This document shows positions 1-55,617 of a stretch of DNA of 55,617 bases, piece after piece. The stretch comes from an archaeon GW2011_AR20 (lineage in GTDB: Archaea > Nanobdellota > Nanobdellia > SCGC-AAA011-G17 > GW2011-AR20), in NCBI GenBank assembly GCA_000830315.1, contig CP010426.1, positions 506,743 to 562,359 on the forward strand, read 5' to 3'. The stretch's first letter is position 1. Every line of letters begins with the position of its first letter. The translations under genes were made by a program, and so were the position numbers. The notes below the pieces were generated by a model. It made no database searches and was not told where the DNA came from. It saw nothing but the letters and a program-made list of their open reading frames with translations.

Positions 1-17
1 TATATATCTTATTATAT

Positions 18-245
18 ATGCCTAATGTATCAACTATACAACTAAACGAAGAAGTTATAAACCAACTTAAAAAAGTTAAAGAGTATCCCAGACAGACTTA
101 TAATGAACTTTTATTTAAAATGACTAAGATTTTTATTGAATTAAAGAAAAGAGATCAATACGATAAATTTCTACACGAAATACAAAAACTAAAAATGAAA
201 GAACTTTGGAATAATAAGGAAGACGAGGCATGGGAGAATGTATGA
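18..245 (+). CDS. Putative antitoxin of a PemK/MazF-type toxin-antitoxin pair
   Basis: A 75-residue acidic/basic mixed helical protein that ends inside the start of the next gene (8 nt overlap), the usual antitoxin-then-toxin order. The N-terminus (polar strand followed by EEVINQLKK) resembles short DNA-binding antitoxins of archaea, but I cannot assign ribbon-helix-helix with certainty. The role is inferred mainly from the overlap with a recognisable PemK-like toxin. It probably binds and neutralises that toxin and represses the pair. Confidence 0.6.
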   Translation: MPNVSTIQLNEEVINQLKKVKEYPRQTYNELLFKMTKIFIELKKRDQYDKFLHEIQKLKMKELWNNKEDEAWENV

Positions 246-546
246 ATTTGGAGAAGTTATTAATGCAGAAGTTCAATTTACAGACACTTTTGAAACTAAA
301 ATAAGGCCAGCAGTAGTTCTTTTTGAAGAGTTAGGCAACATTGTAATTATTGGAATAACTAGTAATCTAGAGATGAAAGGCATTCCCTTAACAAAAAAAG
401 AGGGGGCTATAAAAGATAGTGTAATTAAACTTAATTATATCTTTACTATTTCTGAAAAGATGGTTAAGAAGTCTTTATTTAATTTATCGAAAGAAAAGAA
501 AAAAATTTTGTTTGACGAAATAACAAAGAGGTTAAGAATAAATTAG
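238..546 (+). CDS. PemK/MazF-like endoribonuclease toxin
   Basis: A 102-residue protein with the PemK/MazF pattern: an N-terminal GEVINAEVQF strand, then KIRPAVVL (the conserved RP-V segment) near residues 21-28, then an IIGITSN strand near residues 37-43. The family cleaves mRNA at short motifs and acts in the cytoplasm. Its ATG lies within the last codons of the preceding antitoxin gene, so the two are translationally coupled. Length matches the family (about 100-120). The C-terminal half is more divergent than in well-studied MazF proteins, so activity is not certain. Confidence 0.75.
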   Translation: MYEFGEVINAEVQFTDTFETKIRPAVVLFEELGNIVIIGITSNLEMKGIPLTKKEGAIKDSVIKLNYIFTISEKMVKKSLFNLSKEKKKILFDEITKRLRIN

Positions 547-562
547 ACGAGTTTTAGCAAGT

Positions 563-570
563 TTTAAATA
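563..570 (+). promoter_or_regulatory. TATA box of the SMC gene
   Basis: TTTAAATA ends 25 nt before the ATG at 595, and no SD precedes that ATG. The spacing implies a leaderless transcript starting at or next to the start codon. Confidence 0.5.
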
Positions 571-594
571 TCTAACTTTTAACTTAAATACAGA

Positions 595-3276
595 ATGACA
601 ACGATAAAAAAACTTAGATTACACGGTTTTAAGTCATTTGCAAAGCTAACTGAATTAGATTTTAGAGAGGATTTCTCAACAATTATCGGGCCAAACGGTT
701 CCGGCAAGAGCAACTTATCAGATGCAATATGCTTTGTTTTAGGCAGATTAAGTGCAAAAAGCATGAGGGCGGAAAAGGCTTCAAACTTAATTTATAATGG
801 GGGCAAGAACAATCAACCGGCTAAAAATGCAGAAGTCACAATAGTCTTTAGCAATGATAAAAACGAATTTCCGATGCAAGACAAGGAAATCAAGATAACC
901 AGAATAGTAAAACAAAACGGCCAGTCTGTTTACAAGATTAATGATAACACGGTTACGAGGCAGCAGATTTTAGATTTATTGGCGAGTGCAAAGATAGATC
1001 CCGATGGTCATAATATCATCCTCCAAGGTGACATCGTGAAATTTATGGATATGCATACTGAAGACAGGCGTGAAATTATAGAGGAGATAAGCGGAATTTC
1101 GATTTACGAGGATAAGAAGCATAAAGCAATGCTGGAATTGCAAAAAGTTGAAGAAAAATTAAAAGAAGCAGATATAATTTTAACAGAAAGAAGTGCCCAT
1201 TTGCGTGAATTAAAAAAAGACAAAGATCAGGCAACCAAATATAAGGAATTACAGAAGTATATCAGGGAGAACAAAGCCACTTATTTAAATGTTTTAATTA
1301 GCCAGAAAGAAAAAGAAAAAGTTCATATTGATAATGAGATAGAGAAGGAGAACTCAAAGAAATCAAAAATTCAGGAAGAGATTGATAAGACTAAAAAAGA
1401 AATCGAAAACAAAAGAAATGAAACTAAATCCTTAAACCAGGAACTTATCTCCCGCGGCGGTAAGGATCAGGCAGAATTGCATCATAATCTGGAAGATGTT
1501 AAGACTGAATTAACAAAAAATACAACAAGGTTGGAATTTTTGCAGAATGAGATTACGAAGATTAAGAATAGAAAAGAAACTTTGAAGAGCAACATACAGG
1601 ATATTGATTCTAGGATAAATGAATTTGAAACGCAAAAAAAAGAATTTGAAAAAAAGAAGTCTAGTTTAGAAAAAGAAAAGAGCAAAGCCAGAGATCCTGA
1701 ATCTGAGAAATCAAGATTGATTAATTATGTAATTCATAAGGTCAAGGAAATGAATATTGACGGGGTTTATGGTACCTTGGGGGATTTGGGGAAATCTGAT
1801 AGCAAATATTCGATGGCCTTAGAAGTTTGTGCTGGCCCAAAGTATAACTCTGTTGTTGTGGAAGATGACAAGATAGCGGAGCAATGCATTAATCATTTAA
1901 GAAAAAACAGAATTGGAACCGCTATTTTTTTGCCTTTGAATAAGATTAGAACAAATGAATTGCGTCCGGAATTTAGGCCGTTGCTTAAAACACAGGGGGT
2001 GCATGGTCTGGCAATTGAACTCGTCAAATTTAATCCAAGATTTAAACAAGCTTTTATGCACGTTTATGGCAATACAATTGTTGTTGATAATATAGAAATA
2101 GCAAGAAGAATCGGCATTGGTAGAATAAGGATGGTTACATTAGAGGGCGATTTAATTGAAACTAGCGGGGCAATGATTGGTGGCTTTAGACGCAGAAGCA
2201 TGCTCGGCCTGGATAATCTAATGCAGGTTGAAAGCGAGATAAGAAATTTAGTAAGCCAGGAAAAAATATTAATCACAGAAAAGGATAGGACATTAGCGAT
2301 ATTAAAAGAGCAGGACAAGGAATTAGCAGAATTTGAAAATGAAATTAAATCTTTAAAGGAAAACGTTAAGAAAAACAGTGAATTAAGGGAAAACCAGGAA
2401 AAATTAGAAAAGAAATTTTACGAAGAGTTTAAGGATTTGGGAATTAAAAGGGACAAATTAAATGAGCTTATACAAGAAAAGGAAATTTCCCTGATTAAAT
2501 TAGAGGAAAGCATCAGGGTAATTGAACAAGGGGTTAATGAGATTGCTTTAAGAAGGGCAAGAACAGTGGCAGAATTTGAGGGCTTGCAGAAAGAATTTGA
2601 GGAATATAAAGGAGAAAAAATCATCAGAAAAAGCAATGTGCAGGAATTGCTTGACACCATAAGAAAATCCGAATTTGATTTACAAGCAATGGGAAATGTT
2701 AATTTAAGGGCATTAGAAGTTTATGAAGAAATTGAAAGGGAATATGCCAAATTAATTGAGAAAAAAGAGAAATTGAATTTGGAGAAGCAGGACGTGTTCA
2801 ATTTAATGAATGAAATTGAGAAAAATAAAAAGGATTTGTTTATGAGGACATTGAACGAGGTAAATGACCATTTCAAGAGGATATTTTCAATGCTTTCCAC
2901 AAAAGGACAGGCGTTTCTTGAACTCGAGGATAAGGAAAGCCCGTTTAATGCAGGGTTGGATATAAAAGTTAAAATAGCTGGAAATAAATATCTTGATATC
3001 AAGAGTTTATCCGGGGGAGAGAAGACATTAACTGCTTTAGCTTTTATTTTTGCAATACAGGAATTACAGCCAGCATCATTTTATTTATTGGATGAGGTAG
3101 ATGCTGCCCTTGATAAGCATAATTCCGAAAAACTATCCAAATTAGTTGCGGAATACAGCAAAAAAGCCCAGTATGTCATGATAAGCCATAATGATAATAT
3201 TATTACAGAAGCTAACCAAATTTATGGTGTAAGCATGCAGGAAGGAGTAAGCAAGGTCATCGGATTAAAGATTTAA
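595..3276 (+). CDS. smc: Chromosome segregation protein SMC with short coiled-coil arms
   Basis: Structural maintenance of chromosomes ATPase for chromosome compaction and segregation. Walker A GPNGSGKSN is at residues 32-40; a first coiled coil runs about 165-370; the hinge about 375-530 (INYVIHKVK... to GAMIGGF); a second coiled coil about 540-745; the ABC signature LSGGEKTLTA near 805; Walker B LLDEVDAALD with the catalytic Glu near 834. Head, hinge and head order is complete. At 893 residues it is far shorter than typical SMC (about 1,150-1,200); the loss lies in the arms, roughly 200 residues each. No scpA or scpB follows; the next gene is convergent. Confidence 0.95.
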   Translation: MTTIKKLRLHGFKSFAKLTELDFREDFSTIIGPNGSGKSNLSDAICFVLGRLSAKSMRAEKASNLIYNGGKNNQPAKNAEVTIVFSNDKNEFPMQDKEIKITRIVKQNGQSVYKINDNTVTRQQILDLLASAKIDPDGHNIILQGDIVKFMDMHTEDRREIIEEISGISIYEDKKHKAMLELQKVEEKLKEADIILTERSAHLRELKKDKDQATKYKELQKYIRENKATYLNVLISQKEKEKVHIDNEIEKENSKKSKIQEEIDKTKKEIENKRNETKSLNQELISRGGKDQAELHHNLEDVKTELTKNTTRLEFLQNEITKIKNRKETLKSNIQDIDSRINEFETQKKEFEKKKSSLEKEKSKARDPESEKSRLINYVIHKVKEMNIDGVYGTLGDLGKSDSKYSMALEVCAGPKYNSVVVEDDKIAEQCINHLRKNRIGTAIFLPLNKIRTNELRPEFRPLLKTQGVHGLAIELVKFNPRFKQAFMHVYGNTIVVDNIEIARRIGIGRIRMVTLEGDLIETSGAMIGGFRRRSMLGLDNLMQVESEIRNLVSQEKILITEKDRTLAILKEQDKELAEFENEIKSLKENVKKNSELRENQEKLEKKFYEEFKDLGIKRDKLNELIQEKEISLIKLEESIRVIEQGVNEIALRRARTVAEFEGLQKEFEEYKGEKIIRKSNVQELLDTIRKSEFDLQAMGNVNLRALEVYEEIEREYAKLIEKKEKLNLEKQDVFNLMNEIEKNKKDLFMRTLNEVNDHFKRIFSMLSTKGQAFLELEDKESPFNAGLDIKVKIAGNKYLDIKSLSGGEKTLTALAFIFAIQELQPASFYLLDEVDAALDKHNSEKLSKLVAEYSKKAQYVMISHNDNIITEANQIYGVSMQEGVSKVIGLKI

Positions 3277-5667
3277 CTATTTTTTCTTTCTTCTTGGTTT
3301 TTCTTCAGCGTCTTCTTCAAAGAAATCAACAATTTGCTTCCAGTAATTTATTATTAATATTAATAGAATTAAAATGATTAATCCGGCGATTATATAAAAT
3401 TTGTACGTGTTAAGGAAGTTTAATACCAAACTTAATTTATCCGAATAAGTTCTAAAGTACCAAAATAAGACTATTAAAATTAAAATTAATAAAATCCATC
3501 TCCCTATCTTCAATGGCTCTCCTTCTTCCGGCTCTTCTTCAAAAAATTTAACTAATTTTTTATGATAACCAGAACCAAAGAATAATATTAGCCCGACGAT
3601 AACGATAAGCCCAATCAGCAAGGTGTATCTATAATTGTAAATTTTATTCTTTACATTCTTGAAGTAATCTATTTTTTGGGGTTCCTCTCGAGGTTTATTA
3701 ACCTTGATTATAGGGTTTCCGTCTTTGTCAAAGCTTTTTAAAGATAAAATTAAATCTGTCTTGCCATCATTGTCTAAATCAACTTCCTCTGTTTCATTTA
3801 AATCAAGCAAAACCAATATTGGGTCTGACTCAATTGATACCGTAACTGTATTATTTGTAACCTCTAATATTTTTAATGAATGTGTTTCATTGCCAAAAGC
3901 AAATTTTACATTCTTGCTAATTAAATTTTCTCTGCTTATATCAATTAATGGCTCTAGTTCGGTTGTAGCACCCAAATCAAAACCTTTGATAAAATTAAGC
4001 AGACGCTGCCATAAATTTAAAACGTTTGTTCCCAAACCGGTTTTTCCTTCTCCAATCTTAATATTTATTGTTTTACTATCTAGTACCCCGGCATTCTTTA
4101 AACTGACAGTTATATCTGCTTTATAATTTCCTCCCTTCGTATTATAAGGCGGGGCAACATATAAATAAACTATCTCACTTTTGCCAGGCTCAATGGTTAT
4201 TGTGCTTGGATTTAATTGTGAGAAAGAGTTGGCATTTCCGCTTAAACCAAGCTCATAAACAGCTAATTCTGCCCCAACATTCTTAATTATTATTGATGTA
4301 GTGGCGCTAGAATCTGCGTTGACTTCTAAATCCTGAACCTGAACTTCTGGCTTGTAGCATTGTTCTCTGCTTACCAAATCTAAATCAAAATTATCTTCGC
4401 TAGAAACCCTGCTTGAATCAAGGGCTACAGCCCTAAATTTTATATCATATCTTTGCGCAGTTATATTCTCTCCTGGACTAAATTCAAGTTTGATATTTTC
4501 GCTTGTTCCAGGCGGCAAAGTTAAAATCACCGGGTTTATATTGATCCAGCCCTGACTGCTTTCAATTCTAAATTCTTTTTCAAATTCTCCCAAGTTCTTT
4601 ATGTTTGCTTCATGAACACTCTTCCCGCCAAGACAAATTCTATCCTGCCTTGTTAATAATTCCAAAGAAATATCATTGCACTTCCTTACATTAACCTTAA
4701 CCTTAATGTCTTTGCTTATTTTGCTTTCCTTGCTCTTAACGTTTATATTGACATCAAAATTGCCCTCTACCTTATAATCTGGCAGGAAAACTAAGTTGAC
4801 CATTCCAGATTCTTTAGCTTTGAGATTTAGTTTTGTCAGATGCAGACTAGCCCAAGCAGGTCCTGTGATGCTTAAATCAAATTCATTATCTAGATCAGCC
4901 ATATTCTCTATTGTTATTGGAATTATCTCGCTTGAATGTTCGCACATATTTACGAATTCATTGTCAAATCTGACATTAAAATCAAAACAACTGTTAACTA
5001 TAACGTTAGAATCAAAACTAGCAACTGCATTGCTAGTTAGTGATCTAACCGTTATTGTGAATTTATTTTCGCCAAAATCGCTTCCACATGGAGCATCCAA
5101 AAATGCAACAATTTCTTTATTTTGACCAGGCATTAAAGCAAATTCGCCCTGGCTTAATTTTACCCAAGGAGCAGCTTTACCGCTAATCTCAACCTTATAT
5201 GCTTCCTGGTAAATTCCATTATTCGAAACAATGAAATTATAAGAATCTTGAGTACAGCCGCAAACTTCCTTGCTTTCTGTTCCTGTGATAACAAGATTAT
5301 GACAGTCAGGAACATTTATTTTGTAATTAAGCTGCTTGACTTCATTTCCGCTTGTCACAATTAAATTTAGATTGTAAAATCCCGAATTAGAATCGAATTT
5401 TGGGGTAACATAAATGTAAACCAATTTATTCTCATTGTTTAGGGTGAATCCTTGTGGCACAACAACGGCCCATTTTGCAGCTGTTCCTTCCAGATTAACA
5501 TTAAAGCTTCCTGTACCAAAAACATTCGCATTTAATAATATTATAGAGCTTGGACAAACGCTCTTTTCCAATTCCTCGGAATCTAATTCAAAAGCGTTAA
5601 CCGGATTAATAAATAGCAAAGATATTAGAAAGATGAGTATAATTATACCACTTTTTTTATTATTCAT
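3277..5667 (-). CDS. Secreted surface protein with tandem Ig-like domains and C-terminal membrane segments
   Basis: A 796-residue exported protein. Residues 1-25 form a signal peptide (lysines, then a hydrophobic stretch ending near NAFELDSEE). About five tandem beta-sandwich domains of roughly 100-110 residues follow, with recurring phrases such as PG(T/K)SE.., VNV..C and single Cys residues near domain borders; this resembles the NEW3/COG1361-type surface domains common in DPANN archaea. Three hydrophobic helices lie at the C-terminus (near residues 680-780), ending in an acidic stretch and a KPRRKKK tail that should stay inside. The ATG has a GGGGG-type SD upstream. Likely a cell-envelope or adhesion protein; the function is not known. 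Confidence 0.75.
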   Translation of the reverse strand: MNNKKSGIIILIFLISLLFINPVNAFELDSEELEKSVCPSSIILLNANVFGTGSFNVNLEGTAAKWAVVVPQGFTLNNENKLVYIYVTPKFDSNSGFYNLNLIVTSGNEVKQLNYKINVPDCHNLVITGTESKEVCGCTQDSYNFIVSNNGIYQEAYKVEISGKAAPWVKLSQGEFALMPGQNKEIVAFLDAPCGSDFGENKFTITVRSLTSNAVASFDSNVIVNSCFDFNVRFDNEFVNMCEHSSEIIPITIENMADLDNEFDLSITGPAWASLHLTKLNLKAKESGMVNLVFLPDYKVEGNFDVNINVKSKESKISKDIKVKVNVRKCNDISLELLTRQDRICLGGKSVHEANIKNLGEFEKEFRIESSQGWININPVILTLPPGTSENIKLEFSPGENITAQRYDIKFRAVALDSSRVSSEDNFDLDLVSREQCYKPEVQVQDLEVNADSSATTSIIIKNVGAELAVYELGLSGNANSFSQLNPSTITIEPGKSEIVYLYVAPPYNTKGGNYKADITVSLKNAGVLDSKTINIKIGEGKTGLGTNVLNLWQRLLNFIKGFDLGATTELEPLIDISRENLISKNVKFAFGNETHSLKILEVTNNTVTVSIESDPILVLLDLNETEEVDLDNDGKTDLILSLKSFDKDGNPIIKVNKPREEPQKIDYFKNVKNKIYNYRYTLLIGLIVIVGLILFFGSGYHKKLVKFFEEEPEEGEPLKIGRWILLILILIVLFWYFRTYSDKLSLVLNFLNTYKFYIIAGLIILILLILIINYWKQIVDFFEEDAEEKPRRKKK

Positions 5668-5708
5668 TAGTTAAACCCCCATTAAGCTACTTTCGAGAAG
5701 TATAACTT

Positions 5709-5724
5709 ATATATAAATATTATG
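5709..5724 (-). promoter_or_regulatory. TATA region of the surface-protein gene at 3277-5667
   Basis: On the minus strand this reads an AT-rich TATA element (ATATTTATATAT), about 45-55 nt before the ATG at 5667, leaving a short leader that holds the GGGGG SD. Confidence 0.45.
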
Positions 5725-5772
5725 TTTTAAAATTAAAATAAAAAAGAAAAAAAGACTTACTTAGTAGTAAGT
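5722..5772 (-). terminator. Hairpin plus U-rich tract ending the gene at 5761-7041
   Basis: ACTTAC (5755-5760) and GTAAGT (5767-5772) are inverted around the stop codon. On the minus strand the hairpin is followed by a long T-rich run (complement of 5722-5754). Archaeal terminators are mainly U-tracts; this has both a hairpin and the tract. Confidence 0.5.
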
Positions 5773-7041
5773 TTGTTCTGGTTCTTCTTTGCCTCTTAGC
5801 TTGTTAACTGCCAAGATTATTCCTAATATTACTAAAACAACTAGCAATACTATGAATCCGACTTCTAAACCACTTCTAAAGCTTGAGGTTGTTGCAACTT
5901 CCTGACCATCTACATTAGCTTGTAATTGTACTTCCTTGACTACTGTGTTTCCTTCCTTGACTCTTACGCTGAATAATTTGTTTCCTGAGTCAGCATCTTC
6001 TTTTGCTGAGACAAATACAAATGCTTCTCTGCTTGAGTCTGCTTCAACAGTTAATGTGCTTGGATCAGCCCTTGCTGTTCCAAATGCTTCTGCTCCAGCA
6101 ACTTCTAATGTTAATGTTCTTGCCTCGCTTCCTAAGTTAGCTAATGAAACCTTATAAACAACGCCTTCACCAGCTTCAACATCTTTGACTTTTTCAACTA
6201 CATCTACGATTAATTCCTCTGTAACTTGAACCGGTGTTTTTCCGCTTGTTACAGTCAATGGATATAATCTTTCAATGTAATCGTGTCCTCTGTTGTACTC
6301 AACTCTTACTAATACATTATAATTACCTGGTTTTACTTCGCTTAAATCAAGGTATAATGATTCAGTTGATTCTGAACTGTCTTCTTGCGAAGCATCATTA
6401 GGGTCTGTTGCACGCAAGTCATCCAAAAACGTTCTTTGTGAAAGTCCTAATTCTGGAATTGCTGCAATAACTCTGACATCATTCTCATCCTTATCCCCTA
6501 AGTTTTCAACCCTTACTGTAATAAATAATGGCTGATCACTTCTTACATTTAATCCAGGGTTAAATATTACATCAACAAAATTCAAGTTTCTTCTTTGTTT
6601 TGCAATTCTTAATGTGTACACTTCTTCATCATCACCCGCTGCTAATTTATCAGATACCTTCACATGTAATGTATATTCTTCAGAAGCATCTACATCTTCT
6701 GGTATCTTGAGAACTAAGTTTTTAACATTTGTGACACCCGCATTATTCATGTCAAATAATTCTGTTGAATCCTCAATATCACTGTATTCATAACCTTCAA
6801 TCCATGCTCTAACTCTTACATCATTAGCCGAAACATCGCTCCTGAATTCAACTCTAATGCCCACACTATCTCCTCTGTCCACTTTAAGGATAGGTGATGT
6901 TAGTGGGACTCCCACAGGCGTCATATCTACACCGTTAACCTCAACTCTATCAATACTATACGTTGCGTCAACATTTGTTGCGCTTGTTGCAAAAATTAAT
7001 GCAACTAATAAAAATAATATTACACTTAATGATTTTTTCAT
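5761..7041 (-). CDS. Secreted beta-sandwich surface protein with C-terminal anchor (S-layer-like)
   Basis: 426 residues from the chosen ATG at 7041, which begins a clean signal peptide (MKKSLSVILFLLVALIF) and has a GGGGG SD; the longer reading frame adds 12 residues that fit no signal peptide. Several immunoglobulin-like beta domains follow (VRVEN.G, GNYNVLVRVEYN, KVSLANLGSEARTLTL). One C-terminal membrane helix (GLEVGFIVLLVVLVILGIILAV) ends in a short charged tail. No cysteines are seen, unlike the neighbour at 3277-5667. A strong BRE/TATA promoter and a hairpin terminator isolate it as its own transcript. High Ala/Val/Glu/Asp content and the strong promoter suggest an abundant envelope protein; the S-layer role is inference. 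Confidence 0.7.
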   Translation of the reverse strand: MKKSLSVILFLLVALIFATSATNVDATYSIDRVEVNGVDMTPVGVPLTSPILKVDRGDSVGIRVEFRSDVSANDVRVRAWIEGYEYSDIEDSTELFDMNNAGVTNVKNLVLKIPEDVDASEEYTLHVKVSDKLAAGDDEEVYTLRIAKQRRNLNFVDVIFNPGLNVRSDQPLFITVRVENLGDKDENDVRVIAAIPELGLSQRTFLDDLRATDPNDASQEDSSESTESLYLDLSEVKPGNYNVLVRVEYNRGHDYIERLYPLTVTSGKTPVQVTEELIVDVVEKVKDVEAGEGVVYKVSLANLGSEARTLTLEVAGAEAFGTARADPSTLTVEADSSREAFVFVSAKEDADSGNKLFSVRVKEGNTVVKEVQLQANVDGQEVATTSSFRSGLEVGFIVLLVVLVILGIILAVNKLRGKEEPEQTYY

Positions 7042-7108
7042 TTTATATTTAACCCCCTTGAAATTTGTTTTAATCATAATTTGTTATTATTTTTAAGTTA
7101 TTAACTTA

Positions 7109-7125
7109 TTTATAAACCTTTCGGT
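7109..7125 (-). promoter_or_regulatory. BRE/TATA promoter of the surface-protein gene at 5761-7041
   Basis: On the minus strand the site reads ACCGAAAGGTTTATAAA: a BRE (CGAAAG) next to a TATA box. It is the best archaeal promoter consensus in the window and recurs upstream of several other genes. It predicts a transcription start near 7085 and a leader of about 45 nt. Confidence 0.75.
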
Positions 7126-7135
7126 AACAACTTTA

Positions 7136-9055
7136 TTAGTTAATGTAAATATAACCATACCTGCTGGATTTAAAAGCTTTACTAATTGCCTCAACTTTTA
7201 TAATATGCCTTCCTTTCTCAATATTTTTTAATGGGATAAATCTCCATGTTCCTTGATGTATATCTAAATCAAATTTTTGCTTGATTATCTTTCCTGTGCC
7301 AGCATCAGTAATTATTATATCAAGCTCTTCTTCCCTGTTTCCGTTGTTATCCAAATGAACTAAAACACTCAAATCGTTATTATCCTGCTTTAATATAACA
7401 TTGCTTATCATGAAATCATGTCTTTCTCTTCCAAAAACAGTTATGCCTTGTGTTAATACATTTATTATAAATGCTTGGTCTGCAAATCCGCCGTTATTAT
7501 CAGAAACCCTTACAACCACATTATAATCTCCTATTGTGGTTGGAATCCATAAGATTAATCCCGTGCTTACATCTATATTCATTCCTAAAGGAGACATTGT
7601 TAATGAATATGTTAATAGATCATTATCAGGATCAAATGCTTCTACATCATAATTATATTGTTGGTATATTGCAGAATTTGTTATAGGAACACTTGTTATT
7701 ACAGGATTGTTGTTTGTCTGAGGAATTATATTATTTACGCTAAATAAATTAATAAATCCTGTTGCAGTATTCCCATCGTCATCTGTTGCTATAATTCTTA
7801 ATTGATAGTTTGCATTTAAAATTTGTGTCGTATCCCATAAAAGTGCTCCATCGTTATTGTCTTGCGAATCTTCTAGCGTAATCCAATGCGTTAATGCTAT
7901 TCCGAATAAATTTAATACCCTGCTTAAAATTCTGTTGTTTGAATTATCTGGATCGCGGTATTCTATTTTAATATCCAGTGTTTGAGGATTTTGGTCCGAA
8001 TCAGTAGCCTGCCATAATATATTATACATTCCAGAAATAACTTCATTTTCTACCGGTGCTATAATATTAATATTTGGCGTAAATTGATTGTCTAAAGTGA
8101 ATAGAACAGTGTCTATTGCAGGATTGCCCTGATCATCAATTGCAGTAACCCTCAAAGTATAATCATTTGCGTTGCTTAATCCAGCAGTATCCCATGTAAA
8201 TGTTCCATCATTATTGTCTTGTCCTGTTTCTAAAGCTTGCCAGGGATATCCATTGTAAGTGTATTCAATCATCATATCTAAGGTATTTGCTGGTTGATCT
8301 GGGTCAGTTGCTGTCCAGATTATATCATAAATTCCAGAAACTGCTTCATTTTGCTGTGGTGCATTTATTATAACATTCGGGAAATTATTTGCTGTAATAT
8401 CATTTACTGTAATTATAATATCTTCAAAATCTGCAAATTGCCCGTCTGATGCAGTAAACCTTACATTATATGTTCCGGATTGGGTGAAGCTAGGCATCCA
8501 TGTGAATGAACCTGTTCCATCGTTATTGTCTGTAAAAACAGCACCCTGTGGTAAAGCATTTGTTGTTAATGTTAAAGAATCATTATCTTGGTCAGTTGCT
8601 GTAATTGTGAATTGTAATAATTGCCCTTCATCAATTTGTTTGTTTCCAATTAAGTTTAATATTGGTGCATTATTAAAGCCACGTCCAATTTGCAATGTTA
8701 ATATTGTTGAATCAGCATCATTAACCGCATCTGTTCCATCTATAATAATACTATATCGGGCATTGTTTATATAATCTGCCTGTGTAATAAAGTAACGGTC
8801 TGAAACAAGATTGTTGCTAGATGTTGAATCAACAAAAGTTTTAACCAGATTTGTGTTTATATCATACATCTTAACATTATATTTTATTAGCGGATTAATT
8901 GAGAATAATGCAAAGTCAAAGTAAACTTGGTCTCCATCATTAATATTAATTGAACTCAATCCATTTTGAAATTCACCATATGTTGTTATTGCACTTGCTG
9001 TATTTATGACTAATAAAAACGATACTAATAATAAAAATAATCTTATGATTTTCAT
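7136..9055 (-). CDS. Secreted multidomain cadherin/Ig-like repeat protein
   Basis: 639 residues from the ATG at 9055, which starts a signal peptide (MKIIRLFLLLVSFLLV) one base after the stop of the upstream gene. At least four beta-sandwich repeats are visible: two putative-Ig/cadherin-type domains with D.D.D calcium-like motifs (ATDQDNDSLTL, EAFDPDNDLLTYSL with a GLILWIPT strand) and two related domains carrying NEAVSGIYDIIWTATD / NEVISGMYNILWQATD and QDNNDG. A final domain (about the last 100 residues) lacks the repeats. There is no C-terminal membrane helix, so it is probably released or held by another envelope protein. It is translationally coupled to the barrel-like gene at 9057-10568, suggesting joint function at the surface. 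Confidence 0.7.
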   Translation of the reverse strand: MKIIRLFLLLVSFLLVINTASAITTYGEFQNGLSSININDGDQVYFDFALFSINPLIKYNVKMYDINTNLVKTFVDSTSSNNLVSDRYFITQADYINNARYSIIIDGTDAVNDADSTILTLQIGRGFNNAPILNLIGNKQIDEGQLLQFTITATDQDNDSLTLTTNALPQGAVFTDNNDGTGSFTWMPSFTQSGTYNVRFTASDGQFADFEDIIITVNDITANNFPNVIINAPQQNEAVSGIYDIIWTATDPDQPANTLDMMIEYTYNGYPWQALETGQDNNDGTFTWDTAGLSNANDYTLRVTAIDDQGNPAIDTVLFTLDNQFTPNINIIAPVENEVISGMYNILWQATDSDQNPQTLDIKIEYRDPDNSNNRILSRVLNLFGIALTHWITLEDSQDNNDGALLWDTTQILNANYQLRIIATDDDGNTATGFINLFSVNNIIPQTNNNPVITSVPITNSAIYQQYNYDVEAFDPDNDLLTYSLTMSPLGMNIDVSTGLILWIPTTIGDYNVVVRVSDNNGGFADQAFIINVLTQGITVFGRERHDFMISNVILKQDNNDLSVLVHLDNNGNREEELDIIITDAGTGKIIKQKFDLDIHQGTWRFIPLKNIEKGRHIIKVEAISKAFKSSRYGYIYIN

Positions 9056-9056
9056 T

Positions 9057-10568
9057 TTAGAAATTGTAGAATACTTTTGCTCCACCCGAATAATCTTTTC
9101 CGTGTTTTATTATCCTTCCGCCTAATTTTATCTTTCCTAAGTTTAAATCTATTCCAATTCCCGGCCTAAATCTTTTTACTTTATCATTTGTTGAATATGT
9201 ATCTCCATTTCTTGCTACAACGCGATTTAAGTTATCTTTAAGGTACTCCTTAACTTCTCTTGTCATTGTTAGATTATTTACTTCAACACCAGCATTTCCT
9301 ATTAAAGAAATTAGTCCTGAATTATATCCAAATTCCCCGCCATAATATACATCTAAACCTCTTTCAGATATTCTTTCAGAACCCTCACCATAAAAACCAG
9401 TTATTTGATTTGGAGCTGTTCTAACAATTCTGTCAGGATTTCTAGATGATCTCTCACCATAAGCGACTTCTGCTCCCAATATCCAATTTCCTAAATTCAG
9501 TCTTGCTGTTACATTTCCATTATATTTATTTTTATTAAACTCATAACCAAATCCTAAATCGAACGCATAAGCGCCATATTGTCTTATTATTTGATCTAAA
9601 GAGTCTAACCCGGTTGTGATTTTTTCCTGCTCTTCTTTTATCACCTTTAATTCCTTTTTATCCGAAACATCTAAAGAATCTTTTTTTGAGAGCCTTTTCT
9701 CAAGGTCCTTTAATGTTACTAGTTTAAACTTCAAACTATCTATTCTGCCTTTATATAATTCAGATGGAGTTGTTGCTTGCAGGTGTTTTAAATAATCTGA
9801 CTCACTTAATGCCTTTGTAGTATCACCTTCTAATGCTTGTGTTTTAACACCCGCAGTGTCTTCTAATGATTTTACTCCAGTTTTTGTAGTATCACCTTCT
9901 AATGCTTGTGTTTTAACACCAGCAGTATCTTCTAATGCTACTTGTGGTTTATATTGTGCAGATTCTTCTAATGATTTTGCTCTAGCCTTTGTAGTATCAC
10001 CTAATGCCTGTGCCTTAACCCTACTACTATCGCCTGACTTTTCTCTATCTTTGAATTCAATATACTTAAAATTATCACCCTGTTTTTCTATTAAGAATAT
10101 TCCTGGCAGAGATGCCTTTCTATCGCTTGAAACATAAAAAAATGGAACAATGTAATTTCCATCCTTTAATTCATTTAAAAATCTTAATTCTTCTTCCGAT
10201 GTTACCTTTCCATCTTCAAATATGTTTGGGTCTTTTCTTAATAATTCATAACCAGATAAATCTTCTCTTGCCTGTTCTCTGCTTAATTCTTTGTTTCTTA
10301 TTAAATCAATTACCTTGTCTAGATCGCCATATTCTAAATGAGCAGGAATTGTATCATTTCCAGAAACAGCTTTTAATTCTCCTGAAAAAGGACCCCTAAT
10401 TGTTAATATTGTTTGATCACCTAAAAATTTACCATATTTCCAGGCATGTGATACACTGTTGATTTCGCCACTCCATTTTATGGGCAATAACCTTGTTTTT
10501 TCCTGAGAATTAGCATCTCGATTAGCTAATAATGCCAAAATTAACGGTGAAAATTTTAATAATCTCAT
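9057..10568 (-). CDS. Secreted repeat protein with a beta-barrel-like C-terminal domain
   Basis: 503 residues from the ATG at 10568, chosen because a GGAG SD precedes it and a signal peptide (RLLKFSPLILALLANRDANSQ) follows. The N-terminal globular part runs to about residue 180. Next come near-perfect tandem repeats of a Thr/Lys/Ala-rich unit (AGVKTQALEGDTTK and shorter relatives), then a Lys/Asp-rich helical linker, then a C-terminal region of alternating Gly/aromatic beta strands (FDLGFGYEFNKN, ARLNLGNWILGAEVAYGE, VYYGGEFGYNSG, LGGRIIKHGK) ending in YNF. That last part looks like a bacterial outer-membrane barrel including the terminal Phe. Function unknown; it is the upstream partner of the cadherin-like gene. 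Confidence 0.6.
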   Translation of the reverse strand: MRLLKFSPLILALLANRDANSQEKTRLLPIKWSGEINSVSHAWKYGKFLGDQTILTIRGPFSGELKAVSGNDTIPAHLEYGDLDKVIDLIRNKELSREQAREDLSGYELLRKDPNIFEDGKVTSEEELRFLNELKDGNYIVPFFYVSSDRKASLPGIFLIEKQGDNFKYIEFKDREKSGDSSRVKAQALGDTTKARAKSLEESAQYKPQVALEDTAGVKTQALEGDTTKTGVKSLEDTAGVKTQALEGDTTKALSESDYLKHLQATTPSELYKGRIDSLKFKLVTLKDLEKRLSKKDSLDVSDKKELKVIKEEQEKITTGLDSLDQIIRQYGAYAFDLGFGYEFNKNKYNGNVTARLNLGNWILGAEVAYGERSSRNPDRIVRTAPNQITGFYGEGSERISERGLDVYYGGEFGYNSGLISLIGNAGVEVNNLTMTREVKEYLKDNLNRVVARNGDTYSTNDKVKRFRPGIGIDLNLGKIKLGGRIIKHGKDYSGGAKVFYNF

Positions 10569-10601
10569 TTTAACTCCAGCTGAAATTGTAAAATTCACTA
10601 C

Positions 10602-10616
10602 TTTATAAAGGTTTCG
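10602..10616 (-). promoter_or_regulatory. BRE/TATA promoter for the barrel-like/cadherin-like gene pair
   Basis: On the minus strand CGAAACCTTTATAAA; the TATA box ends 34 nt before the ATG at 10568, leaving a leader of about 10 nt with a GGAG SD. Confidence 0.65.
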
Positions 10617-10644
10617 ATTAAGTAACTACTTTTAAAAAGTAAAA

Positions 10645-10692
10645 TGGGAGAGCCAGAATTCGAACCTAGAGTTATACCCCTTAAATTTAGTA
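10645..10692 (-). pseudogene. Orphan tRNA 3'-half-like sequence downstream of tRNA-Trp
   Basis: The minus strand carries a T arm (stem CTAGG, loop TTCGAAT, stem TCTGG) followed by a 7-nt acceptor 3' strand CTCTCCC and an A discriminator at 10645. A matching 5' half (needing GGGAGAG) is absent: the preceding bases are the end of tRNA-Trp. The 20-odd bases before the T arm (AAGGGGTATAACT) could be an anticodon-stem strand plus variable loop. It is either a decayed tRNA or the 3' half of a split tRNA, as known in Nanoarchaeum. A palindromic ACTTTTTAAAAGT and T-rich stretch follow it. Confidence 0.45.
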
Positions 10693-10763
10693 TGGGCCCT
10701 AAGGGATTCGAACCCCTATCGTCGGTTCTGGAGACCGAAATTCTGCCATTAAACTAAGGACCC
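10693..10763 (-). tRNA. tRNA-Trp (anticodon CCA)
   Basis: On the minus strand the acceptor GGGTCCT pairs with AGGGCCC (one G-U); D stem GTTT/GAAT with GG in the loop; anticodon stem TCGGT/ACCGA with loop CTCCAGA giving anticodon CCA; 4-nt variable loop CGAT; T arm AGGGG-TTCGAAT-CCCTT; discriminator A, the archaeal/eukaryotic Trp identity. CCA is not encoded. There is no intron, although many archaeal tRNA-Trp genes have one. Confidence 0.93.
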
Positions 10764-10782
10764 TCAAGAAAAACTTAATTTG

Positions 10783-10798
10783 TTAATATATATAATTT
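10783..10798 (-). promoter_or_regulatory. TATA box of tRNA-Trp
   Basis: An AT-only element (AATTATATATATTAA on the minus strand) centred about 27 nt upstream of the mature tRNA 5' end, so transcription should start at or just before G1. Confidence 0.55.
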
Positions 10799-10799
10799 A

Positions 10800-11429
10800 C
10801 TATAAGCCATCTAAATATTCTTTTAGTGGTCGTAAAGCTGTCTTTGACCAATCTTCCACCTTATATTCTGGATTATTGCATACGAATTCTAAATCGTTTA
10901 TTCTTCTAAGTTCTCCATTATCTATTTCAGGATCTTTGGGCTTTATTAACACTGAATCGGTTTCTATTAAATATAGAATTCCAAAATGAACCGCATTCAC
11001 ACCAAAATCATGATAAATGTAACCGAGTGTCTTAGGATTTATAGAGCCATTTATTTCAACCTCTTCATTTAATTCCCTTAACATACTCTCTTGAATGGGA
11101 TTGCTCGTTGTAATGTCAGATTTTTCAACATGCCCTCCAACACCCCATGAGAATTTTCCTTGTAGCCTTTTTTCTGAATAATTCTCATCTTTTTTTGAAC
11201 GTTGATAAGCGAATATTCTTTTTGATTCAGGATTAACAATCATGCAATATCTGATTGGTTGCTTGTAAGTTGGATCATTTTCAGCGAATTTTGCGGTCAT
11301 AAATCCATAATTTTTTAATATTCTTGATTCATAGTCTATATCCTTATGTGATTTAAAACCTTCAAAGAAATCTTCTTGAAATAAATCATCTTTTCTTACA
11401 ACCATTATTAATCTGTCTTCTTTCCCCAT
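10800..11429 (-). CDS. Nudix hydrolase, MutT/COG4112-like phosphoesterase
   Basis: 209 residues. A Nudix box is recognisable: GVGGHVEK, then the helix QESMLRELNEEVEI near residues 123-136 with the metal-binding REL-EE residues intact; a short insertion separates the first Gly from the helix, as in the longer COG4112 type. The family hydrolyses nucleoside diphosphates linked to another moiety. The N-terminal 70 residues (VVRKDDLF...YESRILKNYGFM..AKFAENDPTYKQPIRYCMIVN) are typical of that subgroup. Substrate not known. It sits alone between the tRNA and trmY. Confidence 0.75.
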   Translation of the reverse strand: MGKEDRLIMVVRKDDLFQEDFFEGFKSHKDIDYESRILKNYGFMTAKFAENDPTYKQPIRYCMIVNPESKRIFAYQRSKKDENYSEKRLQGKFSWGVGGHVEKSDITTSNPIQESMLRELNEEVEINGSINPKTLGYIYHDFGVNAVHFGILYLIETDSVLIKPKDPEIDNGELRRINDLEFVCNNPEYKVEDWSKTALRPLKEYLDGL

Positions 11430-11463
11430 AAAATTTGTTTAATGGCAAAATATAAAAACTTAA

Positions 11464-12057
11464 CTAATAAATTCTTCTGTCTAACTCATTATTAACTATA
11501 GTAATGCATTGAGAAGCATGATACTCAATTTTACCAAGAGAGGCTCTTTCTGCGTTATGTCTCTGCAGGAATATTTCTGTTTTCCAAGGCATTCCAATAT
11601 AATCCCCAAATACAATTAAAATATTCCCTTTGAACTTAAATTCTCTAACATCCTTGCCTTTTTTATGCAAGTAAATTATCTGATAATCCTGTTTTTCCTT
11701 TATTAATTGCTCAAAACTTTTTTTACTTACTATAATTCCGGGATAAACTTCAATTTCTTCATTCAATTCTAAGTTAATTCCTTCTTCCAGAGCATGCTTA
11801 ATGAATTTTGCAATTCCCTTTTCATCGAAATAAAAACCTTTCAATTTCGCTCCATAAAAGGAAATTATTTTTGGAGGATATCTTGGTCCTTCCAGATTAA
11901 CATGAATAACTGTATCTTCCCTTAAACCTTTAGCCAACCATAAAGCGCTTGAAATGCATCTTGCAACTAAATCTAAGCGTCCGGCATCCGGTAAATTATC
12001 TAAACTAAAATTTCCATCGGTTCTTGCCTTTAACGCCCTTAATAAAAATTCTCTCAT
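11464..12057 (-). CDS. trmY: tRNA (pseudouridine-54 N1)-methyltransferase TrmY
   Basis: 197 residues, full length for the archaeal SPOUT family. Diagnostic segments: MREFLLRALKARTDGNFSLDNLPDAGRLDLVARCISSALWL at the N-terminus, and LIVFGDYIGMPW and the knot strand ASQCITIVNNELD at the C-terminus. It uses S-adenosylmethionine to methylate pseudouridine 54 in the tRNA T loop. A TATA element lies about 25-30 nt upstream, so the transcript is nearly leaderless. This gene is one of the clearest archaeal markers in the window. Confidence 0.92.
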   Translation of the reverse strand: MREFLLRALKARTDGNFSLDNLPDAGRLDLVARCISSALWLAKGLREDTVIHVNLEGPRYPPKIISFYGAKLKGFYFDEKGIAKFIKHALEEGINLELNEEIEVYPGIIVSKKSFEQLIKEKQDYQIIYLHKKGKDVREFKFKGNILIVFGDYIGMPWKTEIFLQRHNAERASLGKIEYHASQCITIVNNELDRRIY

Positions 12058-12088
12058 AAAAAATAGATAAATAACTTAATATATAAAT

Positions 12089-12505
12089 TTATTTTATTTC
12101 AATTTTTCTTAATTTCTTTTTCTCTGCTTTAGGCATTTTTATTTCCAGGATTCCATCTTTATAATTGCTTTCAACGTCTTCCGGAATTATTTTGCAAGGC
12201 AGGCTCATTACTTTATGAAACCCCTTATATGAACTCTCTTCTCTAGAATAATTTTTTTTCTTAATTTTTAATTCTGATTTCTTTTCAACCTTTACTTCTA
12301 AGGTGTTTTCATTAATTAATAACTGAATGTCTTCTTTTTTAATCCCAGGTAAATTGATTCTAAAAATTAATTCATCTTCATCTTCTCTGAGACTTGAGAA
12401 CGGTTCATTTATATTAAAATCCCTAAATCCGTCCATAAAATTATTTGCAAATAACTTATTCATTTCGTTCTGGATTTTTTTCATTTCTTTGAATGGATTG
12501 TACAT
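12089..12505 (-). CDS. hsp20: Small heat-shock protein Hsp20 (alpha-crystallin family)
   Basis: 138 residues. The alpha-crystallin core spans roughly residues 35-130: LREDEDELIFRINLPGIKKEDIQLLINENTLEVKVEK, then YSREESSYKGFHKVMSLPCKI, then the closing strand YKDGILEIKMPKAEKKK. An N-terminal amphipathic helix (NPFKEMKKIQNEMNKLFANNF) precedes it. The chaperone binds unfolding proteins in the cytoplasm as an oligomer. A strong BRE/TATA promoter and an inverted repeat between TATA and ATG suggest heat regulation. Confidence 0.92.
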   Translation of the reverse strand: MYNPFKEMKKIQNEMNKLFANNFMDGFRDFNINEPFSSLREDEDELIFRINLPGIKKEDIQLLINENTLEVKVEKKSELKIKKKNYSREESSYKGFHKVMSLPCKIIPEDVESNYKDGILEIKMPKAEKKKLRKIEIK

Positions 12506-12525
12506 TTTAATTACCTAGTTTAGTA

Positions 12526-12542
12526 TATACATCCCGTGTATA
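12526..12542. promoter_or_regulatory. Candidate heat-shock operator
   Basis: Perfect inverted repeat TATACA-TCCCG-TGTATA lying just downstream of the hsp20 TATA box, at the predicted transcription start, where an archaeal repressor would block polymerase. The regulator is not identified. Confidence 0.4.
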
Positions 12543-12546
12543 CATA

Positions 12547-12562
12547 TTTATAAATCTTTCGC
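12547..12562 (-). promoter_or_regulatory. BRE/TATA promoter of hsp20
   Basis: On the minus strand GCGAAAGATTTATAAA, close to the window's promoter consensus; TATA ends 42 nt before the ATG at 12505. Confidence 0.7.
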
Positions 12563-12604
12563 TTGAATATCTTTAAATACCTGCTTAAAATAAATAACTT
12601 ATGA

Positions 12605-13684
12605 ATGATATATAAAAAAATAATAAAGCCAGTATTATTTAGCATAGATGCAGAAACTGTTCATGATGCTACGATAAACCTGGGAAACAAACTTTCTAAA
12701 TACAGCTTAATAAAAAAGATTATTAAAAATATTTATTATTATGAAAACGATAAGCTTAATCTTAGCCTGTTTAATATTAATTTTAAAAATCCTGTTGGAT
12801 TGGCAGCGGGTTTTGATAAAAATGCCTTGCTTACCAAGTTTATTCCAAGTTTTGGATTTGGTCATATGGAAATTGGTTCCATAACAGGGGAAAAATGTTT
12901 CGGGAACCCAAAACCGAGATTATTCAGGCTTCCAAAAGACAAAGCTATCGTGGTTCATTATGGATTAAAAAATGACGGTGCCGAAATCATCTCTAAGAGA
13001 TTAAAACATGAAAAATTCCCGATTCCTGTTGGAATAAGTATCGCAAAAACAAATGATAAAGATATATTCGAAAAAGATGCAATTAAGGATTATTGCAAGT
13101 CTTTTAAATTATTTGCCAAAATAGGTGCTTATACAACATTAAATATTTCTTGCCCTAATTCAAAAGATGGGACAACTTTTTGCCAGGATACTATTGCATT
13201 GGAAAAATTGCTTAAAGAAATAAATAAGATTAAAACAGCCAAACCAACATTATTAAAAATTTCTCCAGATATAGATAAAGAGCAATTATCTAGTATAATT
13301 AAATTAAGCAGAAAATATAACATTTGGGGTTTAATAATTTCTAATTTGAGCAAGAACAGAGGCAACTTAAAAACAGATAAATCCATTGTAAATAAATATC
13401 CTGGAGGAATTTCAGGATTGCCAATGAAAAGCATTTCCAATAATTTGATTAAGGAAACTTATAAGTTAAGCAAAGGCAAAATTCCAATAATTGGATGTGG
13501 CGGGATTTTCAATGCAAATGACGCATATGAAAAAATAAAATTAGGAAGCTCCTTGCTGCAATTAATTACAGGAATGATTTATCAGGGACCGGTAATTGTT
13601 AAGGATATCAACAAAGGATTGGTTAAATTAATTGAGAAAGATAAATTTGAAAACATAAAAGAAGCCATTGGCTATAAAAATTAA
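12605..13684 (+). CDS. pyrD: Dihydroorotate dehydrogenase, class-2-like
   Basis: 359 residues; oxidises dihydroorotate to orotate in pyrimidine synthesis with FMN. The N-terminal AETVHDATINL segment and the NPVGLAAGFDKNA and FGHMEIGSITGEKCFGNPKPRLFRL blocks are class 2 (quinone-linked, membrane-associated) features. The FMN-binding C-terminus is GGISGLP ... IIGCGGIFNANDAYEKIKLGSSLLQL. The catalytic-base position reads NISCPN (Cys) where class 2 enzymes normally have Ser, so it mixes class 1 and class 2 traits. No other pyrimidine gene is adjacent. Start: ATG at 12605; an overlapping ATG at 12601 opens only a four-codon frame. Confidence 0.88.
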   Translation: MIYKKIIKPVLFSIDAETVHDATINLGNKLSKYSLIKKIIKNIYYYENDKLNLSLFNINFKNPVGLAAGFDKNALLTKFIPSFGFGHMEIGSITGEKCFGNPKPRLFRLPKDKAIVVHYGLKNDGAEIISKRLKHEKFPIPVGISIAKTNDKDIFEKDAIKDYCKSFKLFAKIGAYTTLNISCPNSKDGTTFCQDTIALEKLLKEINKIKTAKPTLLKISPDIDKEQLSSIIKLSRKYNIWGLIISNLSKNRGNLKTDKSIVNKYPGGISGLPMKSISNNLIKETYKLSKGKIPIIGCGGIFNANDAYEKIKLGSSLLQLITGMIYQGPVIVKDINKGLVKLIEKDKFENIKEAIGYKN

Positions 13685-13693
13685 ACATCCTAA

Positions 13694-14236
13694 CTAATTT
13701 ATCCTTGCATTTTTTATAAATTCTTTCATTGTTTTATAACCTTCAATTATATCATCTGGGGTTTGATAACGTATTGATATCGTGGGGTCATAAAAAAACA
13801 TCCCCCTATTAATCGTCCTAATCGTTTCTTCATCTTTTGAAAAATCAATGCTTCTTCTCAGTTCTATTAATGGAAATTTATATGGCTGCAAAATCCTACA
13901 AAACTTGCCGCATTCACTGTAAAATAATTCTCTCCTTTCATAATGGTCTTCTAGCCCAAATAATAAGTGGAAATCGTCGTTAACTGGCAAATACACCATT
14001 TTTAATTTATTATTTTCAATAGATTCTTTATTTCTTGCTAAGAAAATTCCGCTTAACAATTGGGTAAATGGTTTGTGCTTGGATAATCTTAACTCAATGT
14101 AGCAGTTGACTGAACTTTCATCGAGAATCGCATTTGCATTTATTTTATCAAAGCCCTCTAACCATAAATGATGGGCCAGGTTATGGTCTCTCTCATTCAT
14201 TAATTTGGATACATGATCGGCTATATTAAATTCCAT
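13694..14236 (-). CDS. Hypothetical protein
   Basis: 180 residues, soluble, no signal peptide or membrane helix. Rich in His near the N-terminus (RDHNLAHHLWLEGF) and Arg/Glu pairs later (EDHYERRELFYSECGKFCRIL). I recognise no family. It is convergent with pyrD (10 bp apart). The open frame with ordinary codon use and an AT-rich promoter-like region upstream make it a real gene. Confidence 0.5.
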   Translation of the reverse strand: MEFNIADHVSKLMNERDHNLAHHLWLEGFDKINANAILDESSVNCYIELRLSKHKPFTQLLSGIFLARNKESIENNKLKMVYLPVNDDFHLLFGLEDHYERRELFYSECGKFCRILQPYKFPLIELRRSIDFSKDEETIRTINRGMFFYDPTISIRYQTPDDIIEGYKTMKEFIKNARIN

Positions 14237-14318
14237 AAAACAAATTAATTACAAATCTTTTTAAATTTAATTATTAATAATGCTGTTTTTAATTTTGTAG
14301 AATTAATATGTTACTTAA

Positions 14319-15524
14319 TTAAATATAGCCAACAATAATATAATAAATCATAAACAAGGAAAATAATGCTCCTAAAAACGCCAAAACATTAAACTTTCCA
14401 ATTGTTAATGGGACCCTAAACTTTCTCTCCATATACGGCTTTCTGTATCTTAAAATAATTAAAGCAGTATTAACAAATGCGAATGTAACAAACAATCCAA
14501 AGTTAGCCAGCTCTGCAACAACTCTTATATCCCCTATTAAGGTGAACAATATCGAGACCAGCATTATTAGGAAAATAGCAACCCATGGTGTTCTTGTTCT
14601 TTTGTCTACGGATGATATAAATTTCGGCAGGCTTTTTTCACTAGCCATGCCATAAGTCATTCTTGAGGTTGTAACTAATGTAACTAATACTGTATTGCTT
14701 GTTGAAAATAAAGCTATTATGGCAAGAACTAAAAATGCTATCCCCCCAAAGGAACTTGCTGCAACATCCGCCAATGGAGCCTTTGATGCGCTTAACGTCT
14801 GCCAGCCAACAATTGAGACAGCGGAAATTGCAACTAAAATATAGATTATTGAACTTATTATTATGGAAAGAATAACCGCCTTCGGAATTGTTTTTTGAGG
14901 ATCTTTTGTTTCCTCTGCCAGTTTAATAATGTTATCAAATCCAAGAAACGCGAAAAATATCAAAGCAGTTGCCTGCAATACTCCATTAAAACCATTTGGC
15001 ATTTCAAAATAATCAACTTTTCCGATATATTTTATTCCTAAAACAATAATGATAAGCAACCCGATTGTTTCTATGAAAGTTGCAATAGTATTAAACCATG
15101 AACTATCCTTGATACTATAATAATTTAGTAATGATAATATTAATGTCAATAAAATTGCAACGTAAATTACGGGGGTGTTAAACAAAGCAGAGAAATAGCC
15201 CGCGAAACCCAAGGCAACTGTTGCAGCAGTAACAATTCCTGCAAATATAATTACTAATCCAATAAACAATGCCATTTTTCTGTTAAATGCACTTTCAATA
15301 TAATCAAATTCACCAGAATCTCTCCTGAACATCGAGGATAATTCAGCGTAGCTTAACCCAGTTAACATCGCAATTACTGCCCCAATAACAAAAGAAAGCC
15401 ATAGTGCATTTCCGGCAATGCCAGACGCAATTCCAATTAAAGCATAAATTCCTGCTCCGAGAATAACGCCAATGCCGGCTAAGGTTACCTCGAATAAACC
15501 AAGCTCTTTTTTTAATTTAACCAC
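14319..15524 (-). CDS. APC-superfamily amino-acid permease
   Basis: About 401 residues with roughly 11-12 hydrophobic helices. The first helix carries the hallmark VTLAGIGVILGAGIYALIG (GxG(I/V)xxGxG(I/A) substrate-binding turn), followed by GYSYAEL-like GLSYAELSSMF in helix 2, and FFAFLGFDNIIKLAEETKDPQKTIPKAV, a classic cationic/neutral amino-acid transporter signature. It imports amino acids, driven by ion symport or exchange. I start at the GTG at 15524 because a TATA box (15546-15553) lies about 25 nt upstream; a TTG at 15536 would sit too close to that box. It likely feeds the peptide/amino-acid catabolic run transcribed divergently. Confidence 0.88.
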   Translation of the reverse strand: MVKLKKELGLFEVTLAGIGVILGAGIYALIGIASGIAGNALWLSFVIGAVIAMLTGLSYAELSSMFRRDSGEFDYIESAFNRKMALFIGLVIIFAGIVTAATVALGFAGYFSALFNTPVIYVAILLTLILSLLNYYSIKDSSWFNTIATFIETIGLLIIIVLGIKYIGKVDYFEMPNGFNGVLQATALIFFAFLGFDNIIKLAEETKDPQKTIPKAVILSIIISSIIYILVAISAVSIVGWQTLSASKAPLADVAASSFGGIAFLVLAIIALFSTSNTVLVTLVTTSRMTYGMASEKSLPKFISSVDKRTRTPWVAIFLIMLVSILFTLIGDIRVVAELANFGLFVTFAFVNTALIILRYRKPYMERKFRVPLTIGKFNVLAFLGALFSLFMIYYIIVGYI

Positions 15525-15545
15525 ATAAATTTCCAATTTTTCTAA

Positions 15546-15553
15546 TATTTAAA
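15546..15553 (-). promoter_or_regulatory. TATA box of the amino-acid permease gene
   Basis: TTTAAATA on the minus strand, about 25 nt before the GTG at 15524; implies a leaderless message and decides the start. Confidence 0.45.
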
Positions 15554-15567
15554 GCTTTTTAATAAAG

Positions 15568-15605
15568 TTTATATAGTATGGTTAATTAAATTTTATAGAG
15601 GTGAT
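15568..15605 (+). promoter_or_regulatory. Promoter and SD of the peptidase/carbamate-kinase run
   Basis: TATA box TTTATATA at 15568-15575 followed by a strong SD GAGGTGAT directly before the ATG at 15606. The next genes follow within 3-10 bp or overlap, so this is the likely promoter for 15606-20277. Confidence 0.6.
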
Positions 15606-16622
15606 ATGGTAGACTTATTAGAAGAATTGCTAAATGCTTTTGGAGTTTCTGGAAGTGAAGCAAATATAAGAAAAATCATTATTCGCGAGATAAAAAAGTA
15701 TGTTCATGATATTCATGTTGACAAATCAGGCAACTTGATTGCGCATAAAAAAGGAAAAAGACCAAAGGTCATGCTTGCTGCGCACATGGATGAGGTTGGC
15801 TTGATTGTTAAAAATATTGATCCGCATGGAAGAGTTTTCTTCTCTGTTATAGGGGGCATTGATCCCTTAGCTTTAATATGCCAAAGAGTTTCAGTAGAAA
15901 CAACAAAAGGATTGGTTTTTGGAGTAATTACAATAGATGATATGAGCAATGCATTTAATATCGAGGTTAAACCGAAATTGAGCGATTTATATGTTGATAC
16001 AGGCTTAACACAAAAGGAATTGATTAAAATCGGCGTTCAAACCGGGGATTATATTTATTTCAAAAGAAAAACAATAAAACTTGGAACAAATGATCTTTTA
16101 TCAGGAAAAGCCCTGGATGATCGAGTTGGATGCTATATTCTGCTTCAGTTAGCCAAGAAATTAAAGCAAATTAAGAATGAAGTTTATCTGACTTTTACAG
16201 TTCAGGAAGAAATCGGCTTGTATGGTGCTAAGACTTCTGCTTACACAATTGATCCTGACTGGGCCATTGCAGTTGATGTTACAAACGCAGATGATTATGC
16301 GCCAGATGCAACAATCAGAATGAGCAAAGGTCCAAGCATTACAATAAAGGATGCAGAGATGCTTGGTAATCATGAAATTAACCAGTGGATTATGAAACTT
16401 TGCAAGAAACATAGAATACCATTGCAGTTAGATGTAAGTGATTTTGGCACAACAGATGCTTTGAACATAGCCGTATCAAAAAAAGGAGTTCCTGCCACTG
16501 CCATGACCGTTCCTGTAAGGAATTTGCATACAACAATTGGAATCGTCGATAGAAATGATATTAATTACGCTGTTAAATTACTTTATTTACTATTAAAAAA
16601 TCCGCCAAAATTAAAACTATGA
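15606..16622 (+). CDS. M42-family metallo-aminopeptidase
   Basis: 338 residues. Binuclear-metal motifs of the M42/TET aminopeptidase family in order: AAHMDEVG (first His/Asp), GKALDDRVG (bridging Asp), VQEEIGLYGA (catalytic Glu-Glu), AVDVTNADDYAPDA (Asp), and RNLHTTIGIVD (His). The inserted beta domain lies between the first two. Members assemble into large dodecamers and trim peptides to amino acids in the cytoplasm. It is the first gene of a tight five-gene run, so peptide breakdown products probably feed the downstream carbamoyl chemistry. Confidence 0.9.
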   Translation: MVDLLEELLNAFGVSGSEANIRKIIIREIKKYVHDIHVDKSGNLIAHKKGKRPKVMLAAHMDEVGLIVKNIDPHGRVFFSVIGGIDPLALICQRVSVETTKGLVFGVITIDDMSNAFNIEVKPKLSDLYVDTGLTQKELIKIGVQTGDYIYFKRKTIKLGTNDLLSGKALDDRVGCYILLQLAKKLKQIKNEVYLTFTVQEEIGLYGAKTSAYTIDPDWAIAVDVTNADDYAPDATIRMSKGPSITIKDAEMLGNHEINQWIMKLCKKHRIPLQLDVSDFGTTDALNIAVSKKGVPATAMTVPVRNLHTTIGIVDRNDINYAVKLLYLLLKNPPKLKL

Positions 16623-16625
16623 ATT

Positions 16626-17552
16626 ATGAAAATTGTTATAGCTTTAGGGGGAAATGCAATCATCAAAAAAGGTGAAAAGCAGACTTATTCTAACTTAATT
16701 AATAACATTAAAAAAACCTGCAAACAAATTGTTCCTGTGTTGAAGAAAAATAAAGTTTTGATTACCCACGGCAACGGATCTGAAATCGGATATCTTGCAA
16801 TACAGAATGAAATTGCAAAACAAAAAGTTCCTGCAATGCCTCTAGATGTTTTAGGGGCAGAAAGCCAGGCGTTGATAGGATATATTTTTGAGGAGCAGCT
16901 AAGAAATTTTTTAAGGGAAAACAGAATAAACAAGCCGATTGTAAACATTATTACCCAGACTTTAGTTGATAAAGATGACAAGGCTTTTAGAGAACCAACA
17001 AAACCAATCGGCCCATTTTATAATAAACCTCAAGCACAAGAATTAAGAAAAAAAGGTTTTCATATTATTGAGGATGCTGGAAGGGGTTATAGAAGGGTTG
17101 TTCCTAGTCCATTGCCGTTAAAAATAATTGAGGAAACTGTGATAAAAGATTTAATCAAACATAATTTTATTGTTATAGCCGTAGGCGGAGGAGGAATTCC
17201 TGTCTATCTTAAGAATAATAAGCTATATGGAACAGAAGCTGTTATTGACAAGGATTTAGCTTCGCAGGTTTTGGCAAACGATATTGAAGCAGATTTATTA
17301 TTAATTTTAACTGGCGTTCCTTATGTTTATCTAAATTATCTAAAAAAGAATGAGAAGATAATTAAAAAAATGAATGTTAAGCAAGCGAAACAATATATAA
17401 AAGAAAATCAATTTGCAGAAGGAAGCATGAAACCAAAAATTCAGGCCGCAATTAATTTTTTACAGAGAGGAGGAAAAAAAGTCATCATAACTGATTCAAA
17501 CAATTTAATGAAAGCTTTAAATAATAAGGCGGGAACATTAATTGTTAAATAA
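16626..17552 (+). CDS. arcC: Carbamate kinase
   Basis: 308 residues. Amino-acid-kinase fold with VIALGGNAIIKKGEK at the N-terminus, THGNGSEIGYLAIQNE, the RRVVPSPLPLKIIEE segment, VIAVGGGGIPVY and AVIDKDLASQVLANDIEADLLLILTGVP. It transfers phosphate from carbamoyl phosphate to ADP, giving ATP, ammonia and CO2. Three bases separate it from the peptidase. Together with the carbamoyltransferase-like gene at 19384 it forms the last two steps of an arginine-deiminase-type pathway; no arginine deiminase is in the window. Confidence 0.93.
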   Translation: MKIVIALGGNAIIKKGEKQTYSNLINNIKKTCKQIVPVLKKNKVLITHGNGSEIGYLAIQNEIAKQKVPAMPLDVLGAESQALIGYIFEEQLRNFLRENRINKPIVNIITQTLVDKDDKAFREPTKPIGPFYNKPQAQELRKKGFHIIEDAGRGYRRVVPSPLPLKIIEETVIKDLIKHNFIVIAVGGGGIPVYLKNNKLYGTEAVIDKDLASQVLANDIEADLLLILTGVPYVYLNYLKKNEKIIKKMNVKQAKQYIKENQFAEGSMKPKIQAAINFLQRGGKKVIITDSNNLMKALNNKAGTLIVK

Positions 17553-17561
17553 AGAGGCAAT

Positions 17562-18872
17562 ATGAAAAAAAACGTGATAATAATCGGCGCGGCTGGTAGG
17601 GATTACCATAATTTTCTGACATATTTTAAAAATAATTCGGAATTTAATGTTGTAGCATTTACTCAGGCACAAATTCCAGGTATAGAAAAGAGAAATTTTC
17701 CTAAAGAATTAGCTGGAAGAAATTATAAGCATAACATTCCTTTTTATCCCGAGGAAAAACTTCCAGAATTAATAAAAAAATTCAATGTCGAATATGTCTT
17801 CTTATGCTACTCTGATTTATCTCATCAGGACGTTATGGATAAAGCCTCTATAGTTCTCGCAAATGGGGCTAATTTTGCATTGCTCGGAACAAATTCAACT
17901 TATTTAAAAAGCAAGAAACCTGTAATAAGCGTAACAGCAGTAAGGACAGGCTGTGGCAAGTCAAGGGTTAGCAAACGAATTGCTTTGCATTTAAAATCTA
18001 AAGGTCTTAATGTGGTCTCCTTGAGACATCCCATGCCTTATGGTTTATTAAATAAGCAAGAAGTTGAAAAATTTTACACAGAGCAGGATTTAGAAAAATA
18101 TAATGCTACAATTGAAGAAAGGGAGGAATACGAGCAGTACATTAAAAATCAGATTTCCATTTTTGCAGGCGTTGATTACAGAAAAATATTAAACGAGGCG
18201 GAAAGAGAAGCAGATGTTATTCTCTGGGATGGTGGGAATAATGATTTTTCATTCGTTAAACCAAACTTAAACATTGTCTTGGTTGATCCCAGAAGGGCAG
18301 GCAATGAATTAACTTATTATCCCGGGCAAGTTAATATGAGGATGGCTGACGTTATATTAATACATAAAATGTCTGGCACAACAGAAGAAAACTTGAAAAT
18401 CGTGCGCGAAAACATCAAAAAAGTAAATACAAAGGCAAAAATTATTGAGATTAATTCTGTAATAACAGTCGAAAATCCACAAGAGATAAAAAATAAAAGT
18501 GCATTGCTGATAGGAGATGGTCCAACGCTTACACATGGCGGAATGAAACACGGCGTTGCAGATTATATTGCAGAAAAATATAAATTAAATGTTGTTGATG
18601 CTGAAAAATATGCTGTCGGGAGCATAAAGCAAATTTATAAAAAATTTCCTCATCTGAAAAAGGTTCTTCCTGCAATGGGTTACAGTAAAAAACAAATTAA
18701 TGAGTTGCAAGAAACAATTAACAGGGCAAAATGTGATATTGTAATTGATGGAAGTCCTTCTGATCTGAAAAAATTTCTTAAAGTGAATAAAAAAATTTAC
18801 GCCTCCGATTATGATATATTAGATAAAGAGCTAAGGGAAGTTTATGGCTTCATTAATAAGATATTAAAATGA
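17562..18872 (+). CDS. COG2403-type P-loop protein (cyclic 2,3-diphosphoglycerate synthetase-like)
   Basis: 436 residues. N-terminal Rossmann-like NVIIIGAAGRDYHNF, then a second nucleotide-binding segment VISVTAVRTGCGKSRVSKRIALHL (P-loop with Gly-Cys-Gly-Lys-Ser, near residues 126-149), LWDGGNNDFSFVKPNLNIVLVDPRRAGNE and a C-terminal GDGPTLTHGGMKHGVADY. This matches the predicted-GTPase/cDPG-synthetase-like family that often accompanies carbamate kinase and carbamoyltransferase genes. Its real substrate is not established; context argues for a role in carbamoyl or nitrogen metabolism rather than thermoadaptation. It overlaps the next gene by 4 nt. Confidence 0.7.
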   Translation: MKKNVIIIGAAGRDYHNFLTYFKNNSEFNVVAFTQAQIPGIEKRNFPKELAGRNYKHNIPFYPEEKLPELIKKFNVEYVFLCYSDLSHQDVMDKASIVLANGANFALLGTNSTYLKSKKPVISVTAVRTGCGKSRVSKRIALHLKSKGLNVVSLRHPMPYGLLNKQEVEKFYTEQDLEKYNATIEEREEYEQYIKNQISIFAGVDYRKILNEAEREADVILWDGGNNDFSFVKPNLNIVLVDPRRAGNELTYYPGQVNMRMADVILIHKMSGTTEENLKIVRENIKKVNTKAKIIEINSVITVENPQEIKNKSALLIGDGPTLTHGGMKHGVADYIAEKYKLNVVDAEKYAVGSIKQIYKKFPHLKKVLPAMGYSKKQINELQETINRAKCDIVIDGSPSDLKKFLKVNKKIYASDYDILDKELREVYGFINKILK

Positions 18873-19387
18873 AAGTTATCCTAGATATGGCAATGAGTAT
18901 TAATGGGATTATTGCTAGGAAGAATTTTACCGAGGATTTTTTATCCGAAGGTAATTGGGAAGTTTTCTGCAAATTTGCTAATCAAGTAGGTTGTTTGATT
19001 TTTGGTAGAAAAACTTATGAAATGCTTACAAACCCTAAGGAATATGATATTCTTCCAATAAAAAATGTTTATAAAATTATAGTCTCAAAAAATAAAAGTT
19101 TAAGAAATAAAAATAAATTCTTCTTTGTAAGGTCTCCCAAAGAAGCTTTAAGAATGGCTAAAAAATTAGGCTTTAAGGAAGTTTTATTGGCCGGCGGAGG
19201 AAATATTAACTCTGAATTCATGAGACTTGGTTTAGTTGATGAGATCTTTTTAAACATAAATTCGGTTATCGTAAATAATGGAATAAGGGTTTTTGGAGAA
19301 TCAGATTTTGAACACAAACTTAAACTATTGGAAATCAAAAAATTAAAAGAGGATATATTAAGACTACATTATAAAGTATTAAAATGA
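18869..19387 (+). CDS. DHFR/RibD-C-like reductase
   Basis: 172 residues. MKVILDMAMSINGIIAR at the N-terminus, GCLIFGRKTYEML, EVLLAGGGNINSEFMRLGLVDEIFLNI (the NADPH-binding GGG motif), and the C-terminal beta strand LRLHYKVLK are shared by dihydrofolate reductase and the RibD reductase domain. It likely reduces a pterin or a riboflavin precursor with NADPH. Overlapping ATGA junctions on both sides show translational coupling with the carbamoyl genes, an unusual place for a DHFR-like enzyme, so a different substrate is possible. Confidence 0.7.
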   Translation: MKVILDMAMSINGIIARKNFTEDFLSEGNWEVFCKFANQVGCLIFGRKTYEMLTNPKEYDILPIKNVYKIIVSKNKSLRNKNKFFFVRSPKEALRMAKKLGFKEVLLAGGGNINSEFMRLGLVDEIFLNINSVIVNNGIRVFGESDFEHKLKLLEIKKLKEDILRLHYKVLK

Positions 19388-20277
19388 AAAATTTAATCTC
19401 TATAAATAATCTAAATAAAAAAGAAATTCTTGATTTAATTAACTTAGCTGTAAAAATCAAAAAACATTCTAAAAAATATAAAAATAAAGTTTTCGAAAAA
19501 GTATTGTTAACATTTTTTGAGCTTCCGTCATTAAGAACTGAATTATCTTTTGATACTGCTATGTTCCAGATGAATGGAGAAGTCATAGATTATCATTCTG
19601 AAAGTTCTCCCTGGGCACACGGAAAAGAAAGCATAGAAGATGTTGCTAAAGTGGTTTCAAGATATTGTGATCTGGTTATGATAAGAATGAAAGATCATAA
19701 TGAATTTGTTAAGTTTGCTAAAAATTCCAAAATTCCAGTTATAAATGGTTTAACATCTTACGAGCATCCCTGCCAGATTTTAAGCGATTTAATGACAATT
19801 TACGAAAAGAAGAAAAAGTTTAATTTAAAATTAGCTTATTTTGGAGATGCAAACAATAATGTCACCCATTCTCTGATTAATGCAGCCAATAAATTAGGCT
19901 TTGAAATGAGTATAGCTTGCCCAAACAAAAAGGATTATATGCCAAAAATCCAATTAAAAAAAGTAAAAATGTTTCATGATTTAGAAAAAGCAGTCAAAGA
20001 TGCAGACGTCGTTTATACCGACAGCTGGTTTTCTTACAGAATTCCAAAATCTCAATATAAAAAACGTGCTAAGATATTAAGAAAATTCCAGGTTAATAAG
20101 GATGTAATGAAATTGGCAAAGAAGAATGCCATATTTATGCATTGTCTTCCAGCATTAAGGGGATTTGAAGTTACTAAAGATGTTATAGATGGAAAACAGA
20201 GTATTGTATTTGATCAGGCTGAAAACAGACTTCATATGCAAAAGGCTATTATTTTAAAACTTCTAAATAAATCATAG
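19384..20277 (+). CDS. Ornithine-carbamoyltransferase-like protein with altered active-site motifs
   Basis: 297 residues, about the family length. Family blocks: HPCQ at 128-131 (carbamoyl-phosphate ligand), GDANNNVTHSL near 154-164, HCLP at 253-256, and the closing GFEVTKDVIDGKQSIVFDQAENRLHMQKAI. But the phosphate-binding STRTR motif is SLRTE at 49-53, and the ornithine loop, normally SMG, reads SYR at 217-219. It therefore may carbamoylate or de-carbamoylate something other than ornithine. As the last gene after carbamate kinase it likely supplies carbamoyl phosphate for ATP synthesis. Confidence 0.85.
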   Translation: MKNLISINNLNKKEILDLINLAVKIKKHSKKYKNKVFEKVLLTFFELPSLRTELSFDTAMFQMNGEVIDYHSESSPWAHGKESIEDVAKVVSRYCDLVMIRMKDHNEFVKFAKNSKIPVINGLTSYEHPCQILSDLMTIYEKKKKFNLKLAYFGDANNNVTHSLINAANKLGFEMSIACPNKKDYMPKIQLKKVKMFHDLEKAVKDADVVYTDSWFSYRIPKSQYKKRAKILRKFQVNKDVMKLAKKNAIFMHCLPALRGFEVTKDVIDGKQSIVFDQAENRLHMQKAIILKLLNKS

Positions 20278-20335
20278 AATAATACCTTATTTCAGATTAC
20301 AAAACCTTTTAAATGTTAATATTTTTAATAAGATT

Positions 20336-20890
20336 ATGCAAAATAAAAATCTTGGAATTATATTAACTTTATTAAGCATAATAATCATAATTTTATTATT
20401 CTTCTTTAAAGCGCAGTTTCAGGATACTTTTGGGATACATTCTACAGAGGCATGCCCCCATGATCCATCAACAGGCGAATTATGCCCTTATGAAAAATTG
20501 GTTGATATTCTGCCTTATTTTTACAGCAGCATCACATTTCTGGTCATTATCGGATTAATTGGAATTTATTTATTGTTTTTTTTGGATAAAGAAAAAGAAG
20601 TTATCAAGGAATATCAAGAGAGAATAACTAAGAGATTGGAAGATGTAAAGAAGAAAGAATTGAAAGAAGATAAATTTAATTTTTTAATGGGCGCATTAAA
20701 TGAATATGAACAAAAAGTTATAAAAGCAGTAAGGGAGCAGGATGGAATTACCCAAGCTACGCTAAGAATAAGAACCGACTTAAGCAAGACAAAATTAAGC
20801 TTTATTTTAGCTGATTTAGAGAAGAAAGGATTAATTTCAAAGCAAATAAAGGGCAATACAAACCAGATTTTCTTAAAAAGGCAAATTTAA
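20336..20890 (+). CDS. Membrane-anchored winged-helix regulator
   Basis: 184 residues. Two membrane helices (residues 5-24 and about 63-83) bracket a short external loop with a Cys/His pair (TEACPHDPSTGELCPYEK). After a coiled linker, the C-terminal 75 residues form a winged helix: LNEYEQKVIKAVREQDGITQATLRIRTDLSKTKLSFILADLEKKGLISKQIKG. This layout (outside Cys loop, cytoplasmic DNA-binding domain) suggests a one-component sensor for extracytoplasmic metal or redox state. It stands directly upstream of the Cys-rich membrane gene set and may control it. Confidence 0.7.
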   Translation: MQNKNLGIILTLLSIIIIILLFFFKAQFQDTFGIHSTEACPHDPSTGELCPYEKLVDILPYFYSSITFLVIIGLIGIYLLFFLDKEKEVIKEYQERITKRLEDVKKKELKEDKFNFLMGALNEYEQKVIKAVREQDGITQATLRIRTDLSKTKLSFILADLEKKGLISKQIKGNTNQIFLKRQI

Positions 20891-20933
20891 AGCTTTCTAA
20901 ACAATTCTGAACATAATTTATCGTTAATAAACC

Positions 20934-20949
20934 AAAATAAGGTTATTTT
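20934..20949. promoter_or_regulatory. Palindromic candidate operator upstream of the Cys-rich gene set
   Basis: AAAATAA-GG-TTATTTT, a perfect 7-bp-arm palindrome overlapping an AT-rich TATA-like element (ATTTTATATG) about 80 nt before the ATG at 21026. A second weaker inverted pair, GTAAG/CTTAC, follows near 20967-20985. This 135-bp gap holds no gene. Confidence 0.35.
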
Positions 20950-21025
20950 ATATGACTGTTTAAGAGGTAAGTTATATCATCTTACTATATCTACTATTTC
21001 TAAAATAAGTTATTAAGGAGGAAAA

Positions 21026-21676
21026 ATGAAGAAAGAAAGTATTATAATATCTTTAATTATAGCAGCTGTTTTATTGACTGTTTTTAACCAATTTCAAATT
21101 CTAAAGGTAAATAGTTATTTGCAAAACAGCAACAGTTTTACTACAGGGCTGGCAACAGGCGTTAAAAGCGTCAATGCTTTAGATGTTGTTCCTAAAGGAA
21201 TTCCAGAGGTTTATGGCAAAGAGCTTGGAATTAATTATGATGAGATTAGTGTAAATAATCCGCAAAAGGCAGATTTGACAATCAGAAAATTAGCTTTGTT
21301 TGATAATAGCATAAACTTAGATGGCGATTTATTGGAAAGATACATTCAAATTACAAATTCAATAAGCTGCGAATATTGTTGCGGCGCAGAGGCAATAACA
21401 TTTTCTAACGGACAGGCAGCTTGTGGCTGTGCCCATTCATATGCAATGCGCGGATTAGCTAAATATCTATTGACAAAGCATCCTGAAATGACAAATGATG
21501 AAATTCTAAATGAACTTGGAAAATGGAAAACATTATTCTTTCCAGATTCAATAAATGCTAAAGCCCAGATCTTGAAAGAAAATAATATTGAATTAAGCTA
21601 TATTAACTTAGCTTCTAATAAATACAGGGGAATAGAACAAGGAAACGCGCAAGGAAGCATGGTTGGAGGTTGTTAA
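21026..21676 (+). CDS. Membrane-anchored Cys-rich protein with CEYCC / CGCAH motifs and MVGGC tail
   Basis: 216 residues. N-terminal signal anchor (residues 5-22), then an extracytoplasmic domain with two Cys clusters: C115-E-Y-C118-C119 and C133-G-C135-A-H137, followed by SYAMRGLAKYLLTKHPEMTNDEILNELGKWKTLFFP. The chain ends in MVGGC, exactly as the next protein does. The Cys/His clusters suggest metal or iron-sulfur binding. I recognise no named family. A strong SD AAGGAGG precedes the ATG. It is the first gene of a compact operon (21026-23588) beside copper and disulfide genes. Confidence 0.65.
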   Translation: MKKESIIISLIIAAVLLTVFNQFQILKVNSYLQNSNSFTTGLATGVKSVNALDVVPKGIPEVYGKELGINYDEISVNNPQKADLTIRKLALFDNSINLDGDLLERYIQITNSISCEYCCGAEAITFSNGQAACGCAHSYAMRGLAKYLLTKHPEMTNDEILNELGKWKTLFFPDSINAKAQILKENNIELSYINLASNKYRGIEQGNAQGSMVGGC

Positions 21677-21677
21677 A

Positions 21678-21917
21678 ATGGAAAAAAACACAATAATAGC
21701 TGTTGCTTTAGGCATCCTAGTTTTGATATCTATTGTGCAGGCTATTCAGATTGTCAGCTTAAAAAACCGAGTTGTAGACAGTATAATAGGAAGTGTTGTT
21801 GGCGATGAAGCTAGTGAAACATATGAAGCAATGATGGCTAGAATGCATCCAGATCAATATCAAGCTTCAAATTTAATAGCCAGCCAAAGCGGACCAACAA
21901 TGGTCGGTGGATGCTGA
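21678..21917 (+). CDS. Small membrane-anchored protein with MVGGC tail
   Basis: 79 residues from the ATG at 21678, just after the previous stop; its SD (GGAGGT) is formed by the last codons of the previous gene. One N-terminal helix (residues 6-25), a short helical stalk with AMMARMHPDQYQ, and the C-terminal MVGGC. Every synonymous codon in VGGC and the stop differ from those in the preceding gene, so the shared tail is not a recent copy. Unknown function; perhaps a partner or substrate of the preceding protein. Confidence 0.6.
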   Translation: MEKNTIIAVALGILVLISIVQAIQIVSLKNRVVDSIIGSVVGDEASETYEAMMARMHPDQYQASNLIASQSGPTMVGGC

Positions 21918-22414
21918 TGAAATTCAGGAAGTTATTGGCACTACTTCCTTCTTTATTTGTTTTAAGAGAAGTTAGTGCTCATTGTCCTTTATGTACCGGC
22001 GCTGTTGTAGCAGGAGCTGTTGGGGCAAAATATCTGGGGTTGGATGTAACAATATTGGGAATATTTGTCGGAGCATTTGCAATTTCATTGGGATTATGGA
22101 TTTCAAGGAAAATAAAAAATTATTTTAAATACCAAAACACATTGATTGTAACATCTTCATTTTTTTTAACTATAATTCCAAGCTTGGCATTTATTGATGA
22201 TATGACTTACATTTCTTTATTGAGCAAAACATTTTTTGTAAATAAATTACTAATTGGAAGCATAATTGGCGCATTAATTACACTTTTATCTTATAGATTA
22301 CATAATTATATTAAATTAAAGCATGGAAAAGTATTATTTCCATACCAAGGGGTTGTATTAACACTTTTACTTTTGATTTTATCGAGCATTCCTGTTTATT
22401 TTATATTTAAGTAA
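21917..22414 (+). CDS. Membrane protein with extracytoplasmic CPLC motif
   Basis: 165 residues from the ATG at 21917, which overlaps the previous stop (TGATG); an ATG at 21911 is less well placed. A cleavable-looking N-terminal segment is followed by AHC23PLC26TGAVVAGAVGAKYLGL, then about four more hydrophobic helices. The C-P-L-C pair just after the first helix resembles a thiol redox or metal site at the outer face of the membrane. The family is not recognised. Coupling to the MVGGC genes suggests one complex. Confidence 0.6.
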   Translation: MKFRKLLALLPSLFVLREVSAHCPLCTGAVVAGAVGAKYLGLDVTILGIFVGAFAISLGLWISRKIKNYFKYQNTLIVTSSFFLTIIPSLAFIDDMTYISLLSKTFFVNKLLIGSIIGALITLLSYRLHNYIKLKHGKVLFPYQGVVLTLLLLILSSIPVYFIFK

Positions 22415-22415
22415 A

Positions 22416-22889
22416 ATGGAAAAAGAAATTCAAAGTTGGATGGAGAAAGTTAAAGGAAAAGAATTTGATTTAAGCAAGCAAGAAGATCTTAGTATAGCAT
22501 TAATGAATTTAATTAGTTTGGAGGAGCATTTTTATTTTTCCAGCATGAAAACGGGAAACAAAGCTTATCTTGATATGCTTAATTCAGTGAGAACATTAAG
22601 AAAATCATTATTAAAAAAAATCGTGAAAAACCCTAAGGGAGAGGAATGGTGCATTAGCAAACATTTGCTTGCTTCTAGTATGCGCTTAATTGAAGTTGGA
22701 ACAAAAGAATTACAGGACAATGAAAAAGAAGCTGAAATGTATTTTAAATCAGCTTTTGAGCTTTATTCATTATTTTTTGCCATTAATTTAAACATCATTG
22801 AAGTTAAGGAAATTAAGGGAGAAAAATCATTATTTACAAGAAAAATTTCCGATATTGTAAAAAAAATTGTTGATTGCTGCAAGGAGTGA
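22416..22889 (+). CDS. Hypothetical helical protein of the Cys-rich operon
   Basis: 157 residues, no signal or membrane helix, predicted mostly helical (repeated amphipathic segments LSIALMNLISLEEHFYFSSMK, TGNKAYLDMLNSVRTLRKSLLKKI). One internal Cys (EEWCISKH) and a CC pair close to the C-terminus (VDCCKE). One base separates it from the previous gene. Likely a cytoplasmic partner of the membrane proteins around it; I do not recognise a family. Confidence 0.55.
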   Translation: MEKEIQSWMEKVKGKEFDLSKQEDLSIALMNLISLEEHFYFSSMKTGNKAYLDMLNSVRTLRKSLLKKIVKNPKGEEWCISKHLLASSMRLIEVGTKELQDNEKEAEMYFKSAFELYSLFFAINLNIIEVKEIKGEKSLFTRKISDIVKKIVDCCKE

Positions 22890-22891
22890 AA

Positions 22892-23371
22892 ATGGATTGC
22901 TGTCATACCAGTCATAAACATAGTAAACCGATAGAAAAAAAGGTTGATGTAAATAAAGATCATAAAAAAGAGAAATATCTTAATTATTTCAGTTCATTTT
23001 CTGGGTTTTCAGGAATATTTAGCTCTTATCAAGTTTGTCATTCAATTTGTTTAGGTGTGATTGCTTTGTTAAGCTTGATTGGAATCACATTAACAGGATT
23101 ACCATTTTTATTTTTGCAGAAATTAGCCTTGCCATTATGGACGATTGCATTAATCTTATTTGCTATAAGTATATTTATTTATATTAAGCATAAACATCAT
23201 AAAATAAAGAATTTATTAATATTCAATTCTGGTGCGATTATTGTAGGAATTCCGTTTGAAAATTTAGCTTTTTTAAGAAATTATTTCTTAGTTATCGGGT
23301 TTAGCATAATAATTTTTAGTTTATATTTAATAATCAAGAAAAGATTTGAGGTTAAATATGAAAAAATCTGA
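22892..23371 (+). CDS. Four-helix membrane protein with Cys/His-rich N-terminus
   Basis: 159 residues from the ATG at 22892 (SD AAGGAG upstream; an earlier in-frame start lies inside the previous gene). The N-terminus MDCCHTSHKHSK is a metal-ligand cluster on the cytoplasmic or outer face; four hydrophobic helices follow, the first holding YQVCHSICLG. The layout recalls small mercury/copper importers of the MerT/MerC kind, but the similarity is topological only. Metal transfer across the membrane is the best guess. Confidence 0.55.
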   Translation: MDCCHTSHKHSKPIEKKVDVNKDHKKEKYLNYFSSFSGFSGIFSSYQVCHSICLGVIALLSLIGITLTGLPFLFLQKLALPLWTIALILFAISIFIYIKHKHHKIKNLLIFNSGAIIVGIPFENLAFLRNYFLVIGFSIIIFSLYLIIKKRFEVKYEKI

Positions 23372-23588
23372 GAATCTCTTATTGTATGGATTATTATTTA
23401 TTGTAATTATAGCTTTAATATTTAGCATAAGTACATTTTTTAGCAAGGGTTATTCTCAACAAGATTATAACAAGTTTGTTTCAGCTGAAGGAGAAAACAA
23501 ATGTGAGACCCCACAAGGTTATACAAACGAAGAATGGAGAGAACACATGTCTCATCACCCGGATAGATATAAAGAATGCTTAACTTGA
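23358..23588 (+). CDS. Small membrane-anchored Cys/His protein
   Basis: 76 residues from the ATG at 23358, preceded by SD GAGGT; it overlaps the previous gene by 14 nt. One signal-anchor helix (8-27), then an outside domain with C49-ETPQGYTNEEWREHMSHHPDRYKE-C74 containing H63, H66 and H67. Two Cys and three His around a Trp make a likely metal site. It ends the plus-strand operon and overlaps the convergent gene by 9 nt. Confidence 0.6.
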   Translation: MKKSENLLLYGLLFIVIIALIFSISTFFSKGYSQQDYNKFVSAEGENKCETPQGYTNEEWREHMSHHPDRYKECLT

Positions 23589-24065
23589 ATTGATCTTACA
23601 AACGTTTTCTTTTGTTAAAATAAAAATGCTAATTAATAGTAATAATATTCCAAATAATTGTATCTCTAAACCTTTAAATGGTAATATTGCTAAAGTAAAT
23701 GTTACACTTATTCCAGGTATTAAAAAACTTAATATTGTAAATGAGCATACTGGACAACCAGCTGAAAATAAACTTAAAATGCTGGTAAAAATGCCGGTTC
23801 CAGATTCATTATTATATTTTTTAACTTCTTTAAATCTAAATATTATTAAAGCAAGATTAATTCCAAATAATAAAGCAAGAATTAAAGTAAATAAAATATT
23901 TAACCATGGATAATATCTTATAGAATAATTAAAGAATAGATAAAAGCCATCGAAGAAATAATAAATTAAATATGTTGAAAACAATAAATAAAAAATAAAT
24001 GTTATTAGAAATATATTAAAATAATCTTTCTGCTTTAATAAAGATTTAATTTTTTCTAGTCTCAT
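23580..24065 (-). CDS. Membrane protein with GCPVC motif
   Basis: 161 residues with about five hydrophobic helices and, between helices, GC104PVC107SFTILSFLIPG. The CPVC pair after a Gly at a helix start parallels CPLC in the protein at 21917-22414, so both may pass electrons or metal through the membrane. It is convergent with, and overlaps by 9 bp, the Cys/His protein gene. No named family recognised. Confidence 0.55.
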   Translation of the reverse strand: MRLEKIKSLLKQKDYFNIFLITFIFYLLFSTYLIYYFFDGFYLFFNYSIRYYPWLNILFTLILALLFGINLALIIFRFKEVKKYNNESGTGIFTSILSLFSAGCPVCSFTILSFLIPGISVTFTLAILPFKGLEIQLFGILLLLISIFILTKENVCKINSS

Positions 24066-24075
24066 AATATTTAAA

Positions 24076-24495
24076 TTATAATGTTTTGAGGTATTCTAAT
24101 AATCTTGGATGTAATGATGTAGTAAAGTATTTTTTCACATCTGTTGGTTTTACCCATTTAATTTCAACAAAATTATCTCCGGCTTTTTCTTTTCCACCAA
24201 TGACCCCGCATAGGTAATATATTGAGAGAAATTCTCGTTTTTCTGGGTAAGTTTTGGCAAAAACTATTTTTTTAACATCAACATTTAAACCAGTTTTTAT
24301 TTTTATTTCATGTTTTAAATAAATTTCCAAGTCTTTCTTGTAATTAGGTCTTCCTCCAGGGAATGTCCAAGAAAGCTCTTTAATATAAGGATCATTTTCT
24401 CTTTTTCCAATTAAAATTTGTCGAGTTTTTGGGTCATATATAATTCCTAAAACATTTACTAAAAATACTCCCCTATCAAATTTTACCCAATTCAT
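24076..24495 (-). CDS. Nudix-fold protein with degenerate Nudix box
   Basis: 139 residues. The fold is clear: GVFLVNVLGIIYDPKTRQILIGKR at the start, then LSWTFPGGRPNYKKDLEIYLKHEIKIKTGLNV. In a working Nudix box the helix reads RE-x-x-EE-x-G; here it reads HEIKIKTG, so both metal-binding Glu of EE are lost and the Arg is absent. Likely a binding protein or an enzyme with a shifted site rather than a standard diphosphohydrolase. It follows the CPVC membrane gene by 10 bp in the same direction of transcription and may share its transcript. Confidence 0.65.
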   Translation of the reverse strand: MNWVKFDRGVFLVNVLGIIYDPKTRQILIGKRENDPYIKELSWTFPGGRPNYKKDLEIYLKHEIKIKTGLNVDVKKIVFAKTYPEKREFLSIYYLCGVIGGKEKAGDNFVEIKWVKPTDVKKYFTTSLHPRLLEYLKTL

Positions 24496-24535
24496 AAAAG
24501 TAAGTATGATTATATAATTTATTAACCTTTCTTAT

Positions 24536-24943
24536 TTAACTTACAACAATCTTTCCAAAACCCATTCCCATAGAACAAGAAAATGAAAATGTGCCTTTTT
24601 TATCTGGAACGAAACTTATTATATTATCTTTGGCTGTAACGAATTTTCTAACACCAAAGTCAGGGATAACAATGCTTTGTAAACAACCTCTGACTTTATT
24701 TGTATCTACCACAATTTTAGCAGGAACATTATATTTTAAATTGATTGTATTTGGATAATAATTATAATTTTTTACACTTAGATCAACTATTTGCTCTTCC
24801 CCGTTATTTTTAGCTCCAGCATCAACTTCCTTAACAATATTGTTTGTGATTTGTGAATTAGAAAAATAATTTCTTATTGCAACTAATAAAAATACACTAA
24901 TTAATATAATTCCAATGATTCCGAGTAATTTTCCTAATTGCAT
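24536..24943 (-). CDS. Membrane-anchored cupredoxin
   Basis: 135 residues from the ATG at 24943, one base after the stop of the upstream gene. One signal anchor (residues 5-23), then a cupredoxin-like beta sandwich: VDLSVKNYNYYPNTINLKYNVPAKIVVDTNKVRGC87LQSIVIPDFG and GTFSFSC123SMGMGFGKIVV. The usual His ligand positions are taken by Cys and the metal loop is C-S-M-G-M, so it probably binds Cu(I) through Cys/Met rather than as a blue copper protein. It is an export-side copper-binding partner of the Met-rich membrane protein encoded just upstream. Confidence 0.75.
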   Translation of the reverse strand: MQLGKLLGIIGIILISVFLLVAIRNYFSNSQITNNIVKEVDAGAKNNGEEQIVDLSVKNYNYYPNTINLKYNVPAKIVVDTNKVRGCLQSIVIPDFGVRKFVTAKDNIISFVPDKKGTFSFSCSMGMGFGKIVVS

Positions 24944-24944
24944 T

Positions 24945-25682
24945 TTAGCCAAATAAAAATGATCTTGGTCCAAAAACCATTAAAAATGTTAATCCTAAGG
25001 TAATTATAAAGTTTACTGTTATAAATGGCAGTAACTCAAATCCGTGATAATGAACATCTGGTTTTTTGCTGATCTCCTCTTGATATATCATAATAATTAA
25101 TCCAATAATCATCGCTAATACACTTATCATTAATATGGGGACAAAAACTGCCAGGTTATCATTTAATGTCATTACACTCGTCATAGCTCCCATTAATCCG
25201 CCCATTAAACCGGCCATCATTCCCTCCATTATTCCCATTATCCCGCAGCAATTTCCAGCATAGCTTCCAACAATTATTCCAACAATTATGCCGGCTAAGC
25301 TTCCAATAAACATCCCGTTTGTTGCCCCGACAATTAAACCGATGCTAAATCCGGAACTCATTCCAATTGTCATTCCAATCATCATTCCTGTTGTGCAGGA
25401 AAAAACATGCCTGTAAGCTTTAATATGCCATATGGCTATAGAATTAATTACTACAGCAATAACTAAGAATATTAAGTAATAGCCATATTTTGAAAAGAAA
25501 TCAGGAATATTTTTAAAAAAACCGAAATAAGCTATTGTTTCAATTAAAATCAGAAAAATTAAATTATAAAAAGCTGTTTTAATCATTGATTTTTCAACTT
25601 TAAAAATTAATTTACTAGAACTATGGTGTTTATGCTCTGGCTCGCAATTATCACATTCCGCTTCTTTATTTATTATGCTCAT
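24945..25682 (-). CDS. Gly/Met-rich polytopic membrane protein with N-terminal Cys/His cluster
   Basis: 245 residues. The N-terminus holds C10-D-N-C13-EPEHKHH, a heavy-metal ligand cluster. Two ordinary helices follow, then a long Gly/Met-zipper stretch: CTTGMMIGMTIGMSSG, then CCGIMGIMEGMMAGLMGGLMG, then two more helices. Repeated Met and Cys within glycine-rich helices suggest a copper(I) pore or copper-binding membrane core. It is encoded between the metal-sensing PadR regulator (17-nt overlap) and the cupredoxin, an operon that reads as sense, move and bind copper. No family name is recognised. Confidence 0.6.
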   Translation of the reverse strand: MSIINKEAECDNCEPEHKHHSSSKLIFKVEKSMIKTAFYNLIFLILIETIAYFGFFKNIPDFFSKYGYYLIFLVIAVVINSIAIWHIKAYRHVFSCTTGMMIGMTIGMSSGFSIGLIVGATNGMFIGSLAGIIVGIIVGSYAGNCCGIMGIMEGMMAGLMGGLMGAMTSVMTLNDNLAVFVPILMISVLAMIIGLIIMIYQEEISKKPDVHYHGFELLPFITVNFIITLGLTFLMVFGPRSFLFG

Positions 25683-26091
25683 GTTTTATTCCCTTTTTGT
25701 ATGAATCAGCACAATGACAGCAGCAAAATGCTAATTTTTTTCCATTTACTATTTCATTGTATTTATTATTGTAAACTTCGCAGCCACAATGTGTACATTT
25801 CGTAATCTTTCTTTTTAAGCTTTCTTGTATTATATCATTAAACTTTAATAAGGTATCATTTACAAATTTAGTTCCAGCTTCGGTCAAATTATATACCTTT
25901 TCACGTCCAAACTGCCTATAACTAACCAAATAATTCTCTTTAAGTTCTTTTAAAAACGGATAAATATGAGAAGCACTTATCTTTTTGTTTGTTTTTTCCT
26001 CAACCTCTTTCATTAATTCATAGCCGTTCTTTTCTTTGTTATTTAACGAGATTAAAGCATGCAATTTAACTAAACTATCTACCTTAACCAT
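25666..26091 (-). CDS. PadR-family regulator fused to a TRASH-like metal-sensing domain
   Basis: 141 residues. Residues 1-95 form a PadR winged helix (LHALISLNNKEKNGYELMKEVEEKTNKKISASHIYPFLKELKENYLVSYRQFGREKVYNLTEAG). The C-terminus holds C99-T-H-C102-G-C104 and C123-C-C-H-C127, spaced like a TRASH/YHS-type metal-binding domain, followed by HEHNK. In archaeal CopT/CopR regulators a TRASH domain senses copper, with a different DNA-binding domain; here the fusion partner is PadR. It probably represses itself and the divergent copper-efflux operon, releasing DNA when Cu(I) binds. Confidence 0.8.
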   Translation of the reverse strand: MVKVDSLVKLHALISLNNKEKNGYELMKEVEEKTNKKISASHIYPFLKELKENYLVSYRQFGREKVYNLTEAGTKFVNDTLLKFNDIIQESLKRKITKCTHCGCEVYNNKYNEIVNGKKLAFCCCHCADSYKKGIKHEHNK

Positions 26092-26112
26092 AAGAATGCT
26101 AAGATAGAAAGG

Positions 26113-26143
26113 TTTATATATCTTATCGTTTTCCGATATATCG
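26113..26143. promoter_or_regulatory. Divergent promoter and candidate operator of the copper operons
   Basis: TATA TTTATATA at 26113-26120 serves the plus operon and overlaps a mirror TATA for the minus strand. The perfect palindrome CGATATATCG (26134-26143) lies beside it, with a related half (ATATATC, TATCG) 10-15 bp away. Placement between the PadR-TRASH regulator and its likely target operon makes this the best operator candidate. Confidence 0.5.
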
Positions 26144-26168
26144 TAATTTGATATTAATGGGAGGTAAG

Positions 26169-26396
26169 ATGGTATACTATAATATGTGGGATATGATGTA
26201 CGGAACCGGGTTTGGATGGCTGGGAATGATATTTATGGTTTTGTTTTGGATAGCCATAATCTGGTTGATTGTATGGATAGTGCAGCAATTTGCCAGGGGC
26301 AGGGAATCATCTACAGAAATTTTAGAAAAGAGATATGCTAAGGGTGAAATTAGCAAGAAACAATATTTAGAGATAAAAAAAGAATTAAGGAAATAA
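26169..26396 (+). CDS. Small SHOCT-domain membrane protein
   Basis: 75 residues from the ATG at 26169, chosen for the SD GGGAGGT just upstream. A Met/Tyr/Trp-rich start (VYYNMWDMMYGTGFGWLGMIF), one membrane helix, and a C-terminal SHOCT motif (ILEKRYAKGEISKKQYLEIKKEL). SHOCT domains are short oligomerisation or targeting modules common next to metal-efflux ATPases. It is the first gene of the copper operon ending in CopA. Confidence 0.85.
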   Translation: MVYYNMWDMMYGTGFGWLGMIFMVLFWIAIIWLIVWIVQQFARGRESSTEILEKRYAKGEISKKQYLEIKKELRK

Positions 26397-26397
26397 A

Positions 26398-26667
26398 ATG
26401 GATAAATTAAACAATAAAGTGGTCGGGTTAACACTTGGAACATTATCTGCGGTGTTGTATGTAGTATGCGTAATATTTTATTGGATTACACCAAAAGCAA
26501 CATCGGCTTACTTTAACTATTTGTTCCATGGTGTTGAATTAACAGAGATAGCAAGGCAAATAACATTTACAGATTCAGTAGTGGGATTAGTTTTGATTTT
26601 TGTATCCACTTATGTTATAGGTATATTATTTGCATCTCTATATAACTACTTTAATAGAAAATATTAA
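26398..26667 (+). CDS. DUF5676-like two-helix membrane protein
   Basis: 89 residues with two hydrophobic helices. The segments GLTLGTLSAVLYVVCVIFYWITPKAT and FNYLFHGVELTEIAR match the small DUF5676 membrane family often seen beside heavy-metal ATPases; the biochemical role is unknown. One base separates it from the SHOCT gene's stop. Confidence 0.75.
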   Translation: MDKLNNKVVGLTLGTLSAVLYVVCVIFYWITPKATSAYFNYLFHGVELTEIARQITFTDSVVGLVLIFVSTYVIGILFASLYNYFNRKY

Positions 26668-26679
26668 TTTGGAGGGAAA

Positions 26680-26877
26680 ATGGAAAAGAATGTGGGAGAA
26701 ATAGATAGAATAATCAGATTTGTTGCAGGGATAATCTTACTTTATTTAGCGTTTACATTAGACAACAAGATTTTAGTGATTATATTGTCAGCTTTAGCAG
26801 GGATTTCAATATTAGAAGGTTTTACAGGATTTTGCGGGTTATATAAAATGTTTAATATAAACACAGGAGGTAAATAA
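26680..26877 (+). CDS. DUF2892 small membrane protein (YgaP transmembrane-like)
   Basis: 65 residues: GEIDRIIRFVAGIILLYLAF, then a second helix, then GFCGLYKMFNINTG, the family's G-x-C-x-x-Y end. SD GGAGG precedes the ATG. The domain occurs alone or fused to rhodanese and is frequent in metal and sulfur redox operons. Its conserved Cys near the outer end of helix 2 could contact thiols or copper. Confidence 0.8.
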   Translation: MEKNVGEIDRIIRFVAGIILLYLAFTLDNKILVIILSALAGISILEGFTGFCGLYKMFNINTGGK

Positions 26878-26878
26878 A

Positions 26879-27040
26879 ATGGTTTTCGGTTTATTTAGCA
26901 AGCAAGTAGATCCTATATGCGGAATGAAGGTAAGCAAAGATTCCCAGCATAAGAGTGAATATAACGGCAAAACATATTATTTTTGTGCATTGAACTGCAA
27001 ACAGACATTTGATAAAAATCCAGAAAAATATGCAAAATAA
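26879..27040 (+). CDS. YHS-domain heavy-metal binding protein
   Basis: 53 residues. It reads MVFGLFSKQVDPICGMKVSK, then SEYNGKTYYFCALNC, then FDKNPEKY: the YHS core with D-P-I-C-G-M and F-C-x-x-x-C ligands. YHS modules deliver or sense copper and other soft metals and are often fused to the N-terminus of CopA; here it is a free protein overlapping the start of copA by 11 nt, so it is likely a metallochaperone for that pump. SD GGAGG lies at 26866-26870. Confidence 0.88.
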   Translation: MVFGLFSKQVDPICGMKVSKDSQHKSEYNGKTYYFCALNCKQTFDKNPEKYAK

Positions 27041-29282
27041 GCTAGAATTAAACGTAAGAGGAATGCATTGTGCTAGCTGTGTACTTAAGGTAGAGAAGGC
27101 TATAAAAAAAGTTTCAAATGTTAAAGAAGCAAATGTTAACCTTGCTACAGAGAGGGCAACTGTTAATTATGAAGGAGATTTAGATCTGAATCAAGTTAAG
27201 AAAGAAGTTCAGAAAACAGGTTATGATATTGAATTGCCAGAAAAACATGAAATGCAGGGAATGCACGGCATGGAAGGGCATGATCATGCAGCAATGCTAA
27301 AAGAAAAAGAAATTAAAGATTTAAAAAACAAGTTTATTTTAGGAGCAATATTATCTGTTTTAATCTTACTTGGGACATATCAAGAATTTTTATCTTTCCT
27401 AAGTTTTATTCCCCGCAATTCAATGTTTATCATTTTGTTATTATTAACTATTCCTGTGCAATATTATGTCGGACTGATGTTTCATAAAAGGGCTTGGCAG
27501 GGATTTAAACATTTTAATTTTGATATGGACTCATTAGTTTCAATAGGGACAAATGCTGCCTTTATTTATAGCTTATTTGTAATATTATTTCCAAATTTCT
27601 TTACAGGGACCAGTTTAGAAGCAGAAGTTTATTTTGATACAGCTGCAATAATAATCACATTAATTGTCTTAGGGAGATATTTGGAAGCAAAAGCTAAATC
27701 AAGGACATCACTGGCAATTAAAAAATTAATTGGATTGCAGGCCAAGACAGCAACTGTAATGAGAAATAACAAGGAAATTAAAATTCCAATAGAAGAGGTT
27801 AAAATAAATGATATTTTATTAATAAAACCCGGGGAGAAAATTCCTACAGACGGCACAGTTCTTTTTGGTTATTCTTCTGTAGATGAAAGCATGATTACAG
27901 GAGAAAGCATTCCAGTTGAGAAAAATATTAAAGATATTGTAATTGGCGGAACAATAAATAAAAATGGCGTATTAAAAATAAAAGCTACCAAAATTGGCAA
28001 GGATACAATGCTTTCACAGATTATAAAACTGGTCGAAGAAGCACAGGGAAGCAAAGCACCAATCCAAAGGCTGGCTGATAAAATTGCAAGTGTTTTTGTC
28101 CCGGTTGTTGTTTCAATTTCGATATTAACATTTTTAACCTGGTATTTTATAGGACCTCAGCCTGCTTTTAATTTCGCTTTACTTAATTTTATTGGAGTTT
28201 TAATTATAGCATGCCCATGTGCAATGGGATTAGCAACACCGACTGCAATAATGGTTGGAACAGGCAAGGGAGCAGAATCAGGAATTTTAATTAAAGATGC
28301 CGGCGCGTTAGAAATGGCCCATAAGGTTAATATAATACTATTTGATAAAACCGGGACATTAACTAAAGGTAAACCAGAAGTTACAAATGTTTTAGCATTA
28401 AATAATTCTAAAGAAAAGGAGGTTTTACTTTACTCAAGTATAGCAGAGAAGAATTCAGAACATCCATTAGCAGAGTCTATAATTAATTATGCTAAAAAAA
28501 TAAAATTAAAAATTCCAAGCCCAAGTAAATTTGAAAATGTTCCAGGACATGGTATTAAAGCTTATTTAAGAGGAAAAACAATTTTGAATGGCAATAGAAG
28601 GTTAATGAAAATAAATAAAATTAATATTAATCAATATGAGGAGTTACTAAATAAATTTGAAGATGAAGGTAAAACAGCCATGCTTGTTGCCGTAAACAAG
28701 AAGATAATTGGAATAATAGCTGTAGCAGATACATTAAAAGAAAATTCTAAAGAGGCTATTGCGGAAATAAAGAAATTGGGCAAGGAGATTTATATGATTA
28801 CTGGGGATAATGAAAGAACTGGAAAAGCAATTGCCGAACAACTTGATATAGATAATGTTTTAGCAAATGTCTTGCCTGATGAAAAAGCAGCTAAAGTTAA
28901 GGAATTGCAAGGTAAAGGTAAAATTGTCGCTTTTGTTGGTGATGGAATAAATGACGCACCTGCTTTAGCACAGGCAGATCTTGGAATTGCAATAGGAAGT
29001 GGAACAGATGTTGCTTTAGAAACAGGAAGCATCGTTTTGGTTAAAAGTGATTTAAGAGATGTTGTCAAGGCAATGAGATTAAGCAAGTTTACTTTAAAGA
29101 AAATAAAACAAAATTTATTCTGGGCATTTGTTTATAATATTTTAGGAATCCCAATTGCTGCAGGCGTTTTATACCCTTCATTTGGATTTTTGCTTAACCC
29201 AATTATAGCGGCAGGAGCAATGGCCTTCAGCTCAGTTTCAGTTGTAAGCAATTCTTTATTAATGAGAAGATATAAACTATGA
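27030..29282 (+). CDS. copA: Copper-exporting P1B-type ATPase
   Basis: 750 residues from the ATG at 27030; an earlier TTG lies deeper in the YHS gene. An N-terminal metal domain with GMHC14ASC17, a His/Met linker (HEMQGMHGMEGHDHAAM), TGES near 290, the intramembrane CPC at about 395-397, the phosphorylation motif DKTGT near 439, SEHPLAESI, and GDGINDAPAL. The last helices carry NPIIAAGAMAFSSVSVVSNSL, the Met-Ser-Ser pattern of Cu(I) pumps. It pumps Cu(I) out using ATP and is the effector of the operon controlled by the divergent PadR-TRASH protein. Confidence 0.95.
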   Translation: MQNKLELNVRGMHCASCVLKVEKAIKKVSNVKEANVNLATERATVNYEGDLDLNQVKKEVQKTGYDIELPEKHEMQGMHGMEGHDHAAMLKEKEIKDLKNKFILGAILSVLILLGTYQEFLSFLSFIPRNSMFIILLLLTIPVQYYVGLMFHKRAWQGFKHFNFDMDSLVSIGTNAAFIYSLFVILFPNFFTGTSLEAEVYFDTAAIIITLIVLGRYLEAKAKSRTSLAIKKLIGLQAKTATVMRNNKEIKIPIEEVKINDILLIKPGEKIPTDGTVLFGYSSVDESMITGESIPVEKNIKDIVIGGTINKNGVLKIKATKIGKDTMLSQIIKLVEEAQGSKAPIQRLADKIASVFVPVVVSISILTFLTWYFIGPQPAFNFALLNFIGVLIIACPCAMGLATPTAIMVGTGKGAESGILIKDAGALEMAHKVNIILFDKTGTLTKGKPEVTNVLALNNSKEKEVLLYSSIAEKNSEHPLAESIINYAKKIKLKIPSPSKFENVPGHGIKAYLRGKTILNGNRRLMKINKININQYEELLNKFEDEGKTAMLVAVNKKIIGIIAVADTLKENSKEAIAEIKKLGKEIYMITGDNERTGKAIAEQLDIDNVLANVLPDEKAAKVKELQGKGKIVAFVGDGINDAPALAQADLGIAIGSGTDVALETGSIVLVKSDLRDVVKAMRLSKFTLKKIKQNLFWAFVYNILGIPIAAGVLYPSFGFLLNPIIAAGAMAFSSVSVVSNSLLMRRYKL

Positions 29283-30191
29283 CTAGCTCTTAAAATACTT
29301 CTCTTTAACATAATCAATGAAAGGTTTTTCCCTTTTTTCTATTTGATATTTATCTAAAGCTTTATAATAATTTTCTAAATCTTCAATTTGAATATCGATC
29401 AAAGGATAATTATATTTCCATAAAATCCAATTCATTAACAGTCTTGATAATCTGCTGTTCCCATCTGCAAAAGGTTGTATTGATATAAGCTTTAAATGAA
29501 TTAATGCCGCTAGTTCTAGGGGATGAAGTTTTCTATTTTCAATCTTATACCATTTAAAAAAATTGTTTAATTCTTTTTCAACATAATTCCATTTTGGCGG
29601 TATATAGGATGTTCCGGCTAATTTAACATTCATCTTTAGCTCATTTCTCATTTTTCCAGATATTTCATCATTAACGCCCGCAAATAGTACTCTATGGAGC
29701 TTTTTAATAAAGTTTAGGTTTAATCTTCCTTTATATTTTGTAATTACCATAAAAACTTTTTTGTGATTCTCTAATTCCCTTACAGTTTTTAAATTTTTAA
29801 TGTTTTCAGGAATAATGCCTTCTTTCAAAATTAAATAAGTCTGTCTTAAGGTAACATTAACGCCCGCTAACTTACTGCTGTCATAGGTAAATCTTATTAC
29901 AAATTCATTAAGGTTTTTTTCCTTTTCTATGGCATTTAGTTTTTTTATCTCTTTTTTATAATTTAGCCTTTTATTTTCTATTTCTTCAACATCTTTCAAG
30001 GATAAATATTTGTATCTTTCACCGCTCAGTTCAAGAAAAAATTCTTTCTTTAATCTTTCTAGCCTATCTCTTGATGGCAAAGTTCTTCCAATATATTTAC
30101 TTTTATGAGTAATTTTATTTCCCTTTCTTATCGTATGGACTAGCTTATAATATTTTTTCCCTTTTGAATTGAATTTTTCTATATAAACCAT
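29283..30191 (-). CDS. Fic-domain protein with substituted catalytic motif
   Basis: 302 residues. An N-terminal basic beta region (YYKLVHTIRKGNKITHKSKYIG), then a Fic domain: DSSKLAGVNVTLRQTYLIL (inhibitory-helix region), EVRELENHKK-like VRELENHKKVF, and IQPFADGNSRLSRLLMN at 238-254. Active Fic enzymes (which attach AMP or related groups to proteins) need H-P-F-x-D/E-G-N-G-R; here His is Gln239 and the last Gly is Ser246. The regulatory Glu is Ala109. It is probably not a normal AMP transferase; it may be a regulator or a binding protein. Its TATA box lies about 25 nt upstream, so it is leaderless. Confidence 0.85.
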   Translation of the reverse strand: MVYIEKFNSKGKKYYKLVHTIRKGNKITHKSKYIGRTLPSRDRLERLKKEFFLELSGERYKYLSLKDVEEIENKRLNYKKEIKKLNAIEKEKNLNEFVIRFTYDSSKLAGVNVTLRQTYLILKEGIIPENIKNLKTVRELENHKKVFMVITKYKGRLNLNFIKKLHRVLFAGVNDEISGKMRNELKMNVKLAGTSYIPPKWNYVEKELNNFFKWYKIENRKLHPLELAALIHLKLISIQPFADGNSRLSRLLMNWILWKYNYPLIDIQIEDLENYYKALDKYQIEKREKPFIDYVKEKYFKS

Positions 30192-30197
30192 AGAATA

Positions 30198-30251
30198 GTT
30201 ATGGGCTACAACTATTTAAAGTTTACGGTTATGGGCTACATATATTTAAAG
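30198..30251. repeat. Direct repeat containing promoter elements between the Fic gene and the disulfide operon
   Basis: Two 24-bp copies (30198-30221 and 30228-30251) of GTTATGGGCTACA followed by ATTTAAAG, 22 of 24 bases the same, 30 bp apart. On the minus strand each copy holds TTTAAATA; the copy nearer the Fic gene is correctly placed as its TATA box. It may be a duplicated promoter or a double operator for both divergent operons. Confidence 0.6.
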
Positions 30252-30256
30252 CAAGA

Positions 30257-30264
30257 TTTAAATA
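30257..30264 (+). promoter_or_regulatory. TATA box of the DsbA/VKOR operon
   Basis: TTTAAATA, ending 22 nt before the ATG at 30286; a GGGG-type SD (AAGGGG) sits between, just ahead of the ATG. Confidence 0.45.
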
Positions 30265-30285
30265 TATGGGAAATATAAGGGGTTC

Positions 30286-30423
30286 ATGATAAAGAAAAAC
30301 TTGTATCAATGCAAGGAATGCAAACTTTATTACAAAGATAAAAATCTAGCTAATGAATGTGAGGAATATTGTAAAACACATAAAGCTTGTAGTTTAGCTA
30401 TAACGAAACATGCTGTTAAATAA
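30286..30423 (+). CDS. Small Cys-rich protein at the head of the disulfide operon
   Basis: 45 residues: C9-K-E-C12 near the start, then C25, C29 and C35 within ANECEEYCKTHKACSL. Five Cys in 45 residues suggest a zinc or other metal site. It overlaps the next gene by 14 nt and is preceded by AAGGGG. Small proteins of this look sit near redox genes in related archaea; the function is unknown. Confidence 0.6.
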   Translation: MIKKNLYQCKECKLYYKDKNLANECEEYCKTHKACSLAITKHAVK

Positions 30424-31039
30424 ATTATTAAAAATTGCATTTATAATGAGTTTAATTTTATTAATTATAACATTAAGTTTTAAATTATCCTTATTTAATT
30501 TTGATTTGTATAAAAAAGAATTTGCTAAAAATAACATTTATGAAAAGATTCCGGGCGCGGATGAAAACGCTTTAAATCTTATTAATTTTATGAATAATAA
30601 AGAAGAATTAAATGATTTTTATAATGAAAATGAAAAGTTACATTTGCAAGATGTTAAAGATTTATATAAAAATTTGAATTTAGTCTTTTACATAACCTTA
30701 ATTTTAACAATATTTTTTTTAACTTATTTTATTTATAAGATGGATTACAAAATCCTATCCAAATCTCTTTTAGTTTCCAGTATCGTTTTATTTATGATTA
30801 TTTTAACATTTTTTATTTTTGATTTTAATTATCTATTTGAAAAGTTTCATATAATTGCTTTTAATAATGATTTATGGCAGTTAAACCCTGCAGAAGATAA
30901 TTTAATCAACCTATTTCCAGAGCAAATTCAGTATAATATTACTAAAAGAATACTCTTAATTATATTAATTTTAGGCATTATCTCGGGGATTTTATCATTA
31001 ATAATAAAACTTAAAAACAAGCAAAAGGTTTTTAAATAA
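30410..31039 (+). CDS. DUF1461-like integral membrane protein
   Basis: 209 residues with four to five helices. An extracytoplasmic loop has FYNENEKLHLQDVKDLYKN (H-x-x-D-V motif) and a second loop has FEKFHIIAFNNDLWQLNPAEDNLINLFPEQ, the two signature regions of the DUF1461/TIGR01906 family. Its biochemical role is unknown. It is coupled by overlap to the small Cys protein and followed by the DsbA gene, so it may assist envelope protein folding. Confidence 0.75.
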   Translation: MLLNKLLKIAFIMSLILLIITLSFKLSLFNFDLYKKEFAKNNIYEKIPGADENALNLINFMNNKEELNDFYNENEKLHLQDVKDLYKNLNLVFYITLILTIFFLTYFIYKMDYKILSKSLLVSSIVLFMIILTFFIFDFNYLFEKFHIIAFNNDLWQLNPAEDNLINLFPEQIQYNITKRILLIILILGIISGILSLIIKLKNKQKVFK

Positions 31040-31077
31040 GGGCATTTTCCTAGATAAAGCAAAGGGGGATTTAAAAA

Positions 31078-31812
31078 ATGGATGATACTCAAAAACAAGA
31101 GGAAAAAGTTACTTTAGAATTTAGCAAAACAACTTTATGGCAGATTATTTCTGGTGTTTTAGCTGTTATACTCGTTGTAAGTATATTTACGGGCGGATTT
31201 GGATTTGGTTCTTCCAGTAATGGCGGAACAGGAGCTGTTGTAGTTAATCCTGATTCTGGAAATATTCCTACAGGCCCGATTGAAGTAAGTGCAGATGACG
31301 ATCCTGTTAAGGGCGATGAAGATGCGCCTGTAACAATAATTGAATTTTCAGATTTTCAATGCCCTTTTTGTCAAAGATTTTTTGAACAAACATTGCCTCA
31401 AATAAAGACCAATTATATAGATACGGGAAAGGTTAATATTGTTTATAGGGACTTTCCTTTAGATAGCCTTCATCCACAAGCAAGACCTGCTGCAATAGCG
31501 GCAGAATGCGCAGATGAACAGGGAAAATTCTGGGAAATGCACGACTTATTATTTGAAAAACAGCAAGAATGGTCTGGGGTCGGGAGCACGCTTTTTAAGC
31601 AGTATGCAAAAGATCTTGGATTAGATTCAAGTAAATTTGACAGTTGTTTAGATTCAAGAAAATATGAAGATGAAGTTCAAAATGATTTAGATGATGGAGT
31701 TAATGCGGGTGTACAAGGAACTCCGGGATTCTTCATAAATGGTATCCCGCTATCAGGAGCGCAGCCATATTCAGTATTCCAAGCAGCAATTGAACAGGCA
31801 TTAGCTTCTTAA
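31078..31812 (+). CDS. DsbA-family thiol:disulfide oxidoreductase, membrane anchored
   Basis: 244 residues. A membrane anchor (about 20-40), a flexible Gly/Ser/Asn linker, then a thioredoxin fold with helical insertion: the active site is C95-P-F-C98 in FSDFQCPFCQRFFEQTLPQI, and the cis-Pro loop GVQGTPGFFINGIPLSGAQP. It introduces or shuffles disulfide bonds in exported proteins and is probably re-oxidised by the VKOR protein encoded at 33096. The ATG is preceded by a GGGGG SD. Confidence 0.92.
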   Translation: MDDTQKQEEKVTLEFSKTTLWQIISGVLAVILVVSIFTGGFGFGSSSNGGTGAVVVNPDSGNIPTGPIEVSADDDPVKGDEDAPVTIIEFSDFQCPFCQRFFEQTLPQIKTNYIDTGKVNIVYRDFPLDSLHPQARPAAIAAECADEQGKFWEMHDLLFEKQQEWSGVGSTLFKQYAKDLGLDSSKFDSCLDSRKYEDEVQNDLDDGVNAGVQGTPGFFINGIPLSGAQPYSVFQAAIEQALAS

Positions 31813-31824
31813 TTTTTCTTTTTT

Positions 31825-32280
31825 ATGGAAAACCCAACTAAAGAGGAACGCGAAAAACTTCATGAGCAGGAAAAGCTTGATCTGATTAATAAGGAAAAAT
31901 CTAGAAAGACAAGAAAAAAGATTCTTTTCTCTGTTATTTTAGTGATTATTGCTGGCGGATTTACTTATTATGGGGTTTATACAAGTACTCAGCCAGGAAA
32001 GTATGATGATTTTGCAAAATGCTTGACTGAAAATGATGTAAAAGAATATGGTGCTTTTTGGTGCCCAAATTGTGCTGAACAAAAAAAGATGTTTGACAAA
32101 TCTTTTAAGTATGTTACATACATTGAGTGCGATGCAAGAGGGGATAATGCCCAACCAGAGTTATGCGGAAAAAAAAGGATTACGGGTTACCCCACATGGG
32201 AAATTAATAACTCATTTTATCCTGGAGTTAGATCGCTCGAAGAATTGTCAGAAATATCTGGTTGCGAATTAAACAGTTAA
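31825..32280 (+). CDS. Membrane-anchored thioredoxin-like protein
   Basis: 151 residues. One anchor helix (32-50), then a thioredoxin-like domain with YGAFWC80PNC83AEQKKMF, an extra Cys pair (C97 and the Cys in PELCGKK) and the cis-Pro segment ITGYPTWEI. It matches the thioredoxin domain that is often fused to VKOR; here it is separate and encoded two genes away. Probably the electron or disulfide carrier between VKOR and exported proteins. An acidic/basic Lys-rich N-terminus stays in the cytoplasm. Confidence 0.88.
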   Translation: MENPTKEEREKLHEQEKLDLINKEKSRKTRKKILFSVILVIIAGGFTYYGVYTSTQPGKYDDFAKCLTENDVKEYGAFWCPNCAEQKKMFDKSFKYVTYIECDARGDNAQPELCGKKRITGYPTWEINNSFYPGVRSLEELSEISGCELNS

Positions 32281-32322
32281 ATTTATAAAAAATAAAACTT
32301 GATTAAACTTAAAGGGGGAAAA

Positions 32323-32739
32323 ATGAAAAAAATAATCTTACTATTAATTTTAACAATTGTTTTGTTTATAGCAGGATGCGATTTAGGCAATCAAAGTAAT
32401 ACAGAGACTGCCTCTTCATCAAATACTGGCGAAGGTAATGATGTTCTTTATGTTATCGAGATCACTTCAGAAGGTTTTAGCCCGAGTCCTTTAACAGTTA
32501 CCCAAGGAAGTACTGTAACTTGGATTAATAAAGATGCGAATGAGCACTGGCCAGCATCTGCAATGCACCCTACACATGCGATTTATCCAGAATCAGGAGG
32601 ATGCATCGGAAGCAAATTTGATGCATGTAAAGGATTAAAAGAAGGTGAGTCATGGAGTTTTACATTCAATGAAAAAGGAACTTGGAATTACCATGATCAT
32701 TTTGATGTAAGCAAATTCGGTAAAATAATTGTTGAGTAA
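32323..32739 (+). CDS. Cupredoxin-domain lipoprotein
   Basis: 138 residues from the ATG at 32323, which has a GGGGG SD and starts a signal peptide with a lipobox-like FIAGC19. After a Ser/Thr/Asn linker comes a cupredoxin: VIEITSEGFSPSPLTVTQGSTVTWINKDANEHWPAS with H75, then C94 and C102, and GTWNYHDHFDVSKFGKIIV with H124 and H126. It likely binds copper outside the membrane and could pass it to, or take electrons from, the disulfide system in the same operon. Confidence 0.85.
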   Translation: MKKIILLLILTIVLFIAGCDLGNQSNTETASSSNTGEGNDVLYVIEITSEGFSPSPLTVTQGSTVTWINKDANEHWPASAMHPTHAIYPESGGCIGSKFDACKGLKEGESWSFTFNEKGTWNYHDHFDVSKFGKIIVE

Positions 32740-32740
32740 A

Positions 32741-33103
32741 ATGGTTAGCAAAGACAATAAATATTTAATTTCTTTTTTTTTACGTTTAGCCTTGGCTTCT
32801 GTATTTTTATACGCGGCAATAGCTTCTTTTCTAACCCCGACTAATTGGACAGGATACTTACCACAGTGGTTAAAATACATTATTCCGGGAACAATATTAT
32901 TATTTGCTTTCTCATTTTATGAAATAATTCTCAGCTTGTGGCTATTATCTGGGAAAAAGATTTATTATGCGTCTATCTTGTCCACAGTTACGTTATTCTT
33001 AATTATAATAAGCAACATAAATAATTTAGATATTTTATTCAGGGATATTGCAATATTCTTTTCGGCAATTTCATTGGCAATATTGAGCAAGAAAGATGGC
33101 TGA
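32741..33103 (+). CDS. DoxX/MauE-like small membrane protein
   Basis: 120 residues from the ATG directly after the upstream stop. Four hydrophobic helices with RLALASVFLYAAIASFLTPTNWTGYLPQW, the DoxX-type first helix and loop, then FSFYEIILSLWLLSGKKIYYA. DoxX-family proteins act with thiol or quinone oxidoreductases. Its place between the cupredoxin and VKOR genes, overlapping the latter by 8 nt, supports a role in electron transfer from disulfide formation. Confidence 0.75.
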   Translation: MVSKDNKYLISFFLRLALASVFLYAAIASFLTPTNWTGYLPQWLKYIIPGTILLFAFSFYEIILSLWLLSGKKIYYASILSTVTLFLIIISNINNLDILFRDIAIFFSAISLAILSKKDG

Positions 33104-33512
33104 CACAACTTTTATGACAACATTTATTGTCCTGACAATCGGTGGTATCGTTAACGCGGGATATTTGCTAGTTAAACACTACCAGAAAAAACCTTTGGTA
33201 TGCCCATTAAACCACGATTGTAGCAAGGTTACAGAGAGCAAATGGGGGAAAATTTTTTTTATTAGAAATGAGGTTTTAGGATTGTTATTCTTTCTATTTT
33301 TATTTGCGAGCATATTAACCTTAATTTTTAATCCTGAATTAAGTATTTTAAGAACTTTAATATTGATAGCAACTTTTTTTGGTTTATTATTTTCCGTATT
33401 CTTGGTTTTATTACAAAAATATGTTATCAAGGATTATTGTTTTTACTGCCTAATTTCAGCTATAATCACTTTATTAATGTTTTTTAATAGTTTTTATTTA
33501 AATTATTCATAA
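33096..33512 (+). CDS. VKOR-family membrane disulfide-generating protein
   Basis: 138 residues with four helices. Loop cysteines C36 and C42 in VCPLNHDCSKVTESKWGKIFFIRNEVLG and the catalytic pair C115-F-Y-C118 in VIKDYCFYCLISA. VKOR homologues take electrons from DsbA-type proteins through the loop cysteines and CXXC and pass them to a quinone. The stop codon lies within the 9-bp target duplication of the insertion element that follows. Confidence 0.92.
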   Translation: MADTTFMTTFIVLTIGGIVNAGYLLVKHYQKKPLVCPLNHDCSKVTESKWGKIFFIRNEVLGLLFFLFLFASILTLIFNPELSILRTLILIATFFGLLFSVFLVLLQKYVIKDYCFYCLISAIITLLMFFNSFYLNYS

Positions 33513-33514
33513 AG
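33506..33514. repeat. Target-site duplication, left copy (element 1)
   Basis: TTCATAAAG, identical to 35953-35961 on the far side of the element; it includes the last bases and stop of the VKOR gene. Confidence 0.9.
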
Positions 33515-33656
33515 TGCATTGTTGCATCTACGGGTGTTTTAAATTAGAAAATAATAGTCTTTTGGATAAAGAATTATTTTATTTCAAATATGAATTAACA
33601 TCCATTCTAAATAATATCCTACATTTATTATTTCAAAAAATATTAAAATTTAATAG

Positions 33657-34682
33657 TCATACCTTTATTTCAAATTTTTCTTTATGATCTCTTGAAATTA
33701 TTTCTATATTTCCCTTTTTTAATCTAGCAGGTTCAACATACCAATAATATGGTGCTCTAGCAGGATCACTAAAAGATTTAATATTCTTTACTCTCCTTTT
33801 CTTTAGATCATACATTTTTATTTCATGTATTGTTTGTGGTCCAATGCCATTGTAATTTAATGTAAAGTCTTTATTGTAAACTTTATCTTCTAAAACACCA
33901 CCATTCCTAACAAACGGGTTTACGCCTAAACAGATATGTTTGTATGAATTACCACTATATATATCTATTATTCCAACTGAATCAAAAAAGACATCATCTC
34001 CGACCATTCCTAAAAAATCTATATGATCATTCTCTTCTACTTCGCTTCCATTAACGTTTATTGAATCTGGTTTTATATTAAAACCACATAATTTCCTTGA
34101 TTTATTTAACTTATCTATCCATATTAAGTTTCTACTAGCAGAATCATAAGCTACTATTCCATCATCACCATAAATATAACCCTCTGGAGGAACATTAGAT
34201 GATGCAAACCACTCTCCAGTATCCCTTCTATCATAACCTCTATGATATGGGACTATAACTAAACCATTTTGTATCTTTGCTTCTCTGAATCTTCTAAGTA
34301 TATCTTCAGAGTGATTTACATAACCTTCACCATAAAGTTTGAAATGATGCCACATTTGTGCAGTTTTTTTAGAGTCTCCATTGCCTTGCATTTTTATTAT
34401 TTCATAATTGGGGTTATCATCAATCTTAAAGAATTTTTTAACTTGCCCTTCTCTTGCAAAATAAAGACTATGCTTATAATTTTCTCCCCCCATAGGATAT
34501 TCTCCATGAATTAGAATGCCCTGTCTAAAATCAGCTTTATTTTCATCAGATATTTTTCCATCAGAATCAAAGTATACAGGTTTAACACTACCCCTTATTG
34601 TTTCATAATCCTCATATTTAGGTAGAGGTATTCTTATATTATGTTCTTTTTCCAATTTTTTAATTAATTTTTTTAATTCCAT
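33657..34682 (-). CDS. Hypothetical cargo protein of insertion element 1
   Basis: 341 residues, soluble, no signal peptide. Rich in Tyr, Gly, Asp and His: MGGENYKHSLYF, MWHHFKLYGEGYVNHSEDILRRF, VPYHRGYDRRDTGEWFASS, APYYWYVEPARLKKG. A mostly beta architecture seems likely. I recognise no family. It lies inside the terminal repeats of the element and is not needed for transposition by analogy with known ISs, so it is passenger DNA; a nuclease, sugar-active or defence role cannot be chosen from sequence alone. Confidence 0.6.
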   Translation of the reverse strand: MELKKLIKKLEKEHNIRIPLPKYEDYETIRGSVKPVYFDSDGKISDENKADFRQGILIHGEYPMGGENYKHSLYFAREGQVKKFFKIDDNPNYEIIKMQGNGDSKKTAQMWHHFKLYGEGYVNHSEDILRRFREAKIQNGLVIVPYHRGYDRRDTGEWFASSNVPPEGYIYGDDGIVAYDSASRNLIWIDKLNKSRKLCGFNIKPDSINVNGSEVEENDHIDFLGMVGDDVFFDSVGIIDIYSGNSYKHICLGVNPFVRNGGVLEDKVYNKDFTLNYNGIGPQTIHEIKMYDLKKRRVKNIKSFSDPARAPYYWYVEPARLKKGNIEIISRDHKEKFEIKV

Positions 34683-34764
34683 TTTATTGTCCCTAAATAT
34701 AACTATAACATACCCTTTATAAAGCTTTCTATTTATTTACTACTATAAAGTTAAGATAGAGAAA

Positions 34765-34905
34765 TCATTTCCTCTTTTTTAAGGTATTCCAATATGGAGA
34801 TTTACATTTAGGACATACAATTGGAGCTTCTTCCGTTCTTGTTATCCATTCATGCTCACATCTTTCACACTTGCACTCATAAACTTTGATTTCTTTTTTA
34901 CTCAT
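34765..34905 (-). CDS. Small zinc-ribbon protein in element 1
   Basis: 46 residues with four Cys pairs: C11-K-C13-x-x-C16 and C31-P-K-C34, framed by HEWITRTEEAPIVCPKCKSPYWN. A classic zinc ribbon of the small archaeal kind. It lies upstream of, and in the same direction as, the 341-residue cargo gene and may be a DNA- or RNA-binding helper. Confidence 0.7.
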   Translation of the reverse strand: MSKKEIKVYECKCERCEHEWITRTEEAPIVCPKCKSPYWNTLKKRK

Positions 34906-34960
34906 AAATATCTAATGGATGTCTTACTTTAAATAATTTACTATAATCATATAGTATAAC

Positions 34961-34976
34961 CGAAAGGTTTAAATAG
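34961..34976 (+). promoter_or_regulatory. BRE/TATA promoter of transposase 1
   Basis: CGAAAGGTTTAAATAG, the window's BRE/TATA consensus, about 37 nt before the ATG at 35013. A run of short AT-rich inverted repeats (GTATAC and TATAGTATA) lies between it and the ATG. Confidence 0.6.
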
Positions 34977-35012
34977 ATGTATACTTATAGTATATTATTA
35001 TAGGTATACAAT

Positions 35013-35912
35013 ATGAAACAAGAAATAATTTGTGAGAAATGCAACGGAAAGAACATTAAGAAAGACGGGATTAGGGAAACCAAAAATAGGGGTAAGGTTC
35101 AAAGGTATAAATGTAATAATTGTTCTTACAGATTTTCAATAGACGATGGTTTCTGGAAGATGAAAAACCATGAAGATAAAATTACTTCTTGTATTAATAT
35201 GTATTATGCTGGAATGTCATTAAGAAAAATACAAGAACATTTACAGATGTTTAATGTTAAAAATTCTCATTATTCAACTATCTATAGATGGATTATAAGA
35301 TATGTAGATATAATTAGCAAATTAACAGACAATTTACAAATTCAATCTGGAATAGAATTAATGTCCGATGAAATGGAATATCATAGATTAGGGGAACAAA
35401 ATTGGTTTGTTGATGTCATGGATACAGAAACTCGTTTTATGGTTTCTTCTGATTATATGAAAAGCAGGACAATAGAGAATTTAACTAAAGTTCTTAAGAA
35501 AAGTAAATCTGCAACTGGTGAGCAAGTAAAAATAATTACAACAGATGGATTACAAGGTTATCCAAGAGTTTTAAAGAAAACATTTAGTTTACAATCTCCT
35601 TACCATGCTTCTTCAAGAACGAAAAGTAAAATAATTCATAATGTTGTTATTGCTTCTGAACGTGGTTTTAATCATAAAATAGAAAGACTACATAATACGA
35701 TTAGAGACAGAACAAAAATAATGCGTTGCTTTCATGGAAGTTTGGAAAGTGCTAAAGCTATTATGAAAGGAATGGAAATTTACTATAATTTTGTTAGAAA
35801 ACACAAGGGAATAAATAATAAAACACCATCAGAAGAAGCTCTACCGGAATTAGCTTTAAGCAATAATAAATGGTTAAGTTTGATTAAGTTAAGTAAATTG
35901 GATAAAACTTAA
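35013..35912 (+). CDS. DDE transposase with N-terminal zinc finger (IS240/IS6-like fold)
   Basis: 299 residues. An N-terminal zinc finger like that of IS1 InsA (C8-x-x-C11 ... C33-N-N-C36 in KRYKCNNCSYRFS-type context), a helix-turn-helix middle (GMSLRKIQEHLQM), then a DDE catalytic domain: Asp in ELMSDEMEYHR, Asp in IITTDGLQGYPR, Glu in HKIERLHNTIRDR. All three acidic residues are present, so it may be active. It lies near the right inverted repeat of element 1 and is related to, but clearly different from, the transposase at 46140-47003. Confidence 0.9.
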   Translation: MKQEIICEKCNGKNIKKDGIRETKNRGKVQRYKCNNCSYRFSIDDGFWKMKNHEDKITSCINMYYAGMSLRKIQEHLQMFNVKNSHYSTIYRWIIRYVDIISKLTDNLQIQSGIELMSDEMEYHRLGEQNWFVDVMDTETRFMVSSDYMKSRTIENLTKVLKKSKSATGEQVKIITTDGLQGYPRVLKKTFSLQSPYHASSRTKSKIIHNVVIASERGFNHKIERLHNTIRDRTKIMRCFHGSLESAKAIMKGMEIYYNFVRKHKGINNKTPSEEALPELALSNNKWLSLIKLSKLDKT

Positions 35913-35952
35913 TTTTTTTGTTTAATTTAGCACCCGACAACGCAACAATGCA

Positions 35953-35961
35953 TTCATAAAG
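35953..35961. repeat. Target-site duplication, right copy (element 1)
   Basis: TTCATAAAG, identical to 33506-33514. It runs straight into the glutaredoxin promoter (AAAGATTTATAAAA), so the ancestral junction between VKOR and glutaredoxin can be read off by removing the element. Confidence 0.9.
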
Positions 35962-36005
35962 AAAGATTTATAAAAGACAAATTAAAATTTAAATGGGTGA
36001 ATAAA

Positions 36006-36251
36006 ATGACTAAAGAACATAAAGTTTCGCTCTACAGAACAAGATCCTGTATTTGGTGTCATAAAACCGCAGAATTATTTAAGGAAAAAGGAATAAAATT
36101 TAAGGAAGTCTGGGTTGATCAGGACCATAAAGCAGCTCAAGAAATGATCAAGAAAAGCGGGCAAATGGGCGTTCCAGTTATAGAGATAGACGGGCAAATT
36201 ATAGTTGGCTATGATGTTGAGGCATTTAAAAAATTATTAAAGTTTAATTAA
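36006..36251 (+). CDS. Glutaredoxin-like protein
   Basis: 81 residues from the ATG at 36006, which has SD GGTGA five bases upstream; a GTG at 35997 is weaker. HKVSLYRTRSC15IWC18HKTAELFKEKGIKFKEVWVDQD, then GQMGVPVIEIDGQIIVGYDVEAF with the cis-Pro and the GYD glutathione-type end. It reduces disulfides in the cytoplasm, probably with the thioredoxin reductase at 43303. It originally followed VKOR directly, before element 1 inserted, and has its own TATA box. Confidence 0.9.
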   Translation: MTKEHKVSLYRTRSCIWCHKTAELFKEKGIKFKEVWVDQDHKAAQEMIKKSGQMGVPVIEIDGQIIVGYDVEAFKKLLKFN

Positions 36252-36301
36252 ATGTATAAACTTCTCATTCTTTATTATTATAGAAATTGCTAAAAAATAA
36301 G

Positions 36302-36309
36302 TTTATATA
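36302..36309 (+). promoter_or_regulatory. TATA box of the aminotransferase gene
   Basis: TTTATATA, 40 nt before the ATG at 36349, preceded by an A-rich BRE-like stretch (AAAAAATAAG). Confidence 0.5.
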
Positions 36310-36348
36310 CTAATTATGATAATTTTAGATAATAAAAGAGTGGTATAA

Positions 36349-37698
36349 ATGAATAAATTTAAGAAATCTCAGGAATTATTTGATGAGGAATTAAAATATT
36401 TGCCTGGAGGAACTACGAGCAATGCAAGACTCTGGCATAATGTTTGTCCAACTGACATGCCTTGCGCCATATTTGCAAAGAAAGCTAAAGGTGCTTATTT
36501 ATGGGATGTTGATAATAACAAATATATTGATTATAGGTTAGGATATGGCCCAATAATTCTTGGTCATGCTTATCCTAAAGTTCTAAATGCAGTTAAAAAA
36601 GTCATGAAAGACGGAGAAGTTTTTGCTTTAAACAATGAGCTTGAGTTAAAATTAGCCAAAAAAATAAATAAAGCTGTTAAATGCGCTGAAATGATCAGAT
36701 ATGCAAATTCGGGAACAGAAGCGACAATGACTGCTGTTAGAGTTGCAAGGGCTTTTACAAAAAAAGACAAAATATTAAAATTTGAAGGGCATTATCATGG
36801 CCATCATGATTATGTTTTATTTTCATTAGCCAAGCATATTAAAAGCGATCTTGGAAAAAAACCGATTAATGCTTCTCTGGGGATTCCTAATTCAATAAGA
36901 AACTTGGTTTTTGCAGAAGAATGGAATGATTTTGATAATGTGGAAAAGACAATTAAGAGACATCATAAAGAAATTGCCTGTATAATATGCGAGCCAGTAA
37001 CAGGAAATTCTGCTGTTATTCCGCCTGAGCCGGGATTCTTAAATCATTTAAGGGAATTATGCAACAAATACAATATCGTTTTAATTTTTGATGAAGTTAA
37101 AACAGGATTTAGACTGAGCTTGGGGGGAGCCCAGGAAATTTATAATGTTAAGCCAGACTTGGCTACATTTGCAAAGGCGCTTGGCAACGGTTTTCCAATT
37201 GCCTTGGTTGCTGGAAAGAAAGAAATCATGGAATTGATTGGAACAGGAAGGGATCATGTGATTCATGGAGGAACTTATTCAGGAAATCCAATTTCAATGG
37301 CAGCTGCAAATTCTGTAATAGATGAGCTGCAGAGAAAAGAAGTTTTTGAAAGCATGGATATCTACGGAAGAAAGTTGATGAAGGGAATGCGGGAAACTTA
37401 TGATGATAATGATGTTGATGGAATTGTTCAAGGTTTTCCAACCATGTTCCAGACAATGTTTACCAGACGTGATAAGATTACAAACTGCAGGGCAGGAAAG
37501 TCCTGCGATTTTAATTATTTTGCCCTGTTGCAGGGCGAATTAGCAAGAAACGGGATTATGATAGATGAAGATCCAGAAGAGGCAATTTACATCAGTTACT
37601 CTCATAAACAGCATGATTTAAATAAGACGCTGCAGATTTTTGAAAACGCTGTAAAGAAAATAAAAAAAGTTAAAAAAACTTTGATTACTTTGAAATGA
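36349..37698 (+). CDS. Class III aminotransferase, glutamate-1-semialdehyde aminomutase-like
   Basis: 449 residues. PLP-fold signatures: LPGGTTSNAR and GYGPIILGHAYP early, RYANSGTEATMTAVRVARAFT, FEGHYHGHHDY, IICEPVTGNSAVIPPEPGFL, LIFDEVKTGFR, and the PLP lysine in ATFAKALGNGFPIAL. These match the HemL branch of class III enzymes, but no other haem gene is seen and this branch also includes amino-sugar and polyketide aminotransferases. The true substrate is open. The following tiny basic gene starts 9 bp after. Confidence 0.85.
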   Translation: MNKFKKSQELFDEELKYLPGGTTSNARLWHNVCPTDMPCAIFAKKAKGAYLWDVDNNKYIDYRLGYGPIILGHAYPKVLNAVKKVMKDGEVFALNNELELKLAKKINKAVKCAEMIRYANSGTEATMTAVRVARAFTKKDKILKFEGHYHGHHDYVLFSLAKHIKSDLGKKPINASLGIPNSIRNLVFAEEWNDFDNVEKTIKRHHKEIACIICEPVTGNSAVIPPEPGFLNHLRELCNKYNIVLIFDEVKTGFRLSLGGAQEIYNVKPDLATFAKALGNGFPIALVAGKKEIMELIGTGRDHVIHGGTYSGNPISMAAANSVIDELQRKEVFESMDIYGRKLMKGMRETYDDNDVDGIVQGFPTMFQTMFTRRDKITNCRAGKSCDFNYFALLQGELARNGIMIDEDPEEAIYISYSHKQHDLNKTLQIFENAVKKIKKVKKTLITLK

Positions 37699-37707
37699 GG
37701 TGGTAAA

Positions 37708-37821
37708 ATGGGTTATGACGAGCCAAGCTATGGAAGAAGAAAATCAAAACGCGATAAAAAGATGAAACGCCTGTTTAGGGTTTACAAAAAAGGCGGAAAA
37801 GAAAGAACAATGAATTATTAA
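37708..37821 (+). CDS. 37-residue basic protein
   Basis: The frame starts at an ATG with SD GAGGTGG and encodes MGYDEPSYGRR, then a Lys/Arg-rich helix (KSKRDKKMKRLFRVYKKGGKE) ending in RTMNY. It is tightly placed between the aminotransferase (9 bp) and the cupin (2 bp), so it is likely translated. Possible nucleic-acid-binding microprotein; no family recognised. Confidence 0.5.
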   Translation: MGYDEPSYGRRKSKRDKKMKRLFRVYKKGGKERTMNY

Positions 37822-37823
37822 AG

Positions 37824-38144
37824 ATGCGAAAAGGAAATATATACGGAAAAATTCCGAAAAAACTACCCAAAGAATTATTTAATACAATTATTTCTGGGAA
37901 TAAAATTAAAATAGAGAGAATAGTTTCAAAAAAACATAAAAGCCCCAAAGGATATTGGTATGATCAGAATGAAAACGAGTTTGTTATGATACTGAAAGGA
38001 AATGCAGAACTTACATTTATAGTTAATAAAAAATTTAAGAAATTAAAGATGCGGAAAGGAAATTATGTTAATATTCCTTCTCATCTTAAGCACAGGGTTG
38101 ATAAAACGAGCAAAGAAACAGTTTGGTTAGCAATATTTTATTAA
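37824..38144 (+). CDS. Cupin-domain protein
   Basis: 106 residues. A compact single cupin: HKSPKGYWYDQNENEFVMILKGNAELTF (motif 1 without the full His pair) and MRKGNYVNIPSHLKHRVDKTSKETVWLAIFY (motif 2 with one His). Metal ligands are only partly conserved. Such small cupins bind sugars or act as isomerases or dioxygenases. It is the last gene of the aminotransferase run, so a role in the same pathway is plausible. Confidence 0.75.
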   Translation: MRKGNIYGKIPKKLPKELFNTIISGNKIKIERIVSKKHKSPKGYWYDQNENEFVMILKGNAELTFIVNKKFKKLKMRKGNYVNIPSHLKHRVDKTSKETVWLAIFY

Positions 38145-38145
38145 A

Positions 38146-38171
38146 AAAATAAAAAAGAAGAAAAAAAAATT
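38146..38171 (-). terminator. U-rich terminator of the 20-residue peptide gene
   Basis: On the minus strand this is a long T-dominated stretch directly downstream of the peptide's stop; it can also end transcription from the convergent cupin gene. Confidence 0.45.
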
Positions 38172-38182
38172 TAAAGTCTAAT

Positions 38183-38245
38183 TTAACGTCTTTTTCTTGA
38201 CGATTTTCTTGATGCAGATGATCTTGAACTTTTTCTTGTTGCCAT
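38183..38245 (-). CDS. 20-residue Arg/Lys/Ser-rich microprotein
   Basis: A 20-codon frame, MATRKSSRSS then ASRKSSRKRR: 8 Ser and 9 Arg/Lys with no acidic residue. An SD GGAGGT stands at a good distance before the ATG and a TATA box about 35 nt upstream, with a T-tract after the stop, so it has a full set of expression signals in spite of its size. The composition recalls protamine-like or RNA-binding tails. Function unknown. Confidence 0.6.
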   Translation of the reverse strand: MATRKSSRSSASRKSSRKRR

Positions 38246-38275
38246 GAGAATACCTCCAATTTTTTATTGAGATTG

Positions 38276-38290
38276 CATATATAAACTTCT
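38276..38290 (-). promoter_or_regulatory. BRE/TATA promoter of the microprotein
   Basis: On the minus strand AGAAGTTTATATATG; TATA about 30-35 nt before the ATG at 38245, followed by SD GGAGGT (complement of 38251-38258). Confidence 0.55.
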
Positions 38291-38346
38291 ATTTAAATGT
38301 ATTCATTTCTTGAACTTAGTAAAATTTATTTTAATTATTCCGACGG

Positions 38347-38985
38347 TTAGCTCATTATAATTCTTGCATCAACAACAAACGCATTTTTGTCATTTACAAT
38401 TAGGGGATTAATATCCAGCTCAGAAATTTCAGGATGCTTAACCATAACCTCGTTGACTTTTGATATTGCATTTGCAACGTGTTTTAATTCTGAATTGTTT
38501 AATGTGCTATGAACCTTTGTTTCCTTAATCATCTCATTAATATCTTTTGCATCCAGCGGGCATATCCTCAGGCTGAAATCTTTTAGAACTTCTGTGTAAA
38601 TTCCGCCATTACCAAACAAAACAATTGGCCCAAAAGTGGTATCTTTTTTCCCCCCAATTATTATGCTTTTTCCATAAATATATTCTTTTACCAGGATTCC
38701 ATCTATTTTTAGTTTTTTCTGCCTGGCTAATTTCAGCAGTTCATCATAATTCTTTATTAATTCCTGCTCATTGTTCACAATTCTGACTCCATTTACAGAG
38801 CTTTTGTGCAATAATTCATCAGAAATCAACTTTAAAGTCAGGGGATAAATTTTTTTGGCAAACTCCAATGCATCATCTGCTTTTTTTGTTAATTTGCTAT
38901 TGCTGATTTTTAGGTATTTGCTTAGAAATTGCTCTGCCTTAACCTCATTATAAACTCTTGTGAAAGTAGACTTAATCCTCTTCAT
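38347..38985 (-). CDS. acdB: Acetyl-CoA synthetase (ADP-forming), beta subunit
   Basis: 212 residues, an ATP-grasp domain: KAEQFLSKYLK at the N-terminus, YPLTLKLISDELLHKSSVNGVRIV, ILVKEYIYGKSIIIGGKKDTTFGPIVLFGNGG, and HPEISELDINPLIVNDKNAFVVDARI at the C-terminus, the typical end. With the alpha subunit it converts acetyl-CoA, ADP and phosphate to acetate, CoA and ATP, a key energy step in fermentative archaea. It is divergent from the alpha gene rather than in an operon with it. Confidence 0.93.
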   Translation of the reverse strand: MKRIKSTFTRVYNEVKAEQFLSKYLKISNSKLTKKADDALEFAKKIYPLTLKLISDELLHKSSVNGVRIVNNEQELIKNYDELLKLARQKKLKIDGILVKEYIYGKSIIIGGKKDTTFGPIVLFGNGGIYTEVLKDFSLRICPLDAKDINEMIKETKVHSTLNNSELKHVANAISKVNEVMVKHPEISELDINPLIVNDKNAFVVDARIIMS

Positions 38986-39061
38986 TTTTTATATAACTTA
39001 AAAGGCATACGAATATTTAAATATATCTTATCATTATTAATTAGCAAAAAAGGACGTGAAA

Positions 39062-40423
39062 ATGGACTTAAACAAGTTTTTCAAGGCAAAAAGCATAGCA
39101 ATCATAGGAATTTCAAAAAATCCTAACAAAATTGGTCATTTAATCTTCCGCAACCTTGTTGAAAGCAATTTTCAGGGCAATTTATTTCTTGTTAATCCGA
39201 ATGCATACCAGGTCTTAAACAAAAAAGTGTACAAGAATGTTAATGATATTGAGCAAGAAATTGAGCTTGCGATTATAACCGTCCCTGCTAAAATAGTTCC
39301 GGGTGTGATAAAAGACTGTGGTAAAAAAAAGATTCAGAATGTGGTGATTATTACTTCAGGGTTCAGGGAAAGCGGCAATGAAAAATTGGAAGACGAGGTC
39401 AAATTATTATTGGGGAAATTCAAGATTAAATGCATTGGTGTGAATGCGCTTGGCGTTTATGATGCTTATTCCAGGCTCGATTCATTGTTTATTCCGCGTT
39501 ACAGAATGAAGCGCCCAAAGCAAGGAGGAATTTCATTTATTTCCCAGTCAGCATCAATGGGTTTGGCAATAATTGATTTAGCGACAACCCAAAGCTATGG
39601 CATTAGCAAGTTTATAAGCTATGGAAATGCAACTAATATAGATGAAAGCGATATTTTAGAATATTTGGGAGAGGATAAAGAAACAAAGATAATATGTGTT
39701 TATTTGCAGGGAATAAAAGACGGCCAGAAATTTATTAAGGTAGCAAAAAAAGTTTCTAAGCTAAAGCCTGTAATTATTGTCAAGGGTGGCATTAATCCAG
39801 AAGTTGAAAAAACCACATTTTCCCATACAGGTCATTTAGCAGGAAGCTATGAAGTTTATTTGGCAGCGTTTAAACAAAGTAATCTTATTTATACAGACTC
39901 ATTGCATGAAATGTTTAATTTTGCAAGAATACTTGAAAAGACAACTCCAAGCAAAGGAAACAGGATACAAATAATTACAAATGGAGGGGGTTATGGCATA
40001 TCTGCACTTGACAACATCATTAAAAATAATTTAAGAATAGCTGAGCTGGACAAAAAAACATTTTCGTCATTAAAAAAACAGCTTCATGATCTGGCTACAA
40101 TAAATAATTTAATTGATTTAAGCTCAAATGCCACTTCAAATGATTATAAGATAGCAATCGAATCGTGCCTGAATGACAACAATGTTGATGTGCTCTTATT
40201 AATGATACTTTACCAGATTCCGCTGATTGATTCAAGCATTTTAGATATCATAACAGACTTTAACAATCAAAAGAAGAAACCGATAATTGTTGTTTCAACA
40301 GGCGGCGAATTTACAGATGATTTGCGCAAGTCACTGGAAGAAAAAAATGTTATTACTTTTAATTATCCGGAAGAAGCTGTTTCATCAATAAAAGCCTTGG
40401 TTGATTATTATTCAAAGAAATAG
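39062..40423 (+). CDS. acdA: Acetyl-CoA synthetase (ADP-forming), alpha subunit
   Basis: 453 residues from the ATG at 39062 (a GTG lies two codons earlier). A CoA-binding Rossmann domain (FFKAKSIAIIGISKNPNKIGHLIFRNL), then succinyl-CoA-ligase-like domains with ISFISQSASMGLAI and the phosphohistidine loop TFSHTGHLAGSYEVY. Together with the divergent beta subunit it makes ATP from acyl-CoA. Length is normal for the separate alpha subunit. The divergent promoter region at 38986-39050 carries a TTTAAATA box. Confidence 0.93.
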   Translation: MDLNKFFKAKSIAIIGISKNPNKIGHLIFRNLVESNFQGNLFLVNPNAYQVLNKKVYKNVNDIEQEIELAIITVPAKIVPGVIKDCGKKKIQNVVIITSGFRESGNEKLEDEVKLLLGKFKIKCIGVNALGVYDAYSRLDSLFIPRYRMKRPKQGGISFISQSASMGLAIIDLATTQSYGISKFISYGNATNIDESDILEYLGEDKETKIICVYLQGIKDGQKFIKVAKKVSKLKPVIIVKGGINPEVEKTTFSHTGHLAGSYEVYLAAFKQSNLIYTDSLHEMFNFARILEKTTPSKGNRIQIITNGGGYGISALDNIIKNNLRIAELDKKTFSSLKKQLHDLATINNLIDLSSNATSNDYKIAIESCLNDNNVDVLLLMILYQIPLIDSSILDIITDFNNQKKKPIIVVSTGGEFTDDLRKSLEEKNVITFNYPEEAVSSIKALVDYYSKK

Positions 40424-40467
40424 GATTTTAGAAATATTTATTAATCATTAAAATTTATTTTTAATTC

Positions 40468-41058
40468 ATGAGAGAAGTTGAAATATTAGTTAAGGTTTTA
40501 GATAGTAAACAAAAAGCATTAAGACTACTCAAAAAATTAAAATTTAAAGGTGCAATAAAAATTCTTGATACATATTATTATGATCCAAGAAGAAAAAATT
40601 TACAAATTTTAAATAAAAGATATCCTAAAGAATGGTTCAGAATTAGAAATAAAGAAAATAAAGTTTACATAGCTTATAAAAAAGATTATTTAAATAAAGG
40701 AAAATGGCTTTACTCCGACGAATATGAAACAGAAGTCAAAAATACTAAGATAATAAAAAAAATTATCTCTAGCCTTGGTCTTAAAAAATTTTTTCAGATA
40801 GATAATATAAAGTATACTTATCTTACTAAAGATTATGAGGTTGTTTTAGAGGATGTGAATGAACTTGGTTTATTCTTAGAAGTAGAAAAATTAAATGTAA
40901 AAGATTCTGATAATATTATCAAAATCAGAAAATCCATTGATAAATTCATTGACAGGTTAGGAATTAATGTAAGCTCAGAATTACATATCGGGAAACCTGA
41001 AATGATGCTTAAAAGTAAATCTTTAAATACTAAACAAATTTCTTCAATGGAGAGGTGA
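40468..41058 (+). CDS. CYTH-domain phosphatase/cyclase-like protein
   Basis: 196 residues. The CYTH hallmark ExExK is present at the start (EVEILVK), then WFRIRNKENKVYIAYKK and FLEVEKL further on, forming the closed tunnel that binds triphosphates. Relatives are thiamine triphosphatases, polyphosphatases and class IV adenylate cyclases (CyaB). It lies directly before the amino-acid dehydrogenase (1 bp gap). Which phosphate compound it uses is not clear. Confidence 0.82.
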   Translation: MREVEILVKVLDSKQKALRLLKKLKFKGAIKILDTYYYDPRRKNLQILNKRYPKEWFRIRNKENKVYIAYKKDYLNKGKWLYSDEYETEVKNTKIIKKIISSLGLKKFFQIDNIKYTYLTKDYEVVLEDVNELGLFLEVEKLNVKDSDNIIKIRKSIDKFIDRLGINVSSELHIGKPEMMLKSKSLNTKQISSMER

Positions 41059-41059
41059 T

Positions 41060-42142
41060 ATGTTGATAGAATTTGATGAGTTTGGTCCCGAAAAAGTTAT
41101 TGAAGTATATAATCCAAAAAATAGTATGCATGGATATTTAGTAATTGACTCAACCGCACTGGGAATTTCGAAAGGAGGAATTAGGATGACTTCTAATGTA
41201 AGTGTTGAAGAAGTCGCTTCTTTAGCAAGAACAATGACATGGAAAAATGCTATGGCTGATTTGCCTTTTGGAGGCGCTAAAGCAGGAATAATAGCAGACG
41301 ACAAGCAAATTTCCAAGGGAAAAAAAGACGAATTAATCAAGGCGTTTGCTGAATCTATAAAGGATTTATGCCCGAGCAGATATATTGCAGGTCCTGACAT
41401 TAACACAGCAGAGCATGAGATGGAAGTTTTTTCTAAAGTTTTGGGAAAAAAGTCATGTACTGGAAAACCTGAAAAGTCAGGAGGAATCCCCCATGAACTT
41501 GGAAGCACTGGTTTTGGAGTAAGCAAATCTGTTTTGGTTGCCTTAAAATTTTTAAAGAAAGATCCAAAAAAAATGACATTTTCTGTGGAGGGTTTTGGCA
41601 ATGTCGGAATGTTTGTCTGCAAATTTTTGACAGAAGCCGGAATGAAATTAGTTGCTGTTTCTGATTCAAGAGGATGCCTGTATGTTAAAGAAGGAATTAA
41701 TTTTGATAAATTAAATTCTGTAAAAAATAAAACAGGAAGCGTGGTTAATTATCAGGGAAACAGAAAAACCTGCGAGCAGATTATTAAAACAGATGTTGAT
41801 GTTTTGGTTACAGCAGCTGTTCCGGACGTCATAAAAGTTGGAGATGTGGGTGATGTTAAGGCTAGATTAATCGTAGAGGGAAGCAATATACCAATGAAAG
41901 ATGAAGTAGAAGAAATGTTTCATAAAAAAAATGTTATGGTTATTCCCGATTTCGTTGCCAATGCTGGTGGCGTAATCTCAAGTTATGTTGAGCATATTAA
42001 AGGAAGCAAGCAAAAAATGTTCAAGATGGTTGAGGAAAAAATCACCAAAAATACTTTGTTGGTTTTAAAACAATCCGGCAAATTAAAAATAAAGCCAAGA
42101 GATGTGGCTTTAGAAATAGCAAAGGCAAGGGTAAGAAGATAA
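41060..42142 (+). CDS. Glu/Leu/Phe/Val-family amino-acid dehydrogenase
   Basis: 360 residues. Catalytic region: ALGISKGGIRMTSNVSVEEVASLARTMTWKNAMADLPFGGAKAGI with both active-site lysines, then PDINTAEHEM, and the NAD(P)-binding SVEGFGNVGMFVCKFLTEAG. It interconverts an amino acid and its 2-oxo acid with release of ammonia. The short N-terminus resembles leucine/valine dehydrogenases more than the 420-residue glutamate enzymes, so substrate is not fixed. SD GAGGTGAT; its stop overlaps the ATG of the ZIP gene (TAATG). Confidence 0.88.
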   Translation: MLIEFDEFGPEKVIEVYNPKNSMHGYLVIDSTALGISKGGIRMTSNVSVEEVASLARTMTWKNAMADLPFGGAKAGIIADDKQISKGKKDELIKAFAESIKDLCPSRYIAGPDINTAEHEMEVFSKVLGKKSCTGKPEKSGGIPHELGSTGFGVSKSVLVALKFLKKDPKKMTFSVEGFGNVGMFVCKFLTEAGMKLVAVSDSRGCLYVKEGINFDKLNSVKNKTGSVVNYQGNRKTCEQIIKTDVDVLVTAAVPDVIKVGDVGDVKARLIVEGSNIPMKDEVEEMFHKKNVMVIPDFVANAGGVISSYVEHIKGSKQKMFKMVEEKITKNTLLVLKQSGKLKIKPRDVALEIAKARVRR

Positions 42143-42870
42143 TGGCGACACAATTGTTTAACACTTTATTTTACTCAAGCGTTGCGGGAATAGCCACAAT
42201 TTTAGGAATTTTAATTGTTTTATTTGCAAAAGAATTTACAAGAAAATATTCTATTTATCTAGTAAGTTTTGCAGCAGGAGTTTTAGTAACTTTTGCCTTG
42301 ATACATTTAATACCCGAAAGTCTGAAACTATATCAACATTCATTATGGTTTGTACTAGCTGGATTCTTGATATTTTATCTAATTGAACATCTTGTAATGC
42401 ATCACCCATTTCACGAGCCAACCGGAAGAGAACATGCAGCAGGAAAAACAGCAGTTCTTGGCCTTGGCTTTCATTCTTTAATTGATGGAGTTGTTATTGG
42501 CGCTGGCTTTGAGATATCCAATGAAATAGGACTAATTGCTACATTTGCTGTTATTGCCCATGAATTGCCAGAGGGATTAACTGCAATGGCTGTGTTAATG
42601 CATGCTAAATTTAAAAAAATTAAATCTTTGATTTACTCATTTTTGGTTGCAATTGCTACCCCGGTTGGTGCAATATTAACATATTATTTTATTAAAAGTA
42701 TAAGTGAAGGATTTCTAGGGTTTTTGCTAGCTTTGGCAGCAGGAAGTTTTCTTTATGTTGGTGCGAGCGATTTAGTGCCAGAAACACACGAGCAATATAA
42801 AGGAATGAATGCTGTCTATTTTGTAATCGGAATTTTATTTGTTGTTATAATTAGTTTTATTTTTTCTTAA
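42142..42870 (+). CDS. ZIP-family divalent metal transporter
   Basis: 242 residues, about eight membrane helices. Helices 4 and 5 show GLGFHSLIDGVVIGAGF and AVIAHELPEGLTAMAVLM, the His/Asp/Glu metal-binding core of ZIP proteins, and a His-rich loop (EHLVMHHPFHEPTGREHAAG) precedes them. It imports zinc, iron or manganese into the cytoplasm. It is translationally coupled to the dehydrogenase, perhaps only as an operon convenience. Confidence 0.9.
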   Translation: MATQLFNTLFYSSVAGIATILGILIVLFAKEFTRKYSIYLVSFAAGVLVTFALIHLIPESLKLYQHSLWFVLAGFLIFYLIEHLVMHHPFHEPTGREHAAGKTAVLGLGFHSLIDGVVIGAGFEISNEIGLIATFAVIAHELPEGLTAMAVLMHAKFKKIKSLIYSFLVAIATPVGAILTYYFIKSISEGFLGFLLALAAGSFLYVGASDLVPETHEQYKGMNAVYFVIGILFVVIISFIFS

Positions 42871-43299
42871 TTAAAAAGATAATTCTATAATCTCCCATGG
42901 ATTTGTATTTAAATTAGAATATCTAATCCATTTTGGAATAATTTTAAAAAATTTTATTCCAGCCATGTGAAGAAACTTTTCTGCATTAGGTAGTTTTGTA
43001 ATATGTATCTTTTGGTATTCCGTTAATTCTCGGTTATTAATCTCAACTGCAATTCCTTCATATTGAGTTGTAATATTTTTATCCCACCCAATTACTACAG
43101 CCACATTATTATTTCCTTTTAAATTATTATACTTTCTGAAATTTTTAAAAGTATCAAAAATCAATTCTAGATTATTTTTTTCCGAAAATTCAATTACCGC
43201 AGCTTCTGGCTTACTTTTAGAACTAATAGTAGATAGTACTGCTAAAGTATGTTTTTTGATAAAATTCAATATCAATTCTTTCTTTTCATTGTCTTTCAT
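42871..43299 (-). CDS. Pyridoxamine-phosphate-oxidase-like FMN-binding protein
   Basis: 142 residues with the split-barrel pattern: FIKKHTLAVLSTISSKSKPEAAVIEF at the N-terminus, LELIFDTFKNFRKYNNLKGNNNVAVVIGW in the middle and FFKIIPKWIRYSNLNTNPWEIIEL at the end. The family binds FMN or F420 and reduces small substrates. It lies 3 bp after the thioredoxin reductase gene in the same direction, so the two may share a reducing function. Confidence 0.8.
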   Translation of the reverse strand: MKDNEKKELILNFIKKHTLAVLSTISSKSKPEAAVIEFSEKNNLELIFDTFKNFRKYNNLKGNNNVAVVIGWDKNITTQYEGIAVEINNRELTEYQKIHITKLPNAEKFLHMAGIKFFKIIPKWIRYSNLNTNPWEIIELSF

Positions 43300-43302
43300 A
43301 TT

Positions 43303-44295
43303 TTATTTTTTCTTAGATTTTTTTATCAGTTCATCTTCTGTTAAACAAATTAACGCATTTTCATTGATATATTTATAAGCTGAATAAGTTGCAGTTACTC
43401 CCTCGGCCACACCAGTAATCGCCTGCTTGAATTCTGTATCAACAACATCCCCGGCTGCGAAAACTCCATTAATGTTAGTTTTGGAATTTCTATGGTCTAT
43501 GAGAATCTCATTTTTTTCATTGATATTTACACCGAGTTTTTTTGCTAGTCCGCTTAAAGGATCACTTCCAATAGCGCCAAAAACCCCGTCTAATTTTATT
43601 ATATTACTTCCCTGAAATTTATTATCCAGGATGATTTGGTTAACAAATTTCTCTCCTTTAATCTCTTTAATATTGGTTTTGGTAATTACTGTAATCTTTT
43701 TATTTCTCTTTATTCTCTCTCCATTTATTGGCTCTGGCCTTATTTCATCTCCCCGATAAATGATATAAACTTTTTTTGCATGTTCTGCTAATAATAAAGC
43801 TTCTTTTGCCGCACTATCAGAGCCACCAATGATCGCCACAGTTTTATTTCTAAATAATGCAGCGTCACATAAAGCACAATAATGAACACCTTTGCTTTCA
43901 TATTCTCTAGCCCCCTTCATTGGCAATTTTCTCCATTTGGTTCCTGTTGCAAGCAATATTGTTTTAGAAATGTATTTTTTGCCTGATCTTGTTGCAACTG
44001 TAAAACAATCTCCGTGTTTTTTTACATCTAAAACTAAATCTTCTTTTATTTCAACTAACGGCTTGTAATCAAGGGCGTGTTTTCTTATATTCTCAGCCAA
44101 TTCTGGCCCAGTTAACCTGATGAATCCGGGGTAATTTTCAACAACTTCTGTTAATGTAATGACTCCTCCGATTGGCAGCTCATTTGCAGAATTAGTCCCG
44201 ATAACCAATGTTTTTAATCCTAACCTGCCGGCGTACATAGCGCTAGCCATTCCTGTAACGCCAGCCCCGATAATTATCATGTCGTAAGTTTGCAT
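43303..44295 (-). CDS. trxB: Thioredoxin reductase
   Basis: 330 residues. FAD site MIIIGAGVTGMASAMYAGRLGL, redox pair C140-A-L-C143 in GVHYCALCDAAL, NADPH site AIIGGSDSAAKEALLLAEHA and the closing GVFAAGDVVDTEFKQAITGVAEG. It passes electrons from NADPH to thioredoxin- or glutaredoxin-like proteins in the cytoplasm, such as the one at 36006. Length and order are normal. Element 2 inserted 36 bp upstream of its start, so its promoter is close to or inside the insertion boundary. Confidence 0.94.
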   Translation of the reverse strand: MQTYDMIIIGAGVTGMASAMYAGRLGLKTLVIGTNSANELPIGGVITLTEVVENYPGFIRLTGPELAENIRKHALDYKPLVEIKEDLVLDVKKHGDCFTVATRSGKKYISKTILLATGTKWRKLPMKGAREYESKGVHYCALCDAALFRNKTVAIIGGSDSAAKEALLLAEHAKKVYIIYRGDEIRPEPINGERIKRNKKITVITKTNIKEIKGEKFVNQIILDNKFQGSNIIKLDGVFGAIGSDPLSGLAKKLGVNINEKNEILIDHRNSKTNINGVFAAGDVVDTEFKQAITGVAEGVTATYSAYKYINENALICLTEDELIKKSKKK

Positions 44296-44331
44296 TTACT
44301 CTAATCAAATTTAGGTTTATTTAAATCTTGC

Positions 44332-44339
44332 GCTAAAAC
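44332..44339. repeat. Target-site duplication, left copy (element 2)
   Basis: GCTAAAAC, identical to 47289-47296. Confidence 0.85.
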
Positions 44340-44396
44340 TGAGCTGTAAAGTAAACGTCACCTTTAATAATCTTTTATAAAAAAGAAATAGGATTT

Positions 44397-45146
44397 TTAC
44401 TTTAACTCCTTCTTGTCTTTTGCTAACCTCCACATCACTTCAAAATTCTTTCTGTATCCATCAGCAACATTTTTATTATGAATTAAAATACAATAACCCT
44501 CATCAGCGAAAATTGTAATTGCTACATAATCATTAATAATTGCTGTTTCTTGATATTGGCTAAATGTTTGTTTAGGTAAGAATCTCATTTTGGTTAATTT
44601 CATCTTTAGAAAAGGGCCAATATAGGGTAAAACTTCATCTGAAGCGATGTGTCTTTGAGAAAGATTATTAGCAATTCTTTTTATATACATGTTCTTCCAC
44701 CAAGTCAATCCCATAAAATCAGTAGTTTCTTTAGATCCTCCAAAAGTAAGAAATTCTCCTTTTGATAAAGAGATGAGTTTATAGTAAACTTCTGAGATGC
44801 CTTTTTTTCCTTTGAACATCGAAGTATGAGTCTCTTCTTTTTGCATCATCGTTTGTTTTCTTTTTAATTCTGGTAATAGTTGCTCAAAACGTTTTTTCTT
44901 TGCTTCTATATACTGAAGAAAATATTCTGGTTCTGTTGCAGAATATACTTTGTGTTTGCCCTGTTGTATATATCCCACAAGCCCTTTCTTAATCAATGAT
45001 AAGAGTGCTCGATGAGTAACTGAACTTTGTAACTCGGTTTTTTCTATGATTTTTCCAGCATGACTTGTTCCAGTTTCTAAGAGTACCATATACACTTTAA
45101 TTTCTGATGGCGTTAAACCCAAATCTTCTAGGATCTCGATATCCAT
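44397..45146 (-). CDS. TrmB-like transcriptional regulator in element 2
   Basis: 249 residues from the ATG at 45146; the TATA box at 45167-45176 is about 25 nt away, so the message is leaderless. An N-terminal winged helix (ILEDLGLTPSEIKVYMVLLETGTSHAGKIIEKTELQSSVTHRALLSLIKKGLVGYIQQGKHKVYSATEP), a coiled linker, and a C-terminal effector region like the TrmB phospholipase-D-type domain (SKGEFLTFGGSKETTDFMG). In archaea TrmB proteins sense sugars and control transport genes. Inside this element it is passenger DNA and may control the unknown gene at 45265. Confidence 0.85.
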   Translation of the reverse strand: MDIEILEDLGLTPSEIKVYMVLLETGTSHAGKIIEKTELQSSVTHRALLSLIKKGLVGYIQQGKHKVYSATEPEYFLQYIEAKKKRFEQLLPELKRKQTMMQKEETHTSMFKGKKGISEVYYKLISLSKGEFLTFGGSKETTDFMGLTWWKNMYIKRIANNLSQRHIASDEVLPYIGPFLKMKLTKMRFLPKQTFSQYQETAIINDYVAITIFADEGYCILIHNKNVADGYRKNFEVMWRLAKDKKELK

Positions 45147-45166
45147 AGTTAAAAACAATTTAATAT

Positions 45167-45176
45167 AATATATAAA
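45167..45176 (-). promoter_or_regulatory. TATA box of the TrmB-like regulator
   Basis: ATTTATATAT on the minus strand, 21-30 nt before the ATG at 45146; a leaderless start. Confidence 0.5.
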
Positions 45177-45264
45177 TGTTTTTATTATACTCCCAATTGA
45201 GAGAGCAATTAATTAAATACCCCCCTTTATTATTACTACTCTACAATAAAAAAACAGATATACA

Positions 45265-46143
45265 ATGAAATCAAACAAAGAAACATTGAGAAGAATTGTA
45301 AACTATTATAGGCAGACAGCAATGCATCCGATGACGCCTTTCGAAAATCGTTATAGTCTGCCGAATGTCATTAGGGCTAATTCACCCACAACCAACATCT
45401 CCTTAACTAGATTTTTTAACCGCATGAGTCTTTTAAGAGATCATGAAGAATTGGGTGGATATGATTCCTCTAAAATAAGTCAAATTATCCGAGAGGCAAA
45501 TACTTCTTTAGAAAAACAAACTCCCGAACATAAAAAATGGGCCGGTGCTTTGGGGTATGAAGATTCTTCGCCTTATGGAGACGATTTTACAAAAGACTTG
45601 AGAAAAATTAATGTTGTAAACACTCTTGAAGCAGCTAAAACAATAGAAGAGAAAGCAAATATTGCATATTTGATGGGAGAAAGTACACGAGTGATAAGAT
45701 GTGTTATTGATCAGAGATCTACATTAGGATACTATTCTGTTAGACCCCCAAATTTACCTGAAAGTGTGGCAGATTCGGTACTAACTTATTTTAGTGAAAC
45801 AGGACAACTAGAAAAAAAGCTACGTTTGGCAGATAGGATGAAAAAATATGATGTGGCTGCTGAAACTGTCTCACAGCAAAAGAATAAAGAAGGAAGTAAT
45901 TTTGCAGTAGCAGAATGTTTATATCTTGATGGAAGAGTGGAAGAAGCTTTAGATTTCTATCTTAAAGTAGCCAAGCATCCTATGTATGTGTATGGGTTTT
46001 TATTTAAAAATGCGGAAATGGAATTAGCTAAAAAAATAGCCCCCACCCTTATAAAAAAATTAGAAGAGAGAAATAGCTCTAAGGACGTATATGATTTTGA
46101 TTCCAATAAAGAAGATATTGAAGAACTAAAAAAAATTTCTTAA
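45265..46143 (+). CDS. Hypothetical cargo protein of insertion element 2
   Basis: 292 residues, no signal or membrane helix. The N-terminal part is Arg/Asn/Pro-rich (YRQTAMHPMTPFENRYSLPNVIRANSP); the C-terminal third looks like helical hairpin repeats of the TPR kind (FAVAECLYLDGRVEEALDFYLKVAKHP, FLFKNAEMELAKKIAPTLIKKLEE). I recognise no family. It is convergent with the transposase and overlaps it by 4 bp, and divergent from the TrmB-like regulator. Not a known transposition gene; role unknown. Confidence 0.6.
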   Translation: MKSNKETLRRIVNYYRQTAMHPMTPFENRYSLPNVIRANSPTTNISLTRFFNRMSLLRDHEELGGYDSSKISQIIREANTSLEKQTPEHKKWAGALGYEDSSPYGDDFTKDLRKINVVNTLEAAKTIEEKANIAYLMGESTRVIRCVIDQRSTLGYYSVRPPNLPESVADSVLTYFSETGQLEKKLRLADRMKKYDVAAETVSQQKNKEGSNFAVAECLYLDGRVEEALDFYLKVAKHPMYVYGFLFKNAEMELAKKIAPTLIKKLEERNSSKDVYDFDSNKEDIEELKKIS

Positions 46144-47003
46144 ATGTTTGATAATCTTATCAAATCCAACCATCGATTATCTCCTAATTCCAAATTAACC
46201 CCCGCTCTTTCAGAAGGAACTTCATCAGTTGTTGAATGATTTTCTATAAAATTATGCTGAATAACTATTGCTGTCATTAAAATAGGAGCAGACCATAAAG
46301 CTTTCAAACCCCTAAAATCTAGAACTCTATCTTTTATCTTCATAAAGACAGTTTCAATTCTGTAATTATGAATTTTTGTTTTTCTTACGTTTTGTATCTT
46401 ATGCTCTATTGTTAAACCGCCTATCTTATTAGAATAGAAAAGTTTTCTAAATGCTCTTGGATAGAAAACTCCTGCATCTGTTTGGATGTATCTTGGTTTA
46501 CCTTTTCTTATAGATTTTTTCAAAAATTCTTGGGCTTCAATAGGATTAGCAGATAAGCTATAATGAAATCCAGTTATTAACCTAGTATCCCAATCAAGAC
46601 AGCACCAAAATCTGTCTAATTTTCCCTCTCTGTTAATCATTGTTTCATCAGCATAGAAACTATTGCCAAGATTATAACCCTGTTTATCTATAAATTTGTG
46701 GACTTTCAAAGTACATCTCCTAACCCAATCTAAAACAGAAACGTGACTAATTTTGTGGCTAAGATGTCTTTTTAATTGATTTCTCATTTTTCTACTAGAT
46801 AAATTAGAGATATACATATCAATAGACATTGTGATAATGTTCGGATTATTTCTCATTCTGTAAAATCCATCGTCATTTGTAAAAAATCTTTTACAATCAT
46901 TGCAGAAATATTTTTGAATTTTTCCTCGATAGTCTGTTTTTCTAAATCCTTTCTTACAGAAGTTTAAACTTGAACAATGTTTACATTTTATAACATTTTC
47001 CAT
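46140..47003 (-). CDS. DDE transposase with N-terminal zinc finger (element 2)
   Basis: 287 residues from the ATG at 47003, about 22-29 nt after a BRE/TATA box; a GTG at 47018 lies too close to that box. N-terminal zinc finger (CKHCSSLNFCKKGF ... YFCNDCKRFF), then helix-turn-helix, then a DDE domain: Asp in FYADETMINREG, Asp in YIQTDAGVFYP, Glu in HNYRIETVFMKIKDR. It has the same architecture as the transposase at 35013 but low identity, so the two elements are different members of one family. Confidence 0.9.
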   Translation of the reverse strand: MENVIKCKHCSSLNFCKKGFRKTDYRGKIQKYFCNDCKRFFTNDDGFYRMRNNPNIITMSIDMYISNLSSRKMRNQLKRHLSHKISHVSVLDWVRRCTLKVHKFIDKQGYNLGNSFYADETMINREGKLDRFWCCLDWDTRLITGFHYSLSANPIEAQEFLKKSIRKGKPRYIQTDAGVFYPRAFRKLFYSNKIGGLTIEHKIQNVRKTKIHNYRIETVFMKIKDRVLDFRGLKALWSAPILMTAIVIQHNFIENHSTTDEVPSERAGVNLELGDNRWLDLIRLSNI

Positions 47004-47021
47004 GCTATAATTAGGCACCCG

Positions 47022-47042
47022 AACTATATAAACCTTTCGGTA
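47022..47042 (-). promoter_or_regulatory. BRE/TATA promoter of transposase 2
   Basis: On the minus strand ACCGAAAGGTTTATATAG: TATA at about 47025-47032. It is almost the same promoter as that of transposase 1 and of the surface protein at 5761. Confidence 0.7.
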
Positions 47043-47053
47043 CCCTAATAGAA

Positions 47054-47212
47054 CTACACTTTTTCTATTATTATTCTGTTTTTTTCAACTTTAACTTTTA
47101 ACTCTTTATCCAGTAAATTTAATTGCTCAACTGCCTCTTTTGGAAGATTAATTCTATATTTGTAATAAGTAGTATTTCCTATCTTTTTATCAACCACTTT
47201 CATAACTTTCAT
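47054..47212 (-). CDS. AbrB/SpoVT-like small DNA-binding protein in element 2
   Basis: 52 residues from the ATG at 47212, which sits about 25 nt after a TTTTTAAA box. MKVMKVVDKKIGNTTYYKYRINLPKEAVEQLNLLDKELKVKVEKNRIIIEKV is, in pieces, the swapped-hairpin AbrB fold (the RINLPKEAVEQLNL segment is diagnostic). Usually a transcription factor or antitoxin; no toxin follows. It may regulate the transposase encoded just downstream. Confidence 0.75.
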   Translation of the reverse strand: MKVMKVVDKKIGNTTYYKYRINLPKEAVEQLNLLDKELKVKVEKNRIIIEKV

Positions 47213-47288
47213 AAAATTATTAGGAACCCGAAGTTTAAAAAGCTGTCGAAATTTATCCAAGAATAGATGACGCTAACTTAACAGCTCA

Positions 47289-47296
47289 GCTAAAAC
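47289..47296. repeat. Target-site duplication, right copy (element 2)
   Basis: GCTAAAAC, identical to 44332-44339. Confidence 0.85.
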
Positions 47297-47387
47297 ATAA
47301 CCTTATAAATAGGTAATTTTTATCATATTTAGAATACTAAGGATCTTTTAGCATCCAAGTATAACTAAATTAAGGAGAAACGAGAAA

Positions 47388-47555
47388 ATGGGATTTCAAG
47401 ACAGAGGTTTCAAAGGCGAAAGAAATTTTGGACCAAGAGAGATGCATAAAGCAACTTGCTCTGATTGTGGTCAAGAATGTGAAGTACCTTTCAAACCAAA
47501 AGAAGGCAAACCTGTTTACTGCAGGGATTGTTACCAAAAACACAGAAAATTTTAA
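47388..47555 (+). CDS. Small zinc-binding CxxC protein
   Basis: 55 residues. A Gly/Arg/Phe-rich start (GFQDRGFKGERNFGPREMH), then C24-S-D-C27-GQEC31-EVPFKPKEGKPVY-C45-R-D-C48. This zinc-ribbon layout (CxxC with VPFKP and YCRxCY) is common among small DPANN and CPR proteins of unknown role. SD AAGGAG precedes the ATG. It lies 91 bp to the right of element 2. Confidence 0.78.
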   Translation: MGFQDRGFKGERNFGPREMHKATCSDCGQECEVPFKPKEGKPVYCRDCYQKHRKF

Positions 47556-47596
47556 TTTTATAAAAGAAATTAAAATCTAATTCTTTTTTTATTTTT

Positions 47597-48139
47597 TTAA
47601 AAATCTAGATTTCCAAATAAAGTTCCTATTAAATATCCAACCAAAGCAGCCAGCATTCCAATAATTAACATTTCTAATCCTGATCTAAACTCATTCCCTT
47701 TAGTTAACTTGGCTTTTATTGTTCCTCCTATAAATAACGCCAATGCTGATAAAATCAAAGCAGCGATTATGCTTATTTTAACTGGCAGAAAGAAAAATGG
47801 AACCAGTGGAATTAAGCTTCCTATTATTGCGCTTAATCCAACAATGAAGGCACTCTTTTTGGGGTTCTCATACTCTTCTTTTAATAAATTTATTAAACTG
47901 GATTTTTTTAATTTTGTATTGTAATATGATAAGGCAGCATCTGTTGATGTATATGCGACTGCAGCCATTGAAATAGATTCAGCAAAAGCAGCAGCTAATC
48001 CTGCAACAATAATTATTTTTGTCTGGAATGTTGCTGCAGCTACTCCTAAAATAATCCCGAGAACATTTACTAACCCGTCTTGTCCGCCAAGAATAATATC
48101 TTTTAAATTAGAACCTGTATGATCATGCTCTTTTTTCAT
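47597..48139 (-). CDS. VIT/CCC1-family iron or manganese transporter
   Basis: 180 residues with five helices. LKDIILGGQDGLVNVLGIILGVAAA is the family's first helix, with AAFAESISMAAVAYTSTDAALSYY next and a short charged linker (LLKEEYENPKKSAFIVGLSAIIGS). It moves Fe(II) or Mn(II) out of the cytoplasm or into stores. The N-terminus KKEHDHTG has a small metal-ligand cluster. With the ZIP transporter it would balance divalent metals. Confidence 0.9.
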   Translation of the reverse strand: MKKEHDHTGSNLKDIILGGQDGLVNVLGIILGVAAATFQTKIIIVAGLAAAFAESISMAAVAYTSTDAALSYYNTKLKKSSLINLLKEEYENPKKSAFIVGLSAIIGSLIPLVPFFFLPVKISIIAALILSALALFIGGTIKAKLTKGNEFRSGLEMLIIGMLAALVGYLIGTLFGNLDF

Positions 48140-48208
48140 TAAAATTAAATCGATTTATTAATATATAAGTTTAACTCAAAATTATAGTTAAAAGTATTTT
48201 ATCAGTAT

Positions 48209-48607
48209 CTACCTAATCAATTGAGTATAACTTTTTAATGTGAAAAGATAAAAAGACTCGATATCTAATTCATCTTCTGAAATCAGTTTTTTGGTTTTTT
48301 TAACACTAGGTAACCTATCTGGGTAAAATAATTTTGGATTATTATCTAAATGATCATATGAATCAATAGCCAACCCAATACAATATATCATTTTTCGGTC
48401 CTCATTGTTAAACTCAATTTCTGCCCTGGTTATTCTATCACTGTTCGTATCAAAAAAATACACTGCTACATTTTTATAGCCAAACTGGTGTTTCCATATC
48501 CTTTCCCTGTCATCTTTATCGCTTTTTGGCAAAATTATTTCAAGAAATTCGTCTTTATATTCTTCTAATCTTGGTAATTCCGAAAAGACTTTATCTGTAA
48601 TTTCCAT
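48209..48607 (-). CDS. Hypothetical protein
   Basis: 132 residues if started at the ATG at 48607, which is about 25 nt after an AATTTAAAA box; an ATG at 48619 is also possible. Soluble and acidic, with DKVFSELPRLEEYKDEFLEIILPKSDKDDRERIWKHQFGYKNVAVYFFD. No family recognised. The 170-bp gap to the recombinase downstream holds nothing I can name. Confidence 0.5.
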   Translation of the reverse strand: MEITDKVFSELPRLEEYKDEFLEIILPKSDKDDRERIWKHQFGYKNVAVYFFDTNSDRITRAEIEFNNEDRKMIYCIGLAIDSYDHLDNNPKLFYPDRLPSVKKTKKLISEDELDIESFYLFTLKSYTQLIR

Positions 48608-48778
48608 GAGATTAAACATAAGGCAAAATTTAAAAGCTTAACGAAAGAAATTTTAATATACCCATAACTTGATAATCTTAGAGATTTATATAAATCTAAT
48701 TATAAATCAATTAGGAGTTTAATTTATTCTTATCTTCTTTCTTCCTGTTTTTAATTTCTCTGAAATCGGATGTCTTTT

Positions 48779-49621
48779 TTATTGTAAATTATCCAATGGG
48801 CTTTTTACCTTAATCATGTTTGGCGAAGCTGTGTGGACATAAACAAAAGTTGTTTCAGGACTTTTATGGCCAAGTAGAGCCTGGACTTCTGCAATTGAAT
48901 AGCCGTTTTCAATCAAATGTGTTGCAAAACTATGCCTTAATGTATGGCAAGAAATTTTTTTATTTATTCCGGCTTCCCCGGTCGCTTTTTTAATGATCAT
49001 CCTCGGGGTGCTTATGTTATATTTCGTTTTTTTATTGTTTGTAAATAAATATTCCAACTCATTCAGCTTTTTTGACCCAATTAATTTTGTCAAATCATCT
49101 TTTAATGCATCAGCAATTATGAATATTCTGTCTTTATCCCCCTTGCCTTTACGGACATAACCATAGCTTTTGCTGATTTCAAGATCATTTATTTTTAAGT
49201 TTAGTAGTTCGCTGACCCTTAACCCTGCAGCATACATTAATCGAATCATTAATCTGTGTTTTTTATTATTAATCGCGTTGAATAATTTCTTAACTTCCTC
49301 TTTTGTTAAAACTAATGGCAGCTTTTTTGGTATTTTTGAGTATTTAATGTTTATCCAGATTTTCTTGTCCAAAACATCCTGAAAAAGAAAACGGATTGCC
49401 ATATGATACACGTTCATTGTATTTCCTGCCATATCTTTTTCAGATAAATTTTCTAAGAATAAACGAACGTCTTTCTTGCTTATTTTATTTAATGGCTTAT
49501 TTGTGAATTTAAGAAAATAGTTTATGCAATATGTATAGCTTTTAATTGTTTTCTCACTGTAGCCTCTTCTTTTACATTCTCTTGCAATAGCTTTTTCTAT
49601 ATCTACGGGAAAGTAGACCAT
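48779..49621 (-). CDS. Tyrosine recombinase, XerA-like
   Basis: 280 residues. An N-terminal SAM-like domain (RECKRRGYSEKTIKSYTYCINYFLKF), then the catalytic domain: Arg in GLRVSELLNL, Lys in KGKGDKDR, H-x-x-R in HTLRHSFATHL, His in LGHKSPETT and Tyr in YVHTAS. All active residues are present. Length matches archaeal XerA, which resolves chromosome dimers, but the end VKSPLDNL is also seen in integrases of mobile DNA. It has no IntI-specific insert, so it is not a standard integron integrase. Its place next to the inverted-repeat-bracketed cargo raises a mobile role. Confidence 0.88.
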   Translation of the reverse strand: MVYFPVDIEKAIARECKRRGYSEKTIKSYTYCINYFLKFTNKPLNKISKKDVRLFLENLSEKDMAGNTMNVYHMAIRFLFQDVLDKKIWINIKYSKIPKKLPLVLTKEEVKKLFNAINNKKHRLMIRLMYAAGLRVSELLNLKINDLEISKSYGYVRKGKGDKDRIFIIADALKDDLTKLIGSKKLNELEYLFTNNKKTKYNISTPRMIIKKATGEAGINKKISCHTLRHSFATHLIENGYSIAEVQALLGHKSPETTFVYVHTASPNMIKVKSPLDNLQ

Positions 49622-50088
49622 AAAATATAAATACTTGTTTCGCTTTTATATGTTATTATTACCTAAAAAGTGAGGATAAGAGGCAAGAAATAAAGAAAAT
49701 ATCGAAGAAAATGATGGTAAAATTTGTAAGGTCATTGTTCGAGAATAGGGTTATTAGGACTTAAAAGACAATAATTTAAGATACTTCATTAAAAGCCTGT
49801 TATATTCAATTGCGAGTCCTCCTCTTACGAGGTTGCCACCGAAAATTCTACTATTGTTGCTTTCATTAAAATTCACAAAACGGAAACTCACGAAATTGCT
49901 TCGCAAATCGTCTAACAAAATTTTAACGAAATTTTTTCTTATCTTTAACGAGGGTTGCCGCCGAGTCCATGCGAGACAGATAGTCTGCTTTGCAGGTTAT
50001 AATAATTTCATTAGTTCAATAATGAAACGTTCGAATCCGAAACCTTTAAATATCCTAGCAATTGTATATTTCAAATAATGTTTAGGAG
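49622..50088. other. 467-bp noncoding region with GC-rich repeat motifs (left border of cargo region)
   Basis: No convincing gene. It holds TTGCGAGTCC (49810-49819), CCGAAAATTC (49839-49848) and GGGTTGCCGCCGA (49952-49964), which recur in inverted order at 53971-54028, plus a GTCTAACA (49910-49917) shared with 54225-54232. A TTTAAATA-like box lies near 50045 ahead of the reductase gene. Confidence 0.6.
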
Positions 50089-50721
50089 GTGGAGGTTAAT
50101 ACTATAAAAAATATACAACCAATAAAAATTAAAATTATTGTTGGCAGCACAAGGCAAGGTCGTTTCAGTGAAAAGCCATCTAATTGGATACTTGAAGAAG
50201 CAAAGAAGCTAGAAGGCGTGGATGCTGAGCTTCTAGACCTGCGAGATTATGCGATGCCGTTTTTTGAGGATCCGATGTCTCCTTCAATGGCTAAAGGCAA
50301 TTATTCAAATAAGGTTGTCAAAAAGTGGGCGGAAAAAATAAACGAAGGGGATGCGTTTATCATTGTTACACCAGAATACAATCACGGCTATCCGGCAGTG
50401 CTCAAAAACGCAATGGATGTAATTTATCCTGAGTGGAACAGAAAGCCGGTCGGTTTTGTAAGTTACGGAAGTGCACTCGGTTCGCGCTCGGTTGAACAGC
50501 TTCGCCAAGTTGCGGTCGAGCTTCAAATGGCGCCAATTAGAAATGCCATCCATATTCCCGTTGATATATTCTTTGCGGCGATGATGGGCAAAGGACCGAC
50601 AGGCCCTGAAATGTTCAAACCAATTCACGAGGGTATGATGGGAGATCGCGTGCAGATATTCTTTGACGACCTTCTCTGGTGGGCGCGAGCTCTCAAAGCG
50701 GCGCGGACACAAGGAGTGTAA
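50089..50721 (+). CDS. NADPH-dependent FMN reductase
   Basis: 210 residues from a GTG at 50089. A flavodoxin-like fold: IKIIVGSTRQGRFSEKPSNWI, DLRDYAMPFFEDP, FIIVTPEYNHGYPAVLKNAMDVIYPEWNRKPVGFVSYG. It reduces FMN or quinones/azo compounds with NADPH. The start is odd: two GGAGG motifs lie at 50085-50095 but no ATG is in frame near them, so the GTG overlaps the SD itself or a rare start codon is used. Codon use is more GC-rich and the protein more bacterial than its neighbours, suggesting transfer. Confidence 0.88.
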   Translation: MEVNTIKNIQPIKIKIIVGSTRQGRFSEKPSNWILEEAKKLEGVDAELLDLRDYAMPFFEDPMSPSMAKGNYSNKVVKKWAEKINEGDAFIIVTPEYNHGYPAVLKNAMDVIYPEWNRKPVGFVSYGSALGSRSVEQLRQVAVELQMAPIRNAIHIPVDIFFAAMMGKGPTGPEMFKPIHEGMMGDRVQIFFDDLLWWARALKAARTQGV

Positions 50722-50722
50722 T

Positions 50723-51349
50723 ATGAAAATTGCAATTTTTGGAGCCACGGGTGGCACGGGGAAAGAACTCGTCAAGCAAGCATTAGAGCAGGGGCATGAA
50801 ATCACTGCCCTTGTTCGCAATCCTGAAAAGCTATCCATAAATAACAAAAAATTAAAAATTATCAAAGGGGATGTCTTGAATGAAGATGATGTATCAAAGG
50901 CGATTCAAGGAAGTGATGCGGTGCTCGTGGCGTTGGGTGTTAAGCCACTGTCAAAAGCAAAAGTAGTGGGCCCGGGCACGAAAAATATTATTGAAGCCAT
51001 GAAAGCGCACAATGCAAAACGGTTGATAGTGGAATCGGCAATGTTTATGGATGACGCGGTGAGAAAAAATAGTTTTCTCATTTCTCTTTTAACAAAAACC
51101 TTTATGAAGGGGCTCTATGCGGACAAACTGGTTCAAGAATCGGCCATCAGAAAAAGCGGTCTGAAATGGGTTATCGTTCGTCCCGTAGGATTGGCCAATG
51201 GCCCAAAAACAGAAACGTACAGGTTTGGAGAAAGTCTAGAATTGAAAGGATTATTCCCAATGATTGCGCGGGCCGATGTAGCTGACTTTATGCTTAAGCA
51301 ATTGCGGTCAGATGTCAATCTTCATAAAATGGTACTGATTGCCAATTAA
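50723..51349 (+). CDS. NAD(P)-binding NmrA/SDR-like protein
   Basis: 208 residues from the ATG at 50723, with SD AAGGAG within the preceding gene. KIAIFGATGGTGKELVKQALEQGHEITALVRNP is the Rossmann motif; GSDAVLVALGVKPL, RLIVESAMF and WVIVRPVGLANG follow. This is the atypical SDR group of BVR-B/YhfK-type flavin or NAD(P)H reductases and sensors. It pairs with the FMN reductase just upstream and is likewise GC-richer than the chromosome around it. Confidence 0.85.
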   Translation: MKIAIFGATGGTGKELVKQALEQGHEITALVRNPEKLSINNKKLKIIKGDVLNEDDVSKAIQGSDAVLVALGVKPLSKAKVVGPGTKNIIEAMKAHNAKRLIVESAMFMDDAVRKNSFLISLLTKTFMKGLYADKLVQESAIRKSGLKWVIVRPVGLANGPKTETYRFGESLELKGLFPMIARADVADFMLKQLRSDVNLHKMVLIAN

Positions 51350-51355
51350 CAATCT

Positions 51356-51745
51356 ATGATGAATTTGAAAACGTCAAATCAATATATTCCCGGCGTCTGC
51401 AATATCGGCGCTGCGGAAATAAAAAAAAGAAAGCAGGCAGGGTGGATCGGACTCGTAGCAATTGCTATGCTTTGGACATTATTTATTTGGTTTGATGCGC
51501 CTCATATTTGGAGGCTTACGCTGTTTTTCCCGACAATGATGTCGGCAGTTGGTTTTTTGCAGGCGCATATGCACTTCTGTGCTTACTTTGGTTTTGCGTC
51601 ACTTTTCAATTTCGGAGATGTTGGCAAAACTGACTCAGTGGGACAAGCCGAATCTCGCACAAAGGACAGAAAAAAGGCATGGCAGATTATTATCTTTTCT
51701 GTAATTATTAGTGCCGTAATAGCAATTCTGGCATATGGGGTTTAA
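51356..51745 (+). CDS. Small two/three-helix membrane protein of bacterial type
   Basis: 129 residues with hydrophobic helices near 29-46, 52-72 and 108-127. Conserved-looking parts are YIPGVCNIGAAEIKKRK and HFCAYFGFASLFNFG. I have a general recollection of similar bacterial proteins without a function. It follows the two reductases in one run, so it may be a membrane partner of them. Confidence 0.6.
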   Translation: MMNLKTSNQYIPGVCNIGAAEIKKRKQAGWIGLVAIAMLWTLFIWFDAPHIWRLTLFFPTMMSAVGFLQAHMHFCAYFGFASLFNFGDVGKTDSVGQAESRTKDRKKAWQIIIFSVIISAVIAILAYGV

Positions 51746-51747
51746 TT

Positions 51748-52224
51748 ATGGTTGAATTATTAAAGTGTACAAATAAAAAAGGAAAGAAATTGGGACTTAT
51801 AACAATCTACATATTTCACACCCTAAAGAAAAAACCAAAATCAGGATACGAAATATTATCCGAGATTAGGCAAAAATGCGGGAATGAATGGTCTCCTAGC
51901 AAGGGAACAATATACCCTTTATTAAAACAATTAGAACAAGAACAATTAATTAGAATAAAAAATGTTGGGCCTCGCTCAAAAAATATTTTCGAACTTTCTC
52001 CCAAAGGAAGAAGACTTCTTTTATCCATGTGCAAGGAAAAGAAAGAATTAAAAGAGAGGTTTTCATATTTCAGAAACTTATTTGCCGATATTCTGGGACA
52101 AGAAAAAATGGATATATTTAATTTAATTCTGGAAATAAAAGAGACTTCTATAACAAAATCAAAAAAAGGCGAAGTCAAAAGAATTCTGCAGAATTGTCTG
52201 TCTAAATTAAAGAAGATTGAGTAA
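51748..52224 (+). CDS. PadR-family transcriptional regulator
   Basis: 158 residues. The winged helix GLITIYIFHTLKKKPKSGYEILSEIRQKCGNEWSPSKGTIYPLLKQLEQEQLIRIKNVGPRSKNIFELSPKGRRLL is a full PadR domain; a helical C-terminus follows for dimerisation. It precedes the ABC exporter genes, with only one base between its stop and the ATPase's ATG, the classic place for a PadR that controls drug export. Unlike the PadR at 25666 it has no Cys domain. Confidence 0.9.
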   Translation: MVELLKCTNKKGKKLGLITIYIFHTLKKKPKSGYEILSEIRQKCGNEWSPSKGTIYPLLKQLEQEQLIRIKNVGPRSKNIFELSPKGRRLLLSMCKEKKELKERFSYFRNLFADILGQEKMDIFNLILEIKETSITKSKKGEVKRILQNCLSKLKKIE

Positions 52225-52225
52225 A

Positions 52226-53212
52226 ATGCCCGCAATAACTATTGAGAATTTAACTAAAGAATTTAATGGACTAACAGCAGTAGATAATATATCCTTCACC
52301 ATAGAAAAAGGAGAAATCTTTGGTTTGCTTGGACCTAACGGAGCAGGAAAAACTACAACAATATCTATGCTCGCTACAATACTAAAGCCGACTTCTGGCA
52401 AAGCTTTTGTAAATGGTTTTAACATCATCAACAATCAGGATGATGTAAGAAAATCCATAGGGATTGTTTTTCAAGACCAAAGTCTTGATGAAGAACTTAC
52501 AGCTTATGAAAATATGGATTTTCATGGGAGACTTTACCGCATCCCAAAAGAGATAAAGCAAAAGAAAATACACAAACTTTTACAACTTGTAGGCCTTGAA
52601 GATAGAAAAAATGATTTAGTCAAAACATTTTCAGGTGGGATGAGGAGACGTTTGGAAATAGCAAGAGGACTTTTGCATGAGCCACAAATCTTGTTTTTGG
52701 ATGAGCCAACGCTTGGTCTTGATCCACAAACAAGAAACCATCTTTGGAAATATATCCAAAAATTAAATGAGGGGAAAAATATTACTATAATACTTACGAC
52801 GCATTACATGGAAGAAGCAGACAGGCTTTGCCATAATATGGCAATAATAGACAAAGGAAAAATAATTGCCTTGAACAAACCTGAAAAATTAAAAGAAGAA
52901 ATGGGTTGGGACATCATTACAATAGAATCTTCTGATAATGATAAGCTCAATTCTTCTCTTAAATCACTGCCTTGGATTAAAAACACGCATAAACATAATA
53001 ATCATCTGACTATAGATTTACAGAATTCAGAAAAGCATGTTGCAGATATAGTTAGATTATCAGAAAAAAATAAAATTGACATACTCTCACTTTCTATTCA
53101 CAAACCAACTCTTGAAGATGTATTTCTCCATTTTACTGGAAAAACAATCCGAGAAGAAGAGGCAAGCACAAAAGACAATATGCGTTTGAGACGCAGGATG
53201 TGGAGGAGATAA
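52226..53212 (+). CDS. ABC transporter ATPase, DrrA/daunorubicin-resistance type
   Basis: 328 residues from the ATG at 52226. Walker A GLLGPNGAGKTTT, Q-loop VFQDQSLDEELT, signature FSGGMRRRLEIARGLLHEPQILFLDEPTLGLDP, H-loop LTTHYMEEADRLC. The C-terminal extension (IDILSLSIHKPTLEDVFLHFTGKTIREEE) is typical of DrrA/NodI exporters. With the permease that follows it exports lipids or drugs at the cost of ATP. One base separates the two genes. Confidence 0.93.
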   Translation: MPAITIENLTKEFNGLTAVDNISFTIEKGEIFGLLGPNGAGKTTTISMLATILKPTSGKAFVNGFNIINNQDDVRKSIGIVFQDQSLDEELTAYENMDFHGRLYRIPKEIKQKKIHKLLQLVGLEDRKNDLVKTFSGGMRRRLEIARGLLHEPQILFLDEPTLGLDPQTRNHLWKYIQKLNEGKNITIILTTHYMEEADRLCHNMAIIDKGKIIALNKPEKLKEEMGWDIITIESSDNDKLNSSLKSLPWIKNTHKHNNHLTIDLQNSEKHVADIVRLSEKNKIDILSLSIHKPTLEDVFLHFTGKTIREEEASTKDNMRLRRRMWRR

Positions 53213-53213
53213 A

Positions 53214-53963
53214 ATGGATATTGTCTATGCAATTTGGTTAAGAAATATAAAACGTTATTTAAGGTCTAAAAGCAGAATAATCGGCAGTTTAGGCATGCCT
53301 CTATTCTTCTTGCTAATTCTTGGTTTTGGACTAAATTCAGTTGTAGACATTCCAGGAATGGGACACAATTATGTTGGATTTATTATCCCAGGAATTGTGG
53401 CAATGAGTGTATTATTTACTTCAATATTCTCAGGTATTCAAATAATCTGGGATAAACAATTTGGGTTCTTAAAAGAGACTCTTGTTGCTCCAGTTTCAAG
53501 ATTGGAGATTATGATTGGGCAAACATTAGGAGGGGCGACAACTGCATTTATTCAAGGATTGATAATTCTTGTCTTATCTCTTTTTATTGGAGCGAATATC
53601 ACTAATTTAGCAGGTTTTCTTATAGCTTTCCTTTTCATGCTACTTATTGGTCTTTGTTTCACTGCTTTAGGCATAGCAATTGCCTCAAAAATGGACGATA
53701 TGCATGGTTTTCAACTTATTATGAACTTCGTTATCTTCCCAATTTTTGGATTATCAGGAGCAATTTTTCCGATTGACAGTTTACCATCTTGGCTGAAAAC
53801 CGTCACTTTGCTGGACCCTCTAACTTATGGTGTAGAAGGAATTAGATATGGATTGTTAGGAACATCCCATATTAGCCCACTAATTAGCGGTTTAGTTTTG
53901 GGAAGCATTACACTTGTTATGATTATTTTAGGAGCATATTTATTCAGAAAGGTAAAAGTGTAA
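53214..53963 (+). CDS. ABC-2 type permease, DrrB-like
   Basis: 249 residues with six hydrophobic helices and the ABC-2 signature: IWDKQFGFLKETLVAPVSRLEIMIGQTLGGATTAFIQG in the middle and FPIFGLSGAIFPIDSLPSWLKTVTLLDPLTYGVEGIRYGLLG near the end. Partner of the DrrA-like ATPase. Directly after its stop the GC-rich repeat region begins, so it is the last gene of the bracketed cargo. Confidence 0.93.
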   Translation: MDIVYAIWLRNIKRYLRSKSRIIGSLGMPLFFLLILGFGLNSVVDIPGMGHNYVGFIIPGIVAMSVLFTSIFSGIQIIWDKQFGFLKETLVAPVSRLEIMIGQTLGGATTAFIQGLIILVLSLFIGANITNLAGFLIAFLFMLLIGLCFTALGIAIASKMDDMHGFQLIMNFVIFPIFGLSGAIFPIDSLPSWLKTVTLLDPLTYGVEGIRYGLLGTSHISPLISGLVLGSITLVMIILGAYLFRKVKV

Positions 53964-54281
53964 TTTTCGGCGGCGGCAACCCTTAAAGAAAAAACTACGG
54001 CAACAACGAATTTTCGGCGGACTCGCAACTCAAAAATTTTCCTTCGGAACGTTGCACTAAATTTTTGTCCTTCGGAGAATATAACATCATTAATCTCAAT
54101 TAAAGCGAACTCTGATACCCCCGACCACCCGCCCCTAAATAGCAGATTGTCGCCTAACTAAAAAGAAAAAACTTCGTTTATCCGACCACAAAAAAAGAAA
54201 ACCAAATTTTCTGCTGAAAATTCTGTCTAACATAGGATAAACGATTACGCTTCGCTTCATCCAAATTTTTTCCAAAACGAA

Positions 54282-54295
54282 AAGTTGGGGGGCAG
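54282..54295 (+). repeat. Left half of 14-bp inverted repeat
   Basis: AAGTTGGGGGGCAG, the exact reverse complement of 55604-55617 on the far side of two membrane-protein genes. Confidence 0.8.
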
Positions 54296-54317
54296 ACGAC
54301 GAAACGAAAAAAGAATA

Positions 54318-54325
54318 TTTATAAA
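54318..54325 (+). promoter_or_regulatory. TATA box of the gene at 54351
   Basis: TTTATAAA, 25 nt before the ATG at 54351; leaderless. Confidence 0.55.
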
Positions 54326-54350
54326 GTAGTTATTGTATTACTATAATAAT

Positions 54351-55343
54351 ATGGCAGATAGTTCATTTATTGGAATTATTGGAATCTTCCTATTTGTTCT
54401 CGCTTGTAAAAATGTTGTTAAAACTTATAAAGAAAAATCAACATTTGCTAAAATTGGGATATGTATCGGATTATTTTTTGCAGGAATGATTTTAGCCATT
54501 ATATTTTTATTGATGTTAAACCCAAATGCCTCTCCTGAAAATTTAGGAGAGAATTCTATTTTATTTTTAGGATTCTTTGCAGATTTAATATCTTTAGTGT
54601 TGCGTTTTGTAAAAGTTAAGAAACAACACAAAAAAGAATCAAAAGAATACAAATCCGCAAGAAATGAACTTGTACTTTCTATCGTTATCCCTCTCGTAAT
54701 TTTTATAGCTTTATTTGGTTTTGATTTTTTCCAAAAAGCAAGTTGTGAATATCCTAAGATGATGATTGGTGATGAATGTTGTGTTCCAAATACTGATTTT
54801 GGAATACCTGTTTGTTTAAGTGAAGCTCAAAAGATGAATGAGCAGTTAAATAATGCTGTTGAAAATGATATATTGACTAAAGAACAAAAAGAAACGATAA
54901 TGAGTAGATTTACACTTTTAATTCCCGAAAATTATTATGCGATTAGAAATGTAAAAGCAGGTTATTTTGATATTCCCTTATTTTTAATCAGTTACGGAGA
55001 AAACGGAGAAGCATTAATGTTTAGAATTATGTATTCTGAAAGCTCAAACTATGGGGGTTCAATAGAAGAATTTTATGACGGATTTAAGGATGGTTTAGAA
55101 AAATCTGCACCCAACGCCCAATATACAGAACCAGAATTTTTACAAAACAATAAAAATGGTTTTGAAGTTGCATTATTTAATATGACTGCAAATGTCGCAG
55201 GAACAACCACATTCAGCTCTCAAGCCTTAATAAAATCAGGCAACGAGATTTTAATTATTAGCTATTTAAGCGATGATAAAGACTTTTTTGATTACTATTA
55301 TTACGAATTTGATAATATGGTTTGGTCGGTAGACAAATCTTAA
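54351..55343 (+). CDS. Membrane protein with extracytoplasmic domain, unknown family
   Basis: 330 residues from the ATG at 54351, selected because the TATA box lies 25 nt upstream. Helices near 5-20, 33-55, 66-85 and 104-123 (numbers approximate), then a Cys cluster (SCEYPKMMIGDECCVPNTDFGIPVCL) and a C-terminal soluble domain of about 190 residues with mixed helix and strand. The Cys cluster suggests a disulfide-stabilised domain outside the membrane. No family recognised. It lies between the two halves of a 14-bp inverted repeat. Confidence 0.6.
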   Translation: MADSSFIGIIGIFLFVLACKNVVKTYKEKSTFAKIGICIGLFFAGMILAIIFLLMLNPNASPENLGENSILFLGFFADLISLVLRFVKVKKQHKKESKEYKSARNELVLSIVIPLVIFIALFGFDFFQKASCEYPKMMIGDECCVPNTDFGIPVCLSEAQKMNEQLNNAVENDILTKEQKETIMSRFTLLIPENYYAIRNVKAGYFDIPLFLISYGENGEALMFRIMYSESSNYGGSIEEFYDGFKDGLEKSAPNAQYTEPEFLQNNKNGFEVALFNMTANVAGTTTFSSQALIKSGNEILIISYLSDDKDFFDYYYYEFDNMVWSVDKS

Positions 55344-55344
55344 A

Positions 55345-55596
55345 ATGAAGATGTCCTATTTAACACTATTAAAAAAGATTGCATTGTTCTTGTTTGGATT
55401 AATAAACATTATTCCTTCTGAAATAAATATTTATGAACATATTGTAGATTTTATTGAAAAAGACCTTCAACCAACAAACACATTTTATTTAGCGGTTGTT
55501 TTAGGGATATGGCTTTTTAGAATTTTAATTGTAATTGGAACCATATATGAAGCATATGACATTTATAGATATGCAAAAAGACACAAACTTGTTTAA
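55345..55596 (+). CDS. Small two-helix membrane protein
   Basis: 83 residues with two hydrophobic helices (about 9-27 and 47-68) and a basic C-terminus (YRYAKRHKLV). It follows the preceding gene by one base, so the two are co-transcribed and probably work together. The start may be the ATG at 55345 or at 55351. No family recognised. Confidence 0.55.
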   Translation: MKMSYLTLLKKIALFLFGLINIIPSEINIYEHIVDFIEKDLQPTNTFYLAVVLGIWLFRILIVIGTIYEAYDIYRYAKRHKLV

Positions 55597-55603
55597 TGAA
55601 CTA

Positions 55604-55617
55604 CTGCCCCCCAACTT
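55604..55617 (-). repeat. Right half of 14-bp inverted repeat, at the window end
   Basis: CTGCCCCCCAACTT, reverse complement of 54282-54295. The window stops here, so the repeat may be longer. Confidence 0.75.

Follow-up and report, generated by a model that had tools for sequence, protein, structure and literature searches.

The closest known architecture to the proteins described here, though unrelated to them in sequence, is that of PacL (DUF1490), partners of P1B-ATPases in mycobacteria that consist of a single helix, a disordered linker and a short C-terminal metal-binding motif (PMC9374683). PacL proteins are often encoded beside a metal ATPase, and several paralogues share membrane clusters; their tail is of the DLHDHDH type, cytoplasmic and zinc-binding, and they are found only in Actinobacteria (PMC9374683).

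In the window analysed here (the whole stretch of 55,617 nucleotides from the archaeon GW2011_AR20), two adjacent genes, designated A and B, encode members of a conserved DPANN set of single-helix membrane proteins, which have in common the helix, its juxtamembrane motif and the pentapeptide MVGGC at the C-terminus. The features of the locus are:

20336–20890, plus strand: upstream neighbour, two-helix membrane protein with winged-helix domain (DUF7343, HTH_24); in 12 of 22 loci
21026–21676, plus strand: protein A, 216 aa; membrane helix (residues 2–34), Cys/His domain (residues 115–173), linker, MVGGC tail
21659–21673, plus strand: MVGGC tail codons of A, read directly
21678–21917, plus strand: protein B, 79 aa; membrane helix, Met/His motif YEAMMARMHPDQ, linker, MVGGC tail
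21900–21914, plus strand: MVGGC tail codons of B, read directly
21917–22414, plus strand: protein C, signal-peptide-like start, HCPLCT, then helices; in 11 of 22 loci
22416–22889, plus strand: protein D, conserved neighbour of 157 aa ending in DCCKE; in 9 of 22 loci
22892–23371, plus strand: protein E, membrane protein with His/Cys-rich N-terminus (MDCCHTSHKHS) and QVCHSICLG; in 9 of 22 loci
23358–23588, plus strand: small membrane protein ending in EHMSHHPDRYKECLT, with a Met/His motif like MMARMHPDQY of B; relatives in 11 of 22 loci
24536–24973, minus strand: cupredoxin-domain protein (PF13473, E 1e-11)
25666–26091, minus strand: PadR-type regulator (PF03551) with Cys-rich C-terminus (CTHCGCEV...FCCCHC)
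26879–27040, plus strand: YHS-domain metal protein (PF04945)
27009–29282, plus strand: heavy-metal P-type ATPase with HMA domain (PF00122, PF00403)

Two neighbouring membrane proteins and their gene context

By direct reading, the terminus of A (21659–21676) is ATG GTT GGA GGT TGT TAA and that of B (21900–21917) is ATG GTC GGT GGA TGC TGA. Tails, protein lengths and the synonymous differences in the Val, Gly, Gly, Cys and stop codons are thus as described in the initial annotation, which had also argued against a recent duplication; the codon differences and the phylum-wide spread of the tail bear this out. In a pattern search of the 829-kb genome, VGGC followed by a stop occurred at two sites only, the ends of A and B. 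The match is far beyond chance, which is excluded because homologues of both proteins carry the tail. The further claim that the two proteins are otherwise unrelated does not wholly hold, since the N-terminus of each is a membrane helix that bears a juxtamembrane motif of the type 'NQFQI..L' / 'QAxQI..LK', seen in 41% of tailed A and 75% of tailed B proteins, but in only 1% of 744 other membrane frames. Judged from the sequences, A is best seen as this common frame plus an extra Cys-rich domain.

The alignment of A homologues yields the invariant core CEYCCGAE...ACGC.HS..MRG...WK..(F/Y)FP (CEYCCGAE...ACGCAHS..MRG...WKTLFFP in the A protein of the window), with CxxCC and CxC groups and a Cys/His cluster of C115, C118, C119, C133, C135 and H137. 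The AF2 model of A has a mean pLDDT of 87.8. Searches of Pfam, NCBIfam, PDB sequences and PDB folds gave no match for A, and its fold had no meaningful match among viral structures; neither A nor B has a significant Pfam match. As far as sequence comparison goes, the Cys/His domain is unnamed in the databases searched. B occurs in three forms, one with a YE.MMARMHPDQ motif, one with a WT..E.MNYE(M/H)HG..PAR motif and a minimal one; the smallest B proteins comprise only the membrane helix, a linker of 23–50 residues and the tail. In Diapherotrites, the WT..E.MNYE(M/H)HG..PAR motif is found inside A instead of B.

In all 11 aligned homologues of protein C, the signal-like start ends in alanine and is followed by an invariant HCPLC. 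Because AHCPLC is invariant at this place, the first residue of mature C may be His, a feature of some copper proteins; cleavage has not been shown. C matched no Pfam family and no PDB fold, and no family was found for D in Pfam or NCBIfam. The small membrane protein at 23358–23588 has a Cys three residues from its end and is, by sequence, a possible further member of B's kind. DUF5676 is also encoded near A and B in the window. On the minus strand, 24945–25682 encodes a membrane protein that has a His/Cys N-terminus and helices rich in Met and Gly (GNCCGIMGIMEGMMAGLMGGLMGAM); it is conserved in two Micrarchaeota loci (L048, L049). Just upstream of the locus (16626–20277) lie an amino-acid kinase-like gene (16626) and a carbamoyltransferase-like gene (19384), both named by eye and possibly part of arginine catabolism.

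Among 22 loci, 16 have at least one gene for a Cu-type ATPase, cupredoxin, YHS, DUF411 or PadR/TRASH-like protein (P-type ATPase 9, DUF411 9, YHS 7, PadR/TRASH-like regulator 6, cupredoxin 5). Redox genes are frequent in the same set too, with thioredoxin-like (6), DsbD/CcdA (6) and rhodanese (9) types.

Distribution and concerted change of the tail

The tail is selected at the protein level, is confined to the A locus and varies jointly across the proteins that one locus encodes. In many DPANN archaea, two or three adjacent membrane-anchored proteins carry it. To avoid counting tails by searching for tails, the profile of the A core was built without the tail. It retrieved 122 distinct A genes from DPANN archaea (Nanoarchaeota/Woesearchaeota, Micrarchaeota, Diapherotrites and Aenigmatarchaeota), 107 of which terminate in MVGGC or something very near it (98 MVGGC, 6 QVGGC, 2 QIGGC and one QQGGC plus one Gly), so that homologues of A do not end in unrelated residues. 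In 13 of the 15 A genes without a tail, the next gene encodes a small membrane protein with one (MVGGC, QVGSC or MVGSC), and A itself can therefore lack it: almost all complete loci have a tail, and one is needed on some protein of the locus, though not on A. The other two are weak second A-like genes (L172, 2913–3462; L176, 2414–3023) with the ends AGSCSA and AGSCNV, which are intermediate between MVGGC tails and bacterial SCG tails.

Relatives of A are present in 42 of 103 genomes of the source's order and in 103 of 371 sampled genomes of its phylum; in the phyla of the Micrarchaeota, Diapherotrites and Aenigmatarchaeota records, the numbers are 9 of 146, 19 of 87 and 28 of 145. When 84,980 species genomes were scanned, 21 contigs came up, of which 19 bear the label of a DPANN group and two merely that of an 'archaeon'; A was not found in the plasmids searched. 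One genome carries a second system (L036, 30–2687), where a four-helix protein fused to a tailless A domain precedes a B with a tail and a triple thioredoxin-like protein. Fusions of this kind are also found in L082 and L190. A B-like frame in L179 (2415–2700; MVGGCQRDGRRT) is the only case with residues after MVGGC, maybe owing to a sequencing error or an overlap. In L031 (2166–2357), a 63-aa lipoprotein-like product beside A and B ends in NGGGC and contains GGGGCG; it is perhaps a lipid-anchored counterpart of B.

The initial annotation had inferred selection on the protein and had noted that a Shine-Dalgarno sequence for the next gene would account for the Gly codons but not for Met, Val and Cys. 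Both points are supported by 167 tails from 78 loci, in which the peptide stays constant while all four Val codons (62/47/39/19), all four codons of each Gly, both Cys codons and all three stops are used. The next start codon lies at most 15 nt after the tail in 134 of the 167, and GGAGG is commoner when it is close (77/134 versus 13/33 tails). Were the tail found only where the next ribosome-binding site overlaps it, its selection as a peptide would be in doubt; however, the other 33 keep the same peptide, 77 of the 167 have no GGAGG, and GGCGGC, GGTGGT and other Gly codon pairs are found with any stop and in several phyla. Shine-Dalgarno use biases the choice of Gly codons and does not explain the peptide. 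A tail produced by chance, recent duplication or Shine-Dalgarno overlap can thus be regarded as refuted, duplication by the differing codons and the wide spread, overlap by codon usage and next-start distance.

Further proteins ending in VGGC were to be sought near A genes, according to the initial annotation, and this is where most of them are: the 103 genomes of the order contain 108 V-G-G-C-stop matches with a true stop, of which 90 lie no more than 3 kb from an A gene. Among the 42 genomes with A, 37 have clustered tails, as against 0 of the 61 without (p 6e-23). In the sole A genome of this order without a nearby tail, A is located at a contig end, and ten further DPANN genomes follow the same pattern of confinement. 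A sorting signal was among the functions originally listed; one that acts genome-wide is unlikely, given that hardly any tails are found away from A, and was rejected as the main reading; a metal ligand or a partner site is left from that list, but neither is proven.

The last five residues are equal in 93 of 95 loci where A and a neighbour both have recognised tails, and in about eight lineages both tails have changed together: to QVGGC in six loci (among them L149, L166 and L182), to QIGGC in two (L184, L185) and to QQGGC in one (L187). Each replacement of Met by Gln takes two base changes. The seven QVGGC tails found first were in three loci where every tail has Gln, an all-or-none pattern met in 0 of 200,000 shuffles (which ignore relatedness), and near relatives in two genera keep Met on both proteins (G018 versus G021–G023; G033 versus G032). 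The one clear discord pairs MVGGC with MQGGC (L180). A large share of tails read LPx[MQ]VGGC, and in 68 of the 70 loci with several tails the LPx residues are alike on all of them. Since one tail nearly always changes when the other does, the tail is a genuinely functional element, and the simplest reading of these sequences would be one common partner for the tails of each locus. The concerted Met-to-Gln switches are a natural experiment that ties the tails to one partner.

Possible roles of the tail cysteine

Profile comparison connected A with proteins of the CC.N...DCNHG type (E 1e-5, probability 81%), whose motif differs from the CxxCC...CxCxH spacing of the A core. They include DPANN rhodanese fusions and single-domain proteins as well as Tat-type proteins of Burkholderia and Paraburkholderia plasmids. 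All seven aligned relatives have one Cys close to the end of the chain, within low-complexity sequence (GACGV, GSCGA, ASCGM), and the Burkholderia protein ends in ...ASASCG. Because the relatives carry RR-type export signals, one of them matching a Tat-signal model, the domain was placed outside the cell. The Burkholderia relative adjoins genes for a heavy-metal ATPase, DUF411, TlpA, DsbD and CcdA; an isoprenylcysteine carboxylmethyltransferase-family gene (L083, 634–1293) lies in the same copper island. The invariant C-terminal Cys and the copper/redox neighbours together suggest that the tail Cys may be an old partner of the Cys/His core, acting in cis in these relatives and also in trans in MVGGC loci. 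The support for a link between A and the bacterial domain is moderate.

The Cys of MVGGC is probably a metal- or electron-handling residue in a copper-handling gene island. In the reading we prefer, to which we assign a probability of roughly 0.45, A and B would lie adjacent in one membrane hetero-oligomer with their tails outside the cell. Flexible linkers would let the tail Cys reach the cluster of C115, C118, C119, C133, C135 and H137, where, with Met or Gln as a possible weak second ligand, it would complete or load a soft-metal site, most likely for Cu(I). B proteins would then be membrane-tethered metal carriers or ligand donors acting in trans on A. The function is untested, and metal binding has not been measured for any member. 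The distribution fits this proposal (107/122 A proteins tailed, 13/15 untailed ones preceding a tailed B; clustered tails in 37/42 versus 0/61 genomes), and so do the concerted change in 93/95 loci, the helix motif common to A and B, the reduction of the smallest B to helix, linker and tail, the C-terminal Cys and export signals of the probable relatives, the copper-type genes in 16/22 loci and the metal-gene surroundings of the Burkholderia relative. On the other hand, Met is replaced by Gln in several lineages and Gln is a poor Cu(I) ligand, so that Met may only fit a pocket; in some blue-copper proteins, Gln substitutes for Met as the axial ligand. Val and both Gly residues are conserved as strongly as Cys, although a plain ligand would not require this. 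Copper genes lie near many loci but not all, the charge around the helix supports an outside tail only weakly, and the connection to the bacterial domain is, as stated, no more than moderate.

The main alternative, which we consider unlikely, though it cannot be dismissed, is that the tail Cys, by analogy with mobile cysteine arms at other C-termini, is a swinging thiol through which A exchanges disulfide, electrons or sulfur with partners in the membrane. Triple thioredoxin-like, DsbD/CcdA-like, TlpA- and rhodanese-type proteins among the neighbours would agree with this analogy, as would the CxxCC and CxC groups of A and a minimal B that is merely a tethered Cys. However, no redox family occurs in all loci (each in 6–9 of 22), the most frequent immediate context is copper-type, and the invariant Met/Gln and Val would have no explanation; redox helpers are moreover expected as well wherever Cu(I)-thiol sites have to be kept in the reduced state. 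It is doubtful that the tail is instead a tag on which a dedicated enzyme modifies or attaches the terminal Cys by lipidation, thioester formation or covalent coupling. If tails followed the specificity of such an enzyme, one would expect what is seen, namely variable linkers before an invariant end strictly at the stop codon, the frequent LPx and a concerted change on all substrates. Yet the substrates are few and local, confined to one locus rather than scattered, which makes modification less likely; the proteins are already membrane-anchored, the motif has no NCBIfam match and, unlike sortase/archaeosortase signals, no helix and basic run after it, and no modifying-enzyme family is common to all 22 loci. 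The least probable of these alternatives makes the tail a docking element that holds A and B together, with Cys forming a structural inter-subunit disulfide. Concerted change, the shared helix motif and the dispensability of the tail on A when B has one are compatible with it, but the homologous domain keeps a tail-like Cys in proteins without B, which indicates a role in the domain itself.

The boldest reading would be a new type of DPANN membrane machine in which several different single-helix proteins each present the same pentapeptide to one Cys/His domain and the tails co-evolve; a shared metal or redox centre would be built in trans from interchangeable protein tails. We offer this tentatively, as a possibility rather than a conclusion. 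In any case, the tail is a sharply defined, testable sequence element in archaea with mostly unnamed proteins. Should the metal reading be true, it would reveal the way in which cells whose genomes are very small deal with copper or other soft metals outside the membrane, and would put a name to a Cys/His domain family, probably also present in bacterial copper islands.

Comparison with known systems

The motif and the families of A, B, C and D are absent from the family libraries and the literature searched; a literature search for MVGGC or VGGC gave nothing relevant, and searches on DUF411 and PCYCGC gave little. The PCYCGC family (PF13798), with a true member in a related locus (L046), is a small extracytoplasmic Cys-rich domain of unknown function comparable to that of A, but its proteins lack an MVGGC tail. 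Membership of A in this family was rejected, as there was no PF13798 match above the cut-off. Sorting signals such as LPXTG, PGF-CTERM and CaaX/Rab -GGC are likewise short and conserved at the C-terminus behind a variable linker, whereas MVGGC is directly followed by the stop, without a helix or basic run, its substrates belong to one operon and their N-terminus is already anchored. Dispersed substrates, as expected for archaeosortases and sortases, are not seen (90 of the 108 matches within 3 kb of A, and only two in the source genome). The unnamed CCxN...CNHG proteins, probable distant relatives of the A domain, resemble the A loci in their metal/redox neighbours; their ends are not MVGGC but lie 1–20 residues after the Cys, and no B partners were seen.

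PacL proteins have neither a Cys tail nor an A-type domain, no sequence relation to A or B was seen, and A and B gave no Pfam match to DUF1490 (PF07371). The likeness, for which there are no metal-binding data, lies in the architecture, B being a single helix with a linker and a C-terminal motif, and in the ATPase that is encoded nearby in 9 of 22 loci.
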